Source: an uncultured Verrucomicrobiota bacterium (GTDB lineage: Bacteria > Verrucomicrobiota > Verrucomicrobiia > Verrucomicrobiales > DEV007). Taken from it: a DNA stretch of 64,000 nucleotides. Positions 1-64,000 of this stretch are shown one piece after another. The notes below the pieces were generated by a model. That model was not told the DNA's origin, ran no database searches, and saw only the letters and a program-made list of their open reading frames with translations. The stretch covers positions 1 through 64,000 of the forward strand of contig CACIUL010000003.1 in NCBI GenBank assembly GCA_902589825.1, given 5' to 3'. The position numbers and the translations under genes were made by a program. The number at the start of each line of letters is the position of its first letter. Position 1 is the stretch's first letter.

Positions 1-1
1 G

Positions 2-421
2 GGATTCAGTGACCTCGATGAGCTGCTCAACCGGGTAGGGCCAATCATGGATGAAACCAAGCCCATCCTGATGCCAACAGACCTGCTGTTTGCTTATAAC
101 GAGGAGGAACTGAAGGAAAGCGCCAGACTCAGCCTGATGAAGCTCGGTCTTCTTATCCAGAGGAACCCGGAATCAAGTTTCATCATTGAAGGCCACACCG
201 ACACCACGGGCTCCGAGGAATACAACATGAAATTAAGCAGGCAACGCGCGCTCTCAGTTTACAACTGGCTTTCCGATGCGCTCTCCATCAAGTCCAGTAA
301 AATAAAGATCAAGGCCATGGGTGAAAGCCGTCCGTTGATCAACCCCGGCGGGACCAGGGAGGAACAATCGATCAACAGGCGGGTGGAAATTGTCATTATC
401 CCGCCAAGGAGCCGGCGATAA
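2..421 (+). CDS. OmpA/MotB-type C-terminal domain protein (5' partial)
   Basis: The reading frame is open to the left edge, so the start lies outside the window; the ATG at 47 is internal to the frame. The visible part is a peptidoglycan-binding OmpA-like domain. It carries the family signature EGHTDTTGSEEYN followed by LSRQRALSVYNWL, and near the end INRRVEIVI, which matches the NRRVEI motif of this fold. Proteins with this domain tether the outer membrane or an envelope complex to peptidoglycan, so a periplasmic location is expected. What precedes the domain cannot be seen, so Pal, OmpA barrel or motor-type identity cannot be decided. A glycosyltransferase-like membrane gene follows 46 bases later on the same strand. 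Confidence 0.85.
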   Translation, partial: GFSDLDELLNRVGPIMDETKPILMPTDLLFAYNEEELKESARLSLMKLGLLIQRNPESSFIIEGHTDTTGSEEYNMKLSRQRALSVYNWLSDALSIKSSKIKIKAMGESRPLINPGGTREEQSINRRVEIVIIPPRSRR

Positions 422-467
422 AAAAACCAAAAACACCATGCGTTCCTTTCCAAGCTGAAGACAATCC

Positions 468-1985
468 ATGTCAAGGAGCCAGCAAGCATCCAACAGCCGT
501 GATACCTCCTCCCATGGTAAATGGGGCTCAAAATGGTCCATTGGCAGGCCTTACTGTCTTGCCGTCCTGCTTCTCATATTCACGGTCCTCTATCTTTATC
601 TTGGCCGTCACCTGATCAACCAGACCAATGGTGACCGCAATCGATCAGATCAGCAGAACAACATCACGCTTGCCCTGAAGGCCAAGGAGTTCGCCACCCC
701 TGACTTCTCTGCCGGTATCTCAGAGGCCATATGGAACTGGTTTCCTCATTACACCGATGGAGTCGTTAATCCGCTATGGCCTTGGGCAGCGGCACGGATC
801 CATCGTGAAGATCTGGACGAGGAAGCTTTCTTTGTCCGGGGAAAGTGGTTAAACCTAATCATCACCCTCACCGTTCTCCTGCTGGGCGCCATGTTGATTT
901 CGAGGTATTTCTCCCTGCCGGCAACGGTAAACTTCCTGCTGCTGGCCGGGCTGGGTTCCTTCCTGCCACGGGCCGTCTGGTTCCAACCTGAACCCCTTTA
1001 TTTCATCCTGTTTTTTGCCGCCTGGATATGCGCCATCATGACCATGCTGAAAAACAGCCTGTGGCGCTACGCTCTCTTCGGTTTCTTGACCGGGTTGGCC
1101 TATTTGGCGAAGGCATCCGCGCTGCCATTGATACTTGCCTTTCTCGGCATCCTGACAATGCGCTTTCTGGTTCACTGGCTTACCGGAAAAAAGGGCAAGC
1201 AACCTGAGAGGATATCACCCGAATGGAACTGCAATTCGCACCTGCTGGGAAGCCTGCTGTGTATCCTCACATTCCTGATGACAGCCGGTCCCCTGTTGAA
1301 TTCATCCTATCAACGTTTTGGGAGTATTTTTGGCAACTACCCGGGATATTGGATGTGGATGGATAATTTTGAACCTCAGGCAATTGACTTCATGGTCAAC
1401 TACAATACCCGGGAAAAACTTGAACAGATCCCCGAAAATGAAAAACCCTCATTCTCCCTTTACCTGAAGACCCACACTGCCGATGAGATTACTCAAAGGC
1501 TCTCAGAGGGAATTATACTAACAGGTAAAGACTTTCTTTTTCCCAAGCAGGCAAAGATCCGCGAAACCGGACCGGATCCATGGCGGGTTATACTGCCCGC
1601 ACGCGGTATCCACCTGATGTTTTTGGCCGGCATCCTGACCCTGATCTGGCTATACAGCCTCTTGCACCGGAAAAAACACCGCGCTGGATATCCGCCGGGA
1701 ACACTGACGGTCGTATTCTTTGTAATCGCCGCCTTCATTGGCTATCTGGTTCTCTTCAGCTGGTACAGGCCGATTGGTAAAGGGGACCGCTTTATGTTGT
1801 CCCTTTACGTCCCGGTCGTATTCAGCCTGATATGGGCGGCTGAGAGTATTCACAACAGGATCAGGAAGAGTGAGCAAAACCAAATCCTCTCCCTAATCTA
1901 TGGTGCCAGCCACCTCTGCCTTACCACCATGATCCTTTGGCGTATATACGAACTTGCAAATCACCCAGTCTTCTTTACCAAGTGA
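468..1985 (+). CDS. Multi-pass membrane protein, GT-C (PMT/ArnT-like) glycosyltransferase candidate
   Basis: A 505-residue integral membrane protein with about ten hydrophobic segments. An N-terminal transmembrane helix (about 30-48) is followed by a periplasm-like loop, then helices from residue 125 on. The segment GFLTGLAYLAKASALPLI and the preceding QPEPLYFILFFAAWI resemble helices of GT39/ArnT-like GT-C enzymes, which move sugars from polyprenyl-phosphate carriers to proteins or lipids. An acidic residue early in the first external loop, expected for catalysis, is not clearly placed (the loop has several Asp and Glu). The family assignment is therefore by pattern only and the substrate is unknown. 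It sits 33 bases before mgtE on the same strand. Confidence 0.55.
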   Translation: MSRSQQASNSRDTSSHGKWGSKWSIGRPYCLAVLLLIFTVLYLYLGRHLINQTNGDRNRSDQQNNITLALKAKEFATPDFSAGISEAIWNWFPHYTDGVVNPLWPWAAARIHREDLDEEAFFVRGKWLNLIITLTVLLLGAMLISRYFSLPATVNFLLLAGLGSFLPRAVWFQPEPLYFILFFAAWICAIMTMLKNSLWRYALFGFLTGLAYLAKASALPLILAFLGILTMRFLVHWLTGKKGKQPERISPEWNCNSHLLGSLLCILTFLMTAGPLLNSSYQRFGSIFGNYPGYWMWMDNFEPQAIDFMVNYNTREKLEQIPENEKPSFSLYLKTHTADEITQRLSEGIILTGKDFLFPKQAKIRETGPDPWRVILPARGIHLMFLAGILTLIWLYSLLHRKKHRAGYPPGTLTVVFFVIAAFIGYLVLFSWYRPIGKGDRFMLSLYVPVVFSLIWAAESIHNRIRKSEQNQILSLIYGASHLCLTTMILWRIYELANHPVFFTK

Positions 1986-2018
1986 AAACAGTGCCCTAAG
2001 CGACACAGGACGGCATTC

Positions 2019-3419
2019 ATGAAACATTCCGAAGCCATTGAACAGGCAATCGCCGCTGGAGATGAGACCCGTCTCCAGGCGCTCTGTGATGAGCTTCACC
2101 CGGCTGATGCAGCTGCGGCCTTTACCTCACTGGACGAGGAAGAGCAACTGCGTTTTGCCCAATACCTCAATAACGAGGCCCTTTCCCTGATCACGGGTTT
2201 TTTGCCCGCCCCGGAAACGGCAGACCTGATTGCCGGGCTCAGCAAAGAGGACCAGGCCGTGATCCTTGAAAGCCTTCCCGATGACGTGGTGGCGGACGTC
2301 ATACAGGAAGCCGACAAGAACCAGCAGCAGGCCTATGTCGGACTTCTTTCCAAGGAGAAGAAGCATGTAGCGGAAACCCTGCTGGAATACCCTGAGGATT
2401 CAGCTGGCGGGCGGATGACAACCGCCTTTGCCACGCTGCGCGAGGACATGACCATCAGGCAGGCCATCGAGGCGCTGGAAGTAACCAAGGAGGATGCCGA
2501 GACCCTGGCAAGGATTTACGTGGTCGATGAGGAAAACCGTATACTGGGAAAGGTCAGGTTGCGGGACCTCACCTTTAATTCCCGCAGCACGGCAATCAGG
2601 GAAGTGATGGATCACGAAAAGCTGGCAATACGGGCGCAGGACGACCAGGAGGAAGCCATGAAAATGATGGTCAAATACGACATGATCGCTCTGCCCGTAA
2701 TTGACAATGATAATCGCCTGCTTGGCATCATCACCCACGATGATGCCCTCGAGATCCAGGAAGAGGAATCAACCGAGGACCTCGAGAAAGCCGCCGCCAT
2801 ATCGGGAGAAAGGGATGAGGAAGGATACCTGAAATCTCCTGTCCTCTCCCACTTCAGGAGGCGGGCCCTCTGGATCTTCTTCCTCGCCATCGTGGCCATT
2901 CTCTCCGGTCTCGTCATCTTCCACTATGAAAGCCTCCTGGAGAGAGTATTTATTCTCGCCGTCTATATGCCAATGATTGTTGCCACGGGGGGCAATACCG
3001 GTTCCCAGGCGGCAACGATGGTCATCCGGGCGATGTCGCTCGGGGAATTCACCCCTTCCGAGTTTTTGCGCGTGGTCTGGAAAGAACTTCGAATCGGCCT
3101 CGCCCTGGGAGCCCTGCTCGGAGCCCTCATCGCAGTGGGCAGCTGGATACTCATCACGACCTTCATCAGTAATGAAAACCTCGTCGCCATGACCGACAAC
3201 CATGACCTCTCGCAACTTGTCGCCGTTGTCGGCATAGCGCTCACGCTGCAGGTGACTGCATCAACATTTATAGGTGCTGCATTACCCATGCTGGCAAGGG
3301 CCATCCGGCTTGACCCCGCGGTTGTTGCCTCCCCGGCAATCACAACCATTGTCGATGTCCTCGGGTTACTGATCTATTTCAGCATAGCCACCTCGATGCT
3401 CGGCCTCACATCGGGTTGA
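2019..3419 (+). CDS. mgtE: Magnesium transporter MgtE
   Basis: Mg2+ channel/transporter of the inner membrane. The 466 residues follow MgtE order: an N-terminal helical MgtE_N superhelix (1-125), paired CBS domains (about 130-255) and a C-terminal membrane domain from about residue 280 with five hydrophobic helices. The pore-helix hallmark is present as PMIVATGGNTGSQAATMVIR, close to the GGNxGxQ motif of the family. The acidic N and CBS domains are the known cytosolic Mg2+ sensor that closes the pore. Length is usual for the family. It is convergent with the downstream glycosyltransferase; a 12-bp perfect palindrome lies between them but is not a convincing terminator. Confidence 0.95.
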   Translation: MKHSEAIEQAIAAGDETRLQALCDELHPADAAAAFTSLDEEEQLRFAQYLNNEALSLITGFLPAPETADLIAGLSKEDQAVILESLPDDVVADVIQEADKNQQQAYVGLLSKEKKHVAETLLEYPEDSAGGRMTTAFATLREDMTIRQAIEALEVTKEDAETLARIYVVDEENRILGKVRLRDLTFNSRSTAIREVMDHEKLAIRAQDDQEEAMKMMVKYDMIALPVIDNDNRLLGIITHDDALEIQEEESTEDLEKAAAISGERDEEGYLKSPVLSHFRRRALWIFFLAIVAILSGLVIFHYESLLERVFILAVYMPMIVATGGNTGSQAATMVIRAMSLGEFTPSEFLRVVWKELRIGLALGALLGALIAVGSWILITTFISNENLVAMTDNHDLSQLVAVVGIALTLQVTASTFIGAALPMLARAIRLDPAVVASPAITTIVDVLGLLIYFSIATSMLGLTSG

Positions 3420-3458
3420 TCCTTTCCACGGGAATAATGACATGCCATCCCGGGATGA

Positions 3459-4736
3459 CTAGGCATTGTCCTCCTCAACGACACTCTTGAGGCGGCTGGC
3501 AAGGTCCGGGACAGCTGAGAATGCACGGTTCCAGTTCGGGATCTGCTTCGCCTCGTATCCCTCCTCAACAAAAATATGGATGGCATTATTAAGCGCATTA
3601 CTGAAGGCCTCAACAGCCTCAGCCTCCTCATGCCTGAAATAATTCAAGCCGTTAACCGTGGAGTCATCATGGTAGCACTGGATCAGTTCCTTCGCTGTCC
3701 TTTCATAAGTCAAACGCAACGCCTTCAATGAACCGGCATTCATCACGATACCTTCTGAGCCAATGCTGGAAAAAAGACTGAGCGCAATCTCACGGGCCAT
3801 TTTCATCAACCCCTTATCGACAGTCGGCTCCGGATCGTCAAATTGATGGCCAAGGTGCTGGTGCTTGTGCTCAAAATTGGACCCCAGGTCAACCTGGCAA
3901 ATGCCACGCAGGGCGGTGTTATGGTAAACCTCGACAAGCATTCCAACCTCAAGCCCCCAGTCTCCGGGCATCCGGACCCTTCTGGCAAGATCCGTTGATA
4001 TTGAGAATTCACCGGAAAGCGGATACCGGAAGCCCTCCAGGTAATCAAGCAACCTGAGGTTTCCAAATACGGTAATCAGCGAGCGCAACAGGGGTATCAC
4101 GAAAAGCCTGGTAACTCTCCCGTACATCCGGTCACTGACCCTGCCGTAGTAACTCTTGCAGTAATCATAGTCCAACCCGGGATGAACCGTGGGCATACAA
4201 AGCCTGGCAAGCATCTCACGGTGATAGGACAGGATGTCAGAATCATGCATGGCAATAATGCCGGCATTCCCCCTGGCCAGGATAAAGCCATATGCCATCC
4301 AGACATTACACCCCTTTCCCGGTATATATTCGGTGACCTGCGCCGCCTTGAGTTCATTGTATATTTCCGACATCCGGGGACCGTCATTCCAGATAATGAA
4401 ATGCTTCTGCGGCAACCTTGAGAAGAACTCCTTTGCCCGCTCGAACTCTTCGGCATTCATCCGGTTCATCGAGATGACCACCTCACTGATAAAGTCAACC
4501 TTCTCTAGATGATCAAGAATGCCCGGCAGCGCGGCCCCCTCGACCTCCGAGTATAGTGCCGGCATGACAAGCGAGATCGGCTTATCTTTGGTAAATTCCT
4601 TCAGTTGTGCCTGCTGCTGGTCAAAGTTGGGCTCAGCAAGCTGGTGCAGCGTGGTAACAAGGCGATGCTGGTAAAAATCAGGCACGGATTGACTTACTTT
4701 AACCGGCGGGGACTTCCGGATTCTGCATAATACCAC
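3459..4736 (-). CDS. GT81-like glycosyltransferase (glucosyl-/mannosyl-3-phosphoglycerate synthase type)
   Basis: A 425-residue GT-A fold glycosyltransferase. The N-terminal Rossmann half contains SLVMPALYSE and a metal-binding DSD at about 165-167 in MHDSDIL. This is followed by GLDYDYCKSYYGRVSD and a GEFSISTDLARR segment, the arrangement seen in GpgS-like GT81 enzymes that transfer glucose or mannose to 3-phosphoglycerate or related small acceptors. In that family the product leads to the compatible solute glucosylglycerate or to polysaccharide primers. The start is a GTG. No phosphatase partner (GpgP) is adjacent, so the acceptor is not settled. pssA lies immediately upstream on the same strand (18-base gap), suggesting co-transcription. 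Confidence 0.75.
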   Translation of the reverse strand: MVLCRIRKSPPVKVSQSVPDFYQHRLVTTLHQLAEPNFDQQQAQLKEFTKDKPISLVMPALYSEVEGAALPGILDHLEKVDFISEVVISMNRMNAEEFERAKEFFSRLPQKHFIIWNDGPRMSEIYNELKAAQVTEYIPGKGCNVWMAYGFILARGNAGIIAMHDSDILSYHREMLARLCMPTVHPGLDYDYCKSYYGRVSDRMYGRVTRLFVIPLLRSLITVFGNLRLLDYLEGFRYPLSGEFSISTDLARRVRMPGDWGLEVGMLVEVYHNTALRGICQVDLGSNFEHKHQHLGHQFDDPEPTVDKGLMKMAREIALSLFSSIGSEGIVMNAGSLKALRLTYERTAKELIQCYHDDSTVNGLNYFRHEEAEAVEAFSNALNNAIHIFVEEGYEAKQIPNWNRAFSAVPDLASRLKSVVEEDNA

Positions 4737-4754
4737 AAGCTTTCATTGCCTTTT

Positions 4755-5663
4755 TTATGAATCAGTTTCCGTGCCAACCTGGGTACTTATTTCCGGCTGA
4801 TCCTCGCCACTTATTTCCGGCTCATCATCCTCAGGACTGAGGATTTCCTCTTCAATGCCCCGCCTCAGGGTCTTGCCAATGAAGGGCCTGACCAGTCCAT
4901 AAACGGCATACAGCACCAGCAGTAACGCGGGCATCCACTGATAATACCAGATGGTCAGCAAAAGCAGGACAACCACCCCAACTACCCACTGCAGGGGCCT
5001 GTGGGTTTTCCAGCTGAGGTTCTTGAAGCTTGGGTAGCGAACGGAACTGATCATCAGGAATGAGAGGATCAGCATGAGAACCAGGAAAACGATACGCAGC
5101 CTGCTTAAATCAGGTCCCTTCTCCGCCATCCAAAGGACAAACAGGGTCAATGAACTGATCAGGCCGGCCGCAGCCGGGATCGGAAATCCCTTGAAATAAC
5201 CACTGCTCTCAGCCCCATAAGTCGCAATACAATTAAACCTGGCCAGGCGCATACCGCCGCAAACCAGGAAAATGGAGGCCACAATAATCGGGAAGCTTCC
5301 GGAGAACTCATTCATGATGACACTCTGCACCAGCAATGCGGGGGCCACGCCGAAGGAAACAATATCGGCAATGGAGTCAAACTCCTTGCCAAACGGGCTT
5401 TCACGCCCACCAAGCCTTGCCAACCTTCCATCGAGACTGTCAAAAAGGCATCCTGCAAGGATAAACCAGATGGCACGCTCAAACAATTCCCGGGATTGCT
5501 CCAGTTTTTCAATACCGCCCTCGGAAATGGCGTTACTGATGCTGATAATTGCCAGAAAACCACACACCAGGTTGCCTGCCGTCATCAAGTTTGGCAGCAG
5601 GTATATCTTGGGCTCATAGTCTTTTTCCTCTTTCACCTGAAAATCGCAAAGATTTGCAGTCAA
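4755..5663 (-). CDS. pssA: CDP-diacylglycerol--serine O-phosphatidyltransferase
   Basis: Integral membrane enzyme making phosphatidylserine from CDP-diacylglycerol and serine, the precursor of phosphatidylethanolamine. The CDP-alcohol phosphotransferase motif D-x2-DG-x2-AR-x8-G-x3-D-x3-D is complete at residues 75-100 (FDSLDGRLARLGG...GKEFDSIAD). Multiple transmembrane helices follow, including a C-terminal hydrophobic pair near 225-255, then an acidic tail (about 270-302) rich in Glu and Asp. The start appears to be a TTG at 5663, because no better in-frame start precedes the conserved LLPNLMTAGN segment. The upstream gene is divergent and almost abutting, so the promoters must overlap coding sequence. 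Confidence 0.92.
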   Translation of the reverse strand: MTANLCDFQVKEEKDYEPKIYLLPNLMTAGNLVCGFLAIISISNAISEGGIEKLEQSRELFERAIWFILAGCLFDSLDGRLARLGGRESPFGKEFDSIADIVSFGVAPALLVQSVIMNEFSGSFPIIVASIFLVCGGMRLARFNCIATYGAESSGYFKGFPIPAAAGLISSLTLFVLWMAEKGPDLSRLRIVFLVLMLILSFLMISSVRYPSFKNLSWKTHRPLQWVVGVVVLLLLTIWYYQWMPALLLVLYAVYGLVRPFIGKTLRRGIEEEILSPEDDEPEISGEDQPEISTQVGTETDS

Positions 5664-5700
5664 TCATATGCGAGTTTTTAGTAGTTCCCAACTGATTTCG

Positions 5701-6261
5701 ATGAATACCACGCCCGCCATATCCGGATCCATAACAATGGCCCAACTCCAGGCGTCCATGCCCGGAGCCAGAAGGGCGCTTTTCATGAAGTATCATATAG
5801 GAGGCTGCCAGAGTTGCGGATTTGCAGACGATGAAACACTGGCTGAAGTCTGCCAGCGCAACGAAAACCTGCCCATTGATGAAGTCATCAACCACCTTGA
5901 AGAAAGTGCAGCGCATGATCTGGCCATTCAGGTTACCCCTGAAGAATTGAAACAAAAACTCGAGAGCAGCGCTGTTCCAAGGTTACTGGATATCCGCTCG
6001 CGCGAGGAATTTGAAGCGGTCAGAATCGATCAATCGGAATTGCTGACCCCGGAACTCCAGCAGGAAGCCTTTGGCTCATGGCAACGCGACCAGCAAGTGG
6101 TGATTATCGACCATGTTGGCGACCGTGCGCTGGATGTCGCCGCTTTCTTCATTGGTCACGGACTTGGTCAGACACATGCACTGATGGGCGGAATTGATGC
6201 CTATGCACGTGATGCAGACACTTCGCTTCCCCGTTACGAAATCGAACTTTCCAAGGACTGA
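5701..6261 (+). CDS. Cys-containing N-terminal domain fused to rhodanese-like domain lacking the catalytic Cys
   Basis: Two-domain soluble protein. The N-terminal part (from MAQLQASMPGARRALF) resembles the DUF1858/hybrid-cluster-associated disulfide domain, with IGGCQSCG and a later Cys in AEVCQ. The C-terminal part is rhodanese-like: LLDIRSREEFEAVRI is the first conserved element, but where an active rhodanese carries its Cys loop the sequence reads VVIIDHVGDRAL, with no Cys. It is therefore unlikely to be a sulfurtransferase and may be a binding or redox-sensing module. Starts at 5668, 5701 and 5737 are all possible; 5668 would leave only four bases to the divergent pssA start. The PQQ-like gene follows 33 bases later. 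Confidence 0.7.
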   Translation: MNTTPAISGSITMAQLQASMPGARRALFMKYHIGGCQSCGFADDETLAEVCQRNENLPIDEVINHLEESAAHDLAIQVTPEELKQKLESSAVPRLLDIRSREEFEAVRIDQSELLTPELQQEAFGSWQRDQQVVIIDHVGDRALDVAAFFIGHGLGQTHALMGGIDAYARDADTSLPRYEIELSKD

Positions 6262-6294
6262 TCCTTTTTCCGGGTATCCAGGACACAACAGGCC

Positions 6295-7641
6295 ATGAGG
6301 TTTCACCATTCCACTCTTGCCCTGGCAGGCATCACCTGTGTGCTTGTCCTCGGCATGCCTCCGGCAACATGTGCAGGTTCCAATTGGCCGTCCTGGCGGG
6401 GAGCGACGGCTAACGGTACCGCTCCTGACAACTGCAAACCACCGGTGGAATGGTCGGAAGAGAAAAATATTGCATGGAAAGCACCCCTTCCCGGGCTGGG
6501 GCATTCCACACCGGTCATCTGGGGGGAACGAATTTTCCTGACCTCAGCAATCCCCTTTGGCAAGAAAACCTCCCCGCCGATTCATGACAACGCCCCCGGA
6601 TCCCACGACAATCTCCCAGTAGCACAAAAACACCGATTTGTTGCCATGTGCATTGAGCTTTCCACAGGAAAGCCACTCTGGAAAACCACCTGCCATGAGG
6701 CATTTCCACAGGAGGGGGGGCATGTCAGCGGCAGCCTTGCCTCTGCCTCGCCGGTCACGGACGGAAAACACCTGATTGCTCACTTCGGCTCCCACGGCCT
6801 CTACTGTCTTGATATCAAGAGCGGCAAGGTTACCTGGAAAAAAATGCTTGGCAGGATGTCTACCAAGCATGCCCATGGGGAAGGGGCATCCCCTGCCCTT
6901 AAAGGCAACACCGTCGTGGTCAACTGGGACCATGAGGGAGAATCTGCCCTTCTTGCATTCGATAAGTCTACCGGCAGGGAAAAGTGGAAGGTAAAGCGTA
7001 AGGAGGTCACCTCATGGTCCACCCCATTGATTGTCGATATTGACTCCAGTCCCCAGGTGATTGTCAGCGCATCGAGTAGAATCCGGGGTTACCATCTGAA
7101 TACCGGTGAAGTAATCTGGGAATGCGGCGGTATGTCACACAATGTCGTGGCCTCACCAGTCTCTGCAAACGGCATTGTCTACCTTGGTTGCAGTTATGAC
7201 AAACGGGCCATGATCGCCATTCGCCTCAAAGGAGCCAAAGGTGACATCACCGACACTGAACATGTCCTGTGGTCAACCAACAAGCGCACACCCTATGTGC
7301 CATCCCCTTTATTATACGGTGACACCCTGTATTACCTGAGCCATTACCAGGGAATTCTCTCGGTCATTCATGCACAATCCGGTGATATCAAGGCCGGGCC
7401 ATTTAGGATCGACGCATTGCGTAATATTTACGCATCCCCCGTGGGGGCCGGCGGCCATGTTTATATCACCTCAAGGGAAGGACTGACGGTGGTCATCACC
7501 CACTCAAAGGAACCCAAACCAGTAGCTGTCAACAAACTGGAGGATCAATTCAGTGCGTCAGCTGCCGTGGCAGGAAACAAGCTCTTGCTGCGCGGGGAAA
7601 AATACCTCTATTGCATCGCAAGGGATACCCATACTCCCTGA
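6295..7641 (+). CDS. Secreted PQQ-like beta-propeller protein
   Basis: A 448-residue exported protein. An N-terminal signal peptide (LALAGITCVLVLGMPPATCA) is followed by NWPSWRGATANGTA, the typical opening of PVC-group PQQ-like propellers. Repeated blades contain Trp/Gly-rich strands such as TGKPLWKT, SGKVTWKK, TGREKWKV and TGEVIWEC. The family shares its fold with BamB and quinoprotein dehydrogenases, but the calcium/PQQ-binding residues of true dehydrogenases are not evident, so catalysis should not be assumed. A paralogue with the same opening motif lies at 39.4-40.7 kb. Function is unknown; extracytoplasmic binding or scaffolding is likely. Confidence 0.85.
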   Translation: MRFHHSTLALAGITCVLVLGMPPATCAGSNWPSWRGATANGTAPDNCKPPVEWSEEKNIAWKAPLPGLGHSTPVIWGERIFLTSAIPFGKKTSPPIHDNAPGSHDNLPVAQKHRFVAMCIELSTGKPLWKTTCHEAFPQEGGHVSGSLASASPVTDGKHLIAHFGSHGLYCLDIKSGKVTWKKMLGRMSTKHAHGEGASPALKGNTVVVNWDHEGESALLAFDKSTGREKWKVKRKEVTSWSTPLIVDIDSSPQVIVSASSRIRGYHLNTGEVIWECGGMSHNVVASPVSANGIVYLGCSYDKRAMIAIRLKGAKGDITDTEHVLWSTNKRTPYVPSPLLYGDTLYYLSHYQGILSVIHAQSGDIKAGPFRIDALRNIYASPVGAGGHVYITSREGLTVVITHSKEPKPVAVNKLEDQFSASAAVAGNKLLLRGEKYLYCIARDTHTP

Positions 7642-7679
7642 AAGCAATCAAGCGCATCAGGCAGTTACAAACGTATCAC

Positions 7680-8438
7680 TCAAGACAGTTCAAAACCTTC
7701 CGCCTCTACAAGGGTCGATAATGCATTCTCCATGATTAAGCGGGCACTTGCAGTCTTCCGATGCAATAATGCATGCAGCATGGCATCCTTTTCATCACGG
7801 TTGGCACATTGAAGGCAATATAATTCAAAGGCATTCAATGCCAGAAGCAGAGAAGACAAGTGTTGAGGACATTCACACTCAATACTTGTGGAGATCCGGG
7901 AAACCTTTGCTAGCAATGCATCCGAAAATTGCCGGCCTGCAATCTCTTCTTCAATATGCTCCGACAAAGGTTCCACAATTTCCTTCTCAGCAAGTTCATT
8001 AAGGGACATATTCCTGATCTCGGCCATGGCGAGATCAGCTTCACAGACAGATTTCAGGTCTGCAGCTGTAACAGGAGCACGCAGTGCGGTCAGCTTGTTG
8101 GAATGGTCTTCCATCATGGCAGTAGTTTTTTTCTGTGTAAAATGATAGACAACAATCGCACGGGCAGCACCCGCAGCCGCCGTTCTGCTTGTTATGAGAT
8201 CAATTGTATCCGGAAAAACTGTTGCGCACTGAACGATGACCAGGTCAGCACAGTGTTCATCGGCAGGCAATGCAACCCATTCATTTAGATCGGCACACTG
8301 CAGGATAATGTCGGCACGTTCACCAAATCCGGAGTCAGACTTAAGTAATTCAACGACCTGCGGACCAACCGTTATAACACGGACACCAGCCGCTCCATTG
8401 GCTGTCTGTTCAGTGGATTCTTGTTTATTGTTTTCCAT
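7680..8438 (-). CDS. Putative sensory regulator, effector portion of LitR/MerR-like proteins without HTH
   Basis: A 252-residue soluble protein without signal peptide or DNA-binding helix-turn-helix. Residues 20-135 form a predicted alternating alpha/beta domain ending in LTALRAPVTAADLKSVC. The C-terminal 65 residues (ECECPQHLSSLLLALNAFE ... AMLHALLHRKTASARLIMENAL) resemble the conserved tail of MerR-type regulators often found near photolyase or sigma-factor genes in Proteobacteria. That resemblance is from memory of the pattern, not a search. It lies downstream of a SigK-like sigma factor and a fasciclin gene on the same strand, so it may control the sigma factor or sense a cofactor or light. 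It is convergent with the PQQ-like gene. Confidence 0.5.
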   Translation of the reverse strand: MENNKQESTEQTANGAAGVRVITVGPQVVELLKSDSGFGERADIILQCADLNEWVALPADEHCADLVIVQCATVFPDTIDLITSRTAAAGAARAIVVYHFTQKKTTAMMEDHSNKLTALRAPVTAADLKSVCEADLAMAEIRNMSLNELAEKEIVEPLSEHIEEEIAGRQFSDALLAKVSRISTSIECECPQHLSSLLLALNAFELYCLQCANRDEKDAMLHALLHRKTASARLIMENALSTLVEAEGFELS

Positions 8439-8558
8439 AGCTTTTTATTGATGATTTCTGTATGAACAAAGCAGTCATTTATTCAACGCAACCGAAAATT
8501 GCAGGTGCGCTTTTGCATTATTAATTGATGCATTAGATATATTTCTGATCACAAAAAT

Positions 8559-9137
8559 TCACGTGTTGCCTTTTCTTGAAGGAATCATGCTGCGCATCTT
8601 TTCAAAGGCATAACGGATCCTGGACTTTACTGTTCCCAGGGAAATTCCTAATAACTCTGCCACCTGCATATGGGTCATGTCAGAGAAAAAAGCCAACTCA
8701 ACCACTTCACGCTGTGCGCTGGGGAGACTTTTCACCACTGACCGGAGCATTTCTGCCTGTTCCTTGGATTCCATTGCATTCACAGCTGTTTCTTTTTCCA
8801 CCGGGAAAGCATGATGACTTGCGTTTTCATCTGAGAAACCGGCTGGTATGCGCCTTTTACGGGCACGGATCTTGTCAATACAACGATTCTTCATGATTAC
8901 AGTCATCCAAGTTAGAACCTTTGCTTTTTTGCTGTCAAACTTACCTGCGTTTTTCCAGACCGACATGAAAACATCCTGCACCACTTCTTCAGCCTCTGGC
9001 ACACTATACATTATTTTTAGTGCCATTTTATAGAGGATACCTGAGGTTTTCTTATGAAGGGCATTCAAAGCCGAAGCGTCACCACCAGCAATTCTTTGCA
9101 TGAGCGTTAACTCTTCAAGGTCGGAAGGCTCATCCAT
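8559..9137 (-). CDS. ECF RNA polymerase sigma factor, SigK-like
   Basis: Sigma-70 family extracytoplasmic-function factor. Region 2 includes LYKMALKIMYSVPEAEEVVQ and VLTWMTVIMKNRCIDKIR; region 4 is SAQREVVELAFFSDMTHMQV with the recognition helix VAELLGISLGTVKSRIRYAF. There is no C-terminal extension. The ORF can be extended to a GTG at 9179, but the ATG at 9137 (MDEPSDLEELTLM) starts closer to conserved region 2 and is preferred. No anti-sigma factor with a transmembrane helix is present; the neighbouring downstream gene (7680-8438) is the only candidate partner. The upstream fasciclin gene is a common neighbour of SigK-type factors, which suggests an envelope or oxidative stress role. Confidence 0.9.
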   Translation of the reverse strand: MDEPSDLEELTLMQRIAGGDASALNALHKKTSGILYKMALKIMYSVPEAEEVVQDVFMSVWKNAGKFDSKKAKVLTWMTVIMKNRCIDKIRARKRRIPAGFSDENASHHAFPVEKETAVNAMESKEQAEMLRSVVKSLPSAQREVVELAFFSDMTHMQVAELLGISLGTVKSRIRYAFEKMRSMIPSRKGNT

Positions 9138-9231
9138 TGCCGTTAATTCATAAACAAGGAGGGCATCAAAATAAAGCACCTATTATTCCGGCTTATCCTG
9201 ATGCCCTCCAGCTACCTAGCTGAAATATTGG

Positions 9232-9999
9232 TTACTTTGTGGCAACCATGATGCGGTCAAAAGCGCTCCGGTAGGTCCAGGCATTTGATGTCATGCATTG
9301 GGACTTGGATGCACTGATGATGGCGTGCTTGAGCATCCTGCGATCCTGGGTGGAAACTGCAGATTCCGGCATAGCCATTAATGCATGCGCTGCTACTTCA
9401 TAGACAGCGGCGCATGCATGATGATTGCCATGATTGTAAAGCGGTGCGCCTTTCATAATCGCCAGACCAATAAGGTCGCGACCGGCACCGGTTTTCATGG
9501 CTTTCTTGGGGGATCTCTTTGGCGGCAGCAAAACGGCATCAATCACATGGATGATTCCGTTGCTGCATTCTATATCAGCCTTTGAGACTTTGGATTCATT
9601 CAGGAACAACGACTTACCCTTGACCGTAAGGTTGATTGTTTTCTTGTTCAGGGCTGTGGCTTTATCCAGTGTTACGGCCACTTTTGAGGGCACCTTGCCG
9701 CTTACGACATGATATGTGAGTACATCAATCAATTGCCGCTTATTCCCTGGCTTGAGTAGGTTTTCAATAGTTCCATGAGGCAATTTGGCAAAGGCTTGAT
9801 CCGTCGGAGCAAAAACAGTAAAAGGTCCGGCACCTTTCAAGGCATCAACCAAACCGGCTGATTTCAACGCGGCAGCCAGAGTCTTGAAGTTTCCAGCACC
9901 AACTGCCGTATCAATAATGTCTTTCTCTTTTGCAGAAGCAAAAGAGGCATTAATAAACAGGGACAATGCGGCAGCTGTTATCATTTTGTTAATTTTCAT
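9232..9999 (-). CDS. Secreted fasciclin-domain protein with C-terminal extension
   Basis: A 255-residue exported protein with a signal peptide (ITAAALSLFINASFASA). A single FAS1/fasciclin domain spans about residues 27-160, with the two family blocks FTVFAPTDQAFAKLP and DVLTYHVVSGKV and the closing GIIHVIDAVLLP. Residues 165-255 form an additional helical domain containing LIGLAIMKGAPLYNHGNHHACAAVYEV, with His and Cys clustered in NHHACA, reminiscent of an extension seen in other planctomycete and verrucomicrobial secreted proteins. FAS1 domains mediate adhesion or ligand binding at the cell surface. It is probably the first gene of the fasciclin-sigma-regulator cluster (gaps of 94 and about 120 bases). 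Confidence 0.85.
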   Translation of the reverse strand: MKINKMITAAALSLFINASFASAKEKDIIDTAVGAGNFKTLAAALKSAGLVDALKGAGPFTVFAPTDQAFAKLPHGTIENLLKPGNKRQLIDVLTYHVVSGKVPSKVAVTLDKATALNKKTINLTVKGKSLFLNESKVSKADIECSNGIIHVIDAVLLPPKRSPKKAMKTGAGRDLIGLAIMKGAPLYNHGNHHACAAVYEVAAHALMAMPESAVSTQDRRMLKHAIISASKSQCMTSNAWTYRSAFDRIMVATK

Positions 10000-10306
10000 A
10001 GCGAATGTGTGCCTTGTAGGTTAATCAGGTCTAATTTTGAATATGTTGTAGCTTCGTGCTGCGCATACCTTTCTTTACGCAGAGATTTCCGAGTTGGATT
10101 TAAAAGCGTGGGGAATTCCACCAATGAATAGACATCCGGTGTGCCCACTGAAATAACAGCATCTTTCCGGGCAGGTGACTCCCACATGCCATGTGCCCAA
10201 AAATGCGATATCCAGATACCGCTGTTAGGTAACCGCTTGCTTAGCGTCGAAAAAAAACACAGCGGTGACCGCCTAAACGTAAGCAATAAAATGGAAAGCC
10301 ATTAGA
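10000..10306. other. Intergenic region upstream of the fasciclin gene
   Basis: A stretch of 307 bases between the fasciclin start and the stop of the glycosidase-like gene, both on the minus strand. It should hold the promoter of the fasciclin-sigma cluster. A 96-codon minus-strand ORF (9996-10286) fills most of it but has no recognisable domain and an unusual Trp/Arg/Ser-rich composition, so it is not called. An imperfect inverted repeat (GGTAACCGC ... GCGGTGACC, 8 of 9 pairs) flanks an A8 tract near 10229-10273. On the minus strand this follows the glycosidase-like gene and could act in termination. Confidence 0.4.
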
Positions 10307-11872
10307 TCAAAGAAACCGGAATGAGTACAGCTTGGCGTTTTTCAGATGAAATTTCAGCCTGATCACCGTGCCCTTCAGGTCGGAGAGATCAGCCCCGGCA
10401 TTCCATTTGGGCTCCATGCGCAATTGATCGACATTGCCATAAACCCTGGCAGCCTCACCTGAAAAGGCAGGAAGCGGGTTACCCTGAGCATCAAGCAAAT
10501 CAACCCTCAACTGACCTGCGCTTGCGTCTACATTGATCTGGATCCTGTCACCTTTAAGCTCGAATGGCTTGGTCATCACGATTCCCGGTTTCTCCTTTGC
10601 CTGAAGATAAAAGAACCCATCGAGTCGAAGTTTAGCCAAGCCCAATCGGGCATCCCACTTTCGAGCACCCCAACGTTCATTGGTTCCGAGGTAATAGATC
10701 CAGTGCTCGTCCTGGTGCGTGATTATATTCGCCGGTGGACGAACACAATCTTTATCAAAACTACTGTCAGGGCCCCGGGGAATCAGGGTCTTGCGCGGAT
10801 AGGCTGCCACTTTGAAATCGAAATTGATCGCATCGCGCGACGGAGCCATGTAGAATTCCCACACGCCCTTTTCGTGACGTGTCTTGAAATCCTGCTTACC
10901 CTTTGGCACGGGCACATCAGTCGCCGCCAACACATCGGTGAGGGCGAACCATACGCCTTCATAATGCCAGATCGGAAAGGTGTGAATCTGACGTTCTGGC
11001 GTGCCCTTGCTGTTTGGGACTACACTCTGGTCAGGGTCATTCAGCAGAAACGTGGTCAAGGTCTTCCAAGCTGTTGGGTGATTCATCAAATCGTTGTCTT
11101 TGTCATGCACCATGACTCGGACACCTCGCAGTTCACCGACCCCCCCGCCGGCCCCGAAATCCTGACGACATAGCAATAGATAGCGTTTCCGGTTGGGATC
11201 CCAGGTGATTAGATTACTGAAGTCTGCAGCCCTGCCTGTTACCGGCCTGCCCCCGTTATAAGATTTCCACGTAATCCCGTCGACCGAATAATCTATACGT
11301 GTCTTGGTGCCGTGGTTACCCTGACCTCCGTAGGAGAAGTAAGCCGCCTTGTATTTCTCTGCATGGCCCCAGGGGAGGACCGGGTCGATCGTCACGGTGA
11401 TGCCGTCAAGCCCGCCTCCTGGATTGACAATCACTAGATTACTCTTGCCATCCTTGGATACCATCGGCTTGGTCCAATTGATACCGTCTTTCGACTCGGC
11501 GTAAGCCAAACCGCTGCCCTTGCGCTTGCTCGCCATATACCAGAGCCTAAACATCTCCTTATCTGGGTCCCAGTGCGGCGAAAAAAACCAGCAGAAAGTG
11601 GATTCTCCAAATTCGTAACCCGGCCCACCATCAGGACCGTCATGCACCTTGCCCGCCTGGAAGTCAGAGGGCAATGTCGGTTTCATCACCACGCCAAACT
11701 TGCGTGCCTGACCAACTTCAAGGGTTACATTTTCCTTACTTGAGATGACATGGTCATCAACAAAGAGCTGCTTGTTCAGGCCAACCTCAACGGCACTAGA
11801 GATCAATGGATAAACAAAAAAAACACCTAGCAGCAATATGAGCTGAGAAAACCTTCTGTTAACCGGATACAT
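10307..11872 (-). CDS. Secreted glycosidase-like beta-propeller protein
   Basis: A 521-residue exported protein; signal peptide LILLLGVFFVYPLISSA. After LNKQLFVDDHVI the sequence shows repeated propeller-like elements such as FRLWYMASKRKGSGLAYAES and KDGINWTKP, the (S/K)xDGxxW strand found in five-bladed GH43/GH32-like or sialidase-like propellers of PVC bacteria. A C-terminal beta-sandwich-like segment (GDRIQINVDASAGQLRVDLL) resembles the jelly-roll seen after such propellers. A catalytic acid triad cannot be assigned by eye, so hydrolase activity is inference. It is the last gene of the operon with DUF1552 (11-base gap) and DUF1592 genes. Confidence 0.7.
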   Translation of the reverse strand: MYPVNRRFSQLILLLGVFFVYPLISSAVEVGLNKQLFVDDHVISSKENVTLEVGQARKFGVVMKPTLPSDFQAGKVHDGPDGGPGYEFGESTFCWFFSPHWDPDKEMFRLWYMASKRKGSGLAYAESKDGINWTKPMVSKDGKSNLVIVNPGGGLDGITVTIDPVLPWGHAEKYKAAYFSYGGQGNHGTKTRIDYSVDGITWKSYNGGRPVTGRAADFSNLITWDPNRKRYLLLCRQDFGAGGGVGELRGVRVMVHDKDNDLMNHPTAWKTLTTFLLNDPDQSVVPNSKGTPERQIHTFPIWHYEGVWFALTDVLAATDVPVPKGKQDFKTRHEKGVWEFYMAPSRDAINFDFKVAAYPRKTLIPRGPDSSFDKDCVRPPANIITHQDEHWIYYLGTNERWGARKWDARLGLAKLRLDGFFYLQAKEKPGIVMTKPFELKGDRIQINVDASAGQLRVDLLDAQGNPLPAFSGEAARVYGNVDQLRMEPKWNAGADLSDLKGTVIRLKFHLKNAKLYSFRFL

Positions 11873-11883
11873 AATGAAACCTG

Positions 11884-13188
11884 TCAGACCTCCTCAAGCG
11901 GCATGGTTGCATCCCCGAAGGTCTCCGGCCGCACGTCCATCTTGTCCATCATGCTGAGATAGAGCCGGCACATCTGGCGATCGGCCTTTCCCAGGTAATC
12001 GAGGTTCTGGCCACCCTTGATCCTGCCCCCGCCGCCGCCCAGCATGACGACCGGAAGCTGGTTGGCATCATGGTTGCCGTGGATCATGCTCGAACACAGC
12101 ATCAACATCGAATTGTCCAGCAAGGTGCGTTCGCCTTCCTGGATTGAATCCATCCTGCGGGCAATGTAGGCCACCTGCTCCAGGAAGAACCGGTTTACTT
12201 TCAGCCAATCCTTGCTGTCGCTGTGCGAGAGCAGGTGGTGGATCATGTAATCGACCCCGAGGTGGGGAAAGCGCAGCGTGCCGTGGTCGTTGTTCAGCTT
12301 GAGGGTACAGACACGGGTTGTGTCAGTCTGGAAAGCCAGCACGAGAATGTCGCTCATCAGGCGCATGTGCTCGACGATGTCCTGCGGGTAGCCGTCTTTC
12401 GGCCGCGGAATGTTTGGCTTGGTTAAACTCGGACGCCAACCCTGCAGTTCCCCGCGCTGGCCGGCGTTCTCGATGCGTTTCTCCACTTCCCGAACCGAGT
12501 TCAGGTACTCGTCGAGCTTCTGCTGGTCTCGACGGCTGATCCCCCGCCGGAAATCGTGTGCATCCTCCAGCACCGCATCAAGGACACTCTTGTCGCCGCG
12601 CTGGGCGCGGTCTTTGAACAACTGGTCAAAGGCCAGTGCCGGATAAACCTCCAGTGGAGTCGGCGTCGTCGGACTGCTCCACGAAATATGTGAACTGTAG
12701 AGCATCGAGTAATTCTTGTGCACTGAGGGGTTCGCCTTTTCACAGCCTAATACCAGGCTTGGCACTTTGGTTTGATGCCCGACTCGCTGCGCGATGAGCT
12801 GGTCCACACTGGTGCCGCTGCGGATCGTGCCGCCAGACGCCAGCGGCGCCCCTGAAAGCAGGTTGCCGGTCTGTGAACTGTGGATGTTTCCCTTCAGGGC
12901 CTCAGCGTTATAAAGCCCGCGGATGAACACCATGTTTTCCCGGAATTCGTTCAGCGGCTCAAGGACCTTGCCAAGCTTCATCGACTTGCCTTCACCCTTG
13001 GCCCACCACTCATGTTTGTGGAAGCCACAGCCGGCGAACAGGATTGCCATCCGCGTCGGGGCTTGGCTGGCTTTGTTCCTGGTGGAAATTTCATCGCCCC
13101 ACACGCGCAGCGATTCCATCCAGGGTAACGCGATACTGACACCAATCCCGCGAAGCATGGTGCGACGGGAAAGTTGATATCCGGACAT
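11884..13188 (-). CDS. DUF1552 domain protein, Tat-exported
   Basis: Member of the DUF1552 family common in Planctomycetes and Verrucomicrobia. The start is set at 13188 because MSGYQLSRRTMLRGIGVSI is a twin-arginine signal (SRRTML); the longer ORF from 13269 would overlap the upstream gene. The body contains MAILFAGCGFHKHEWWAKGE, RSGTSVDQLIAQRVG and TRVCTLKLNNDHG, and ends with MKMDVRPETFGDATMPLEEV-like sequence typical of the family. The fold is related to alkaline-phosphatase-like DUF1501 proteins, but no activity is established. Genes for DUF1592/DUF1588 and DUF1552 proteins are usually adjacent, as here, implying a joint periplasmic function. Confidence 0.88.
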   Translation of the reverse strand: MSGYQLSRRTMLRGIGVSIALPWMESLRVWGDEISTRNKASQAPTRMAILFAGCGFHKHEWWAKGEGKSMKLGKVLEPLNEFRENMVFIRGLYNAEALKGNIHSSQTGNLLSGAPLASGGTIRSGTSVDQLIAQRVGHQTKVPSLVLGCEKANPSVHKNYSMLYSSHISWSSPTTPTPLEVYPALAFDQLFKDRAQRGDKSVLDAVLEDAHDFRRGISRRDQQKLDEYLNSVREVEKRIENAGQRGELQGWRPSLTKPNIPRPKDGYPQDIVEHMRLMSDILVLAFQTDTTRVCTLKLNNDHGTLRFPHLGVDYMIHHLLSHSDSKDWLKVNRFFLEQVAYIARRMDSIQEGERTLLDNSMLMLCSSMIHGNHDANQLPVVMLGGGGGRIKGGQNLDYLGKADRQMCRLYLSMMDKMDVRPETFGDATMPLEEV

Positions 13189-13232
13189 TATTTTTTCCTC
13201 GAATTGTGGTGTCTTGCAGTGGTGACTGTCAA

Positions 13233-16200
13233 TCAGTCTTGGTTGTTGTCTCTTCCTCTGATCTCGCAAAATTGCCGACTATTGACAATCATTTCGACTG
13301 CTACGCTGAAACGGTAACCGTTGCCGGCGAGTTTAGCAATTATCATGTCGATCAGTGGCTCATCGGAAAGCTGAGACTCACGGCCAAGTGCATAGCCAAG
13401 CAGTTTACGACAGAACTGCCGCACGACATCCTCACGTCGGTCTTCAGCCAGGTAGTCACGCAAGCCCCGAAGACCCTCGATTTCCTTGCCTCCCGGCAAC
13501 GTGGTCCTGGTGTCCGCGACCTGTGGCCGTAATCGGCCAATGGCATCGTAATGTTCCAGAGCGAAACCATAAGGATCAATCCTGGCATGACACTTGGCAC
13601 ACGCCTCCACCGAACTATGCTTCTCGATCAACTGCCGGGCCGTCAGTCCGGTTGGCACTTCCTCCGGCAAGTCAGGAACACCGGCAGGCGGACGGGGCAG
13701 CCGTTCGCCTAGCAGCGTTTCAAATACCCAGTTACCCCGGAGAATCGGGCTGGTACGAGACGCGCCGGATTGGCTGGCAAGAACAGTTGCCATGCCCAGA
13801 ACGCCACCGCGTCCCTTTTCTCGGATACCTTCCACTCGCCGCCACTGCGGCCCGCTCACTCCCCCGATGTCGTAGTGTTTCGCCAGCGCTTCGTTCAGGA
13901 AGGTGTGATCTGCACTAAGCAAGGAAAGAATCGAACCGTCATTGCGGAACATGTCTTCAAAGAAGCGCACGATTTCCTCATACATATCGCTCCGGAGCTT
14001 AGCAAACTCGGGATAGATCCTTTCGTTCTTATCGTCATTCCGGTCAAAATCGCGTACGTGCAGCCATTGGCAGGCAAAATGGATTGCGAGGCGCCGAATA
14101 CGGGAATCCTTCAGCATCCGCCGCGCCTGTTCGATGACCACCTCCCCATCGGCAAGCTTGCCAGCAAGCGCGATGCGACGCAATTCAGCATCCGGCATCG
14201 ATGACCAGAGGAAATAGCTCATCCGGTTCGCCAGTTCCAGGCCCCTAACAGGCGCAGCCTTCCCGCCCGGTGCCGGTTGTTCCTTGCGGTAGAGAAACGC
14301 CGGCGAAGTCAACACCCGCGCGATCATCAGTCGAATCGCCTCCTCATGCGCAATACCACTCTCACGCAACTGTCCATACAGACCGCGCAACCCCTGTTTC
14401 TCGGAATCAATAAGCGGTCTGCGCCAGGCTCGATCGGCAAGCTGCGCCACCGCCTCAACGTGCATCGGCTCGACAGCAACAAGCCGCTTGCGAAAAGCCT
14501 CTGCCCGACCATTTACAGAGTTCACATGGGGCGCCCAGGCCTTGACCAGATCGGGACGATCCTGAGTTGCAAATTCCCTAATCTGCTCAAAAGCAACCTG
14601 GTATTTCAGCGGTTCACGTGCCACGTAAAACAATTCATCCCACAACCGATCGAGTTCGGCAGCCTGCCTGTCATCCAGCATCAACCGTTTCAGGTGGTCA
14701 TCCTCGCGGTGAAAGAGCGTCAGCGTGACAACCTGGTCGACCGGGACGATACGGGCATAGCAGAGTGCCGGTGGAAACAGGTTGCGAAAGCGGCTGACCG
14801 GCCCCTCCATACGCTCCCGCACCTGGCTCCCCTCACGAATCAGGATTGGATCGTTCACTGAAACATCCAGATCTGCAGGCTTAGTCGCCAGGATTTGCAC
14901 CTGGGCACTGCCATCATGTCCGTGCCTCGGGTCCAGTTCCGCCATGCCGACCAGTTCTCGGCCCCTGGCCAGTTCCGCCGGAACACGAAATTCGATGACC
15001 TCAGGGGCCAGAACCACCAGGTCAGCCGAATCGACAACGTGCCCCAGCGGATGTTGGCCAAAGCGTATCCCCGGTTTCAAATCCTTTTGCAAGGCCGGCA
15101 AATCAATCGGAACCGTCAGCGTGCGCAACTGCCGCTGCAATATCGTATCAGGTGAGTTAGCATCTTCCCGTATCTTTCCCGTGGCCAGTTCCTGCACCTG
15201 CCGTGCCAGTTCACTGCGTCTCACTTCACTCTCTTCGGTGAGCCACTCTGCAAGGATCGAACCAGTAGGCACGGTGACAATGGGCGCACTGCCTTTATCA
15301 ACCTTCACCATTTCACCCTGATAAAAATGCCACGTGCCCTCGTTGCCGTGGCTGTCAGCGTGAGGGTTGCCATCGTGAAGATCCGATGACACATCCCTTG
15401 CAAGGTTCCAGACCCGTTTCGCACCGTCAACCTCGGTAACAATGAGAGTGATAGACGTCAGGTCGCAGGTATGTCCACCTTCTCTCGGCCCAACCAAAAA
15501 TGACAGCAATTCTCCCTTGCCAATCGCAACGGTTATCGGCTTCATCGTGGCCGAGCCACGAACATCGTATTCACCTTTCCACAACGTGCCAACCTTCCCG
15601 GCAACGCGATGCTGCAGCAACCATTCCACTCCGTTACCGCAATCATAATGAGCATCGGCAATACTGGCCTGGACGCGTACCACACCATCAATCGGGCTTT
15701 GCCAACCCACGGCGGCATAATGGGTCGGGGTCGGATGAACCACCACCGAGTGAGCCTTTGCCAGACCGGGAATACGCTCATCTTTGTCCGAGGAGTTTGC
15801 AATCACGGCGGGCAGGGAGTCCGGTCTCGTCGCTGCCCAGCCGGCAATCCCCTTTCGACTGCTGGTTTTTTTCGTCAGGTGACCTTCAACCCTTACAGCA
15901 CTGCTACGTCCGATGCCCAGATAGTCCAGCCACACCTTGAGGGTATCGGCATCAACCTTGTGTTCCGCTGCAACCTTGGCGACACCGCTCTCGGTTTTAA
16001 CGCTACGAGCCGCAGCGAGATAACTGGCAGTATGTCCAAGCATCTCAAGTCGCAACCTGTCTATGCGTTCCTGCAATCCCGCCACGTCCCGTAATACCAG
16101 CGGTGGGCGCCCGCCACCTTCCAGGCGCAGGTTCTTCCAGACGACATAATCGTGGTCATTCCCGTCACCCGCGTCACCCGTGGCGAGGTGGAAGACGGTG

Positions 16201-17351
16201 TCCTTGCCATCTGATGCTACGGGCAGCTGCCATTTCAGGCCCTGACCCGTTGCGAAGAGGGTCTTGACCCCAACCTCCTCCATCCATCGTGGCGGTGCAC
16301 CATCACGACCAATGTGCCCGATCGAATTGAATTTCCACAGCTTCTTCTGTGCCTGCTCGATTTGCGCCACCAGTCCTGAGGGATCATGCGACTCCGTCTT
16401 ACGCCATCGCTCCCGCAAGCTGCCAAGCAGCGTGTCGTCATTCGGCTTTTTCGCTGAAAGAGCCTGCCACAGCCTCAGAAAATATTTGGCATTCAGCTCA
16501 CCTTCATCTGCCACGGCTTGAATGGTTTTCGTGCCACTTTCCAGTGCCTCGCGATGCACAAGCGTCGCCGCCAGATAGCTTGCCAACGGAAGCCGTCCTC
16601 CCTGGTTCGTAGTGAACCTGATCCCGTGAAGATTTACGCCGGAACCGCCACCGTCCTCCGTGAACTGACGATAAAAGGCCTGGATGCTGGTAAGCAGCTC
16701 ATCGGTTTGATCACGTTCTGTCGTGTAAGGGGAAAACCGGATCCCTTCCGGGGTGAGCACGGCGTGGGCGGCAATCTCCTTGGCGGCATCAAGGTATTTG
16801 GTCAACAAAGCCGGTGACATGACCTGCGCAGCTCCTGTGTTCGTAAATCCCTCACCCGCTGCCCCATCGACTGGAAACTGGCGTGTCGGATCAAGGGATT
16901 CAATCCCAGTGAGATCCCGGACAGTATAGTTATACTCCGCGTTATTTAATCGCTTCAGGATAACCCTGCCGGGATCGCCCGCGCGCAAGCGCGCCTCCGC
17001 GGCAAGAAAACCCTGCACCCAGTGCTCAAGTTGTCGTCGCTGCCCAGCATCCGGTTGCTCGGATTTCCTCGGCGGCATCTGTCTGCTGGAAAGCATTTCA
17101 GCCACCTTGATCCAGACCTTTGTAGCCCGCCGGATATCGGCAACTTCCTTAAATGAATCAAGGTCGATATCGGCCTCGGAATCCTCACCTGAATGGCACT
17201 CGAAACAATATTGGCTGAGCAACGGCCTGATCTCGCTACCATATGTGCTTTCCAATGTATCCTGCTGCCCATATACAACACCCGACAGGAAGACACTGCC
17301 TGAAAGGCCCCATAACAAGACAGCATGAACGCAACAGTATCGAAAAACCAT
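13233..17351 (-). CDS. DUF1587/1592/1588/1585 planctomycete-type cytochrome protein
   Basis: A giant secreted protein of about 1372 residues. The start at 17351 (MVFRYCCVHAVLLWGLSG) gives a clean signal peptide. Order: haem-type CFECH at about 60-64 of the longer ORF, DUF1587 (LKRLNNAEYNYTVRDLTGI), a long middle segment with carbohydrate-binding-like beta regions, DUF1595 (DRAWRRPLIDSEKQGLRGLY), DUF1592 (LANRMSYFLWSSMPDAELRR), DUF1588 (SGASRTSPILRGNWVFETLL) with a second CxxCH (CAKCH), and DUF1585 (FCRKLLGYALGRESQLSD). Two CxxCH motifs support c-type haem binding. The role is unknown in the family; a periplasmic oxidoreductase linked to polysaccharide breakdown has been suggested. First gene of the DUF1592-DUF1552-propeller operon. 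Confidence 0.9.
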   Translation of the reverse strand: MVFRYCCVHAVLLWGLSGSVFLSGVVYGQQDTLESTYGSEIRPLLSQYCFECHSGEDSEADIDLDSFKEVADIRRATKVWIKVAEMLSSRQMPPRKSEQPDAGQRRQLEHWVQGFLAAEARLRAGDPGRVILKRLNNAEYNYTVRDLTGIESLDPTRQFPVDGAAGEGFTNTGAAQVMSPALLTKYLDAAKEIAAHAVLTPEGIRFSPYTTERDQTDELLTSIQAFYRQFTEDGGGSGVNLHGIRFTTNQGGRLPLASYLAATLVHREALESGTKTIQAVADEGELNAKYFLRLWQALSAKKPNDDTLLGSLRERWRKTESHDPSGLVAQIEQAQKKLWKFNSIGHIGRDGAPPRWMEEVGVKTLFATGQGLKWQLPVASDGKDTVFHLATGDAGDGNDHDYVVWKNLRLEGGGRPPLVLRDVAGLQERIDRLRLEMLGHTASYLAAARSVKTESGVAKVAAEHKVDADTLKVWLDYLGIGRSSAVRVEGHLTKKTSSRKGIAGWAATRPDSLPAVIANSSDKDERIPGLAKAHSVVVHPTPTHYAAVGWQSPIDGVVRVQASIADAHYDCGNGVEWLLQHRVAGKVGTLWKGEYDVRGSATMKPITVAIGKGELLSFLVGPREGGHTCDLTSITLIVTEVDGAKRVWNLARDVSSDLHDGNPHADSHGNEGTWHFYQGEMVKVDKGSAPIVTVPTGSILAEWLTEESEVRRSELARQVQELATGKIREDANSPDTILQRQLRTLTVPIDLPALQKDLKPGIRFGQHPLGHVVDSADLVVLAPEVIEFRVPAELARGRELVGMAELDPRHGHDGSAQVQILATKPADLDVSVNDPILIREGSQVRERMEGPVSRFRNLFPPALCYARIVPVDQVVTLTLFHREDDHLKRLMLDDRQAAELDRLWDELFYVAREPLKYQVAFEQIREFATQDRPDLVKAWAPHVNSVNGRAEAFRKRLVAVEPMHVEAVAQLADRAWRRPLIDSEKQGLRGLYGQLRESGIAHEEAIRLMIARVLTSPAFLYRKEQPAPGGKAAPVRGLELANRMSYFLWSSMPDAELRRIALAGKLADGEVVIEQARRMLKDSRIRRLAIHFACQWLHVRDFDRNDDKNERIYPEFAKLRSDMYEEIVRFFEDMFRNDGSILSLLSADHTFLNEALAKHYDIGGVSGPQWRRVEGIREKGRGGVLGMATVLASQSGASRTSPILRGNWVFETLLGERLPRPPAGVPDLPEEVPTGLTARQLIEKHSSVEACAKCHARIDPYGFALEHYDAIGRLRPQVADTRTTLPGGKEIEGLRGLRDYLAEDRREDVVRQFCRKLLGYALGRESQLSDEPLIDMIIAKLAGNGYRFSVAVEMIVNSRQFCEIRGRDNNQD

Positions 17352-17491
17352 TCTCCCTTCAGACACGCTTAAATACCCTACCAATACGACCGATCTTTAT
17401 ACAATAAATAAGTATCACCCGTCATTTAGTGATCACCTTTTGCCCTGCAGACTTGCAGTGAAAGGAATTTTGCCCCACAATCCACGCCATC

Positions 17492-18508
17492 ATGGCAGAA
17501 CAAATCACTCTCAAAGCAAATGTCGAACTGGGCGTTGTCCCCACCCACATCAAATTTGTCGGCGGCCTCGTGCCCGACGACGAAGGACGCCTGCCCCGGA
17601 CTGAAGACGGGGACCTCATTGTTGTCAACGAGATGGCAAGGCTTATTGAGCTATCACCGGTAAAGATTGCCAGTGCACAAATTACCGTCTTCCCGGGAGT
17701 GGACGAGGGTGATACAGAGGACATGATCACGGGCCTTCGTGCCCTGGGCCTGGCCGTTCACCTGATGCTGATGGTCGGCGGAGCTGACCCGATGAATCCG
17801 GATGATGAGGACAAGGTGGTGGAAATGCTCAAGGCCGGGCTTGAAGTGGCCAAGAAATACGGCATCGAGCAGGTCGCATCAACTTCCATCGAGGAATGGA
17901 TGCAGGAAGGAGCAACACCAAAGACCGGGGAGGATTTCGCTGCCGCCGTGGCGCAGGATGCCAAGGTGCATATCCGTGCTGTTCAGGAGAGCGGAGCCAT
18001 GGACGCAGGAATCAAGCACTGGCACATCGAGTTCTTGCGCGGCGGCGAATTCCAGACATTTACCGACGTAGCCAAGTGCTGGGAAGTCGTCAAGGCCGCC
18101 AATGAAGTCCTTGGCCGGAAATTCTTCCGTGTCATGGTCGATGCTGCCCACTGTGGCGACTCCGATCTTTCGATCCCTGAGAATGAGGCGCTGATCACGG
18201 AGATTGCTGAATCCGATGAATTCAGCATGTTCCATGCCTCGGCAAAAACCACGCGGGGATGCCTGTCCACTGATGACGGATGGATTGGCGCACTCCTGGG
18301 GGCTGCCGCCAGGTCAGGCAAGCTTGAATTTGTCTTCGTTGAACTCTTCCACCACGAGGATCCCGCCCTGGAGGCGCTCCGCCAGCTGGACAGCGGCCAC
18401 GGGATTGATACCACTGATGGCAGGAGCTACAGCGAGGCTGTCGTGGACGGGCTTGTTGATGTCGCCCGTCGACTAAACAACCTGGTCACACGCGGGCATC
18501 TTGGCTGA
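17492..18508 (+). CDS. Xylose isomerase-like TIM-barrel protein
   Basis: A 338-residue cytosolic protein with no signal peptide. Alternating helix and strand segments fit a TIM barrel of the sugar isomerase/epimerase (AP endonuclease 2-like) superfamily. Candidate metal ligands occur in barrel order: Glu in HWHIEFLRGGEF, Asp/His in MVDAAHCGDSD, His in FHASAKTTRG and Glu in FVFVELFHHED. This E-D-H-E order is typical of divalent-metal isomerases. The substrate is not known. It stands alone, divergent from the DUF1592 operon and convergent with the NHL gene. No strong Shine-Dalgarno sequence precedes the ATG. Confidence 0.65.
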   Translation: MAEQITLKANVELGVVPTHIKFVGGLVPDDEGRLPRTEDGDLIVVNEMARLIELSPVKIASAQITVFPGVDEGDTEDMITGLRALGLAVHLMLMVGGADPMNPDDEDKVVEMLKAGLEVAKKYGIEQVASTSIEEWMQEGATPKTGEDFAAAVAQDAKVHIRAVQESGAMDAGIKHWHIEFLRGGEFQTFTDVAKCWEVVKAANEVLGRKFFRVMVDAAHCGDSDLSIPENEALITEIAESDEFSMFHASAKTTRGCLSTDDGWIGALLGAAARSGKLEFVFVELFHHEDPALEALRQLDSGHGIDTTDGRSYSEAVVDGLVDVARRLNNLVTRGHLG

Positions 18509-18531
18509 CAGAACAATTTTATTGCCTCTTT

Positions 18532-18550
18532 GCAGGAATACCTTTCCTGC
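18532..18550. terminator. Small hairpin between convergent genes
   Basis: A perfect 7-bp stem GCAGGAA / TTCCTGC with a 5-base loop lies between the convergent TIM-barrel gene and the NHL gene. There is no T run after the stem on either strand, so a Rho-independent terminator is only possible, not shown. Confidence 0.3.
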
Positions 18551-18595
18551 TGAAACGTTTCACACAGCTGGTATCAACTGGCCTGCTGCAAGGCT

Positions 18596-19606
18596 TTACT
18601 TGACTTTGGTGTACTTGGTTACCCTGCCGTGCACGTTCCATTCCTGGGCGTAAAGGTCCCCCTTGGCATCAAATGTGCAGCCATGTACAGCAATCAGGGC
18701 ACCCACATGCCAGTCAGCCGGGCCAACACGGTTCCCTGCCTTTTTGCGATTTTTCGGTTCATCGCCAAGGCGGGAAATCAGCTTGTTCTCCTTATCATAA
18801 AGTGAAACCCTGCCATCCAGCTCACCAACTGCGAGAAGCTCACCATGGATGTCGGCAGCACAGGGACGCCCCAGCTTGCCGTCAATTGTCCTGATAAATT
18901 TCCCGTCCATGTCATGTAATTGCAGGCGGTTGTTCTGGCGGTCACTTATCAAAAGGCTCGGCTTATCGGAACGGGTATCAATGAGTATATTGTGACAGAT
19001 ATTGAACTGTCCGTCCTCCTTGCCCTTGCCGCCGAAAGTTTTCAGGTAATTACGGTCCTTGTCATAAACGTGAACCAGTGACTTGCCATAACCATCAACT
19101 ATGTAAACCCTTCCATCAGGGGCAACATCGAGGTCAGTCGGATTGTATTGGGAGATACTCCCATACATTCCCTCTACCTTTGGCGGCCCGATAATTTGCC
19201 ATACCACAGTGCCGTCGAACCTGACATTGACCACGCGCTTTACGCCCGGCATCGCTATGATGAGTGTCTCTTCACCGTCGATCTTGCGCACCTTCATGCC
19301 ATGCACTCCCCTGAAGGCCTTGTTACCGTTCTTGGCTCGCAACTCTCCCTCGTAGGTTCCATCGGCGGCAATCACCTGAATCGTCCCGCCGGTGGCAATA
19401 TAGACCTTTCCCTTGCTATCAGCAGCAATGTCGCCATGCAGGTTTCCCAGTTTCGTGCCTTCGGGATACTTCGGCCAGTTACGAACCACTTCATAAATAC
19501 CCGCACCCTGACCGGTCCTGGCTGGAGAGGCATTGGAATTATCCTGAGCAAAACAGGTGACTGCAGGCAGTGAGAACAGGGCAAGAAATGTGGAAATTGT
19601 TTTCAT
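18596..19606 (-). CDS. Secreted NHL-repeat six-bladed beta-propeller protein
   Basis: A 336-residue exported protein; signal peptide LALFSLPAVTCFA. Propeller repeats are visible as DIAADSKGKVYIAT, LDVAPDGRVYIVDGYGKSLV, YDKDRNYLKTFGGKGKEDGQ and TFDAKGDLYAQEWN, the GxxxxP-x-G-x-hydrophobic-Y-V pattern of NHL domains. The layout is close to the peptidylglycine alpha-amidating lyase-like propellers that PVC bacteria secrete, but the metal-site residues were not checked. It may belong to the same transcript as the two larger secreted genes upstream (125-base gap). Confidence 0.8.
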   Translation of the reverse strand: MKTISTFLALFSLPAVTCFAQDNSNASPARTGQGAGIYEVVRNWPKYPEGTKLGNLHGDIAADSKGKVYIATGGTIQVIAADGTYEGELRAKNGNKAFRGVHGMKVRKIDGEETLIIAMPGVKRVVNVRFDGTVVWQIIGPPKVEGMYGSISQYNPTDLDVAPDGRVYIVDGYGKSLVHVYDKDRNYLKTFGGKGKEDGQFNICHNILIDTRSDKPSLLISDRQNNRLQLHDMDGKFIRTIDGKLGRPCAADIHGELLAVGELDGRVSLYDKENKLISRLGDEPKNRKKAGNRVGPADWHVGALIAVHGCTFDAKGDLYAQEWNVHGRVTKYTKVK

Positions 19607-19731
19607 GAAATATGGATTACTTCATTTAAGCACCAAATAGAGCCCCGTGTCGAATACGGAAAATATCCATGGTAAATTGGCACTGAACCGCTCATTGGCG
19701 GCATGAGTTTGGCCCCAATCCCATGAGGATG

Positions 19732-21663
19732 CTAGCCTCCTGCCCTGAACTGGATCAAGCGTAGCAACGTTTCGGTCGAAGCATTGTTCGTATTATAGAA
19801 ATCGGCACCATATACCATGACCCAGCCACGCTCCATGCGCCGCCCCATGACCACGGCACCATTGCCGCCGCCTTTAGCAGCTCCCCAGATTTCCCAGGGT
19901 TGAGCCTGCCGGTAATAGTGCGTTGAATTCACATTACTGACAACACCCTCAACCTTTGCACCAAGCTTCCTGCCTTCAGCGGTAAACTCCCAACCGGTTC
20001 CGCTCCCCCCGGAACGCAACGGTCCCAATCCACATTCATTAAAAAAGGACAATGCCTCGCCCGTGGGACTGAGAAAAACAATGTTCCCTCCGCGGCGAAG
20101 AAAATCACGGAACACCTCACTCCAGCTCGGGCATCCCCGTCCATCCTTTTCCATGGCATCCTTCAATACAGACTTCTTGAAAGCTTCCATTTCAGGAACC
20201 AGCAAGACACGTGAACGCCGCAAATGCCGCATGAAGTCACCATCCGGGACTCTCGACCTGCTGCGGATCAACTTTCTGGCAGGGATCCGATTATCGATAG
20301 CGTCAATGGTCTTGCGATACTCATCATCCTCATCAGAATAACCGCCCCAGACGAGGACCGGGGCACTTGCTGGAAGCCCTTCATGGCCAAAACTCAGTGA
20401 CTCTACCCTCTCCAGCGGTACAACCACGCGCTCTGAACCAAGAGCGGAAAGCAGGAGATTGTTGCCATCCACCTCGATTTTTTTTGCCCATAACATCCCG
20501 GCCGGAGCAAGGGAAACCAGGTGGAGTATTGCCGCTTCAGGTTCCTCATCAGTCCCGGTATCGGCATCCTCCACATGATCGACAGGTAAAGGCTCTCCAT
20601 TATTGCCGTCATTCTCCACTTTGATATCTTCAGCGAGCAACTCCTCGACATCGACAACCACAGCCTGCGGATCAGGAAAGACAAGCAGATCAATCAGGGA
20701 CAACGGTGCCTCTACCGAGAGTATCGGGCTTGAGATTCGCAGCCACCTCTCAGAGTCGACAGAAGGCAAAAGCTGCCCGGCAACAATCTCGCCGGTGGCA
20801 AGGGCCGCGACATGCCGGCCGGGAACCAGGGGCAGGATTCCTTTAGCGGCATCACTGAGCGGCTCACTACGCTCTATTCTTGTTACCTCTGTAAGCGGCA
20901 GGCTGAGCTCCGTCCCGCTGCCGGCAAAGGAGACGACTATTGCCTTGTCACCAAGCCTGACCAAGTGGCCGGGAATTTCCGATCCATCCCTTAGCGAAAC
21001 ACGGAATTCAAGGCCCTTGTCATTTTCTTCAGGAGGCTGCTTTCCCGGGGCATGTCGACTTAAGGAACTGATTTTCCTCAATGGTAATTTCAACTCCTTC
21101 CCGGGATTGAGAACCGGGCGAAATATCAGGTGGTCATTTTTCATGGCAAGGATTTCACCTGCCATTGCCACGGTAATGGAAAGTTGCTCCTCCCTGCCGG
21201 CCGGCTCTTTGTCATTGCTTGCCGGGTTCCCTCCCCCCGGGCCTTCCTTGGGCTTGCCGGGCACCTCCTCAACTTCCTCTTTATCACCTTCAACAGGCAC
21301 CTTTTTTTCAGGTTTCTTTTCCGAGGCAGGTTCCCCTTCCTTTTTCTGTTCATCCTTCAGTTTTAATTTGGGCAGCACCTCAAGGAGCTCCTTCACCTTG
21401 CCTTTCAACTTGGCCGTAATTTCTTCATCTTCCTTTTTGGGATCCTTATCGTCTTTTTCCGTCTTTTTCTCTGCCGCCTTGCGGCGCGATTCCTGCACAG
21501 CCTCCGGTAGAGAGCGCTCGGCAACCAACTCAATCCACCAATCCATTGCGGGCTGCGCACCGGAAATGCCAATAAAAACCATGAGTGACCACGTGACGGT
21601 CACTGCACGAGAAAACCTTTTCAACTGTTGGATCCTAGCGCACATGGATTGTGGAAATAACAT
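19732..21663 (-). CDS. Secreted protein with charged linker, repeated beta modules and a GATase-like C-terminal domain
   Basis: A 643-residue exported protein not assignable to a named family. A hydrophobic N-terminal segment (about 22-40) is followed by a Lys/Glu-rich low-complexity stretch (about 55-155). From about 165 to 450 there are several similar beta modules, for example LRDGSEIPGHLVRLGDKAIV and LATGEIVAGQLL, resembling small SH3/Sm-like barrels. The last 180 residues fit a class I glutamine-amidotransferase-like fold (RSRVLLVPEMEAFKKSV, FRDFLRRGGNIVFLSPTGE, GWVMVYGADFYNT) without an obvious catalytic Cys nucleophile. Its start overlaps the end of the upstream gene by 29 bases, so the two are probably translated together. 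Confidence 0.7.
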   Translation of the reverse strand: MLFPQSMCARIQQLKRFSRAVTVTWSLMVFIGISGAQPAMDWWIELVAERSLPEAVQESRRKAAEKKTEKDDKDPKKEDEEITAKLKGKVKELLEVLPKLKLKDEQKKEGEPASEKKPEKKVPVEGDKEEVEEVPGKPKEGPGGGNPASNDKEPAGREEQLSITVAMAGEILAMKNDHLIFRPVLNPGKELKLPLRKISSLSRHAPGKQPPEENDKGLEFRVSLRDGSEIPGHLVRLGDKAIVVSFAGSGTELSLPLTEVTRIERSEPLSDAAKGILPLVPGRHVAALATGEIVAGQLLPSVDSERWLRISSPILSVEAPLSLIDLLVFPDPQAVVVDVEELLAEDIKVENDGNNGEPLPVDHVEDADTGTDEEPEAAILHLVSLAPAGMLWAKKIEVDGNNLLLSALGSERVVVPLERVESLSFGHEGLPASAPVLVWGGYSDEDDEYRKTIDAIDNRIPARKLIRSRSRVPDGDFMRHLRRSRVLLVPEMEAFKKSVLKDAMEKDGRGCPSWSEVFRDFLRRGGNIVFLSPTGEALSFFNECGLGPLRSGGSGTGWEFTAEGRKLGAKVEGVVSNVNSTHYYRQAQPWEIWGAAKGGGNGAVVMGRRMERGWVMVYGADFYNTNNASTETLLRLIQFRAGG

Positions 21664-23443
21664 TCTTTAGCCAGACCTTCACCGCATAGCCCTCGGGCGT
21701 GTATTCAGCCAGCCCCTTTTCTGTTCCCACCAGGGTATTGCCGTTTGGTAAACGCGCGGCACTGCTGATGACATTGACTCCCTTTGGATGAATACTGGAC
21801 AAGACAACTTTCCCGTCAGGCGAAGTCTCGATCACTCGCATTTTGCCTGCATTGGGTCGCCGGTCACTATCTTCCTTGGCTAATTCCGCGTCTACAACCA
21901 CAAGCAAGTTACCGCTCTCAAGACGCTCCACCCAACGGGGATGATCAAAGCCCTCCACGCGCCATAATAACTGCCCTTTACTTCCATATTCAGCCAAACT
22001 GCCCGCCTCGGGATGCGCACAGAGGAAACGCCCTTCACGCAACCTCTTGAAGGAAAGAATCCTGGATGGCATTTTCCATACCCCCGCGCGCCCCCCACTG
22101 ATATCCAATTCTTCAACCTCACTGCCAATTGCCACCAGTAACCTGCCTCCCGGCATGATCGCTGCCCCCCCTTCCACCGGAATCCCGGAGGCACTCCAGA
22201 TCTCTTTGCCTTCATTAGTGAAAACAGCTACCCGCCCCGCCTCATGTCCACCTCCGGAAGCAACCGCCAAGCCGGCAGGATCATTAAATGATATGGAATC
22301 CGGCCGGATCGACGCCATCGAGGCAGCCAGTCCGGACTTGCTCAACTTCCTCCCACTGGTTGTCCACGGAGTCACTGCCCCGTCCTTTCCCGGTGGGGTT
22401 GCCACAAGCACCATAAACTCACCCCGGGCACCTCTTCCAATCCTTGCCTCCTCGAGGATCACATCATCTGCCAGGCTTCCCAGGTAATTCTGCCACCGTC
22501 CAACTGCCTCGGCCCTGCTCCCTGCACGATCATAGCCGGCAAAGCCAAAGTCCTTGTCATGGAGAACTCGGAGCAGGATCCCGGCCTCATGACGCACACG
22601 CAGGTTCTCCGAGCCCAATAATTGAAGGAGCACTTTGGAGACTTCAGCATCCCCTTTGGCAGCACGTCCACGCGCCATGGCCAACTCAAGAAATTCGTCA
22701 TCTCCCACCAAATCGGTGACGCGGCTCTTCTCGATCCCAGATAAAAATCGATAACCTATGACAAAGGCTGCAAGTTCCCTCTCTGATTGATAGTCAGAGT
22801 GCAGAGATTTTTCAAACACCTCACGATCCTGCTGCTGCGAACACTCTGCCGCCGCAATCTCAAACATGCGCAACAGATCCCAGTGTGACACGGGATCAAA
22901 AGTTGAGGACATCACCCCCAGGCGGCTACCCCAACCCGGAAGCGATCTCGAGCTCAACCTGCCGGCGACATGATAAAGCGCATCAAGGCGTCGCTGCTTA
23001 ATGCGCACATTGAGTATTCCCTGAATGCGTCTGGACATCTCCGCTCCGGCATCCCTTCGGGCACCTCCAAGCAAATGCTCAATGGGAGCCGCCACCATCA
23101 CCAGTGCCCTTGAGGCATCATTACGCTTCCGGAAATCCTCAGCATCAAGATCACCGATCTGCCTGATCACCCGCTCAAGCTCGTCGCTCTGGAGAAATAG
23201 GGGGGTAATCTTTTTCTCAAAATCCTGATCCTCAGGATTCATCTCCAGGTCCACAAGAATGGAATCTCCTGCCGTCAGGGGCCACTGCTCTGCCTTCTCT
23301 TCTTCACCCGGACCGGCACTTTCCGGCTCTGCTGCTGCCTCTACACCGCCGACCAGCTCAAGTGCACAAAGAACACCACCACCTGACAACAGTGGTGACA
23401 TCCAGAAAACAAGAACGAAATTCAACAAGGTAAACCTACCCAT
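21635..23443 (-). CDS. Secreted HEAT-like/beta-propeller protein of unknown function
   Basis: About 602 residues. The start at 23443 (MGRFTLLNFVLVFWMSPLLSGG) gives a signal peptide; 23461 is the alternative. The N-terminal half is helical and HEAT-like: VIRQIGDLDAEDFRKRNDAS and LRVRHEAGILLRVLHDKDFG are typical repeats. The second half is a propeller with short blades such as RVAVFTNEGKEIWSASG, LAEYGSKGQLLWRVEGFDHP and AARLPNGNTLVGTEKGLAEY. This combination resembles secreted PVC proteins that monitor or bind polymers, with no known activity. It precedes the GATase-like gene with a 29-base overlap, which points to a functional pair. Confidence 0.7.
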   Translation of the reverse strand: MGRFTLLNFVLVFWMSPLLSGGGVLCALELVGGVEAAAEPESAGPGEEEKAEQWPLTAGDSILVDLEMNPEDQDFEKKITPLFLQSDELERVIRQIGDLDAEDFRKRNDASRALVMVAAPIEHLLGGARRDAGAEMSRRIQGILNVRIKQRRLDALYHVAGRLSSRSLPGWGSRLGVMSSTFDPVSHWDLLRMFEIAAAECSQQQDREVFEKSLHSDYQSERELAAFVIGYRFLSGIEKSRVTDLVGDDEFLELAMARGRAAKGDAEVSKVLLQLLGSENLRVRHEAGILLRVLHDKDFGFAGYDRAGSRAEAVGRWQNYLGSLADDVILEEARIGRGARGEFMVLVATPPGKDGAVTPWTTSGRKLSKSGLAASMASIRPDSISFNDPAGLAVASGGGHEAGRVAVFTNEGKEIWSASGIPVEGGAAIMPGGRLLVAIGSEVEELDISGGRAGVWKMPSRILSFKRLREGRFLCAHPEAGSLAEYGSKGQLLWRVEGFDHPRWVERLESGNLLVVVDAELAKEDSDRRPNAGKMRVIETSPDGKVVLSSIHPKGVNVISSAARLPNGNTLVGTEKGLAEYTPEGYAVKVWLKNVISTIHVR

Positions 23444-23619
23444 CGGTAAAAACTTTACCACAGGCTAAGCCAGTTCGCCGAGAGCTGCAAGAATACCCAT
23501 GCGTCCCGGCAACACCTTAAGTGAACAGCCACGACCCAACAATAAACCGCCTCTTTTAACGATAAAGGGCCTCATGCCAGCCCTCCCCCAAAAAAATCAG
23601 AAACTCAGGATTTACCTGA

Positions 23620-23874
23620 TTAGGCAGCAGATGATGCACTCTTCCGGGCCTTGCGAATCAGGCTGCGCACTGTGTCACTGGGCTTTGCACCCTTGCCAAT
23701 CCACTGATCGACCTTCTCCAGGTCCATGGCGTCTTTACCCTCATGCATTGGGTCATAGACACCAACACTCTCAATGAACCTGCCATCACGGGGGGAACGC
23801 GAATCAGTAACGACAACCCTGTAATAAGGGCGACCCTTTGATCCTTCTCTTCTCAAACGAATTACAACTGCCAT
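23620..23874 (-). CDS. rpsP: 30S ribosomal protein S16
   Basis: 84-residue small-subunit ribosomal protein. [20 protein letters not shown] and [16 protein letters not shown] are diagnostic of S16. The ORF can be extended nine codons upstream to a GTG, but the conserved family start is the ATG at 23874. A GGAGG lies 17 bases upstream of it, rather far for a standard ribosome-binding site. It follows ffh on the same strand (117-base gap), the frequent ffh-rpsP order, but the usual rimM, trmD and rplS do not follow; a secreted-protein gene comes next. Confidence 0.97.
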
Positions 23875-23991
23875 GTTATCAGTGATGAGTGCCTCCGGCA
23901 CAATCTGTCCAACTGCGCCTTTTTGAAGCGGGCGCTAAATTTGCCCTCTTTTCGCCAATTGCCAAGGTTTTTTTTATAACCAAGGCAAATC

Positions 23992-25359
23992 CTAGAATTT
24001 CATCCCCTTTGGCAATCCCCCAAGACTGTCCATATCCATCCCTCCTCCTCCAAGTTGTCCCAGCATCTTGCGCATCTTACCCTTGCTTCGCATCATTTTC
24101 CGCATCTGGCCGAATTGGCGCAAAAACTGATTCACCTGCGTAATACTGTTGCCGCTGCCCCGGGCAAGGCGAAGGCGCCGTTTGCCATTTAGAATCTCCG
24201 GACGACTACGCTCCTTCGGAGTCATGGACAATACAATCGCCTCAACTCTCTTCAGTTTGCCTTCATCCATTGCCCCGGCCAGTCCCTTCAGCTTTGATGC
24301 TCCAGGCAACATGCCCAGAATCCCGTCCAGGGGTCCCATCTTCTGCATCATCTTCATCTGCGCCAGGAAATCATTGAAATCGAAGGATTTCTTTTCCATC
24401 CGCTTTGCCATTTTCATGGCTTCTTCCTCATCAATGGCCTCTGCCGCCCTCTCGACAAGACCGACAACATCCCCCATTCCAAGGATTCGCTCAGCCATGC
24501 GGGAAGGCACAAAGACATCGAGGTCAGTGAGCTTTTCCCCCTCACCTACAAACTTGATCGGTTGACCAGTCACCGAGCGCATGGAAAGTGCAGCACCGCC
24601 CCTGGCATCACCATCAAGCTTGGTCAGAACGATTCCGGTAATGCCAACCGCATCATTGAAATGTGTCGCCACGCTGACTGCCTGCTGGCCAGTAGCCGAA
24701 TCAGCAACAAGCAGGGTTTCCCTGGGCTTGAGCAAGTCAGTAAGGCGCTTGAGTTCCTCTATCAGCTCAGTATCGATCTCCTGTCTTCCCGCAGTATCAA
24801 AAATCAAGACATTTCCACCCTGGGCCTCCGCCCAGACGAGGGCCTTCTTGGCAGCCTTCACAATATTCTTCTCTCCCGGATCAGGCCGGAACACCGGAAC
24901 ATCAATCTCAGCCGCAAGGGTGGCCAATTGTTCCACGGCTGCCGGCCGGTAAAGGTCACAGGCGATAAGCAGCGGTTTACGTCCCTCTTTCTTAAGGCGC
25001 AGGGCAAGCTTTCCCGAGGTCGTGGTCTTGCCCGCTCCGTTGAGACCGCACATGACAATCCTTGCAGGAACGTTCAAATCCAGGGCTGCAGCATCCCCAC
25101 CGAAGAGTTCAGTCAAGCAGTCCTGAAATATCTTAACTACCTGCTGCCCGGGAGTCACACTCCTTAGAACCTTCTCACCAAGGGAACGCTCCTTGACCTT
25201 GGCTATGAATTCCTTGGCGACACCAAAGTCCACATCTGCCTCAAGCAGGGCCATCCGCACCTCACGCATCGCATCCGCGACATTCTTCTCGGTGATTTTT
25301 CCCTGGCCCTTGAGTTTCTTGAAAACGCCCTCAAGGCCTCCTGAAAGTTGCGCAAACAT
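23992..25359 (-). CDS. ffh: Signal recognition particle protein Ffh (SRP54)
   Basis: GTPase of the signal recognition particle, which binds 4.5S RNA and signal sequences and docks with FtsY. N domain with LSGGLEGVFKKLKGQGKITE; G domain with P-loop GLNGAGKTTTSGKLA, DTAGRQEID, LTKLDGDARGG and FVGEGEKLTDL; M domain from about residue 320 with methionine-rich MRKMMRSKGKMRKMLGQL. Length is normal. The preferred start is MFAQLSGG at 25359, nine bases inside the longest ORF. The 4.5S RNA gene is not visible in the window. Upstream, the end of a sulfatase gene on the same strand leaves a 68-base gap with an inverted repeat. Confidence 0.97.
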   Translation of the reverse strand: MFAQLSGGLEGVFKKLKGQGKITEKNVADAMREVRMALLEADVDFGVAKEFIAKVKERSLGEKVLRSVTPGQQVVKIFQDCLTELFGGDAAALDLNVPARIVMCGLNGAGKTTTSGKLALRLKKEGRKPLLIACDLYRPAAVEQLATLAAEIDVPVFRPDPGEKNIVKAAKKALVWAEAQGGNVLIFDTAGRQEIDTELIEELKRLTDLLKPRETLLVADSATGQQAVSVATHFNDAVGITGIVLTKLDGDARGGAALSMRSVTGQPIKFVGEGEKLTDLDVFVPSRMAERILGMGDVVGLVERAAEAIDEEEAMKMAKRMEKKSFDFNDFLAQMKMMQKMGPLDGILGMLPGASKLKGLAGAMDEGKLKRVEAIVLSMTPKERSRPEILNGKRRLRLARGSGNSITQVNQFLRQFGQMRKMMRSKGKMRKMLGQLGGGGMDMDSLGGLPKGMKF

Positions 25360-25374
25360 AATCGGCAATGTGGT

Positions 25375-25404
25375 CAGGAGTCACTTTAAATGCAAGGACT
25401 CCTG
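25375..25404 (-). terminator. Inverted repeat between sulfatase stop and ffh start
   Basis: Perfect 8-bp arms CAGGAGTC / GACTCCTG are separated by 14 bases in the 68-base gap between the sulfatase stop and ffh. No T run follows on the minus strand. It may terminate the sulfatase transcript or form part of the ffh leader. Confidence 0.35.
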
Positions 25405-25427
25405 TCCTGGAAAAAAGGAATAACGCC

Positions 25428-27365
25428 TTAAGTCCCTGATTCAGGCTTTTTAGCCTTTCTCTTCCTCTTGTCTTTTTTTTCACGCCGCTGTTTTGCCCGG
25501 GACTCCTTATTCGTATTCTTGGAAGTTGTAATTCCAAGGTCTGTAGCGGCTTTCTTGATCACATTGCCAATATAGTTCTCTCCATAGGCGCCGATTTTCT
25601 CACTATCACCAACCTCGGCAATCCTGGCCACCGCCACGCGGGCGGTTTCGTCCATGTGGTCAAGGACATTCATGGCACGCAGGCGTGAAAAAGCGTTCTT
25701 CTCTTCCATTACTGCCTGCAAAACAACAACAGCCCGACCACCCTCACCCTGCTTAAACAAGGCCTGTGCTGCAGCAGTGCGGACGTCAGCAGAGGAATCC
25801 CCGCATAACTTCAGTAAATCCCTTCTGGCAAGTGCCGCCTTGTCAGCCAGCAGAATGCAGCCTGTCGCACCCCAGTAGCGAATGGCTGCATCAGGATCAC
25901 GCATCATGCTGCGCAATTGATCGAGATCACCAGCTCTCGCGTTCACCGCCTTCTCTGCTGCAGACTTGATCCTGGCAAGGGGATATTTCTTGGCGTGACG
26001 ACCAAATTCATACGGGGTCAGGCTTCCCCTCCTGTCATGCATCTGGCCCTCAGGCAAGAATCCCAGGTCCCTGATTTCCAGCTGCCAGCGGTCCAGTTCC
26101 CGGGCCAGCCGTGCAAGTTGCCCGGCATGCTCCGGGCTGGCTGCCAGGTTATGTATCTCATGCGGGTCAGCATGGGTATCATACAGTTCAACAGGTGGCT
26201 TGGTTTTCCAAAAGGCACTTTGCACTGCGTTGAGCTTGCCCTGATCAAACAACTCTTTCCAGATCCGTGTCGTGTCGGTCTGGAACATGTAGGCAATATA
26301 TTGCCCGTAGACCTGGTGTGGATTGTAATTGCGGATGTATTTGTAGCGCTTGTCCCTGACTGCCCGAACCATGTCATAACGCTCATCCATGCGACCGCGA
26401 AAGGCATGAACATATTGCCGCGGGGCAACTGCATGCTCCCCGAGAAAAGCCTTTCCGTGCATGTGCGGGGGAGGCTTGATCCCGGCAAGGCTCAAAACCG
26501 TTGGCCCGAGGTCGACAAAACTGACAAGCCTGCCCGTCTTTTTTCCCGGGGCCACCTCACGCCAGGCACTCCACTTTTCCGGGATCCTTACCAATAAAGG
26601 AATGTGAATGCCGGAATCCCACAGCCAGCGCTTGTGCCTGGGCATGCCGGAACCATGGTCACCGTAATAGAAAACGATCGTGTCCTCCGAAAGTCCCGCA
26701 TCAGCCAACTCCTTGAGATTGGCAGCGACAATGTCATCAAGCTTGGAAATGTTGGCGTGGTACTGCGCCCAGTCCCTTTTTGTCTCCGGTGTATCAGGAT
26801 GATAAGGAGGCACCGGCGCATCTTCAATCTTGTGGTAGGGAAAAGACTGCTCCCCCAGCCGGATCTTGCTCTCATGAGAAATTGTATGGTTGAAAATGGC
26901 AAAGAAAGGCTTGCCGTCAGGGGCATTTTTCCAGTGGGCATTACGGCCCGAGTCATCCCAGGCCCCAGGAGGCTCAATCAGGTTGTAATCCTTCTTGGCG
27001 TTATTAGTGCAATAATATCCCACCTCACGCAGGTAATGGGAATAAAAGCGGATACCTTCAGGAAGCGGTGCCCGGCTGCGCATGTGCTGACTGCCCAGTG
27101 CAGGAGGATACATTCCGGTAATGATTGTTGAACGTGCAGGGGCACAGACTCCGGCCGTGGCAAAGGCATGGGTATATATGGCACTGTCTGCCGCCAAAGC
27201 ATCCAGTGCCGGTGTATGGGCATATTTCTGGCCAAATGATCCAAGGTCGGGACCGTTGTCCTCACTGGTAATCCAAAGGATGTTAGGCTGTTTTCCACAT
27301 AAAGGCCCCACGCCAATGATTCCGCACAGAAGTATCTTCAGGATCATTGCTCTCGATGTTCTCAT
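25428..27365 (-). CDS. Secreted formylglycine-type sulfatase with C-terminal HEAT repeats
   Basis: Type I sulfatase acting outside the cytoplasm on sulfate esters. The signal peptide is best read from the ATG at 27365 (MRTSRAMILKILLCGIIGVG); the ORF extends to 27386. Metal-site start QPNILWITSEDNGPD is followed by the formylglycine motif CAPAR-STIITG, whose Cys is converted to formylglycine, and later YYGDHGSGMPRHKRW for the Asp-His metal and substrate residues. Past about residue 470 two to three HEAT-like repeats (MRDPDAAIRYWGATGCILL, SADVRTAAAQALFKQG) follow, then a Lys/Arg-rich tail of about 25 residues. The substrate is unknown. No maturase gene is in the window. Confidence 0.92.
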   Translation of the reverse strand: MRTSRAMILKILLCGIIGVGPLCGKQPNILWITSEDNGPDLGSFGQKYAHTPALDALAADSAIYTHAFATAGVCAPARSTIITGMYPPALGSQHMRSRAPLPEGIRFYSHYLREVGYYCTNNAKKDYNLIEPPGAWDDSGRNAHWKNAPDGKPFFAIFNHTISHESKIRLGEQSFPYHKIEDAPVPPYHPDTPETKRDWAQYHANISKLDDIVAANLKELADAGLSEDTIVFYYGDHGSGMPRHKRWLWDSGIHIPLLVRIPEKWSAWREVAPGKKTGRLVSFVDLGPTVLSLAGIKPPPHMHGKAFLGEHAVAPRQYVHAFRGRMDERYDMVRAVRDKRYKYIRNYNPHQVYGQYIAYMFQTDTTRIWKELFDQGKLNAVQSAFWKTKPPVELYDTHADPHEIHNLAASPEHAGQLARLARELDRWQLEIRDLGFLPEGQMHDRRGSLTPYEFGRHAKKYPLARIKSAAEKAVNARAGDLDQLRSMMRDPDAAIRYWGATGCILLADKAALARRDLLKLCGDSSADVRTAAAQALFKQGEGGRAVVVLQAVMEEKNAFSRLRAMNVLDHMDETARVAVARIAEVGDSEKIGAYGENYIGNVIKKAATDLGITTSKNTNKESRAKQRREKKDKRKRKAKKPESGT

Positions 27366-27420
27366 GCTTTCCATATGACCGGTCATCTAATCGATGCAAC
27401 TGGCTTTATCCACGCCGGCC

Positions 27421-27447
27421 ACTCCCTTTGCCGGCAACCGGCGGAGT
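27421..27447 (-). promoter_or_regulatory. GC-rich hairpin upstream of the sulfatase gene
   Basis: Inner stem GCCGG / CCGGC with a 3-base loop, extended by an outer ACTCC / GGAGT stem after a 4-base bulge. It lies about 50 bases upstream of the sulfatase start. It could be a 5' leader structure; no function is shown. Confidence 0.3.
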
Positions 27448-27627
27448 CGTTACCATGACAAAGCCAAGACATTTCATAGCGTGAGAGTTATATTGTTTCC
27501 GGCTGCCACATTTTGTTCAACCTCAGGAAAAGTAGGAAGGTTTCGTTGCTTATCAATTGGTAAAATGACCCTGTATTCTCGTCGCCTTTCACCAAATAAA
27601 ACCATTCGTGATTTGCCTTAAGTCCAC

Positions 27628-27662
27628 AAAAAAAATACTGAACGCGGAAACTGTCCCGTTCC
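27628..27662 (-). terminator. Possible terminator after the clpS-DUF2017 operon
   Basis: On the minus strand a short stem GGAAC / GTTTCC (one bulged base, 6-base loop) is followed ten bases later by eight T residues. It lies about 45 bases after the DUF2017-like stop. The stem is weak. Confidence 0.25.
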
Positions 27663-27707
27663 CCCCGGATGCGATTATCCCCTCCCCTGTTAAGGCACTC
27701 TGTAAAC

Positions 27708-28226
27708 TCATTGGTCCCAGAGCACTTCCTTGATCAAAAATTCCATGATCATTCCATAAATCTCTGATTGAAGGACTACTATCCATTCCTCGGAAACAGG
27801 ATTCACTCCCATTTCCTCCGCCTCTTCAGGCAACTCATGCCTGTGATGCAGGACAAGCCTTGCCTGGTTTAATGCACTGCACCAGCTCTCAGCATGGGCA
27901 TCAGGCAAAGTCATCCCGTAATACTCGTAACCCTCATCATCCTCTACGCTCGCCGAGGCGATATCCAAGGCAACCTTCTCAAGCGCCTGGCTAAAACCAT
28001 CCCGGATCTCAGGCCCGGTATACTCACGCCAATCCTCCTCAATGGATAGTGCCGCTTCATGGTCCAGTTGTGCCGTGGGGGCAACCGGCGAGGGATAGAG
28101 GCGCTCCAGTGCCTGGTCACAACCGGAAGGATCAGCAGACTCCTGTATACGTGAGAGCATAAGGTATTCAAGCTCTGACACCCTGGCCAGAGACCATCTG
28201 CCATCACTATGCCGTATTAACTCCAT
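27708..28226 (-). CDS. DUF2017-like protein encoded next to clpS
   Basis: 172 residues from the ATG at 28226 (MELIRHSDGRWSLARVSELE); the longer ORF start at 28391 lies inside clpS in another frame and is not credible. The protein is acidic and soluble. The C-terminal part WCSALNQARLVLHHRHELPE matches the layout of DUF2017 proteins, which in Actinobacteria are encoded directly after clpS. Here too it begins 10 bases after the clpS stop, supporting the assignment by position. Its role is unknown, presumably linked to ClpS/ClpAP substrate delivery. Last gene of the phoH-ybeY-clpS block. Confidence 0.65.
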   Translation of the reverse strand: MELIRHSDGRWSLARVSELEYLMLSRIQESADPSGCDQALERLYPSPVAPTAQLDHEAALSIEEDWREYTGPEIRDGFSQALEKVALDIASASVEDDEGYEYYGMTLPDAHAESWCSALNQARLVLHHRHELPEEAEEMGVNPVSEEWIVVLQSEIYGMIMEFLIKEVLWDQ

Positions 28227-28236
28227 CAGACCGGCA

Positions 28237-28543
28237 TTACTCCACGGGTTCCATCGCTGCCAGCAACTGGTATGACTGCAATTGCTGCACAAACAATTCT
28301 GCTTTCTCCCGGTCTCCCGTCCAGACAATTGCCCTGCCCTTGTTGTGAACCTGCAACATAAGCTCCGTGGCCTTTTGCTCGGAATAACCAAAAATGCGGC
28401 GAATAACCATGGTCACAAAGCTCATCAGATTGACAGGATCATCGAATATCAAGACCTGCCAGGGGGGGGGCCAGGCTTTCATCCCCCTTGATGTCGGCAA
28501 CAGGAACTGCCTCAACCTCAACACTGAAAACCTTGGCGCTCAT
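28237..28543 (-). pseudogene. clpS: ATP-dependent Clp protease adaptor ClpS, frameshifted at a homopolymer
   Basis: N-degron adaptor that delivers proteins with bulky N-terminal residues to ClpAP. The core WQVLIFDDPVNLMSFVTMVI, with KATELMLQVHNKGRA, is clearly ClpS. The natural start is the ATG at 28543, which overlaps the stop of the upstream gene as ATGA; it reads MSAKVFSVEVEAV. This frame leaves the ClpS core at a run of nine G on the plus strand (28462-28470). Eight would join the two parts into a 101-residue protein of normal length. As written, translation from 28543 stops shortly after the run. A short version could start at an internal ATG (28482), but without a well-spaced ribosome-binding site. 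Sequencing error, a real mutation or slippage are all possible. Confidence 0.85.
28462..28470. repeat. G9 homopolymer tract inside clpS
   Basis: Nine consecutive G on the plus strand (nine C in the coding sense) at the frameshift point of clpS. Eight would restore the frame. Such tracts are prone to slippage and to sequencing error. Confidence 0.9.
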
Positions 28544-29163
28544 TGACAAACAAAGCCGGCATCTGACTGCCATCCTGTTAAATGCCCGGCGAGAGCCTCG
28601 CGTATTGACTCGGCAGAGGCAATGACATCACTTGAAAATATCGCCTGCCACTCATCAGGTTTTTCCGGCACGAGTCCGGCAGTTCCTGATCCCATCCTCC
28701 ATTCAAGATATACATAAGCCATTGCCGCCTGTAACAAGGGCAAGCTGAAGAGTGTTGCATGAAGTGCAAATGCTGTCGTGAAGCTGCATTCCGGTCGCTT
28801 TTTGCCGAGTTGACGCAACAGGCTCATTCCCCGGCCCTCACCCCGGGCCTGGAATACAGCCGCTGCAGACAGTCGCAGCCGCTGTGCAGCCAACTCAGGG
28901 ACCTGCTTCAACAGCTTGTCATCAGCGGATATTATCTCTTCCATCTTGCCGGAGCATGAGGATTGGTAAACAAATGCAAAATGAGGCAACAGCACACTTT
29001 GAAAGCACTCTCGGTAGAATTGCTCCCATGGCTGCTCTTCAGCAAGATAGGCCAAAGCACCACGATGACGAATTCCGTGACATGCGTTCCTTATAGCACG
29101 CCACATTTCCGCCCCGTCACCGGTAATGTCTCGGTTTATAAAGTCTCCATTCACATCATGCAT
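28540..29163 (-). CDS. Unknown protein in the ybeY-clpS block
   Basis: 207 residues, not recognised. Mostly helical, no signal peptide; one moderately hydrophobic helix near 130-155 (FTTAFALHATLFSLPLLQAA). Cys residues occur at several places (NACHG, YRECF, SSCSG, PECSF, FVCQ) without a clear cluster. Its stop overlaps the clpS start by four bases (ATGA), so its translation is coupled to clpS, and it lies 59 bases after ybeY. This points to a role with ClpS or in the same regulon, but no function can be named. Confidence 0.7.
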   Translation of the reverse strand: MHDVNGDFINRDITGDGAEMWRAIRNACHGIRHRGALAYLAEEQPWEQFYRECFQSVLLPHFAFVYQSSCSGKMEEIISADDKLLKQVPELAAQRLRLSAAAVFQARGEGRGMSLLRQLGKKRPECSFTTAFALHATLFSLPLLQAAMAYVYLEWRMGSGTAGLVPEKPDEWQAIFSSDVIASAESIREALAGHLTGWQSDAGFVCQ

Positions 29164-29222
29164 ATTATCATGGGCCGAATATTATACCGATAAAGCAGGC
29201 TGTTAAAGAAAGCTACTGAACA

Positions 29223-29663
29223 TCAGGAGGACTTCTTCCAGATTGCCTCCTGAATCCTGCTCATCTCCCTAAATTCGCTCTCGGACTTGTCATTGTAACC
29301 ACCAAGGTGCAGCAGTCCATGAACCACATAAAGCAACAACTCAACCTCCGTGGAATGCCCAAGCTCCACAGCCTTCTCCTCTGCCATGCCGGCACTGACT
29401 ATAAGTTCACCGTGGTCAAAGGTAATGACATCAGTTGCCGTGGGATCATTCAAAAACCTGGCATGCACCTCGGAAATGTCCTCTGCACAGACAATACTCA
29501 CCTCAACCTGCTCCAAACTAACAAGTGGGGATTGGGCAACCGCCTTTTTGAAACACAGGGGAAGGGCTCTTTTAACCGCCTCTTCGACATATCCCATGTC
29601 AAGATGAATGGCTTCCTGGCGATTGTATAAATCAATACTTGGACCTGCAGGAACAGTGCTCAT
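29223..29663 (-). CDS. ybeY: Endoribonuclease YbeY (16S rRNA maturation)
   Basis: Zinc-dependent RNase that helps process the 3' end of 16S rRNA and ribosome quality control. 146 residues, normal length. The N-terminal ARFLNDPTATDVITFDHGE matches the family LNxxxRxxDxxTDVLSFP region. The metal motif reads HGLLHLGGYND, where the usual third His (HGxLHLxGYDH) is Asp; a similar variant is known elsewhere in the family, so activity is probably kept. The start overlaps the 7TM-HD gene stop by four bases. The order phoH, 7TM-HD, ybeY is widespread in bacteria. Confidence 0.93.
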   Translation of the reverse strand: MSTVPAGPSIDLYNRQEAIHLDMGYVEEAVKRALPLCFKKAVAQSPLVSLEQVEVSIVCAEDISEVHARFLNDPTATDVITFDHGELIVSAGMAEEKAVELGHSTEVELLLYVVHGLLHLGGYNDKSESEFREMSRIQEAIWKKSS

Positions 29664-31351
29664 GAAAGGGAAACATCTTCCTTCTTCGCCTTTCCCGACT
29701 GGATGCCATTCCGCGGTGATTTTTGTCCATTACTGCCATTTTTACCGGAAGCGGCATTCTTAACCGCACCATTACGCTCCGTATCCTTGATATCTTTTGG
29801 ATAAGTAATCCGACTGTGAAGCATGCTGCGCAACGTGGAGTTAAAACTCTCTGAGATTACAGAGATTTCCCGAAGCGTCAGGTCACATTCGCTGAGCTGT
29901 CCATCGAGTATCCTGCTGCTTACAATATCCTCAACGAGCTGTGTAATCTTTCCAGGCGTAGGTTTTGCCAGAGACCGTGATGCACTTTCCACTGCATCAG
30001 CCAGGCTGATAATGCCGCTCTCCTTGAATTGCGGCTTAGGCCCGGGATAACGGAAACTTTCCTCGGACACCTCCGGGATGTCATCATCATTGAGTTCCCC
30101 TTCCTCCTGACGCTCACGTGCCTTTTTTTCCTGTTCGATGGCTTTGCGGTAAAAGAAATACACAAGGGAATTTCCATGGTGCTGCTCGATCACGTCAATG
30201 ATTCTTGAGTTCAACTTATGGGTAAGTGCAATATCAACCCCCTCCTTCACGTGCGCGGTAATGACCAATGCAGACATGGTCGGGGTCAGGTCATCATGTG
30301 GATTATCAGCTTCACCGATGTTCTCAATGAAATACTCAGGCTTGGCAAGCTTGCCTATATCATGAAAATAGGAACAAACCCTGCACATCGTCGCGTTTGC
30401 CCCGATTGCCTCAGCCGCAGACTCCGCAAGGTTGGCAACAAGAAGGCTGTGATGATAACTGCCCGGCGCCTCAATGGTCATCCTTCGCAACAGCGGGTTA
30501 TTAAGGTCAGCAAGTTCAATCCATGAGATATCAGTAATAATCCTGAATAAACTTTCCAGAACCGGCAGCACTCCCCCGACGACCATTGCCGTCACGACAC
30601 CCCCCAACAAGGCTGCAAGCACCCCATATCCCAAGCCAACCCAATCCACTGTCTGGCCATCAAGCAAGTCCCCCCCTATCATCCCGAAGAGAATGCCAAA
30701 CCCGGTTACCGAGATACCAATCAGCAACCCGGCACGCACAAGACCGCTTCTTTTGCGCACACCGTCAGTGACCAAGACAGCCAGGAATCCCACCACCAGG
30801 CCGGCAACCATGATTGGAAGGGCCATCACATAACCAACCAATAGAGTTCCCCATACCGAGCATAACACAGTAACAAAGAGTGCCTGCGTCCTGCCCAGCA
30901 GGATCGAGATCACCATCGGGGCGAGGGCAAAGGGAGCAACCAGGAAACTGTAATGATCCCCTTGATCTCCAAAAGTGCCGCGCTCAGCCAGGGCAAAACT
31001 TAACCGCAGCAGTGCCAGATGAATAAACATGATGCCGAAAATCAAAAAGACCCGGCTGTTCCTGCGGAAACTGGACGGATGGTTGATAAAAAAATGCAGC
31101 AAGGCAATTAACAAGACCACGATTCCAAGCATGGTTGCCCGCCATGGCGTTTCCACCATCGGCAACCGCTCGTCAGGTGCCCCCATGATTAATGCACTGA
31201 GACCAATTGCAAACAACAGGAACAGGGCACAGCGGACAAGTGCTGCGTCGCGCAACTTTTCTACCCACTCCTTCTCGCTGTGCTTGCGCCGGGTTTTCTC
31301 GGTCATCAAACCACGCCGCTTCAACTGGAGCCTCTTGAGAGCCTTGAACAT
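29660..31351 (-). CDS. 7TM-HD family (PgpH-like) cyclic dinucleotide phosphodiesterase, shortened N terminus
   Basis: 563-residue membrane protein. Hydrophobic helices from about 38 to 270 are followed by a cytosolic HD domain (about 295-450) with YHHSLLVANLAE, YFHDIGKLAKPEY (His330-Asp331), HVKEGVDIA and IIDVIEQHHGNS, i.e. the full set of HD metal residues. PgpH proteins hydrolyse c-di-AMP. Typical members of 700 residues or more carry an extracytoplasmic 7TMR-HDED domain before the helices; here only about 35 residues precede the first helix, so that domain is absent. A Lys/Ser/Asn-rich tail ends the protein. Coupled to ybeY by a 4-base overlap. Whether c-di-AMP is the substrate here is inferred from the family. 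Confidence 0.88.
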   Translation of the reverse strand: MFKALKRLQLKRRGLMTEKTRRKHSEKEWVEKLRDAALVRCALFLLFAIGLSALIMGAPDERLPMVETPWRATMLGIVVLLIALLHFFINHPSSFRRNSRVFLIFGIMFIHLALLRLSFALAERGTFGDQGDHYSFLVAPFALAPMVISILLGRTQALFVTVLCSVWGTLLVGYVMALPIMVAGLVVGFLAVLVTDGVRKRSGLVRAGLLIGISVTGFGILFGMIGGDLLDGQTVDWVGLGYGVLAALLGGVVTAMVVGGVLPVLESLFRIITDISWIELADLNNPLLRRMTIEAPGSYHHSLLVANLAESAAEAIGANATMCRVCSYFHDIGKLAKPEYFIENIGEADNPHDDLTPTMSALVITAHVKEGVDIALTHKLNSRIIDVIEQHHGNSLVYFFYRKAIEQEKKARERQEEGELNDDDIPEVSEESFRYPGPKPQFKESGIISLADAVESASRSLAKPTPGKITQLVEDIVSSRILDGQLSECDLTLREISVISESFNSTLRSMLHSRITYPKDIKDTERNGAVKNAASGKNGSNGQKSPRNGIQSGKAKKEDVSLS

Positions 31352-31533
31352 GAAAAATTAAAACCGGAGCGCGCTGGAACGCTGAACACTGTATGCCGCG
31401 AATGCGGTCAATCGTGAAGGAATAGATTGGGGGCGTTAACTATGGAGATACGGTAAACGGGATACTCGCAAAGATTTATCGGCAATGTGAAAGGCACCCG
31501 GAGGATAGGAACACCCTCAACTGCTCAATACAG

Positions 31534-31547
31534 CATTAAGCTTAATG
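31534..31547. promoter_or_regulatory. 14-bp perfect palindrome between phoH and the 7TM-HD gene
   Basis: CATTAAGCTTAATG is a perfect palindrome in the 244-base gap between phoH stop and the 7TM-HD start. It has the look of a dimer-protein operator, but nothing else supports a regulator. The gap shows no gene and no obvious promoter. Confidence 0.25.
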
Positions 31548-31595
31548 AAGGGGATGGTAAAATCAACGCTTCTCGGCAACTTTTGCAAGTGCCTT

Positions 31596-32570
31596 TTAGT
31601 CATCGGTCAACTGCTTTCTCCCTCTATTGCTGTCGTATGCCTCTATAATGGATGAAACCACGGGATGCCTGACCACATCACGCCTTTCAAACTCAATAAA
31701 ATCAACACCTTCAATCCCCGAAGAAAGTATTTTCATCGCTTCCTTTAGCCCGGAAGTCACTCCGCCTTTCAGGTCCACTTGCGAGGGATCCCCGGTAATC
31801 GTGCAACGGGATCCCTCCCCCAGGCGTGTCAGGAACATGAACATCTGCTCACTTGTCGTGTTCTGGCCCTCATCAAGGATAATTGCCGCGTGATTCAGAG
31901 TTCGACCACGCATGTAAGCAAGCGGGGCAATCTCTATCTTGCCCTGATCAATCATTTTATTCACTTCATCCGGCTCAATCATTTCATAAAGAGCATCATA
32001 AAGTGGGCGTAAATACGGTAGAATTTTCTCTGTCAGGTCTCCGGGTAAAAAGCCCAGCACCTCTCCGGCTTCCACGGCCGGCCTGGTCAGGATCAGCCTT
32101 TTGACCTTTTGCTGCTTCAGTGCTGACAATGCCGCCGCAACGGCAAGGTAGGTTTTGCCGGTTCCCGCCGAACCGATACCAAATACAACATCATTATCTT
32201 CTATCGACTTTAAATAGGCCAACTGGTTCCTTGTCCTTGGCCTTACCGGCGGAAGTCTCCCGCCACCCAGCAACTGGCAACCAAGCAATTCAGTCAACGT
32301 CAACGCTTCTCCGGTCAATGCTGTTTCAATCGCGAAGTAAAAATCCTGACGACTGATCTCCGCACCATTCCTCCGGGCATCCTCTAGGTCACGCATTGCG
32401 GCAACAGCACGCTGAACGGCATCATCCTCGCCCTCGAATTCAATCCAGGAGTCACGCGTGACAACCCGGACACCAAGCATCGCACCTATTTTTTTCGCCA
32501 ATGACACTTCCCCCGCCAGTAAGGATAGAAGGAAGTGGGCATTCTCAAAGTCGATTTTCTCTCTGGTCAT
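31596..32570 (-). CDS. phoH: PhoH-like ATPase
   Basis: 324-residue PhoH family protein, a P-loop ATPase linked to RNA metabolism and usually encoded with ybeY. N-terminal KH-like region, then Walker A GSAGTGKTYLAVAAALSAL, LTRPAVEAGEVLGFLPGD, Walker B ILDEGQNTTSEQMFMFLTR and SQVDLKGGVTSGL. The start is the ATG at 32570; the ORF extension to 32576 uses a TTG. It heads the minus-strand block phoH, 7TM-HD, ybeY, unknown, clpS, DUF2017. It is divergent from rfaE over a 190-base gap that carries a 9-bp inverted repeat. Confidence 0.95.
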   Translation of the reverse strand: MTREKIDFENAHFLLSLLAGEVSLAKKIGAMLGVRVVTRDSWIEFEGEDDAVQRAVAAMRDLEDARRNGAEISRQDFYFAIETALTGEALTLTELLGCQLLGGGRLPPVRPRTRNQLAYLKSIEDNDVVFGIGSAGTGKTYLAVAAALSALKQQKVKRLILTRPAVEAGEVLGFLPGDLTEKILPYLRPLYDALYEMIEPDEVNKMIDQGKIEIAPLAYMRGRTLNHAAIILDEGQNTTSEQMFMFLTRLGEGSRCTITGDPSQVDLKGGVTSGLKEAMKILSSGIEGVDFIEFERRDVVRHPVVSSIIEAYDSNRGRKQLTDD

Positions 32571-32682
32571 TAACAATTAAATCCAGTTAATCCACTGCTG
32601 CATCGCAAGATTAAGTTGGCAGAAACCATGACGATATACCGACACTCGGGAAAAAATACCATTGTATTATAGAGCTCTGGGC

Positions 32683-32713
32683 GCATTTTTCTAGAATTCG
32701 GGGTGAAAAATGC
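32683..32713. promoter_or_regulatory. 9-bp inverted repeat in the phoH/rfaE divergent region
   Basis: Perfect arms GCATTTTTC / GAAAAATGC with a 13-base spacer, located between the divergent phoH and rfaE starts. The position fits an operator or a hairpin in the rfaE leader. No protein candidate is known. Confidence 0.35.
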
Positions 32714-32760
32714 AAATCCGCAGTTGCGGCAAGTGCTGATTGCCAGTACATCCAAATTCC

Positions 32761-33765
32761 GTGGACGAAACGTGCCTCGGTAATACCCTCAAGGATTTCT
32801 CTGAAAAGAGAATTCTGGTCATCGGCGATGTCATGCTGGATCGTTTTCTCTGGGGAAACGTCAGCCGAATATCTCCTGAGGCGCCCGTGCCCGTTGTCGA
32901 GATTGAACGTGAGGAACTCTATCCAGGTGGCGCAGCCAATGTTGCCCGTAATCTCCAGCCGTTTGCCCACTCTGTCGCGGTCATGGGTTTAACCGGCAGT
33001 GACCGCGAAGGGGAACAACTCATAGAAATCCTTTCGGAGCGGGGGCTGAATACCGACTGCATACAAAGTTCCGGGTGTAATGTCACAACTGTTAAGACGC
33101 GCGTTGTTGCACGCCATCAGCAAGTCGTCCGTATTGACCACGAGCAACGCGCCTCTTTAACAAAAGAACAGGAAGACCAGGCTATTGAACAGATTGTCCA
33201 GAGGTTGCCTGAACTCGACGCGGTCATCATCCAGGATTACGGGAAAGGCTTCATCACCCAAAGCTTCATGGACCGCGTCAATGAAATCGCAGATCCGGAA
33301 CAGATCGTAATCACGGTTGATCCGAACCCCAATAACCAGGTGACGTGGCGGGGAGTCACCGCCATCAAGCCCAACCGCAATGAAGCGTTTGGCTTTACTA
33401 ACCAGGTGGAAATCCCCCTTTGTGATCCACCAAGCAAAGACAAGAAACTTGAGCAGGTTGCCAAGTCATTATTCGGGCTCTGGGAAACAAAGCACCTCCT
33501 TATTACCCTTGGTGAACAGGGCATGGTACTCTGTGGGAATGAATCCGCCCTCATGCATATTCCTTCTCGTGCACAGGAGGTTTTTGATGTCTCCGGAGCC
33601 GGGGACACTGCAATCGCTATATTCACCCTTGCCCTTGCTTCAGGAGTTGAAGCAAGGGAAGCAGCCGAGATATCCAACTTGGCCAGTGCTGTTGTTATTG
33701 GAAAATTCGGTACGGCAACCCTGGAACCGGAAGAACTGCTAGCTGCCGCAAGCAATTGCCCATGA
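32761..33765 (+). CDS. rfaE1: D-glycero-beta-D-manno-heptose-7-phosphate kinase (RfaE/HldE kinase domain)
   Basis: PfkB/ribokinase-family enzyme phosphorylating heptose 7-phosphate to the 1,7-bisphosphate on the way to ADP-heptose for LPS inner core. Motifs: ILVIGDVMLDRFLWGNVSRI, ELYPGGAANVARNL, VTAIKPNRNEAFGF and the PfkB signature DVSGAGDTAIAIFTLALASG. It ends after the kinase domain, so the cytidylyl/adenylyl-transferase half of bifunctional HldE is missing; a separate gene (hldE2/rfaE2) would be needed and is not in this window. A GTG at 32761 is the preferred start; the TTG at 32740 is the track alternative. The stop overlaps kdsB by four bases. Confidence 0.9.
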   Translation: MDETCLGNTLKDFSEKRILVIGDVMLDRFLWGNVSRISPEAPVPVVEIEREELYPGGAANVARNLQPFAHSVAVMGLTGSDREGEQLIEILSERGLNTDCIQSSGCNVTTVKTRVVARHQQVVRIDHEQRASLTKEQEDQAIEQIVQRLPELDAVIIQDYGKGFITQSFMDRVNEIADPEQIVITVDPNPNNQVTWRGVTAIKPNRNEAFGFTNQVEIPLCDPPSKDKKLEQVAKSLFGLWETKHLLITLGEQGMVLCGNESALMHIPSRAQEVFDVSGAGDTAIAIFTLALASGVEAREAAEISNLASAVVIGKFGTATLEPEELLAAASNCP

Positions 33766-34520
33766 ATGCCACCCCTACTGAAGGCAAGATCGTTGGCGTC
33801 ATCCCTGCAAGGTGGCAATCAAGCCGATTCCCGGGAAAACCACTGCATCACATCGCGGGCAAACCCATGATCCAGCATGTCTGGGAGCGCTGCCAGAAGT
33901 CAGAAAAACTCGAAGCAGCATTAATCGCCACCGATGATGATCGCATCGCGCAAACAGCTGCTGCATTTGGCGCTCGGGTTAAAATGACCTCGGCTTCACA
34001 CCTTTCCGGCACCGACCGGATTGCGGAGGCCATTGCCGATGAGGAGCAGTTCAGTCACGTCATCAACATACAGGGTGACGAACCATTGATTAATACTGGC
34101 CTTATTGACAGGATTGCTGCCAAGCTAATTGAAAACCCCTCTATCCCGATGGTCACCGCCGCCCTGCCAGTGGATAGCGGTCATTTGGATCTTGCAAATC
34201 CCAACATTGTGAAGACAGTAATTAATGGAGATGGCAAAGCACTCTATTTCTCGCGCAGCGTGATCCCGTTTCAGGACAGCGAAAGCCCGGTGACTGCCTG
34301 CTACCGGCACAAAGGAATATACGGATACACAAGGGAGTTTCTCCTTCAGTTTGTCCGTTGGCAGCCCTCACCCCTGGAACTTGCCGAGAAGCTTGAGCAA
34401 CTCCGCGCACTCGAGAACGGCGCCGCAATCCACGTGCTCATCACTGATGACGATTCCCCGGGAGTTGATACTCCTGATCAAGCCGCGATGGTCGAACAAC
34501 TCCTCCTCGCCACCAGCTGA
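33762..34520 (+). CDS. kdsB: 3-deoxy-manno-octulosonate cytidylyltransferase
   Basis: Activates Kdo to CMP-Kdo for lipid A-core synthesis. 252 residues from the ATG at 33762, which overlaps the rfaE stop as ATGA. Family motifs: [53 protein letters not shown] and [14 protein letters not shown]. Co-transcribed with rfaE, giving two inner-core sugars from one transcript; pyrG follows after 35 bases and supplies the CTP that KdsB uses. Confidence 0.96.
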
Positions 34521-34555
34521 ACATCAAAAAACCGAACCTTCCCCCGCCATCAGAA

Positions 34556-36235
34556 ATGAAGAATACCAAGTTTATATTTGTTACCGGGGGAGTGGTCAGT
34601 TCACTGGGAAAGGGCCTCGCTGCAGCATCTCTGGGCACACTCCTTGAAAAACGCGGTCACAAGGTCATCCTGCAGAAATTTGATCCTTACCTGAATGTAG
34701 ACCCGGGAACCATGAGCCCGTTTCAGCATGGGGAGGTATATGTGCTCGACGACGGGGCAGAGACCGACCTTGACCTTGGTCACTATGAGAGATTTACCGG
34801 TGGAGTGCTATCTCAACTCAACAACCTTACCTCGGGACAAGTCTACGAAAACGTTATCAAGAAAGAACGAAAGGGAGATTATCTTGGGAAAACCGTCCAG
34901 GTCATCCCGCATGTAACCAATGAGATCAAAGGGCGAATCTACGAAGTGTCGCAGCAAATGGACGCGGACGTTATCATTACCGAGATTGGTGGCACCGTCG
35001 GGGACATTGAAGGCCTGCCATTTCTCGAGGCATTGCGCCAGTTTGCCCACGAAGTCGGCGAGGAAAATGCCCTGTTTATCCACGTGACCCTGGTGCCTTA
35101 CATCGGGGCGGCTGGCGAGCTAAAAACCAAGCCAACCCAGCAGAGTATTGCAAAATTGCGTGAAATCGGCATACAGCCGCATGTCATCCTCTGCCGCTCA
35201 GAATTGCAGATTGAAACCGAGGTGAGGGAGAAGATATCCATGTTCTGTAATGTGCCCTCCAAGGCTGTTATCGAGTGCCGTGATGTCCCCCACTCCATCT
35301 ATGAACTGCCGCTTTATCTACATGAGGAAAAACTCGATGACATCGTCTGCGACCGCCTAGGACTGCCCCAGAAAACGCCTAACCTGGAAGCCTGGAAAGA
35401 CTTCGTATGGAGAGTGATTGATCCTTCACATGAAACGCGTATTGGTGTTGTTGGTAAATACATTGAGTTGCAGGATGCCTACAAGAGCATCTACGAGGCA
35501 CTCACTCATGCCGGTGCCGCTAATGACACAAGGGTAATTGTCGAGCGCATAGACGCTGAGGACCTGGAGAACGACGCCGATCTCGAGGAACGTCTTGACG
35601 GGATTGACGGTCTGCTCATCCCCGGCGGGTTTGGAGACCGGGGAATCGAGGGAAAAATCAATGCCGCGCAGTTTGCACGAACACGGGGTATACCCTATTT
35701 CGGGATTTGCCTGGGAATGCAGATCGCGACCATCGAATTTGCCCGGAATGTTGCCAACTTGAAAAATGCCAACAGCACTGAGTTTGACCAGCACACTCTG
35801 CACCCGGTAATCTGCCTTCTGGAAGAGCAGAAAAGTGTCACCCACAAGGGCGCTTCAATGAGACTGGGAACATGGGTATGCGACCTTAAGCCTGGGACCA
35901 GGGCCTATGACCTATATAAAAGCTCAACAATCAATGAACGTCACAGGCACCGGTTTGAATTCAACGGTGATTACCGTGAAGAACTTGAAAAAGCAGGACT
36001 CATCATAGCCGGGACCTCCCCTGACGGCATGTTGGTGGAGATCGTCGAACTGGCCAACCATCCATACTACGTTGCAGCACAGTTTCACCCCGAGTTCCTG
36101 TCCCGGCCAAATTCATCACATCCCCTGTTTAAGGGCTTCGTGGCAGCGTCCCTTGCTCGCCGCATGAACCTGTTATCAGGACAAACTGGCAATCAGGTTA
36201 ACAAGAAGGAGTCCCAAGCTAAACAGGACAGGTAA
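34556..36235 (+). CDS. pyrG: CTP synthase
   Basis: Makes CTP from UTP, ATP and glutamine. 559 residues: the synthetase domain opens with [20 protein letters not shown] and has [20 protein letters not shown]; the glutamine amidotransferase domain has [12 protein letters not shown], the nucleophile Cys in [12 protein letters not shown] and the His-Glu pair in [12 protein letters not shown]. The last 20 residues are a Lys/Gln-rich extension beyond the usual end. Placed directly after kdsB, which needs CTP. No Shine-Dalgarno sequence is evident before the ATG. Confidence 0.98.
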
Positions 36236-36315
36236 TTACACTGAAAAGCTCCAGTTTAAAGCCTCATTTTACAGTCGACAGGATAACCGTAATTCAGCAA
36301 TCCAGGTGATCTTTC

Positions 36316-36795
36316 ATGAGTGCTGAAAAGCAGGTTTCACGTGTCCGGTACATCATCGCGACTGTCATCATCAGCCACCTTCTAAGCCTTGCTTTACCCA
36401 TGTTTAATGACATTGGGATGACCGGTGATGAAATCAGTGTTTTGCAGGCAATCATTGAAATTCCCATAGCCATGGTCATTGAATTACTGCTACTGCTCTC
36501 GGCGGCTGTCTACTGTGCAGCAATTATCAGGCGGGGAAAACCAAGGACAGAAACCACCATTGGCGTCTTTAACGGATCACTGGCACTCAGCCTCGCCGCT
36601 CCTGCCCTGCTCTTGCCGCTTGCCGGCAGCAGGGCATCCCGGGAGAACTGGCTGTTTTATCATTCACCGGATACAGCTTTCCATTCGCCACTGGCAGGTT
36701 TCTGGGTCTGGGTCATTTCAATTATCTTGATCGGTATCACCATCCACCTTGTAACCGTAACACGGTGGAAACGGCTTGCATATTGTCACGATTGA
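36316..36795 (+). CDS. Small four-helix membrane protein of unknown function
   Basis: 159 residues with four predicted transmembrane segments (about 12-29, 45-72, 85-102, 128-148) and short charged loops. No recognised domain. Located between pyrG and the waaG-like glycosyltransferase on the same strand, with gaps of 80 and 111 bases. Nothing in the sequence indicates its role. Confidence 0.6.
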   Translation: MSAEKQVSRVRYIIATVIISHLLSLALPMFNDIGMTGDEISVLQAIIEIPIAMVIELLLLLSAAVYCAAIIRRGKPRTETTIGVFNGSLALSLAAPALLLPLAGSRASRENWLFYHSPDTAFHSPLAGFWVWVISIILIGITIHLVTVTRWKRLAYCHD

Positions 36796-36906
36796 ACTTC
36801 CTCTAGATCTACCACCCGATGCTCGAATTGATACTATTGCACTCGACTTAAGTGCTGATTGATAACCATGACATGAAGGAACGGACGCCATGAATAATAG
36901 ATTTCC

Positions 36907-38010
36907 GTGAAAATTGGCATCATCTATCAGAAATTCATCTCCTCTGGAGGAATGGAGGCCTACCTTTTCCGTTTCGCCAGGGAGATCATTGATTCCGGAC
37001 ACGAACTACAGGTCATCACGGCCCAGACGGATCCTGCCACCGAGGCACTTGGCGCAAACATTCAGAAAGTAAAACTGCCGGGGGTTTCCTCGACCCTCGC
37101 ACTAATGAAATTTGAACGTGAAGCCCGCAGGCTTGCCAGGCACCTCCCTGTGGATGTAACCATCGGTTTCGGTCGAACCACTCAACATGACTTGCACCGG
37201 GCCGGTGCAGGATGTCATGCTGCATACATTCCATTGTTAAACCCTTTCAAGCGAAGGGGAATTAAATGTCAACTGGAGCTCAAGCTTGAGCGCGCCCTCT
37301 ACACTTCTGGCCGCACGGGACACTTCATCGTCAATTCAGCGATGGTAAGGGATCAAATCATCGACCATTATTGCATCAAGCCTGAAAAGGTAACCATTAT
37401 CCACACCGCAGTGGATACGGAATATTTCAGGCCGCCGGACAACAACGATGCAAGCATCAGGTTACGCGAATCCCTTGGCACGCAAAAAGAAACTCCTGTG
37501 GTTCTATTTGCCGCCCGCTCGCACCGACGAAAAGGACTGGCGGCACTCATTGCAGCCTGGCCTGAGATACACAGTTTGACCGGTGCGCAATTATGGATTG
37601 CCGGGCCGCGGATCAAAAGGTTCGCCAAGAGGCTGCCTGCAGGGTTAAACGAAACCATCACGTTATTCACCGGCCTTGATGACATCCTGCACCTTTACCA
37701 GGCGGCCGACCTTTTTGTGCACCCCACCCTCTATGATGCCTGCGCCAACACTGTGCTTCAGAGCATGGCCTGTGGCTTGCCCGGCATCATCTCCTCAGCA
37801 GACGGGGCAAGGCAATTTATCAAAAATGGGAGTAACGGCTGGCTGCTCGATAATCCGCGGGACCATTTGTCACTCACGGAACTGGTGGTGCAGGCCATCA
37901 ACCATCAGGATCTTTCCTCTATAGGAGCAGAGGCAAGGAGGACCGTTCTTCCTCTCACGTGGGGGGCACATCTTGCTGCGTGGAAAAATCAGTTTGAAAG
38001 AATCACTTAA
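36907..38010 (+). CDS. GT4-family glycosyltransferase, WaaG/RfaG-like
   Basis: 367-residue GT-B fold retaining glycosyltransferase. The N-terminal domain opens with IYQKFISSGGMEAYLFRFAR; HDLHRAGAGCHAAYIP matches the WaaG-type segment; the donor domain has FAARSHRRKGLAALIAAWPE and DLFVHPTLYDACANTVLQSM, where the acidic position of the E-x7-E motif is Asp rather than Glu. WaaG-like enzymes add the first glucose to the LPS core, which fits the nearby rfaE and kdsB genes. The start is GTG at 36907. Acceptor unproven. Confidence 0.8.
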   Translation: MKIGIIYQKFISSGGMEAYLFRFAREIIDSGHELQVITAQTDPATEALGANIQKVKLPGVSSTLALMKFEREARRLARHLPVDVTIGFGRTTQHDLHRAGAGCHAAYIPLLNPFKRRGIKCQLELKLERALYTSGRTGHFIVNSAMVRDQIIDHYCIKPEKVTIIHTAVDTEYFRPPDNNDASIRLRESLGTQKETPVVLFAARSHRRKGLAALIAAWPEIHSLTGAQLWIAGPRIKRFAKRLPAGLNETITLFTGLDDILHLYQAADLFVHPTLYDACANTVLQSMACGLPGIISSADGARQFIKNGSNGWLLDNPRDHLSLTELVVQAINHQDLSSIGAEARRTVLPLTWGAHLAAWKNQFERIT

Positions 38011-38042
38011 AGTCGGTAGTAAACAGGTAGCCAAAACAATCC

Positions 38043-39383
38043 ATGAATAAAAATCTGACACGTAGAAAATTTACACAGGCAGCCGCAGCAAGCACGGCGT
38101 TCAGCTTAATACCCGGTCGAGTGATCGGCGCAAACTCAAAGGTCAATGTCGCTTTCATTGGATGTGGAGCCCAGGGAGCCGGAGACGCCCACAATGTTAA
38201 TAACACAAAGCTAGTCAATCCCGTCGCGCTCTGTGACGTGGCGATGGGCACCAGGCATACGGCAAACCTCGAGAAGAAATTCAACAAAGTCCCGAAGTTC
38301 AAGGATTTCAGGAAGATGTTCGACAAAATGGGCAAGGAAATCGATGCCTGCACGATCGGGGTTCCGGATCATGCACATTTTCCCATCTCGATGCGCGCGA
38401 TGTCTGAGGGCGTTCACTGCTATGTGGAAAAACCCCTGGCGCACACCTTCCAGGAGATTGAATTGATGATTGCCGCCGAGAAAAAATACAAAGTCTCCTG
38501 CCAAATGGGAAACCAGGGGCATTCCGGTGCCAATTATCATCAGTTCAAGGCATGGAAAGAGGCGGGTGTCATCAAGGATGTAACCAAGATCACCTCATAC
38601 ATGAACTCTGGAAGACGATGGCACCCATGGAAATTTGACGAGTGGCAAACCGGCGAAAAAATGCCGGAGGGAATGGACTGGGACACGTGGCTGGGCACAG
38701 CTCCTGCACACCCGTTCAGTAAATACCTTCATCCCGGCAACTGGCGCAGCTGGTATGATTATGGCAATGGCGCCTTTGGTGACTGGGGCCCACATATTCT
38801 GGACACCGCACACCGGTTCTTGAAACTTGGCCTTCCCGAGAAGATCACAGCCGTCCATCGCGAGGGGGTGCGAAACCTGATTTTCCCAATGGGCACCACC
38901 ATCCAGTTTGACTTCCCGGCAAGGGAAGGTGAGCCACCCTGTGAAGTGCGCTGGTATGACGGAACACGCAACAAACCCGCACCACCAAAGGAACTGGAAA
39001 AAGGGCGCAGGCTGGAGAATAACGGGAAAGTTATTTATGGAAAGGACCTGACATTCAAGGGAACATCACACGGCAGCCCTTTGCGGATTATTCCTGAGGA
39101 TAAAATGAAGGACCTTGCAAGCAGCCTGCCGAAGTTTGGTGGAGGATCAAACCACTTCATGAACTTTGTCCTTGGTGCCAAGGGCGAGGAAAAGACACGT
39201 TCCCCATTCCACGTATCCGGTGTCTTGAGCCAGGTATTCTGTCTTGGCGTCATCGCGCAGAGGCTTGGTGGAGAGCTGCACTTTGACCTCAAGACAAAGC
39301 GTATCACCAACAACAAGGTTGCAGACGCACTCCTGGAGGGACCTCCCCCGCGGAAGGGATGGGAAGAATACTACAAGCTCTAG
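38043..39383 (+). CDS. Tat-exported Gfo/Idh/MocA family oxidoreductase
   Basis: 446 residues. Twin-arginine signal NLTRRKFTQAAAASTAFSLI; NAD(P)-binding VNVAFIGCGAQGAG; the family EKP motif in CYVEKPLAHTFQEIEL with HFPISMRAMSEG before it; C-terminal substrate domain with SYMNSGRRWHPWKFDEWQTG. Export with a folded nucleotide cofactor through Tat is typical of many planctomycete and verrucomicrobial members, as in glucose-fructose oxidoreductase. The sugar substrate is not known. It follows the waaG-like gene by 32 bases, but unrelated function is likely; it is convergent with the PQQ-like gene. Confidence 0.9.
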   Translation: MNKNLTRRKFTQAAAASTAFSLIPGRVIGANSKVNVAFIGCGAQGAGDAHNVNNTKLVNPVALCDVAMGTRHTANLEKKFNKVPKFKDFRKMFDKMGKEIDACTIGVPDHAHFPISMRAMSEGVHCYVEKPLAHTFQEIELMIAAEKKYKVSCQMGNQGHSGANYHQFKAWKEAGVIKDVTKITSYMNSGRRWHPWKFDEWQTGEKMPEGMDWDTWLGTAPAHPFSKYLHPGNWRSWYDYGNGAFGDWGPHILDTAHRFLKLGLPEKITAVHREGVRNLIFPMGTTIQFDFPAREGEPPCEVRWYDGTRNKPAPPKELEKGRRLENNGKVIYGKDLTFKGTSHGSPLRIIPEDKMKDLASSLPKFGGGSNHFMNFVLGAKGEEKTRSPFHVSGVLSQVFCLGVIAQRLGGELHFDLKTKRITNNKVADALLEGPPPRKGWEEYYKL

Positions 39384-39398
39384 CCGATTGACCTGCCA

Positions 39399-40664
39399 CT
39401 AATCCCCTATCCGGAAGAGGTTCTTCTCGGTGCGCAGGTAAATGCTGCCATTTCCCACTGCCATTGAGGCAAGTGAACGTTCACCAATGTCGTTTTTTGC
39501 AAGGATCTCGAATTTCCGTCCTGCACGGATCACGTTGCAAACTCCCTTCTCATCAAGGAAGTAAATACGGCCGTCACAACAAACCGGGGACGCAGACATT
39601 GGCCCGGCAACGCGTTCCTGCCAGATAATGGAACCGGTCTTGGGTTCCACACAACTGGCTATTCCTCCATCGGAAATGAAGAAAAGAAGCCCGTCAACAA
39701 TGAGCATGGACGGGGTATGCGGAGCTCGCTTGGAAATTTTCCACTCAAGGTGACTTTCTGTTACATCCCCCATTGACTTGGCATCAATCCGGATCCCCAG
39801 AACATTGGGCTTATCATAACCTGTACCGATAAAAACGGTGTTGCCATGCATTACCGGCTTTGGAATGACCGAGTAGCCCTGGTCATACTTGACATTCCAC
39901 AACTCCTCGCCGTTTACCGGATTATATGCGAAGACCGCTCCACTTGCGGGACTAATCAGTTGCGGACCACCCGGCACGTCAACCACCGTTGGCGTACTGA
40001 ATGAAAACTTCCTTGATGCGGGTGTCTTGGAGCGGTTTTTCTTCCAGGTGACTTTCCCGGTCTTCTTGTCCAGGGCTACGATAAAGGGATTCCTTGAGGC
40101 ATCCGCACTGTAGATGAGCAGGTCCTTGAAAAGAACCGGCGTTCCCCCATTGCCGTGCAACGGCGGATAAGCAAGCTCCTCCTGCCTCCAGACCACCTTT
40201 CCCTCCAGGTCAAGGCATGCCGTTCCCATGTGGCCGAAATGCACATAAATACGTCCGTCTTCAACAATGGGAGTCGGGCTTGCATGAGAGTTTTTCTTAT
40301 GGATACGCGGAGCCCTTGAGCCATCCTGCCTGAAAATCAGGGCGTCCCAGAGGATTGTTCCGGATGTTGCATCAAGACAAAGCGCCCGAAGCTCACGATC
40401 AACACCGTTAGCATCCTGATCATCTCCCTTGGCCACGGCAGACGTCAGGTAAATCCTTCCTGAGACAAGAACCGGAGAAGACCAGCCTTTTCCAGGTATG
40501 GGCACTTTCCACTTCACATTGGATTTCGCGCTCCATTTCAATGGAACCTCACTGGCCGGGGAATGACCGTTGCCGGCCGGACCACGGAATTTGGGCCAGT
40601 CTGCTGCAGGGCACGACAGCCCGGAAAAAATCAAGGTCACAAGGACAGGGAATGGAAACTTCAT
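39399..40664 (-). CDS. Secreted PQQ-like beta-propeller protein (paralogue of 6295-7641)
   Basis: About 421 residues from the ATG at 40664 (MKFPFPVLVTLIFSGLSCPA), a signal peptide; an upstream start at 40694 is less likely. WPKFRGPAGNGHSP opens the mature protein like the paralogue NWPSWRGATANGTA. Blade motifs include SGTILWDAL, EGKVVWRQE, TGKVTWKKN, GEELWNVKY and GSIIWQERV. Catalytic quinoprotein residues are not evident. Divergent from the GH13 gene over about 120 bases. The two paralogues are 33 kb apart and in different contexts, so they do not form one operon. Confidence 0.85.
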   Translation of the reverse strand: MKFPFPVLVTLIFSGLSCPAADWPKFRGPAGNGHSPASEVPLKWSAKSNVKWKVPIPGKGWSSPVLVSGRIYLTSAVAKGDDQDANGVDRELRALCLDATSGTILWDALIFRQDGSRAPRIHKKNSHASPTPIVEDGRIYVHFGHMGTACLDLEGKVVWRQEELAYPPLHGNGGTPVLFKDLLIYSADASRNPFIVALDKKTGKVTWKKNRSKTPASRKFSFSTPTVVDVPGGPQLISPASGAVFAYNPVNGEELWNVKYDQGYSVIPKPVMHGNTVFIGTGYDKPNVLGIRIDAKSMGDVTESHLEWKISKRAPHTPSMLIVDGLLFFISDGGIASCVEPKTGSIIWQERVAGPMSASPVCCDGRIYFLDEKGVCNVIRAGRKFEILAKNDIGERSLASMAVGNGSIYLRTEKNLFRIGD

Positions 40665-40787
40665 GTCCATGGAATATGCGTATTGGAAAAGCAAAGTTCA
40701 ACCAATGATAACCTGTCTTTGTAAAAGGCCGGTAAATCAGCATCTGGACACCACAGGCATTATGGTCGAGAATACAAGAGCACCCCA

Positions 40788-43700
40788 ATGCCTGAGTTGT
40801 TAAAACCCCGCCGGTTGTCAATTATCCTGACAACCTTGTTCCTCGGCACCTCCATGCTGCATGGCAGAGAGGTTATCCTCCAGTATTTCAATACCTCCTG
40901 GAAAGAAATAGAGCGCCGTATCCCGGAAATTGCAGAGGCAGGTTACTCCTCGCTCTGGTTGCCGCCCCCCTTCAAGGGGGCATCCGGAACCTACTCGGTG
41001 GGATTTGATACCTTTGACCGCTTTGACCTGGGAGACAAAGACCAAATGGGCACAAGGTCAACCCGGTATGGGACACGGTCCGATCTTCTATCACTCATTC
41101 AGGTCGCGCACCGCTTCGCATTAAAGGTCTACTTTGATAATGTGATGGCCCATACCGGAGGACCACTGGACAGCGACACCCAACCCGGTGAACTCTTCCC
41201 CGGACTACCCGGCTTTGTCCCTGAAGATTTCCACATCGGGCGCGGGAATGGATACTGGAGAAAATTCAGTGACTCAATCAACTGGAATGATGAGTGGCAG
41301 GTCATCAACCGCAACCCATTCAGCTGGGATATTGCACAGGAGGACTGGAACACATCATTCGACGCGGCAGGCCTCCTTGAGAACAATGATTTTCCGAAAT
41401 GGAGGGGTGTCCGTCACCCGGGAAAAACAGGATATTACCTCGACACCGACCTGCCTGTCGCAAAGAACTTCAAGGGTGATCCTGTTTTTACCTTCGCGGA
41501 CAAGGAGCCATTTGAGGACACCGGATACGGGCCACAGAAAAGCGGTGCCGGCAATGGACGGTTTGACTGGGATGATATCAATGGTGATGGACAGCACAGC
41601 CGGGGTGAAGCATCCGAGCCTTTTACCGATACCGGGATAAATCCGGGAAACCCCAGACACCGGAACGCAGAATGGGGATTTGGCGACTTGGTCTACAATA
41701 TGGGAAACCCCGTTGAAGAGGATGTTAACCAGATGCTATTCCGGCAGGTCAGGTGGTTTATTGACATTGCCAAGGCTGACGGATTCCGGCTGGATGCCGT
41801 CAAGCATGTTCCCGATTACTTCTTCGGCAAACTTGATGGGGGTGACAAGGATTATTCCAATTGGGGATACAACGGGCAGATACAGGAACAATTCAACATT
41901 TCCCGGGGGCACACTGACTGGGGTAATCACCGTGACAGCGTTTTCCTCAATACCCTTGCCCGCGATGACGCCCTGCTCTTTGGGGAGCATCTTGGCACAC
42001 CGCCGGCCTGGCCCCCTTACCTGAATTCCGGCATGCGGGTAGCCAATGAGGATTTTCTTAACTCAATCGGCAGCTTTAACGGCATAGGGCACAGCCTTTC
42101 AGATTATGATCAACCGGGCAGGGGCACGATCGGCACCACGATCGGTGTCAGCTATGCCCTGTCCCACGATAATAATCACATGGCAGGTGCCATACGACCT
42201 GCCATACACCAGTATATGCTCACGCGGGAGGGACTTCCCATCATCTACACCGATGGTTACAATATTGAGGGACCACCTTCCTACTTTCCCAAGCCCTCTT
42301 ACATTCCCTTCCTTGGGCAATATGGCCACCGATGGGTTGCCGGCCCGCTCAAAGTGCGACGCGATTTCGTTCGCGGTCATCAGGTTCCGCGCTGGAGTGA
42401 CAAGGATTTCGCGGCATGGGAAATGCGCGACAAGCGTGAAAACACAGCAATGAGCGACGCGGATGGGACCGTGGTCATGCTGATGATGGCCCGCAACTTC
42501 ACATCCGGCCAGGCACGACCCGTAGTCACCGGCTTTCCCGTGGGGGCAAGGCTGCGTAATTACTCAGAATATGGCGGCGCCTTCAGGGTCAATGTCGGTA
42601 ACGACGGACGATTGCGTGATGACAGCGGAAACTTTCCGGTGGTACCCTCAGGAGGTTACTTTGCCTTCTCCTGGGACAACCCGGGCCTGCCATCCATCTG
42701 GAATGAGGACCCGGATAACGGTGCAATCGAGATATACCAGGGAAATGAGCGTGCACCGTGGCTTGACCACAACCGCACAGATGGCAGAAACGGGGATGAA
42801 AAATATGCCCATAAGGTGCGCATTCCCAGAGTCACCAATGGCACCAACATGCGGTTGCTTGCGCGGGCTGACGGCTCCTGTGCCAACATCCTGATGAAAC
42901 TGGATGGAGGGATCGATATCAACTCCGCCATGGGCCTTGGTTCCCAAGGCAGCGATAAAAGGGACAACCCTCCTCCCAAAGACCGTTTCTTTGAGAATCA
43001 TGCTCAGGATCTCTTTACCGGCTATGAGCAAATGCGTTTTATTGAGCGCGGTGTCGAAAAATTTGCAGCGAAAGACACCAGCCGCAACGTGATAGGCTCA
43101 ATGGGTTCAGAAACATGGCAAGTTTTGCTATCCAGGGGCAACCCGCCCGGCATCAGCCGTAACAATGGCTCCGGCATTCTCACCGACACCGGGACCGTTG
43201 ACTGGGTTTACCACGACCCGGCAGCAAATGACCGGCAGGGAAACCGGCAATTGCGTGTCTCGCCGGAACTCTCTTTAAGGATCAGCGTGAAGGTCGGGTA
43301 TGCGGAAAACAATCCTGACCAGGCATGGATCTATTATACAACGGATGGCAAAACCTACCCCGAGGGATCGATGGGCAAAGGCAGGGACAAAACGCAGGTA
43401 GTCAGGATGTTGAAAAGCCAAGACGGGGCTGCTGATAATGGGGGTACTCCGCAATGGTGGGTTGCCAATCTGCCGCCACAGGAAGACAACACGCTCTTGC
43501 GTTATAAGGTTGGGGTCCTGCGCTCCGATGCCCCCGACCGCTTCCCGTTTTCCCGGCGCGACATTGATATCAAGCAGAAAATGGAAACCCGATTTGAAGT
43601 GACTGGCTTTAACGCCTCGAACGTTCCTCACTATCCGCATAATGACCATGGCACAATGCACACTGGTCTCAGCGAGGGATTCCATATCCTGCGCACCAAG

Positions 43701-44903
43701 TCGTTCCTTAACCGCACAGGACGCTCCTCCATCTTCAAGACCCAGGCACAGACATTCTATTATGACACCAGTCGGCCAAGCGGTCTTATCGTTTTCCCCC
43801 GCGAAAACGATACGCTTGGAGGAGACAGCTACGAGGTGGTGATCACCTCTGATTCCACTGTAACCGGCGTCTCCTATAACATCCTTGACAGCGATCCTGG
43901 TAATGACAGCACGGCCCAAGGAAACGGAAAAGGAAACTGGGGGCAAGCCCATGAAACCACTCCCAAAATCATGCAGGGCACCCTTCCTCATGATAAGGAG
44001 TGGCGATTTGAATACTCGGCAATCCCAGGGTCAGGAACTGCCGTTATCAACGTGCGCCTGAGGGAAATTTCCTCATCAGTAAACAATGACCTTGCTGATG
44101 TGGAAGGACACTACACAACAAGACAAATTGAGATCAACACCGGCATACCGGTAAACTACAGGTTTGGTTACCCCGAATCCGACAACCAGAGGATAGGAGA
44201 GAATTACATCGCAAAGGTCCTGTTTGATAAATCCCTCAGCCATGGGACTACTGATTCCGGGCTGATCAGCGAGTTCAGTGTCATGGTCAACGGCACCATG
44301 CTGCCCTCTTCACGCCTCTCAATCATCCGCAATGAAACACCAATGGATGATGCACTGGCAATCCGAATGCCCGTTTTTTTTGACGGCAACCCGGAGAGGA
44401 TCCACCGGATACGCTGTATCCACAGGCGCGGCGACTCAACACTCTCGGCTACGCGGGATTTTCTAGCCGAGACCACCGACCTTCCTGATTCCGACGGCGA
44501 TTCCCTTCCCGACAACTGGGAGCACATCCACGGACTGGACGCAAACAACCCGGCAGGTGTGCATGGTCAAGACGGGGACTTTGATCATGACGGGATTACC
44601 AACCTCGGTGAGTTTCTCACATCGGGCAATCCGCTGGCCTTTGAAACGGTAAATTTCTCCATCAATGCCATCAGCAGGGAGAATGGCACAGCCCTCTCCC
44701 TCACGTTCCCGGTCATTGCAAACAGGCACTACAGAATTCTTCACTCCACGGATCTCAAGAACTGGCTGGAAGCGGCTTCATTTGATGCTCTTGATTCCAA
44801 CCCCGGATTCATCTGGATTGATGACGGGAGCCTGACTGGAGATAATCCACTCACCAACAGGAAAAGGTTTTATTCACTGGAGGTTTCACCGGTTTCCCCC
44901 TGA
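40788..44903 (+). CDS. Secreted multi-domain GH13 alpha-amylase-like enzyme
   Basis: 1371 residues with a signal peptide (LSIILTTLFLGTSMLHG). The GH13 (beta/alpha)8 domain spans about 25-640: SSLWLPPPFKG, the nucleophile Asp in DGFRLDAVKHV (about 333), the acid/base Glu in LLFGEHLG (about 398), and the transition-state Asp in SYALSHDNNH (about 458). A Ca-binding-like DINGDGQHSRGEA loop sits inside the catalytic domain near 265-275. Then long beta-rich regions follow. DSDGDSLPDNWEHIHGLD and DFDHDGITNLGEFLTSGNP are calcium-binding type-3 repeats common in verrucomicrobial secreted proteins. A final beta domain has HYRILHSTDLKNWLEA. Alpha-glucan or related substrate; exact specificity is open. 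Confidence 0.9.
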   Translation: MPELLKPRRLSIILTTLFLGTSMLHGREVILQYFNTSWKEIERRIPEIAEAGYSSLWLPPPFKGASGTYSVGFDTFDRFDLGDKDQMGTRSTRYGTRSDLLSLIQVAHRFALKVYFDNVMAHTGGPLDSDTQPGELFPGLPGFVPEDFHIGRGNGYWRKFSDSINWNDEWQVINRNPFSWDIAQEDWNTSFDAAGLLENNDFPKWRGVRHPGKTGYYLDTDLPVAKNFKGDPVFTFADKEPFEDTGYGPQKSGAGNGRFDWDDINGDGQHSRGEASEPFTDTGINPGNPRHRNAEWGFGDLVYNMGNPVEEDVNQMLFRQVRWFIDIAKADGFRLDAVKHVPDYFFGKLDGGDKDYSNWGYNGQIQEQFNISRGHTDWGNHRDSVFLNTLARDDALLFGEHLGTPPAWPPYLNSGMRVANEDFLNSIGSFNGIGHSLSDYDQPGRGTIGTTIGVSYALSHDNNHMAGAIRPAIHQYMLTREGLPIIYTDGYNIEGPPSYFPKPSYIPFLGQYGHRWVAGPLKVRRDFVRGHQVPRWSDKDFAAWEMRDKRENTAMSDADGTVVMLMMARNFTSGQARPVVTGFPVGARLRNYSEYGGAFRVNVGNDGRLRDDSGNFPVVPSGGYFAFSWDNPGLPSIWNEDPDNGAIEIYQGNERAPWLDHNRTDGRNGDEKYAHKVRIPRVTNGTNMRLLARADGSCANILMKLDGGIDINSAMGLGSQGSDKRDNPPPKDRFFENHAQDLFTGYEQMRFIERGVEKFAAKDTSRNVIGSMGSETWQVLLSRGNPPGISRNNGSGILTDTGTVDWVYHDPAANDRQGNRQLRVSPELSLRISVKVGYAENNPDQAWIYYTTDGKTYPEGSMGKGRDKTQVVRMLKSQDGAADNGGTPQWWVANLPPQEDNTLLRYKVGVLRSDAPDRFPFSRRDIDIKQKMETRFEVTGFNASNVPHYPHNDHGTMHTGLSEGFHILRTKSFLNRTGRSSIFKTQAQTFYYDTSRPSGLIVFPRENDTLGGDSYEVVITSDSTVTGVSYNILDSDPGNDSTAQGNGKGNWGQAHETTPKIMQGTLPHDKEWRFEYSAIPGSGTAVINVRLREISSSVNNDLADVEGHYTTRQIEINTGIPVNYRFGYPESDNQRIGENYIAKVLFDKSLSHGTTDSGLISEFSVMVNGTMLPSSRLSIIRNETPMDDALAIRMPVFFDGNPERIHRIRCIHRRGDSTLSATRDFLAETTDLPDSDGDSLPDNWEHIHGLDANNPAGVHGQDGDFDHDGITNLGEFLTSGNPLAFETVNFSINAISRENGTALSLTFPVIANRHYRILHSTDLKNWLEAASFDALDSNPGFIWIDDGSLTGDNPLTNRKRFYSLEVSPVSP

Positions 44904-44994
44904 GAGCATTCCCCTTACAAATCGTCCAGCATCAGGATTTTAATGTATCCCTTGCCCATGATCTGGTGCATCCTCCATGGTAAGATTTTTTCCC

Positions 44995-45927
44995 ATGAAT
45001 AAACAACCCCGTGATTCCAAAATCATAGAAGGTCTTGTGGCAGCAACCTTCACGCCCTTTGATCAAGACGGCGGGTTGCACCTGGATATCATTCCCGAAA
45101 TTGTAGAACACCTGGCCGATTGCGGATTAAGTGCGCTATTTATAAACGGCACCACCGGAGAAGGACCTTCCATGACGGAGAATGAGCGGCAGGAAGCAGC
45201 CGCGTGTTATACAGTTGCGGCCAAGAAGAAGTCCTTAACAAGCATTATCCACGTTGGCCATGACTCGCTGCCGGTATCGGCAAATCTGGCTGCACATGCG
45301 GCTCAAATAGGTGCGGATTGCATCGCCGCTGTCCCACCCTCCTATTTCAAGCCCTCAAGTATCGACGGCCTGGTCGATCACCTGGCAGCCATTGCTTCAC
45401 ATGCCCCGAATACACCATTCTTCTACTACCACATACCAAGGCTCAGTGGAACAGCATTCAACATGCTCGAATTGCTGAAGAAATCCAGGGAAGCGATCCC
45501 GAGCCTTGCCGGGATCAAGTACTCATGTGCCGATCTTTCGACTTTTGTCGAGTGCACCCGCTTTGATGACGGGAAATACAACATGCTTTTCGGGGCTGAT
45601 GAAATGCTTCTTGCCGGCCTTTCCATGGGCGCGGACGGTGCCGTGGGATCGACCTACAACTTCCTTGCCCCGCTCTACAACAGGATCATCAGTGATTTCA
45701 AGGACAACAGGATCGACTCGGCACAGAAGCATCAGGCGAAGGCTGCCGAGTTGATACGGATTATTATCGAGACTGCCGGGATGCCGGGCCTCAAGGCCGC
45801 TATGACAATAGCCGGCTATGATTGCGGTCCCCACCGGTCGCCCCTGAAAACACCCTCACCAGGCATCATGGACGAATTGCGCAACCGACTGGACAGCGCT
45901 GAGTTCTTTTACTGGAACAAACCTTAA
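44995..45927 (+). CDS. nanA: N-acetylneuraminate lyase (DapA/NanA family)
   Basis: Class I pyruvate aldolase. 310 residues from the ATG at 44995; an in-frame ATG at 44977 is the alternative. NGTTGEGPSMTENER is the substrate-carboxylate loop; PFFYYHIPRLSG holds the catalytic Tyr, and the Schiff-base Lys lies in LAGIKYSCADLSTF. LFGADEMLLAGLSMGADGAV and STYNFLAPLYNRI follow. YYHIP rather than YNxP is the mark of sialic acid lyases as opposed to dihydrodipicolinate synthases. It would cleave Neu5Ac to ManNAc and pyruvate. No other nan gene is visible. An AEC permease follows after 75 bases. Confidence 0.85.
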   Translation: MNKQPRDSKIIEGLVAATFTPFDQDGGLHLDIIPEIVEHLADCGLSALFINGTTGEGPSMTENERQEAAACYTVAAKKKSLTSIIHVGHDSLPVSANLAAHAAQIGADCIAAVPPSYFKPSSIDGLVDHLAAIASHAPNTPFFYYHIPRLSGTAFNMLELLKKSREAIPSLAGIKYSCADLSTFVECTRFDDGKYNMLFGADEMLLAGLSMGADGAVGSTYNFLAPLYNRIISDFKDNRIDSAQKHQAKAAELIRIIIETAGMPGLKAAMTIAGYDCGPHRSPLKTPSPGIMDELRNRLDSAEFFYWNKP

Positions 45928-46002
45928 ATGCATTACACTGACAGGCGTAAGATCGCCATCAGCAGGCCAGGACCTGAAGGAATCAAATAGCCCTGCATTT
46001 CA

Positions 46003-46968
46003 GTGCCCAGTTATATCACGATATTCAATGCATGTATTCCAGTCTTCGCGGTTATCGCGGCAGGATATTTGCTAAGGAAATTGGGAATACTCTCAAAGAA
46101 CGCCGACAAGTCCCTCCTCGGCCTTGTCCTCAACCTGCTCTTCCCTGCATTCATTATTCACCACCTCCTTGACAATGTCGTCCTTGGTTCCGGTTTCCTT
46201 ATCGCGATGGCTGCAACCACAGGAGGGCTAACCATTATCATGGGGCTGTCCCTTGCCTATCTTGGCGCAAGGTCAATAAGGATGGAAAAAACCCGCCAAC
46301 GCACCTTTGCAGTGGCAGCGGGTCTGCAAAACTACGGGTTTATCCCTATTCCTATCCTTTTAACCCTTTTTGGCAAAGAAATCATCCCGGTTCAACTGAT
46401 GTTCTCAACGGGTCTGGAAATCGTCCTCTGGACAGCAGCTGTCATGATGCTGACCGGTGGTCAATCAGGAGGATGGAAAAACCTTTTTAATACGCCGCTT
46501 GTCACGACAGTTGCCTGCCTGGTGCTCAATTCTGTTTTTAACGTCACCAGCTTGCCTGAAATGATCAGTCAGCCCGTCTCCATGCTATCAGCATGTGCAG
46601 TGCCTGTCAGTCTGCTTCTGATCGGCGCCATTATTCGTGACTTGCTGCACCGCTCCCCTGATGACGGCATTGTTGAAAAGCACAAGATACCCGAGATCAT
46701 CATGGCCATCATCATTCGCCTTGTTGCCCTCCCGGCATTGATGATCTTGCTGGCAGGAATTTTACCCCTTCCCATTGAGCTGAAGCGGATCCTGGTCATT
46801 CAGGCCGCCATGCCTGCGGCTGTATTTCCCATCCTTCTCGTGCGTCGCTACGGCGGTGATATTGCAACGGCCGTAAGAACGGTAACCGTAACAATGCTCA
46901 TCTCCATTGTCAGCATTCCTCCCGTCATTGTTTTCGGGCTCTGGATCACCAATAGTGCCGCACCCTAA
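46003..46968 (+). CDS. AEC family (auxin efflux carrier-like) permease
   Basis: 321-residue transporter with about ten hydrophobic helices, arranged as two five-helix halves. IPVFAVIAAGYLLRKLGIL at the N terminus and FVAAGLQNYGFIPIPILL-type sequence (here TFAVAAGLQNYGFIPIPIL) mark the Mem_trans/AEC family, which moves small carboxylates or other anions. The start is a GTG. Located directly before glcDEF, so lactate or glycolate import is a reasonable guess. Orientation and substrate are not shown by the sequence. Confidence 0.85.
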   Translation: MPSYITIFNACIPVFAVIAAGYLLRKLGILSKNADKSLLGLVLNLLFPAFIIHHLLDNVVLGSGFLIAMAATTGGLTIIMGLSLAYLGARSIRMEKTRQRTFAVAAGLQNYGFIPIPILLTLFGKEIIPVQLMFSTGLEIVLWTAAVMMLTGGQSGGWKNLFNTPLVTTVACLVLNSVFNVTSLPEMISQPVSMLSACAVPVSLLLIGAIIRDLLHRSPDDGIVEKHKIPEIIMAIIIRLVALPALMILLAGILPLPIELKRILVIQAAMPAAVFPILLVRRYGGDIATAVRTVTVTMLISIVSIPPVIVFGLWITNSAAP

Positions 46969-47004
46969 CTGAAAGCTTTCTATTATCGGTGCAAAAGGCT
47001 ATTA

Positions 47005-48468
47005 TTGCCGGTATCCTTGAAAACCTTTAAAGATGCCCTGCAAAGGCTCCGGCACCTCTTGCCCGGTGAACGCCTGCTGATAGACCCGGCACATCTTGCC
47101 GCCTACGAATCCGACGGGTTGACGGCATTCGCTGTTACGCCCCGCGCTGTTGTCATTGCGGAAACATCCCAGGAAATCATCGAAACGGTAAGGATATGCC
47201 ACGACACCGGAATTCCATTTGTGGCCCGCGGCTCGGGAACCAGCCTCTCGGGAGGATCATTGCCGCACTCTGATGGCATCATTATTGCACTGAACCGAAT
47301 GGACAGGATTCTGGAGATCGATCCCCGGCAAAGAATCGCTGTCGTGCAACCTGGCACAATCAACCTTGCAGTATCTGTCGCCGCCCGGTCACATGGGTTG
47401 CAGTTTGCTCCCGATCCATCCAGCGGGCAGGTTTGTACAATCGGAGGAAATATTGCATTCAATGCCGGTGGAGCCCATTGCCTTAAATATGGCATGACTT
47501 CAAACCATGTACTGGGAATCAAGGCAGTAACCGCCGAGGGAACAGTCATTGAGCTTGGCAACCGGAGCACGGAATCCACAGGGCCGGATTTAACGGGAAT
47601 ATTCTGCGGATCTGAGGGGCTTTTCGGCATCGCACTTGAAATCACCCTGCGACTGGTCCCCAAGCCAGAATGCTTCCATACCGTTTTTGCCTCTTATGAT
47701 TCACTGCAGAAAGCCGGGGACGCAGTATCGCAAATCATTGCCTCACGAATGCTTCCCGGAGCACTGGAGATTATGGACAAGCTTGCCATTGAAGCTGCCG
47801 AAGCAGCGGTTGGAGCGGGTTACCCCAGGGATAGTGAAGCGGTTTTGATCGTGGAACTTGAAGGCACCTCTGCGCAGGTCGAGCATGACCGCAACCGCCT
47901 GTCCGGTCTTCTGGATGATTCAGGCGCTGACGTGATCCATGTTGCGGGGGATGATCTTGAACGGGAAAGGATATGGAAAGGGCGAAAAAGTGCTTTTTCT
48001 GCTGTTGGCCGGCTCAGCCCGGACTTCATTGTCCAGGATGGCGTGGTGCCAAGGCGCCTGCTGGGGAAGGCCCTGCGAAAAATCCAGGAAATCGCGAGAC
48101 AACACAAGGTTCGTGTTGCCAATGTGTTTCACGCAGGTGACGGAAACCTGCACCCCCTGATCATGTATGACGGCAGGGTAGAGGGAGCACTCGAGCAGGG
48201 TGAGGCATGCGCGGCACAAATCGTGCAGATGTGCACTGACATGGGCGGGTCAATAACCGGTGAGCACGGGGTGGGCATGGAGAAACGCGCTTTCCTTGGC
48301 AACATGTATTCAGAGGATGACATTAACCTGATGCACCGGGTGCGCAGAGGCTTTGATCCGAAGGAAATTGCCAACCGTGGCAAGATGTTTCCCTCTGGTG
48401 AAGCTCCCTCCCTCTCCCTGTATGGCCTGCATCCCCTGGAAAAAAAAGGGATCATTTCACGCGAATAA
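47005..48468 (+). CDS. glcD: Glycolate/2-hydroxyacid oxidase subunit GlcD (FAD-linked)
   Basis: 487 residues. FAD-binding PCMH domain with [40 protein letters not shown] and [21 protein letters not shown]-terminal FAD_oxidase_C with [20 protein letters not shown] and [16 protein letters not shown], the substrate-binding His-containing motif. Catalytic subunit oxidising glycolate (or lactate) with electrons passed to GlcF. The start is a TTG at 47005, with no better upstream choice. The 3' end overlaps the glcE reading frame and contains an A8 run. Confidence 0.95.
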
Positions 48469-49588
48469 CACACTAAAACCTGACAACGCAAAACCACTGT
48501 CTGCCCAGCAACATCACCAACCACGGGAAATAGACGAACTCGCTGAGTGCGTCTCGCAATCGCCAATGGTCATTCCCCACGGAAACCTGACCAAGGCCGC
48601 GCTGGTCAGTATGGATGCAGATAAAAAAATTGTTCCCGTCGACATGACGCAACTGCGCGGGATTCTCAATTACGATCCCGATGAATTTGTTTTTACCGCC
48701 CTGGCAGGAACTCCTGTTTCTGAAATCAGCAAAACCCTCGCTGAACACGGGCAGTTTTTGCCCTTTGATCCCCCTTTCAGCAGTTCGGGAGCAACCCTGG
48801 GTGGGACCGTTGCCGCAGGCCTTAACGGTCCTGGACAATTTCGCTACGGGGGAGTACGCGACTTTATCATCGGTGTGAAATTTATCGACGGAGCCGGGCA
48901 AAAGCTCAAGGGAGGAGGAAAAGTGGTCAAGAACTCGGCAGGCTTTGACTTTCCGAAACTTTTTGTGGGCAGCCTGGGAAGACTTGGCATCCTTTATGAA
49001 CTGACCTTCAAGGTTTTTCCAGCACCCCAAGCCTACATGACATTGAGCTTCAACCCCGGCAATATCCAGTCTGCACTTGATACCGCCTGCCTGCTGGCCG
49101 GAAGCAGCCTTGAACCATTCGCCATTGACATTGTCCCGCCCGGACGCCTTGAAATCCGCATAGGAGGAAACGAGAAGGCCAATGAAAGCACAGCCGGACT
49201 GATCGAAAAATGTGCAGGTTTCCCGGCCAGCCGGATGACCGGACAAATGGAATCCGAGACATGGGACAAGCTGCGCGATTTCAAATGGGCACAGGAAGAA
49301 TTTCTGATCAAGGTCGCGCTCAATCCTTCACTGCTCTGTGAACTGGATAATATCCTGGAAAAAATCGAGGCATCCCGGCACTACAGTGCTGCCGGCAATG
49401 TCGCCTATATCTCCACTGAAAGGAACAACCTGTTGTTTATTGATGACACTCTGAAGAAAATGAAGCTTTCAGGGGTTGCCCTGCGTGGTGATCTTGAATA
49501 TCCCCGCCTTGGATGGCATCCTGCGCGAAAAGCGGAGACAAAAATCCAGTCGGCAATGGACCGCGAAGGGAAGTTCCTTCCTCTCTAG
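48422..49588 (+). CDS. glcE: Glycolate oxidase subunit GlcE (FAD-binding)
   Basis: About 388 residues from the ATG at 48422 inside the end of glcD (47-base overlap); the ORF track start is 48353. No usual start codon lies between the glcD stop and the conserved region, so this start is inferred. FAD-binding segment: [60 protein letters not shown]. The short C-terminal domain matches GlcE, which lacks the full FAD_oxidase_C. Partner of GlcD and GlcF in the membrane-associated complex. It ends one base before the glcF start. Confidence 0.9.
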
Positions 49589-49589
49589 A

Positions 49590-50855
49590 ATGAAACACGC
49601 CATCCAAACTGACCAGTTCGGCGCTCACGGCAAGGCAATGGCCAAGGCGGTCGAAACATGCGTGCACTGCGGATTTTGCCTGCCTGACTGCCCGACATAC
49701 CGCGAACTTGGCCAGGAAATGGACTCCCCCCGTGGAAGGATTGTCCTCATGAAGGAGGTCCTCGAAGGCAACCTGGAGCTCTCCCGCGCATTGCCTCATG
49801 TCGACCGCTGCCTTGGATGCCTCGCATGTGAAACCACCTGCCCCTCAGGGGTGGAATACGGGGAACTGATCAGTCCTTTCCGGGATTATGCCGAGTCACG
49901 CCGCAAACGCGGTTTGCTAGAAAATCTAAAGCGCAGGTTCCTTGGTTCAATGCTGACGCACCCGGCACGGTTCCGCAGGTTGGCAAAAATGGCCTCAGTG
50001 GCTCGGCCACTGCGCAGGTTATTGCCGAAGTCCTTGAGCGTGCCCCTCGGCCTGTTGCCCAGAAAACTGCCTGGACAGGAAAAACTCTCAAGCCATTACC
50101 CGGCCAAGGGCAGTGAGAAACGAGGCAGCGTTGCCCTGCTTGCCGGTTGTGCCCAGCAGGTTCTCTCTCCCCAGATCAACCTTGCTACCATTGATCTTCT
50201 CACCCGTAACGGCATCGATGTTGCGATTCCCCAAGAACAGGGGTGCTGTGGTGCCCTTGCCTGGCACGTTGGGGATGGCGCACGTGCTCGCTCCCTGGCA
50301 CATCAAAACCTCAGGGCCTTTGACGGGAAATTTGATGCCGTCATCACGAATGCAGCCGGCTGCGGGTCGGGCCTCCATGAATACCCGATGATGCTTGCTG
50401 GCACGAAAGCACAGGAGGAAGCCGGGGAATTCGCCGGCAAGGTCCGGGACATTTCCGTATTCCTTGACGCCCTCAGCCTGCCGCCGCCCCCGGATCCGGG
50501 CAAGCAACTCAGGATTGCCTACCATGATGCCTGCCATCTGGCACATGCACAGGGCATTCGCAATGCCCCCAGGAACCTGCTTCAGTCAATTCCCGGATCC
50601 AGCCTTATTGAATTACCCGATGCCAACCTGTGTTGCGGATCAGCCGGGACCTATAACCTCGATCACCCTGATACCGCGGCTCAACTTGGTGCAAAGAAGG
50701 CTGCCATCCTTGCCGAGACCGGTGCTGACATGATCGCATCCGGCAACATCGGATGCCTCTCCCAGTTAAAGTATCACATGGAAAAAATTGACTGCCGGAT
50801 ACCCATCCTTCATACAGTGGAAATCATGGCTGCTGCATACCGCAACCAACTCTGA
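49590..50855 (+). CDS. glcF: Glycolate oxidase iron-sulfur subunit GlcF
   Basis: 421 residues from the ATG at 49590, one base after the glcE stop (the track ORF begins 38 codons upstream inside glcE). Two [4Fe-4S] motifs, CVHCGFCLPDCP and CLGCLACETTCPSG, are followed by two CCG domains (GCCGALAWHVGDG; YHDACHLAH and NLCCGSAGTYNL). It carries electrons from GlcD/GlcE to the quinone pool. Its stop TGA overlaps the start ATG of the next gene (TGATG). Confidence 0.95.
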   Translation: MKHAIQTDQFGAHGKAMAKAVETCVHCGFCLPDCPTYRELGQEMDSPRGRIVLMKEVLEGNLELSRALPHVDRCLGCLACETTCPSGVEYGELISPFRDYAESRRKRGLLENLKRRFLGSMLTHPARFRRLAKMASVARPLRRLLPKSLSVPLGLLPRKLPGQEKLSSHYPAKGSEKRGSVALLAGCAQQVLSPQINLATIDLLTRNGIDVAIPQEQGCCGALAWHVGDGARARSLAHQNLRAFDGKFDAVITNAAGCGSGLHEYPMMLAGTKAQEEAGEFAGKVRDISVFLDALSLPPPPDPGKQLRIAYHDACHLAHAQGIRNAPRNLLQSIPGSSLIELPDANLCCGSAGTYNLDHPDTAAQLGAKKAAILAETGADMIASGNIGCLSQLKYHMEKIDCRIPILHTVEIMAAAYRNQL

Positions 50856-53185
50856 TGAGAAGTTTACTCCCTTTACTCCTGCTCTGCCTGCCCTGGACGC
50901 ACCCCGCCCCGGCTCAACCATCCTCTTCATCCCCCCCGAACATTGTACTGGTGATGTGCGATGACCTCGGCTGGGGGGATACCGGATTTAACGGAAACAC
51001 CATTGTCCAGACCCCTCACCTGGACAGGATGGCTGCTGCCGGGATGCGCTTTAACCGCTTCTATGCAGCAGCTCCTGTCTGCTCCCCGACCAGGGGCAGC
51101 GTGCTCACCGGGCGCCATCCCTACCGCTATGGCATCTATTTTGCCAATACCGGGCACATGAAGAGCGAGGAAATCACCCTTGCCGAGCTGCTCAGGAAAA
51201 AAGGATACCGCACCGGGCACTTTGGAAAGTGGCACGTTGGAACCCTGACCAAGACGGTAAACGAAGCCAACCGCGGTGGCCCGCGTGGAGTCAAGCACTA
51301 CTCGCCTCCACAGGACAACGGCTTTGAAGTCTGCTTTTCAACCGAGTCCAAGGTGCCCACCTGGGATCCCATGTGGACCCCAAAAAAACACTCAGGGGGA
51401 AGTAACCGCAGGCTTTGGTGGGAACCACTGGAGGACACCACGAACATGCAGCGATATGGAACTCATTACTGGGACCAGGAGGGCAGGCAGGTCACCGAAA
51501 ACCTGCGCGGCTCCAACGCGCGTGTCATCATGGACCGCGCGATTCCATTTATTGAATCAGCAGCAAAGGCCGACCGCGCCTTCATGGCTGTCGTCTGGTT
51601 TCATACACCCCACCTGCCCGTAGTCGCAGGTCCAAGGCATGCTGCCATGTATAAGGAATTTGATAGCTACAAGAAACACTACTACGGCTCGATCACTGCC
51701 ATGGACGAACAGGTCGGCCGTCTGCGTCAGGCCTTAAAAAAAGCGGGGGTTGCCGACAACACGATGCTTTGGTTCTGTTCTGACAATGGGCCTGAGGGCA
51801 ATGACTCGGCTCCCGGTAAAACCGGAGGCTTCCGCGGCCGCAAGCGCAGCCTCTACGAGGGAGGCATTCGCGTACCCGGTTTACTGGAATGGCCGGCAGT
51901 TGTAAAACCGGGAAGCATTACCGATTTTCCCGCAGCAACACTTGACTACCTGCCGACAATCCTCGGGGCAATCGGGGAAAGCATGCCCGATGCACGTCCC
52001 ACTGACGGCATCAACCTGCGCCCCGCCATAGAGGGCAAGCTCAGGGAACGCCCTGCAGGGATTGGTTTCCAGAGTGCCGGGACGGCCGCCTACATCACCC
52101 ATCAATATAAGCTGGTCCTGCCCGGCGTGAAAAAGAAGGCAAACAAGTCCGGCACCAAAAAACCAACCCCTGAGCTCTATGACCTGATTGATGACCCCCA
52201 TGAAAAAAAGAACATCGCCGTCAGTCATCAATCACAGGTCAACGACCTGATGGCAGAGTTCAAAAAATGGCAGCAGTCATGTGCCCGAAGTGATGCAGGA
52301 AATGACTACACGATTCCTGCCAAGGCGGATTCTTCCGCCACGGGACAACCATTGCGTTTTGGCGCTATTGCCGACTGCCAGTTTGCTGATATCCCCACCC
52401 GCGGTTCACGCCATTACAGGCTGGCCAGTGAAAAGCTCTCTGCCGCCGTAAAGCATCTTAACGGGGAACCACTGGATTTTGTCATTCACCTGGGCGATTT
52501 CATCGATCAAGACTGGGATAGCTTCGATGCAGTGGGGCCCATATTCCGCTCCCTTAAAGCACCTGGTTACCACCTGCTGGGCAATCATGACTACTCAGTT
52601 AAGGACTCCAAGAAAGGCGAAGTCATCGAAAAGCTAGGCATGCCTGCCCGGTATTATGACTTCACCGTGAAAGGCTGGCGCTTTATCGTTCTTGACGGCA
52701 ACGAATTAAGCCTCTACGCCCACCCAAAAGGTTCCAAGCAGCTGGCCAAGTCAGTGGCTTTCAGGAAAAAATACAAGAATCCCCCGGACTATTGTGGCGG
52801 AATGGGGCAAGCCCAGATCAAGTGGATGCTATCCAGGATTGCCATGGCCCGTGATGCCGGAGAGAAGGTGATCCTGTTTAATCATTTCCCTATTTATCCC
52901 GCCGGTCGTGGACACAACCTCTGGAATGACACCGAGTTACTCGAGGTCCTCAAGCCTTTCAGGGGAACTGTAGCCGCATGGATCAACGGCCACAACCATG
53001 GCGGAGCCCATGCCGAGCGTGACGGCATCCATTATCTCACGCTGAAGGGAATGCTCGACACCAGGGAAAATGCCTTTGCCATTATCAGGGCAGGAAAAGA
53101 TAGCCTCGAGGTTGACGGCTTCGGGCGGGAGCCGGACCGCACGCTCAAGCTGCCAAAGCCAACCTCCACAAGAACAGGAAACTAA
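50855..53185 (+). CDS. Sulfatase fused to an ADPRM-like metallophosphoesterase, secreted
   Basis: 776 residues; signal peptide LLPLLLLCLPWTHPAPA. The N-terminal sulfatase (about 25-475) has NIVLVMCDDLGWGDTGFNGN, the formylglycine motif CSPTRGSVLTGRHPY (Cys76) and GHFGKWHVG. From about 495 a calcineurin-like phosphoesterase follows: FGAIADCQFADI, FVIHLGDFIDQDWDSF, YHLLGNHDYSVK, FNHFPIYPAG and INGHNHGGAH give every metal-ligand block. It is closest in style to ADP-ribose/CDP-alcohol diphosphatase (ADPRM) enzymes. The frame is continuous, so this is a true fusion and not two genes. Both active sites look complete. Coupled to glcF by a 1-base overlap. Confidence 0.9.
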   Translation: MRSLLPLLLLCLPWTHPAPAQPSSSSPPNIVLVMCDDLGWGDTGFNGNTIVQTPHLDRMAAAGMRFNRFYAAAPVCSPTRGSVLTGRHPYRYGIYFANTGHMKSEEITLAELLRKKGYRTGHFGKWHVGTLTKTVNEANRGGPRGVKHYSPPQDNGFEVCFSTESKVPTWDPMWTPKKHSGGSNRRLWWEPLEDTTNMQRYGTHYWDQEGRQVTENLRGSNARVIMDRAIPFIESAAKADRAFMAVVWFHTPHLPVVAGPRHAAMYKEFDSYKKHYYGSITAMDEQVGRLRQALKKAGVADNTMLWFCSDNGPEGNDSAPGKTGGFRGRKRSLYEGGIRVPGLLEWPAVVKPGSITDFPAATLDYLPTILGAIGESMPDARPTDGINLRPAIEGKLRERPAGIGFQSAGTAAYITHQYKLVLPGVKKKANKSGTKKPTPELYDLIDDPHEKKNIAVSHQSQVNDLMAEFKKWQQSCARSDAGNDYTIPAKADSSATGQPLRFGAIADCQFADIPTRGSRHYRLASEKLSAAVKHLNGEPLDFVIHLGDFIDQDWDSFDAVGPIFRSLKAPGYHLLGNHDYSVKDSKKGEVIEKLGMPARYYDFTVKGWRFIVLDGNELSLYAHPKGSKQLAKSVAFRKKYKNPPDYCGGMGQAQIKWMLSRIAMARDAGEKVILFNHFPIYPAGRGHNLWNDTELLEVLKPFRGTVAAWINGHNHGGAHAERDGIHYLTLKGMLDTRENAFAIIRAGKDSLEVDGFGREPDRTLKLPKPTSTRTGN

Positions 53186-53199
53186 GCCCGCTCTGCTCC

Positions 53200-54819
53200 A
53201 TGGGAAAACAGACAATATTCACCCTACTGATAATCCTTGCATCCCTTGCTTCTTCAGCGGCTCAAGGGAACACCCGCGGCTACAGCATTCATCTGGAAAA
53301 AAATGGATGGGGGCAAGCTTCCCTCAATGACATCAAGGCCGTGTTGCACTCCTCATGCGACTCCATATACCGGCACTTTGGTGACTTGAAGGAAAAAGAA
53401 GACATTTACGTGCGCCGAAACAAAACCGGGCCAATCGCACTCTTTAAGCGAAACCTGCGCGGTCAGGTCATTATCGAGCTGAACACTGGAGACCGCTTCT
53501 GGTGCCAGTATGCCTACCAGATGGCCCACGAGTTCTGCCATGTCATCTGCCGTTTCCGCCCGGGCAGCCAGAGAAACCTGTGGTTTGAAGAATCCCTCTG
53601 CGAGCTCGCCTCGATGTTCTCCCTGAGGGCAATGGCCAGGGACTGGAAAACCAACGCCCCCTACCCAAATTGGAAAAGTTACTCGAAAGCGATCCATGAA
53701 TATGTGGGCGACCTTGAAAAACAACACACCATGCCTGATGGAATGGATCTCGCTCAATTCTACAGGAAAAATGCTGACGCCCTCAGTTCAAATCCAACTA
53801 ACAGGCCGGCAAACGGCCGTGTCGCCCTAGCTTTGCTAACCTGCTTTGAGACCAATCCTGAACACTGGCCGGCTGTCGCATACCTGAACAGCGGTGAAGC
53901 CAAAACCGATATTTCCTTTGCAAATTATCTACGCAACTGGAACGAGCAAGCACCCCGGAAACACAGTATTTTCATCCATTCAATAGCCCGGAAATTCGGT
54001 ATCGACCTTTACCCTGATACATCGAAGGCACTGCCTGATCAAAAACCGCAGGACTTCAGTAAGCCGGCAATCACAGCAACTGGATCAGGAATTGAAGGAA
54101 GCGTAACCCTTGCTTCAGGCAATCAGTTGACGGGCAGGCTGAAATTTGAGCCTGGAGCCATCCGGGTATCTGGATCAAACAGCGAGACCTTGCCCGCGGA
54201 AAAACCGGCAAACACCGATGGGCAATCCTGTGCCAGCAAAGATGTGAAATCAGTGCGCTTTACAAGCGTGGAAGCAATACCCGATGCCACTACCGAAAAA
54301 TTACCTCCTTCGCGCAACCGGAAAATCTGGCTCAAGGGAGGCTCGCTTATGGTGGGAAAAATAACAGGCATTAACTCCAAGTCCATCACGCTTCATTCCG
54401 CTACAGGGATAACCGTGTTGCCGCGCCCGGCTGTAGCCATCATTGATATGCGCAGTGGAACGGCTGAGGGAGAATGGAAATTGATGTTGCAAAAGACCCC
54501 CCCAGGCTACCTGCTTGCAAACAACACGTATATAGAAGCCAAGCTGGAGGAAATGACCCCATCAGGAGAAATTGTCACATGGTCTTCGATCTTCGGTAAT
54601 CAGAAAATTGCCCCAGGTAAAGTCCAGGCACTGAAACTGGCCAATATGGAAAAAGTGCCGCCCAAGGAGTTTGTAATTACAACTCTCTCAGGATCAATTA
54701 TCCTGGCCGATTCCATCATTTCAAAGGGAGGCCGACTGGTCATTCGTGACAACTCACGTTATTTTCTCTCGATCCAGGCATCCGAGGTTCTGGAGATCCT
54801 TCGCCACGACCCATCATAG
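53200..54819 (+). CDS. Secreted zinc-peptidase-like protein with C-terminal beta modules
   Basis: 539 residues; signal peptide TLLIILASLASSAAQ. A gluzincin-like motif MAHEFCHVICRF (His110-Glu111-His114) is followed by WFEESLCELAS, whose Glu may be the third zinc ligand, although the spacing is a little short. The remaining N-terminal part (to about 270) is helical. From about 285 to the end, three to four small beta modules repeat: SGIEGSVTLASGNQLTGRLK, KGGSLMVGKITGINSKSITL and TLSGSIILADSIISKGGRLV, resembling Sm/SH3-like strands also seen in the gene at 19732-21663. Peptidase activity is inferred. It lies 14 bases after the sulfatase fusion. Confidence 0.7.
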   Translation: MGKQTIFTLLIILASLASSAAQGNTRGYSIHLEKNGWGQASLNDIKAVLHSSCDSIYRHFGDLKEKEDIYVRRNKTGPIALFKRNLRGQVIIELNTGDRFWCQYAYQMAHEFCHVICRFRPGSQRNLWFEESLCELASMFSLRAMARDWKTNAPYPNWKSYSKAIHEYVGDLEKQHTMPDGMDLAQFYRKNADALSSNPTNRPANGRVALALLTCFETNPEHWPAVAYLNSGEAKTDISFANYLRNWNEQAPRKHSIFIHSIARKFGIDLYPDTSKALPDQKPQDFSKPAITATGSGIEGSVTLASGNQLTGRLKFEPGAIRVSGSNSETLPAEKPANTDGQSCASKDVKSVRFTSVEAIPDATTEKLPPSRNRKIWLKGGSLMVGKITGINSKSITLHSATGITVLPRPAVAIIDMRSGTAEGEWKLMLQKTPPGYLLANNTYIEAKLEEMTPSGEIVTWSSIFGNQKIAPGKVQALKLANMEKVPPKEFVITTLSGSIILADSIISKGGRLVIRDNSRYFLSIQASEVLEILRHDPS

Positions 54820-55020
54820 CATTCGGCGGCAAATCGCCGGGCAATTTCCTGCGCCCCGACATCCACTGATCAGGGTATAACCAATTAATATGCCCGTGGA
54901 GATCTCGACAGTATCCTGAATATAGAAATGATGCTTTAGGAAAGCAGGCAGACAGAGGCCAAAAAATCCTTCCATCAGGCACCAGCCTGCCTAGAATAGG
55001 CAATCCAATCATTTCTTTAT

Positions 55021-56103
55021 ATGGCAACACAAGTAGGCATTATCGGAGCTGGCGGCATGGTCAGCTATCACATTGCGGGCTTCAAGCAGGCGGGAGCTGA
55101 GATCTCAGCCATCGCCGACCTAAATCAGGATTCGGCGCAAAAGGTGGCTGATGAAAACGGCATCCCCCGGGTGTTTGGCGATGTCACCGAAATGCTGGCA
55201 CTGGATGATATCGACGCGGTCAGCATTATTGTCCCCAACAAGTTCCATGCCCCTCTGGCCATCCAGGCACTCGAAGCAGGAAAACACACCTTCTGTGAAA
55301 AGCCGCCAGCACTTAATTCCGCGGAAGTCGAGGACATGGTTGCCGCCGCACAGGCAGCAGGAAAAAAACTGATGTTTAATTTCAACAACCGGGCTAGGCC
55401 GGAATCGTACGAAATTATGAAAAAGGTCAATTCCGGTGAAATCGGCACGATTAATTCCGCTCAGGCAAAGTGGTGCCGACGCACCGGCATTCCCGGGTTC
55501 GGTGGCTGGTTCACCACCAAGGCTCTCTCCGGGGGCGGACCGCTGATCGACCTTTTGCACATGCTCGACCTTGCCATGTATTTCATGGGCTACCCGAAGC
55601 CGGCACATGTCCTGGCGCAGACCTTTGACGACTTTATCACTGACAAGAACTTCAAGGGGCCATGGGGATTACCGGACAATGATGACGGCACGACTGACGT
55701 GGAAGCCGCAGCACACGGAATGGTAAGCTTTGAGAGCGGTCAGGTCTGCTCCTTCCAGATCAGCTGGGCAGAAATGATCAAGCGGGAAGAAGTCTCCGTG
55801 GTGTTCCAGGGCACTAAGTCAGGCGGCAAGGTTGAGCGCCTCTTTGGTGAGGATGGTCTTGATGAGACTGCCATTGATACCTGTGAAATCTACAGCCAGG
55901 ACGATGCCAACCGCGTGGACACGACTATCGAGGTTGAAGAGTGTGAGGACATGGGGCGAATCAAGTCTGCCGCCAACTTTATCCTCTCTATTGAGGGCAC
56001 CGAGGAACCTCTCAACACCCCGGATCAGGCATTAACCCTGATGAAAGTCATTGATGCCGCATACCAATCGGCAGCAAGCGGGGCTCCCGTATCCTGCCAA
56101 TAA
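55021..56103 (+). CDS. Gfo/Idh/MocA family oxidoreductase
   Basis: 360-residue cytosolic NAD(P)-dependent enzyme. Rossmann start VGIIGAGGMVSYHIAGFKQA; NKFHAPLAIQALEAGKHTFC with EKP in FCEKPPALNS; the catalytic-domain segment GGPLIDLLHMLDLAMYFMG carries the conserved Asp-x3-His (DLLHM) of the family. No export signal. First of a tandem pair with the gene at 56145. A role in inositol, N-acetyl-sugar or glycoside metabolism is possible; the substrate cannot be read. The 201-base region before it holds no gene or clear promoter. Confidence 0.9.
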   Translation: MATQVGIIGAGGMVSYHIAGFKQAGAEISAIADLNQDSAQKVADENGIPRVFGDVTEMLALDDIDAVSIIVPNKFHAPLAIQALEAGKHTFCEKPPALNSAEVEDMVAAAQAAGKKLMFNFNNRARPESYEIMKKVNSGEIGTINSAQAKWCRRTGIPGFGGWFTTKALSGGGPLIDLLHMLDLAMYFMGYPKPAHVLAQTFDDFITDKNFKGPWGLPDNDDGTTDVEAAAHGMVSFESGQVCSFQISWAEMIKREEVSVVFQGTKSGGKVERLFGEDGLDETAIDTCEIYSQDDANRVDTTIEVEECEDMGRIKSAANFILSIEGTEEPLNTPDQALTLMKVIDAAYQSAASGAPVSCQ

Positions 56104-56144
56104 TCCTTTCCTTAAAAAACAAACCTTACAAAACAAAACAAGAC

Positions 56145-57302
56145 ATGAATCGTAAACTACGCATGGGCATGGTCGGCGGGGGTCGTGGTGCCTTTATCGG
56201 AGAAGTCCACCGCATGGCCGCCAATCTCGATGGAAAAATCGAACTGGTCGCCGGGGCCTTATCGTCTGATCCCGAGAAGTCCAGGCTCTCAGGTGAGGAT
56301 TTGTTCCTGGATCCGGACCGCGTCTATGGCAGTTATAAGGAAATGGCCGAGAAGGAAGCAGCCAGGGAGGACAAGGTCGACTTTATCTCCATCGTGGTGC
56401 AGAATCACCTCCACTTCGATGTCGCCAAGACTTTCCTTGAGGCAGGATTCCATGTCATATGTGACAAACCGATGACGCGCACCCTGGACGAGGCCCGTGC
56501 ATTGCGGGATATCGTTGAGGAAACCGGCAAGGTCTTTTGTCTCACCCACAACTACACCGGTTACCCGATGGTCAAGGAGGCCAGGCGCATGGTCAATGAT
56601 GGTGAGCTGGGACGCATCCTCAAGATTGTTGCCGAGTATCCTCAGGGGTATGCGGTTGGGGACGTTGAGGGCGATGGCCAGGGCCAAATCTCCAACTGGC
56701 GCTCGGATCCGGCCATTGCCGGATCCTCAAACTGCATGGGAGACATCGGAACCCATGCACACAACCTTGTCCGTTATATTACCGGCCTGGAAATCGACGA
56801 GATGTGTTCTGAGTTAACGGCATTTATCCCTGGTCGTGAACTCGATGATGACGGAAACAACCTGGTTCGCTTTGAGGGTGGAGCCAAGGGCATTATCTAT
56901 GCTTCGCAGGTCTCAAATGGTGACGAGAACGCACTCAATATCCGCGTCTACGGCACCAAGGCATCCCTTGAATGGCACCAGGAGGATCCCAATGACCTGA
57001 TCGTCAAGTATGCCAATGCCCCGCGCAAGGTCTATCGCCGCGGCAATGACTATCTTGGCGAGGCGGCCAAGAGCAATAGCCGGACACCCTTTGCCCACCC
57101 GGAAGGCTTCATTGAGGCCTTTGCCAATATTTACCTTGCTGCCGTGCAGGCGATCAGTGACCAGATTAATGGAAATCCGGTGCCTGAAGACGGCTACGAC
57201 TTCCCGGATGCCACCGATGGTGTCGCCGGGCTTGCCTTCATTGACACCGCGGTCAAGAGCAGTGCCAGTGACCAGAAATGGCTAAAGTTCCCCGACCTCT
57301 AG
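56145..57302 (+). CDS. Gfo/Idh/MocA family oxidoreductase
   Basis: 385 residues, cytosolic. Rossmann motif RMGMVGGGRGAFIGEVHRMA; DKP variant in HVICDKPMTRTLDEARAL; NCMGDIGTHAHNLVRYITG contains the catalytic Asp-x3-His. FCLTHNYTGYPMVKEARRMV resembles the LNKTINTPYxxA-type loop of xylose- or galactose-converting members. It is not a close copy of its neighbour at 55021, from which it is separated by 41 bases, so the two probably catalyse successive or opposite steps. The substrate is unknown. Confidence 0.9.
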   Translation: MNRKLRMGMVGGGRGAFIGEVHRMAANLDGKIELVAGALSSDPEKSRLSGEDLFLDPDRVYGSYKEMAEKEAAREDKVDFISIVVQNHLHFDVAKTFLEAGFHVICDKPMTRTLDEARALRDIVEETGKVFCLTHNYTGYPMVKEARRMVNDGELGRILKIVAEYPQGYAVGDVEGDGQGQISNWRSDPAIAGSSNCMGDIGTHAHNLVRYITGLEIDEMCSELTAFIPGRELDDDGNNLVRFEGGAKGIIYASQVSNGDENALNIRVYGTKASLEWHQEDPNDLIVKYANAPRKVYRRGNDYLGEAAKSNSRTPFAHPEGFIEAFANIYLAAVQAISDQINGNPVPEDGYDFPDATDGVAGLAFIDTAVKSSASDQKWLKFPDL

Positions 57303-57439
57303 GAAAACCACAGGCAGCCTTCGCCAGTTCCGGGACCAATATGGCCTTTTCCGATTTCGCGCAACGGGGGCAATGAAGAGGATAATGACCTTGAAGTCAT
57401 ACCCGGTCGCGATGAAAGTTTCAATGAACCCGGTAATTG

Positions 57440-58297
57440 ATGGACAGAGAGCATAGTTCCAAGAAGAATCCCTGGTTAATCGCTGGCATTCCCATTGCCC
57501 TGATCGGCCTTGGCATTCTTATCAGCCAGTTTTTCAAGACCAAAGAGGCACCTGTCACCAAGGAAAGTGTTTTCAGCCTATGGGTTACCGAGGCTGAAAT
57601 CGCCCCGGTTGAGGAAAACAATGATCGGTGGGACAAGGACGGCAGTGCTCCCGATCCCGGGGCGCTGGTCACCTGGCAGGACCAGGTAGTCCTTGAGACT
57701 GTCGTCGCCAAGGATTCACTGATAGCCCGCTGGGATCCGGTAGCCATCTCCGTCGGGGATGTTGTACTCAGCAAGGGCGGGATCAGCACCTCCTCGGTCA
57801 AGCGTATCGCCCGCGTCAGGAATGCCGGCAAGGGCAACTTCAGCGTGGCACTTTTTGACGAGGATATACTGGGACGCGACTTTATTGGCGGATGGACCAT
57901 CCCCACCGCGCAGTTGCGCCCGGGTTTGCTTGAGCTCAAATCCGGCAAGGCACTCCGCAGGATCGCCCTTGCCGTAACCCTTGATGACAACCTCGATGTG
58001 CCCGAGCAATCCTACACTCCCAAGGGAGCAGTTTACCTGGATAGCACGCCTGAGGTGATGATGGAAACCATGGAGCGCTGGGCAGAGGAAGCAAAGGAGG
58101 AACTCGGAAAACTCGGGGAAACCGTCAGCAAGGGCATTGACCGCCTGGGCCAGGAAGTCGGAGAGGGTATCGAGAAGCTCGGGGCACGTGTCGGTAAGGA
58201 AAAGGACCGCTTCAAGAAAACCTTCCAGGAAACCAAGGAAAAGGCGGGCAATAAAGGCCGGGAATTTTTCGAGAAACTCCTACCCGGTCAGGAATGA
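57440..58297 (+). CDS. Membrane-anchored protein with C2-like domain and hendecad repeats
   Basis: 285 residues; the start is the ATG at 57440, not the TTG three bases upstream. One N-terminal helix (WLIAGIPIALIGLGILI) anchors it. Residues about 45-185 form a beta-rich domain; NFSVALFDEDILGRDFIGGW resembles the C2-domain strand with acidic residues. From about 210 five 11-residue repeats occur in register: WAEEAKEELGK, LGETVSKGIDR, LGQEVGEGIEK, LGARVGKEKDR, FKKTFQETKEK. Such hendecads form amphipathic helices or coiled coils on membranes. Coupled by ATGA overlap to a PqiA-like gene, suggesting a shared lipid-related envelope function. Confidence 0.7.
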   Translation: MDREHSSKKNPWLIAGIPIALIGLGILISQFFKTKEAPVTKESVFSLWVTEAEIAPVEENNDRWDKDGSAPDPGALVTWQDQVVLETVVAKDSLIARWDPVAISVGDVVLSKGGISTSSVKRIARVRNAGKGNFSVALFDEDILGRDFIGGWTIPTAQLRPGLLELKSGKALRRIALAVTLDDNLDVPEQSYTPKGAVYLDSTPEVMMETMERWAEEAKEELGKLGETVSKGIDRLGQEVGEGIEKLGARVGKEKDRFKKTFQETKEKAGNKGREFFEKLLPGQE

Positions 58298-58794
58298 CGC
58301 GCCCCATGATCCTGTGCTTGGTCGGCACTTGCTGTGTGCTGTTTGGCAGCGCGGTGGCGCTTCCCATTTTCACCCTTGAACCAAAGGCCGGGGAATGGAC
58401 ATCGGTAGCCCAGATCATCTCCCCCTCGGACATGCAGGCAAAGGCCATGCGCCTGCTTGAGGGTGTTGCCATACTCTGGAACGAGGGAGAAAGAATACTG
58501 GCACTATTAATAGCCCTCTTCTCACTCGTCCTGCCCACCTTGAAGCTCACCATGCTGTGGATGGAGGTCGTCCTGAAGGAAGGGCTGCCTGAAAAGTGGG
58601 CACTTTTCCTACGTGCCGTTTCACGATACGCGATGCTGGAGGTATTCCTGGTCGCACTGACCGTTCTGCTTATAAAGGAAATGCCGGGAGGCAGTCGTGT
58701 CACCCTGCAGGCGGGATTCTACACTTTCAGTGCCTCTGTCCTGCTCAGCCTGATGGCGGCCCACTGGATGGAACGTAGCGCCAGGCAGAATTGA
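58294..58794 (+). CDS. Single-domain PqiA/paraquat-inducible protein A-like membrane protein
   Basis: 166 residues with four hydrophobic segments. The family core ILALLIALFSLVLPTLKLTM and FLRAVSRYAMLEVFLVALTV matches the PqiA domain (E..lal.i.lFS...P..K, then a W/Y-M-...-VF segment). Full PqiA has two such domains and Cys-rich ribbons; here there is one domain and no zinc ribbon. PqiA proteins act with MCE-domain PqiB in lipid transport across the envelope. No MCE gene is nearby; the coupled hendecad protein may be a partner. Confidence 0.75.
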   Translation: MTRPMILCLVGTCCVLFGSAVALPIFTLEPKAGEWTSVAQIISPSDMQAKAMRLLEGVAILWNEGERILALLIALFSLVLPTLKLTMLWMEVVLKEGLPEKWALFLRAVSRYAMLEVFLVALTVLLIKEMPGGSRVTLQAGFYTFSASVLLSLMAAHWMERSARQN

Positions 58795-58806
58795 ATATAT
58801 TGAAGT

Positions 58807-59121
58807 TCAGGACAGGAACCTGCAGACATACTGGCAGATGCCCTCGGCCACGGTAATGGTGAAACCTGAATTGGCCGGCACTTCAAAATGTTCTCCCTGG
58901 AAATAAATTAGAGACTCATCACCTCCATCCACGACAACTGAACACTGGCCGGAGGTGATCTCCATGCGCTCAGCACTTTCGGTGGCGAAATGATATTCAC
59001 CGGGATAGATAAGTCCCAGCGTGAGCTTGGCTCCGTCCTCAAGGGTGAGCGAATGGGAAACGACTTTGCCGTCAAAGTAGACATTGGCAACAGCTGAAGC
59101 GGAAACATTATCAAAGGTCAT
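58807..59121 (-). CDS. ppnP: Pyrimidine/purine nucleoside phosphorylase PpnP
   Basis: 104-residue small cupin that phosphorolyses diverse nucleosides. NVYFDGKVVSHSLTLEDGAK, LIYPGEYHFATESAERMEIT and a C-terminal ICQYVCRFL match the YaiE/PpnP family (YFxGKV, GEYxFxT, YLCRYL). Length is as expected. It lies downstream of addA on the minus strand with a 33-base gap that contains an imperfect hairpin ending at its start codon. It is convergent with the PqiA-like gene. Confidence 0.93.
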   Translation of the reverse strand: MTFDNVSASAVANVYFDGKVVSHSLTLEDGAKLTLGLIYPGEYHFATESAERMEITSGQCSVVVDGGDESLIYFQGEHFEVPANSGFTITVAEGICQYVCRFLS

Positions 59122-59151
59122 GGTAACTGAGGCTTATTATCCTCAATAACC
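59122..59151 (-). promoter_or_regulatory. Imperfect hairpin directly before the ppnP start
   Basis: GGTTATTGAGG (minus sense) pairs with CCTCAGTTACC at 9 of 11 positions across an 8-base loop, ending next to the ppnP ATG. It could limit access to the start or end the addA transcript. No T run. Confidence 0.3.
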
Positions 59152-59154
59152 GGT

Positions 59155-62100
59155 TCATGACAACTCAATCAACGCCTTATTGGCCGTGGAAACAATCACG
59201 CACTCCGTGTTTTCCTCCTCCACCCCAAGAATATCCACAAGGGCCTTCCTGTAACAGGTCATCTGGCCAGCGTATTTTTCGGCGATTTCATCCGGGGTAA
59301 TCGAATCGGTCTTGTAATCAATAATAATGACTTTTTCAGGATTGCCATCATCCCCGTGCCACACATGCATCCGGTCAACGATCCCAGAGAGCCACTTGCC
59401 TTCCTGGATCACGTCCAGTGCCTGTTCCCTGTATAGCTCAACCTCTGTGGTATCCTTCTCAAAAAGCCGGTGAATTTCGGGATCGGAAAGGGTCTCCTCA
59501 ACAATCATGCCCGCTCTACTCCTTGGCATCCTTGGAACCTCACCCTCTTCAAGCCAAGCGATTGCCTCAAACAATTCATGAACCTCGCTGCCCACCTTCA
59601 TGCCTGTCCCTCCACTCCCGGTCACGAAATCCTTGATCTTGCCGGATGAGGGGGTCATACGGGAACGCAATGTCATCGCTTCTCCCAGTCCACTGCCTTC
59701 CTTCAATTCCTCTTCCTTATCCTTCTGATCAATGTCTTTATCTTCAGTCCATCCCGATTCCCCACTTTGAAAACCACCATCACTATCCAGAACACTCATT
59801 CTCACAAGGTTTGCCAATGAAGCCCGTGGTGGCTGCTCCTTGCCCGCCTTATCTGATTGCACGGGCAAAAAAACATACAACCCGCGCTTAGCACGGGTTA
59901 ATGCCACGTAAAGCTGGCACAGTGCCTCATAACGCTCATCTTCCTCCCATTCCAGATCCGCCTCTTCCAGTTCGGGGGTCAGTTGCCGCACCCACGCTGG
60001 AGGTGGATCCAGGAGCCATCCTCCCTTGCCCTTGGCAACATTATAATGCTGGAAATTTGGGACCTTATTGTCACTTAGATGCGGAATCATCACGACATCA
60101 AACCCGAGCCCCTTCGCCTTATGGATTGTCATCACCTGTATTGCTGCCTCGCCCGGAGCCTGCCCAACCTCAAGGTCTGCCAACCAGTCTCTTACCCCGC
60201 GCGCGGCACCCGGGCCGGACGCGTCACATTCTTCCAGAGCCTGTACAATATCCCCCACACGGTGACGGCTGAATCCAGACAATGAGTCCCATAACGGAGC
60301 CAGCAGTTCCTCCACCATTGTCGCATAGCCCACGGAGTGTGCCACCTCCAGCAGCCCCTCCCAACGGCTATACCATGCATCCCCAAAGCGCTCCTCCAGC
60401 ACAGAATTCAGGGGGGACATCAGGATCAGCTCTTCAGCATAACGATCTGCAGGATTGGCCAGCCACTGGATGAGCCCATGAATTGCCACCCCGACCGGAC
60501 TGTCGGTCATTGGGTTACGGCGCCCCTCCTCGATCACGTTGAAGCCTTCCATCTTCAGGTAATCAACGACTTTCCTCACCTGATCAACTGTGCGGAGCAA
60601 CACCCCACAGGTTAACTTTTTCTTGCCGATTCCAACCTCGTGCAAACGCTTAACCAGCAATGCATTCATATCCTCCTTGGCAACTGTTTCAACGCGTGCC
60701 TCACCATTCTGGTCCGGAGAAGCGGAAACATGATCCTTCCACTCCCAGCGATTGGCAACAACCTCGCCGAACAGACTCCCGATTAAGTCCCCGTCACCAC
60801 AAACTCCATTGACCAGGTCCAGAACCGCAGGGCACGACCGGAACGATTCCTCCATCGTTTCAACAGTCATGCCCCTGTTGAAACGCTCCCTCACCCTGTC
60901 AAACAAACTGATATCCCCACCTTTAAATCCATAAATCGCCTGCTTTTTATCCCCCACGACGAAAAGGCTCCCCTCCTCACTGCTGACCGCTTCATCCAAA
61001 AGGGGCTGTAACCCGTTCCACTCAGCCGGACTGGTATCCTGAAACTCATCGAGGAACCAATGGTCAAAACGCCCGTCCAGACGAAAGTCCACCGACTCAC
61101 GCCTCAATCTTCCCGCTTCACTTCGTTTCCACTCTCCAAGAAGATTTTTTACGTCATCAAAACTGAGAAGACCGCAATTGCGCAGGCTGCCCTCGCATTC
61201 CTCATCCATGCGCTTGATTAACCTGCCAATCCCCTCGGTGCGCTCCACCGCTGCCGCCAATTCACAACTGCCCACAAGCCGAATGATCCTGTCCAGCAAG
61301 CAACTCACTTCCTCTTTCAGTTCGAACTCCTTGCGCTGATATGTCAACCGGATCGTTGAAGCGCCCTGCCTTACCTGCTCCAGAGATAGAGCAAATATCC
61401 TGGAATTATTGAAAAAGGAATTTAATGATCCGCTGCCGATGGTATGCTCCTCAATCCTATCAAGCATCTTCTTGAAGGCCTTCTCCTGATTCTTTTGAGT
61501 CCAGTCATCCGTGCCCATTGATACATCAAGAGCTGTCCGTAAATCACTAAATAACCGGTGCTTCTGGCTCTCCCATTCACTGATCTCAGGAAGATTGGTA
61601 AAGGTATCTTTTCCCCCGAAATTTTCCAGGACAGGTCCCGCCTTCCAGAACCCGTGCCAATGCTTCATGAATTCCTCAAGATTCTTCAACACGCTCAACT
61701 GCTCTTTCCCCGCTGTCGCCCTCCTGAAGGCATGCACAAAGCCACGCCCTTCACCTTCCTCGAGCATTTTCCCCAAAACACCCTGTATTAAATCGCCCAT
61801 CATCAATTTCAGTCGCGCCCCTTCGATCAATTCGAAACTACCCCCACTGATGCCAAGCTCATGCTGAAAACCGCGCACAATCCGGGAAAAGAATGAATCA
61901 ATGGTCCCCAGCTGAAACCGCGGGAGAGCCTTGACCACCTTTTCAAGGACAGGCTCAACCTCGAAGGAGCGATTCACATCGCCGGCAAGCTCCTGCGCCT
62001 TTTCTTCATCCAGTGCAGCCTTGGCCAACCGGATGAGCACTGAATCAATAAACTCACCTGCTGCCTTCCTGGTAAACGTCAGGGCAACCATCCGCTCCGG

Positions 62101-62220
62101 ATCCACTCCATGAGCCCCGATCATGCCAATAATCCGACCCCCTAACTGATGGGTTTTCCCTGAGCCTGCAGAAGCAAGCACCATCAGGTTTTTGTCAAGA
62201 ATATGTGTCTTTAATCCCAT
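59155..62220 (-). CDS. addA: AddA-like UvrD-family helicase/nuclease
   Basis: 1021 residues; double-strand break repair helicase-exonuclease subunit. Helicase motifs in order: I LASAGSGKTHQLGG, Ia LTFTRKAAGEF, II WFLDEFQDTSP, III VGDKKQAIYGFKGGD, V MTIHKAKGLGFDVV, VI YVALTRAKRGLYVF. The C-terminal PD-(D/E)XK nuclease has GSEVHELFEAIAWLE, VIIIDYKTDSI and the Q-x3-Y in YAGQMTCYRKAL. Length is slightly below typical AddA. The ATG overlaps the stop of the upstream AddB-like gene by one base (TGATG), so the two are made together. Confidence 0.9.
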   Translation of the reverse strand: MGLKTHILDKNLMVLASAGSGKTHQLGGRIIGMIGAHGVDPERMVALTFTRKAAGEFIDSVLIRLAKAALDEEKAQELAGDVNRSFEVEPVLEKVVKALPRFQLGTIDSFFSRIVRGFQHELGISGGSFELIEGARLKLMMGDLIQGVLGKMLEEGEGRGFVHAFRRATAGKEQLSVLKNLEEFMKHWHGFWKAGPVLENFGGKDTFTNLPEISEWESQKHRLFSDLRTALDVSMGTDDWTQKNQEKAFKKMLDRIEEHTIGSGSLNSFFNNSRIFALSLEQVRQGASTIRLTYQRKEFELKEEVSCLLDRIIRLVGSCELAAAVERTEGIGRLIKRMDEECEGSLRNCGLLSFDDVKNLLGEWKRSEAGRLRRESVDFRLDGRFDHWFLDEFQDTSPAEWNGLQPLLDEAVSSEEGSLFVVGDKKQAIYGFKGGDISLFDRVRERFNRGMTVETMEESFRSCPAVLDLVNGVCGDGDLIGSLFGEVVANRWEWKDHVSASPDQNGEARVETVAKEDMNALLVKRLHEVGIGKKKLTCGVLLRTVDQVRKVVDYLKMEGFNVIEEGRRNPMTDSPVGVAIHGLIQWLANPADRYAEELILMSPLNSVLEERFGDAWYSRWEGLLEVAHSVGYATMVEELLAPLWDSLSGFSRHRVGDIVQALEECDASGPGAARGVRDWLADLEVGQAPGEAAIQVMTIHKAKGLGFDVVMIPHLSDNKVPNFQHYNVAKGKGGWLLDPPPAWVRQLTPELEEADLEWEEDERYEALCQLYVALTRAKRGLYVFLPVQSDKAGKEQPPRASLANLVRMSVLDSDGGFQSGESGWTEDKDIDQKDKEEELKEGSGLGEAMTLRSRMTPSSGKIKDFVTGSGGTGMKVGSEVHELFEAIAWLEEGEVPRMPRSRAGMIVEETLSDPEIHRLFEKDTTEVELYREQALDVIQEGKWLSGIVDRMHVWHGDDGNPEKVIIIDYKTDSITPDEIAEKYAGQMTCYRKALVDILGVEEENTECVIVSTANKALIELS

Positions 62221-64000
62221 CAGTTAACCCACTTCACCACCTCTTCCAGTTGATGATCCATTGCGATGTCAGCGAAATCATCATGTTTAACCTTGTCAGC
62301 AGGAGGCCAGAAATTTCCCGCCGCGACCTGGGTCAATACCCACTCAGCACAACGCAGTGCTGACTTTTTGGTATCTTCACCGAAATCCGGCCAGGTTGAA
62401 ATATTGACATCCTTCTCTGTTTGGCCAATCAAAAAATATCCTATCTCGTCCACATTGACTTTGTCATCCTTGTCACCCTCAAGGGCCAAAGCGTACAAGG
62501 GTATCTGCAGGTCAATCCAGCGGGCAGGATCCTGTTTCTGACCATCAGGTGATCCGGACACCGTGCAGAGGACATCATCAACCCCATCGAGATGTTCCGG
62601 GCAGAATGTGTTTGCCTTCAATTTCTTGCAATGGGCGAAATCAACCCGGTCGATATTACTGCTCGTTTTGTAATCCAGCACCCTGATCAACCCGTTCTTT
62701 TCGTTACGCTCAATCCGGTCGATCTTTCCTCCCAACTTCACCCCGCCGATCTCTTTTGCTAAATCCCTCTCAACCTCCTTAATACGCCATCCCTCTGCCC
62801 TCTGCCCTGCCTGGATGTGCGCGAACCACGACAAGCGTTGCCTCATGACCTCCCGCTGGATACGCACCGCTACGGCAGGATTCTCCCCGAAGCGTTCGCG
62901 AATCCATCGGTCCAGTTCATCATGAACCCACAATTCAATTCTCCTCGGATCATCATCCTCACGAGCCTCTGCATGCCGGCCGAACCTTTCAACCACAGTA
63001 TGGACAATGGTGCCAAAATCTCTCGCATTCCACTCCCGCCGCTCCTCCTCGGGACGGCTCATGCGCCGGATCCGGCTGAGGTAAAACCGGAAGGGGCAAC
63101 TCAGGTAGGCTGAAAAATCAGTAACCCGTATTGACTTCATAGGTTCCGAGGTTCTTATCTGCCATTTCCATTGCTCCTCAATCTCCTTGGCAACCCCGGC
63201 TTCCGCCGGCTTTATTTCCTGAAAAAGAATAGAAACCTTCCCGGCAAGGTCCTTCCCCTTGGCAGACAGGAGCAACCTTGATGGCTTCAGGACGTCACCG
63301 CCACTGGAGGATTTACCAACAAGCAAATCAACGCGCCCTTCCTTTTCCCTTGCCTTGAGCATTGCACGTAAAAGGTAAGCATCCCGTGCCGTCATCTGTT
63401 CTTCACCAACCAGCCCAAGAATACTCCTGGTTGATGCAGGCAACCAGGTGTCAGGAGTGCTCCTGAGCGGCACCAGCCCGTCATTCATGCCGCATATGAC
63501 CAGGTGGGGACACGATTCATAAAATAACTCCAGCCATCCCTGCACGTCCAGAACACGTTCACCGTCAGGTGCCCGCTGTATAACCGGACGTAATCCCGCA
63601 AGTAACAGTTCCAGCCAATACCCGGCCGGACGTTCAAGCATCTCGGCCACTTTCGCCGTTTCCTCCAACCACTCAGCCGCATTGCTTTCATGATCGGGAT
63701 CCACCGAAGACAATAAACTTTTCATGCCCGAGTGAAACCCGTCACGCAAGAAACGGGCACGCGAATCCTTAAGCAATTCCATCGTCTCCAAGGCAAGTTC
63801 CACCTTCTTCAGATCATTCTCGGAACGCGACACATTTGGGTCCCCACCTGTATTCCCTGCATCATCAATTTCCGTTTGCAATACGCCCTTGATCCGAATC
63901 AAATCATCACCGGAACCCACCATGTGTTTATCACGCAACTCGGAAAGCGCCTTTACCCGCTGGGCCCGTTTTTTACCCCTGACCTGAACCCCGCTCTCCT
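62220..64000 (-). CDS. addB: AddB-like PD-(D/E)XK nuclease (5' partial)
   Basis: The frame is open to the right edge, so the N-terminal part, where a helicase-like domain would be, is outside. The ORF track start at 63938 is a TTG internal to the frame. A segment LPASTRSILGLVGEEQMTAR with DAYLLRAMLKARE and a nuclease domain (TDFSAYLSCPFRFYLSRIRR, ARDFGTIVHTVVERFG, VLDYKTSSNIDRV) resemble AddB/RecC-type subunits. LSCPFRF carries the first Cys of the iron-sulfur set of AddB; the later Cys residues are not clearly spaced. Partner of AddA by the 1-base overlap. Confidence 0.85.
   Translation of the reverse strand, partial: ESGVQVRGKKRAQRVKALSELRDKHMVGSGDDLIRIKGVLQTEIDDAGNTGGDPNVSRSENDLKKVELALETMELLKDSRARFLRDGFHSGMKSLLSSVDPDHESNAAEWLEETAKVAEMLERPAGYWLELLLAGLRPVIQRAPDGERVLDVQGWLELFYESCPHLVICGMNDGLVPLRSTPDTWLPASTRSILGLVGEEQMTARDAYLLRAMLKAREKEGRVDLLVGKSSSGGDVLKPSRLLLSAKGKDLAGKVSILFQEIKPAEAGVAKEIEEQWKWQIRTSEPMKSIRVTDFSAYLSCPFRFYLSRIRRMSRPEEERREWNARDFGTIVHTVVERFGRHAEAREDDDPRRIELWVHDELDRWIRERFGENPAVAVRIQREVMRQRLSWFAHIQAGQRAEGWRIKEVERDLAKEIGGVKLGGKIDRIERNEKNGLIRVLDYKTSSNIDRVDFAHCKKLKANTFCPEHLDGVDDVLCTVSGSPDGQKQDPARWIDLQIPLYALALEGDKDDKVNVDEIGYFLIGQTEKDVNISTWPDFGEDTKKSALRCAEWVLTQVAAGNFWPPADKVKHDDFADIAMDHQLEEVVKWVN

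Follow-up and report, generated by a model that had tools for sequence, protein, structure and literature searches.

A LitR/MerR-type effector lacking its HTH is encoded with one ECF sigma factor subfamily in Verrucomicrobiales and is a possible soluble partner of that sigma factor

Two halves that are common in bacterial light responses are LitR regulators and ECF sigma factors; in the known cases LitR acts on the sigma gene at the DNA level. The Streptomyces LitR, which has a B12 chromophore, binds DNA and controls transcription of litS (PMC12705666, PMC5401885). For Burkholderia class III LitR, a C-terminus that resembles no known domain and a light-dependent absorption change are published (PMC9758184), and class III LitR reportedly requires a chromophore different from B12 (PMC6739363). 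In the CarQ-CarR pair of Myxococcus xanthus a co-expressed anti-sigma factor holds the ECF sigma factor until light acts (PMC8156234), and in PorX-SigP and RssB-RpoS the sigma factors are bound by receiver proteins that have no DNA-binding HTH (PMC4800418). Among MerR proteins, TipAS provides an example of an effector domain found apart from its HTH (PMC7762955).

The locus described here lies in a 64,000-nucleotide stretch of verrucomicrobial DNA (the window, meaning the whole stretch analysed). As the preliminary description had it, the effector gene has an ECF sigma factor gene and a fasciclin gene as neighbours, both upstream and on the same strand:

9232-9999, minus strand: first gene of the operon, encoding an exported-looking fasciclin-domain protein (Pfam PF02469, E 2.3e-37)
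8559-9137, minus strand: ECF sigma factor gene, with Pfam sigma regions 2 and 4 and a subfamily of its own
7680-8438, minus strand: LitR/MerR-type effector gene without HTH, identified from the ORF, an AlphaFold2 model, Foldseek and invariant residues

The effector gene has an ATG start and encodes 252 aa, with a C-terminal tail reading CECPQHL...HALLHR...AR...E; the product is predicted to be soluble (pI 4.7, no membrane segment). Homologues are present in 52 of 142 relative genomes (Verrucomicrobiales), and relatives are encoded by 339 stretches among 84,980 species genomes searched. The ORF is real and conserved and is under purifying selection, with a dN/dS of 0.09-0.14 against the nearest orthologue, similar to that of the sigma gene, and 16 residues invariant across all 57 aligned sequences, HTH-bearing and HTH-less. 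The missing family-defining domain might suggest a decaying remnant of a regulator, but the selection and conservation data contradict this reading, the gene being intact in several genera with all of the tail invariants retained, and we find it hardly credible. Elsewhere in the window, the 197-aa product of positions 5668-6261 contains a rhodanese domain, and its N-terminus is very weakly ScdA_N-like.

In the AlphaFold2 model of the effector (mean pLDDT 88) a disordered N-terminus (residues 1-18) leads into a receiver-like domain of five strands (19-124). This is followed by a long helix (125-152), then by a loop and finally by a Cys/His tail (171-249), which is helical and in which residues 190-210 and 216-247 form a hairpin. 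Two segments of the gene are of particular concern below:

7983-8066, minus strand: helix 125-152, with the clade-specific motif LKxxCEADLAxAxIR, a candidate partner interface from its clade-specific conservation
7692-7877, minus strand: tail residues 188-249, CECPQHL...C211...H222...R233...E237, invariant in 57 of 57 sequences

Profile searches of the protein found no HTH, no Pfam match above cut-off and no NCBIfam match, and a B12-binding domain is absent from these searches both for the effector and for its HTH-bearing relatives. Residues 19-124 match receiver domains, not B12-binding domains, by Foldseek (target TM about 0.7) and by profile searches, and PorX is among the Foldseek matches to this part. 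The earlier suggestion of a B12-type effector domain of the LitR/CarH kind thus is not supported, the middle being receiver-like and the kin apparently being the B12-independent class III proteins. When the sequence is read against the CheY pattern, the phospho-acceptor Asp is absent (Gln70 in the effector, Glu in most relatives), as is the receiver acidic pair following strand 1, so that canonical phosphorylation of the receiver-like domain appears unlikely; no kinase gene was seen beside the effector. In the tail, Cys188, Glu189, Cys190, Glu205, Tyr207, Cys211, Asp218, His222, Arg233, Glu237 and Glu247 are invariant in 57 of 57 sequences, and the tail probably holds a putative metal, thiol or chromophore site. 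The C-terminal domain folded alone has no significant relative among solved structures.

The HTH-bearing homologues are mostly 320-380 aa in length and have an N-terminal HTH, a receiver-like middle and a CECP(Q/H)HL...C...H tail. Their HTH matches MerR_1 (E 1e-13 to 4e-18), and its closest solved structures are CarA and CarH. That the tail resembles those of MerR regulators, as first noted from the letters, is therefore borne out by proteins that join a true MerR_1 HTH to this middle and tail. The profile check suggested for the C-terminus did not go against the proposal: MerR-family kinship is found via the homologues, although no curated MerR effector-domain profile matches. By alignment and tree the effector half is homologous to that of MerR regulators, and the N-terminal MerR-type HTH of the family is absent. 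The window protein and 11 others start downstream of the HTH and linker in the alignment, and in a tree made without the HTH region these HTH-less rows form one clade (UFBoot/SH-aLRT 97/91) whose sister is a pair of HTH-bearing proteins. One loss accounts for all 12, and the HTH thus appears to have been lost once, in a single verrucomicrobial clade. The possibilities that the HTH is encoded in another frame or that the gene is split were considered and rejected, the 120 bp gap to the sigma gene being too short.

Nor was a MerR_1 domain found anywhere in the window's own genome (draft, 81% complete), or in eight of the nine other HTH-less genomes; those searched are drafts, 54-91% complete. 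With the HTH-free protein and the short gap, this upholds the earlier statement that the DNA-binding half is gone. The same searches bear on a reading in which the effector forms mixed oligomers with a DNA-bound MerR/LitR partner and serves as an antirepressor or dominant negative. The effector does retain all of a LitR-type protein except its DNA-binding half, and antirepression of MerR proteins is known from CarS-CarA (PMC8156234) and PmSB-LOV-PmlR2 (PMC9758184), but a MerR_1 partner is missing from nearly all of these draft genomes and we consider mixed oligomers very unlikely.

We infer that the effector's family is, or includes, class III LitR, the comparison being made via a homologue in Burkholderia anthina (E 5e-33). 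This protein has the same receiver-like middle and a CECPxHL...C...H tail, with the tail invariants common to both except Arg233, and its cluster contains cfa, GTP cyclohydrolase (folE), ECF sigma, photolyase and fasciclin genes. Sumi et al. in 2018 reportedly described folE2, cfaB, litS, phrB2 and cryB beside litR in B. multivorans. The window effector differs from the B. anthina arrangement in having no HTH and in being co-directional with its sigma gene. Among the other relatives, a 24-row clade of HTH-bearing proteins is mostly divergent from another ECF sigma gene, with some members near phytoene desaturase or phytoene synthase genes, and further relatives adjoin FeS-type photolyase genes. 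The photolyase, carotenoid and LitR-type clusters around family members agree with the light context proposed in the preliminary description.

Conservation of the helix differs between the two classes. Within the HTH-less clade, mean pairwise identity is higher in helix 125-150 than in the receiver domain (0.56 vs 0.40, or 0.51 vs 0.36 with about one row per genus), whereas in each of the three HTH-bearing groups compared the helix is the less conserved of the two (0.45 vs 0.52, 0.35 vs 0.41 and 0.37 vs 0.44). The constraint apparently gained in the HTH-less clade looks like a new partner interface, and we regard the helix as a candidate for one.

The sigma factor has clear Pfam matches (Sigma70_r2, E 8.6e-16; r4, E 2e-14). 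Its start is likely the ATG at 9137, with which the sigma starts of relatives align, and the GTG at 9179, which would give a longer product, is a less likely start. The label 'SigK-like' stands in that SigK is the best subfamily match and fails in that the score is below the model cut-off (129 vs 226 bits). Adjacency in relatives, on which the preliminary description had staked its proposal, held: the same sigma subfamily accompanies the effector, and the sigma gene is 23-120 bp upstream on the same strand in 10 of the 12 HTH-less loci. There are departures of two types. At one locus (L064) the fasciclin-sigma operon is divergent from the effector, and in one genome (G017) it is on another contig, unlinked to the effector. 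The sigmas of the HTH-less loci split from all other ECFs in the tree with a branch support of 100/100. We also considered whether this sigma is the same as the one divergent from HTH-bearing relatives, but the sigma tree separates the two groups, and the regulator family therefore seems to have been joined to ECF sigmas on more than one occasion. Between effectors and sigmas, identities correlate (r 0.89), as common descent alone would make them do.

None of the neighbouring genes tested by profile search gave an anti-sigma match, and no RskA was found beside the sigma gene. The effector itself is without a recognised anti-sigma domain, having no zf-HC2/RskA profile match and no ASD fold among its structural matches. 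Two other ECF genes of the genome adjoin weak zinc-finger anti-sigma-like stretches that score below the family cut-off:

G000 C57, about 16529-17163: ECF sigma-like gene with a zf-HC2-like stretch beside it
G000 C12, about 28734-29329: ECF sigma-like gene with a zf-HC2-like stretch beside it

In several genus-g16 genomes a PLD-like gene and a TPR gene are convergent to the sigma-effector operon (L032 6436-8199, L033 1546-3290).

The order fasciclin-sigma-effector is the same in L055, L058 and L065. Genomes either have all of effector, sigma and fasciclin or have none of the three, and photolyase largely follows them. In a comparison of 14 genomes, fasciclin is present in 10 of 10 with effector and sigma and in none of the four related genomes (84-94% complete) without them, and a FAD_binding_7 photolyase match is present in 8 of 10 and none of four, respectively; this contrast recurs in two genera. 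A photolyase match was not found in the window's own genome (81% complete). In five genus-g16 loci (L174, L175, L176, L177 and L179) a FAD_binding_7 photolyase-type gene adjoins a DPRP/FeS-type photolyase gene, partly in divergent orientation.

Such linkage could also arise if the effector served the same photo-oxidative response and made no contact with the sigma factor, as a light, metal or redox sensor or a scavenger acting on some other protein. Co-regulation alone would explain a shared operon, effector and sigma are unlinked in G017, and the invariant Cys/His tail is common to the HTH forms whatever sigma they have. However, the exclusive pairing with one sigma subfamily and the class-specific constraint on helix 125-150 are not what this reading would lead one to expect, and we consider it improbable.

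A conserved motif upstream of the fasciclin gene offers a view of the putative target:

10075-10105, minus strand: ECF-type promoter motif TTTTAAATCC-N16-CGTAA at the head of the fasciclin-sigma-effector operon and conserved in relatives

The general form TTT(T/C)(A/G)(A/G)ATCC-N16-CGT recurs with constant spacing before the fasciclin genes of genomes from several genera. Per 300 bp, 0.005 occurrences of its core, ATCC-N15-GCGT, are expected, and seven fasciclin upstream regions contain it. The window site, which was within the motif's training set, is the top score in the window (21.6 vs 14.3 for the next best). Untrained fasciclin upstream regions of L093, L094 and L096 score 14.8 (null 95% 10.2, 99% 15.4), and the motif is missing from six other untrained fasciclin upstream regions of the L093/L094/L096 group. 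Where fasciclin and sigma are unlinked the motif remains with fasciclin, which fits fasciclin being a target in trans. The motif would presumably be read by the partner ECF sigma. ATCC-N16-CGT was looked for upstream of the stand-alone sigma genes and of the photolyase genes as well, and did not turn up there. A promoter of the singlet-oxygen type (TGATC-N-TAAGT) was also searched for, with almost no matches. We note that a segment of about 200 bp that lies just upstream of the fasciclin promoter and takes it in (window 10070-10285, minus strand) is conserved, being about 79% identical to L055 over the aligned region and contains inverted repeats (folding z-score -1.8); it has no credible Rfam match, nor does Rfam give a match at gathering level over the whole window, and the segment could be a small RNA or a regulatory region.

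LitR-type descent, the absence of DNA-binding, co-encoding with the sigma factor and purifying selection together argue that the effector most likely acts on the sigma factor, and suggest a change from acting on DNA to direct control of the sigma protein, presumably through contact. A soluble regulator of the sigma factor, as first proposed, is thus plausible. Anti-sigma genes usually sit after the sigma gene in ECF operons, as the effector gene does here, and no other anti-sigma is recognised alongside; for these reasons we favour an anti-sigma role. We therefore give nearly an even chance to the reading in which a MerR/LitR-type photo-response regulator has been kept in HTH-less form as a soluble inhibitory partner of one ECF sigma. 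We are more tentative about the fuller proposal of a B12-independent photosensory module of LitR type turned into a soluble, light- or redox-gated anti-sigma that senses through its Cys/His tail, which we see as possible. In such a scheme the module, deprived of DNA-binding, would act by protein contact, with the newly conserved helix 125-150 as the probable binding site for the sigma, and in darkness or without stress it would keep the sigma inactive. The Cys/His tail would sense light (UV-A or blue) or photo-oxidative stress, the conformation or oligomeric state of the effector would be altered, and the freed sigma would transcribe fasciclin, its own operon and other targets. Points against an anti-sigma role are the lack of a recognised anti-sigma domain, the unlinked genes in G017, the lack of the motif before stand-alone sigma and photolyase genes, and the lack of a photolyase match in the window's own genome.

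A positive partner would show such linkage and co-evolution too, as would membership of one pathway in which the two proteins do not touch. The main rival to the anti-sigma role is that the effector binds the sigma as a positive partner of the PorX-SigP type, or as a degradation adaptor of the RssB-RpoS type. The receiver-like fold with PorX among its matches is consistent with this, the linkage and co-inheritance evidence would be identical, and PorX binds SigP directly, SigP being lacking without PorX (PMC4800418). However, the effector has neither the phospho-acceptor Asp nor a kinase gene seen beside it, and its gene position after the sigma gene is more usual for an anti-sigma; a positive or adaptor role seems unlikely, though a little less so than action without sigma contact.

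If the anti-sigma reading is correct, the locus is a natural case of a transcription factor becoming a protein-level regulator of a sigma factor. It would also make available a B12-independent LitR-type sensor module in HTH-free, probably soluble form, with its invariant residues named. The ingredients are known, but an HTH-less LitR-type module fixed as an ECF sigma partner was not met in the literature searched, most subscription journals lying outside that search. The pairing of a LitR-type regulator with an ECF sigma resembles LitR-LitS, which serves a light response in Streptomyces, although the effector here has neither the HTH nor the B12 domain. CarR is a six-helix membrane protein with no kinship to the effector, and the locus departs from SigK-RskA in that the sigma is below the SigK cut-off and has no anti-sigma match beside it. 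TipAS, which binds antibiotics, is the product of an alternative start in a gene that keeps its HTH, whereas the effector gene here has lost it. PorX and RssB share with the effector the character of receiver-domain proteins without HTH, with sigma contact only presumed for the effector, and they differ from it in that their receivers can be phosphorylated, their C-terminal domains are different and the outcome is not anti-sigma sequestration.

Follow-up and report, generated by a model that had tools for sequence, protein, structure and literature searches.

Here, we describe a pair of large overlapping genes (gene 1 and gene 2) on the minus strand of a 64,000-nt stretch of DNA, referred to as the window, from an uncultured bacterium of the Verrucomicrobiales. 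In this lineage-restricted pair, known modules are newly combined: a HEAT solenoid and a six-bladed propeller in the gene 1 protein, and small barrels and a domain resembling the Class I glutamine amidotransferase (GATase) fold in the gene 2 protein. Since the two genes are always found side by side, overlapping by the same 11 bases, their products probably belong to one envelope complex. Our tentative proposal, held at slightly less than even confidence, is that, as subunits in a fixed ratio, they make up a single exported binding scaffold located in the periplasm or on the outer surface. Literature searches found no description of the gene 1-gene 2 pair.

Architecture of the two exported proteins

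The pair is bracketed by rpsP (23620-23901) and a gene for an NHL propeller (18596-19606). Its features, in window coordinates, are as follows.

23992-25368, minus strand: ffh, conserved upstream neighbour, probably outside the system
23620-23901, minus strand: rpsP, conserved upstream neighbour, probably outside the system
21635-23443, minus strand: gene 1, exported HEAT-solenoid and six-bladed-propeller protein, 602 aa; an upstream GTG at 23461 is a possible start
23363-23443, minus strand: predicted signal peptide of gene 1 (approximate); the N-terminus is hydrophobic in every homolog whose start is intact
22475-23272, minus strand: HEAT-like solenoid of gene 1, 16 helices, ending in a conserved FGFAxYD...R...W cap
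21641-22414, minus strand: six-bladed beta-propeller of gene 1, PQQ_2/BamB-like repeats by profile
21635-21645, minus strand: overlap of gene 1 and gene 2, 11 bases, ATGNNNNNTAG type; ATG at the same position in 14 of 14 genomes
19732-21645, minus strand: gene 2, exported protein, 637 aa (643 aa from the earlier-assumed ATG at 21663)
21556-21645, minus strand: predicted signal peptide of gene 2 (approximate)
21199-21555, minus strand: short Trp-containing N-terminal segment of gene 2, common to homologs, then a Lys/Glu/Pro-rich linker of variable length
21031-21177, minus strand: Sm/KOW-like module 1 (HHalign, model, Foldseek)
20863-21021, minus strand: Sm/KOW-like module 2 (HHalign, model, Foldseek)
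20665-20841, minus strand: Sm/KOW-like module 3 (HHalign, model; low model confidence)
20374-20535, minus strand: Sm/KOW-like module 4 (HHalign, model, Foldseek)
19735-20373, minus strand: GATase-like alpha/beta domain; invariant D438, D441, E442, E485, E487, E553 and D615, no invariant Cys or His

Both genes are under purifying selection with similar dN/dS values of about 0.11-0.14, several times the value of ffh, at synonymous distances near saturation. Each product carries an N-terminal hydrophobic signal segment and lacks an internal transmembrane segment. Export is predicted for both, and neither a lipobox nor a surface-sorting signal was seen in either protein, which leaves the surface complex of the first-pass annotation as a possibility. 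Two large minus-strand reading frames, the selection on them and their signal segments thus bear out the first-pass annotation, which had described an overlapping pair of large secreted proteins. The large plus-strand reading frame opposite gene 2 (20603-21670) is taken as a by-product of composition. Searches of the two window proteins against Pfam, NCBIfam, PHROGs and PADLOC gave no matches above cut-off; with PADLOC and PHROGs without match, neither protein was assigned to known anti-phage defence or phage families.

The AlphaFold2 model of the gene 1 protein is confident (mean pLDDT 87.5, pTM 0.89): 16 helices at high pLDDT precede about 24 strands, which we interpret as six blades. In a PDB profile search the helical half matched designed alphaRep/HEAT proteins at 1e-18, in line with the helical-pair solenoid of HEAT-repeat proteins (alphaRep/HEAT_2, PF13646); HEAT_2 itself is weak on the window protein and reaches 5.6e-6 in one homolog. 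PQQ_2 matches 7 of 11 gene 1 homologs (best 3e-7), and the PDB folds closest to the model are propellers, among them those of Bacteroides surface lipoproteins, BamB and 3no2. The earlier designation as a HEAT/propeller protein is therefore well founded. With PQQ/BamB-like and arylsulfotransferase-type propellers, 3no2, 3dsm and BtuG-like surface lipoproteins, gene 1 shares blade repeats, export and a probable binding surface; it differs from them in having six blades, no lipobox seen and no ASST-type invariant His, and is only 8-20% identical to solved propellers. An arylsulfotransferase (ASST) was rejected, as the propeller holds no invariant His and Pfam ASST matches are weak and limited to few members. 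Proteins of the same genome family that combine HEAT repeats with a 3-keto-disaccharide hydrolase have HEAT halves similar to that of gene 1 but lack the six-bladed propeller.

The gene 2 protein was modelled without its linker, and the model is moderate (mean pLDDT 63, pTM 0.47). Confidence is mostly 65-86 in modules 1, 2 and 4, about 40-53 in module 3 and mostly 80-88 in the alpha/beta core, with a poorly modelled stretch near the end. The Lys/Glu-rich linker and repeated beta modules noted earlier were recovered as a linker and four modules that align mutually (pairwise HHalign E 5e-4 to 0.3). The linker itself is not conserved: it is long in some relatives and almost absent in two divergent genomes (G012 and G024). 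By Foldseek, the modules group with Hfq and Spt5 KOW barrels; for Hfq, the probability is 1.00 and the TM-score by target 0.61-0.71, at an E-value of 0.005 or weaker on a moderate model. Searching the PDB by profile with the modules alone gave chance-level matches only. The predicted likeness to Sm/Hfq/KOW small barrels comes from fold comparison, and gene 2 differs in carrying four barrels in tandem within an exported protein, a location that makes RNA binding by these modules unlikely.

Three further observations concern other parts of the window. A sulfatase gene with C-terminal HEAT repeats (25428-27386) lies directly upstream of ffh and is conserved there in several relatives. At 50855-53185, a single chain of 776 aa joins a sulfatase domain (28-374) to a calcineurin-like metallophosphatase domain (501-716). 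Genes of DUF1552 (HXXSHH) and DUF1592/1588/1587/1585 planctomycete-cytochrome type stand in tandem at 11884-17384.

Linkage and the gene junction

Among 75 genomes of the Verrucomicrobiales family to which the window belongs, 14 hold a gene 2 ortholog, always directly downstream of a gene 1 ortholog; one further genome (G037) shows a gene 1 fragment at a contig edge. The genes are adjacent in every genome where both are visible. The co-occurrence check suggested by the first-pass annotation, for which frequent separation would count against a unit, thus gave 0 separations in 14 and points to a genuine linked unit. Genera g1, g12, g15 and g16 form a near group with ffh identities of 78-95%. Genus g10 lies outside it (ffh 71%) and has a divergent copy of the pair in a different neighbourhood; in the g6 genome the pair is present and ffh was not found. 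Outside the family, the full pair was not found and matches were limited to single-domain propellers and Sm-like modules. A scan of 84,980 species genomes with two peptide motifs, which very distant forms could escape, returned 13 loci, all in Verrucomicrobiota and apparently all within the family set. Judged by these sequence searches, the pair was detected in no more than a few genera, all within one Verrucomicrobiales family.

In one g16 genome (G043), rpsP is followed directly by an alpha/beta-hydrolase gene and both pair genes are absent; the same hydrolase gene flanks the pair in four relatives (G018, G041, G045 and G032), and tblastn found no remnant of gene 1 or gene 2 in G043. The simplest reading is a loss of the pair as a unit, for a genome that is 83% complete, whose contig ends soon after the locus and which may hold a copy elsewhere. 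Given the strict adjacency and this joint absence with intact flanks, the pair seems to be kept or lost as a unit.

The 29-base overlap reported earlier requires gene 2 to start at 21663, an ATG common only to the closest relatives, and has to be revised. Instead, all 14 genomes of the junction alignment share the ATG at 21645, down to about 25% protein identity; it begins ten bases ahead of the final base of the gene 1 stop codon. Because this ATG is so conserved and reading from it runs straight into the gene 2 signal peptide, the overlap is most likely 11 bases. The 11-base overlap is kept even in G012 and G024, whose gene 1 proteins show about 25% identity and close with YAD where the others have HVR or HVH; hence it is the position that is maintained, not the amino acids. 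Near the gene 2 start of G024 (locus L052, 2278-2376) there is an apparent frameshift, with the conserved ATG and the long reading frame in different frames, which may be an assembly error. By eye, no Shine-Dalgarno sequence is evident before the ATG at 21645 in the window, which fits a restart by terminating ribosomes and is not proof of it.

Gene pairs at distances of -8 to +10 nt are 4.5-8.1-fold enriched for subunits of heteromeric complexes (PMC10666635), a range just outside which the 11-base overlap falls. About 55-70% of short-distance pairs are not classed as complexes in the same study (PMC10666635), which leaves room for two exported proteins that act independently, the overlap being a matter of operon compaction alone and the link one of co-expression, with no complex formed. 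We consider this unlikely, though worth serious attention, as the precise 11-base arrangement persists down to about 25% identity and G043 lacks both genes together.

The GATase-like domain

Foldseek matched the C-terminal domain of gene 2 to GATase-like folds, namely 2gk3 and beta-galactosidase middle domains, with probabilities of 0.96-0.99 at E-values of about 0.01-0.02 on a moderate model. The probability is 0.99 for 2gk3, and beta-galactosidase and mannosidase entries reach 0.90-0.97. The term GATase-like domain, used in the first-pass annotation, agrees with this likeness to 2gk3 and the beta-galactosidase middle domains. With the Class I GATase-like fold (2gk3 STM3548, beta-galactosidase middle domain, ThuA) the domain shares a predicted flavodoxin-like alpha/beta topology; it differs in carrying invariant acids in place of the conserved Cys and His and in having no match at the sequence level. 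PDB profile searches with the domain alone gave only chance-level matches, and a wider search of 236 class genomes found no convincing relative. Since the Foldseek E-values for the gene 2 matches discussed here, both Hfq/KOW and GATase-like, are 0.005-0.02 (0.0025 at best for gene 2 overall), these predicted folds are leads, not proofs.

No Cys or His is invariant across 11 sequences, so that glutamine-amidotransferase chemistry is unlikely. The lack of an evident nucleophile that had been noted is thus confirmed, and an active glutamine amidotransferase was rejected, as the missing invariant Cys and His argue against a conserved Cys-His-Glu triad in these sequences. Seven acidic residues are invariant in the same set, an invariance that depends on two divergent sequences. 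Of these residues, five (D438, D441, E485, E487 and D615) sit in the loops that follow strands 1 and 3 and the last strand, and E442 adjoins this acidic loop group while E553 lies elsewhere. Loops at the C-terminal strand edge are where GATase-like folds place ligand sites. These loops hold 5 of 7 invariant acids vs 2 of 18 non-invariant ones (Fisher p 0.007, a post hoc value, as the loops were defined from the model and chosen after seeing it). Of the structural or binding role suggested earlier, binding is favoured over an amidotransferase because the catalytic residues are missing; structural alone is too narrow, since the invariant acids cluster at the ligand edge of the fold.

The same cluster could serve an enzyme. 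In such a case the gene 2 head would be a GATase-fold hydrolase or transferase that uses the acids, perhaps with a Thr or Ser at the elbow, on an envelope or dissolved polymer, and gene 1 would be a substrate-guiding partner. The seven acids, five of them in the C-terminal-edge loops, agree with this, as do the hydroxyl residue that all 11 sequences carry at the nucleophile elbow (Ser in two of them, otherwise Thr) and the structural likeness to beta-galactosidase middle domains. In GH42-type enzymes, however, the GATase-like middle domains are non-catalytic trimerisation parts, and the gene 2 domain has neither an invariant His or Cys nor a sequence family match. We therefore regard an enzymatic head as rather unlikely, and a predicted binding site as more economical than an unusual enzyme. 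Quite improbable is a bolder version, in which the pair would be a previously undescribed two-subunit exported receptor or enzyme whose GATase-type fold has exchanged Cys-His-Glu for an acidic ligand or catalytic site, mounted on Sm-like barrels and a HEAT-propeller platform.

A possible binding scaffold and similar modules elsewhere

The proposed two-subunit binding scaffold is supported by the scaffold-type folds of gene 1 and by a propeller without invariant His. By termination-reinitiation, a ribosome that completes gene 1 would start again at the gene 2 ATG. The HEAT-propeller protein would act as a platform on which the gene 2 protein may dock via its N-terminal segment, its Sm-like modules or both. 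The GATase-like head, tethered by the flexible charged linker, would bind a ligand in its acidic pocket without hydrolysing glutamine.

Comparable modules were observed at other loci. On another contig of the window genome (C38; locus L189, 1653-8773), an SQHop-like gene is followed by genes for a 640-aa HEAT protein and a 1382-aa protein with a BamB-type propeller and an F5/8C domain; this is a further pairing of HEAT and propeller genes in these genomes. Similarly sized genes follow in the same order in three relatives (L192, L193 and L194), the domains having been checked in L189 only. Sm-like modules occur in proteins of 470-545 aa that adjoin an SQHop-like gene (L181, L182, L183 and L148), apparently including Akkermansia, and no Pfam entry above cut-off covers these modules. 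The large Sm-module proteins beside SQHop-like genes in Akkermansia-type genomes carry the same module as gene 2 (E 1e-8 to 1e-4) but have no detectable GATase-like domain or HEAT-propeller partner and occupy another genomic place. HEAT proteins of 490-520 aa stand beside apparent ribosomal protein genes (S9, L13) at four loci (L141, L142, L143 and L150), at most of which a prepilin-peptidase-like gene is also adjacent; the C-terminal half of the L143 protein is a 3-keto-disaccharide hydrolase by Pfam, and the other three are similar by sequence. In G012, a MoxR-DUF58-BatA operon (contig C273; L138, 1-9547) includes a HEAT protein, a trypsin-like protein and a BatA protein with a weak ThuA/GH42M-like domain. 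Homology of the gene 2 C-terminal domain to this BatA-fused domain was unsupported (hhalign E 0.42).

Orthologs aside, the closest relative of the gene 1 HEAT half is a 320-aa protein of that G012 operon (E about 2e-27), and Sm-like modules recur next to the SQHop-like gene in Akkermansia-type genomes and others; even so, a detached accessory of a MoxR-DUF58-BatA or SQHop-type envelope operon found across Verrucomicrobiota is very improbable, as the pair adjoins ffh-rpsP, with NHL and sulfatase genes as further neighbours, outside any MoxR/BatA operon, and HEAT and small-barrel modules are common. The parallels suggest a common style of envelope scaffold, a shared function not being established.

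Verrucomicrobiota export many large HEAT, propeller and small-barrel proteins, most of them without known function. On its own, the pair leaves the established picture unchanged. With its fixed junction and its apparent retention or loss as a unit, it offers a tractable case for probing such exported scaffolds and for asking if an acidic binding site can arise from a repurposed GATase-type fold.
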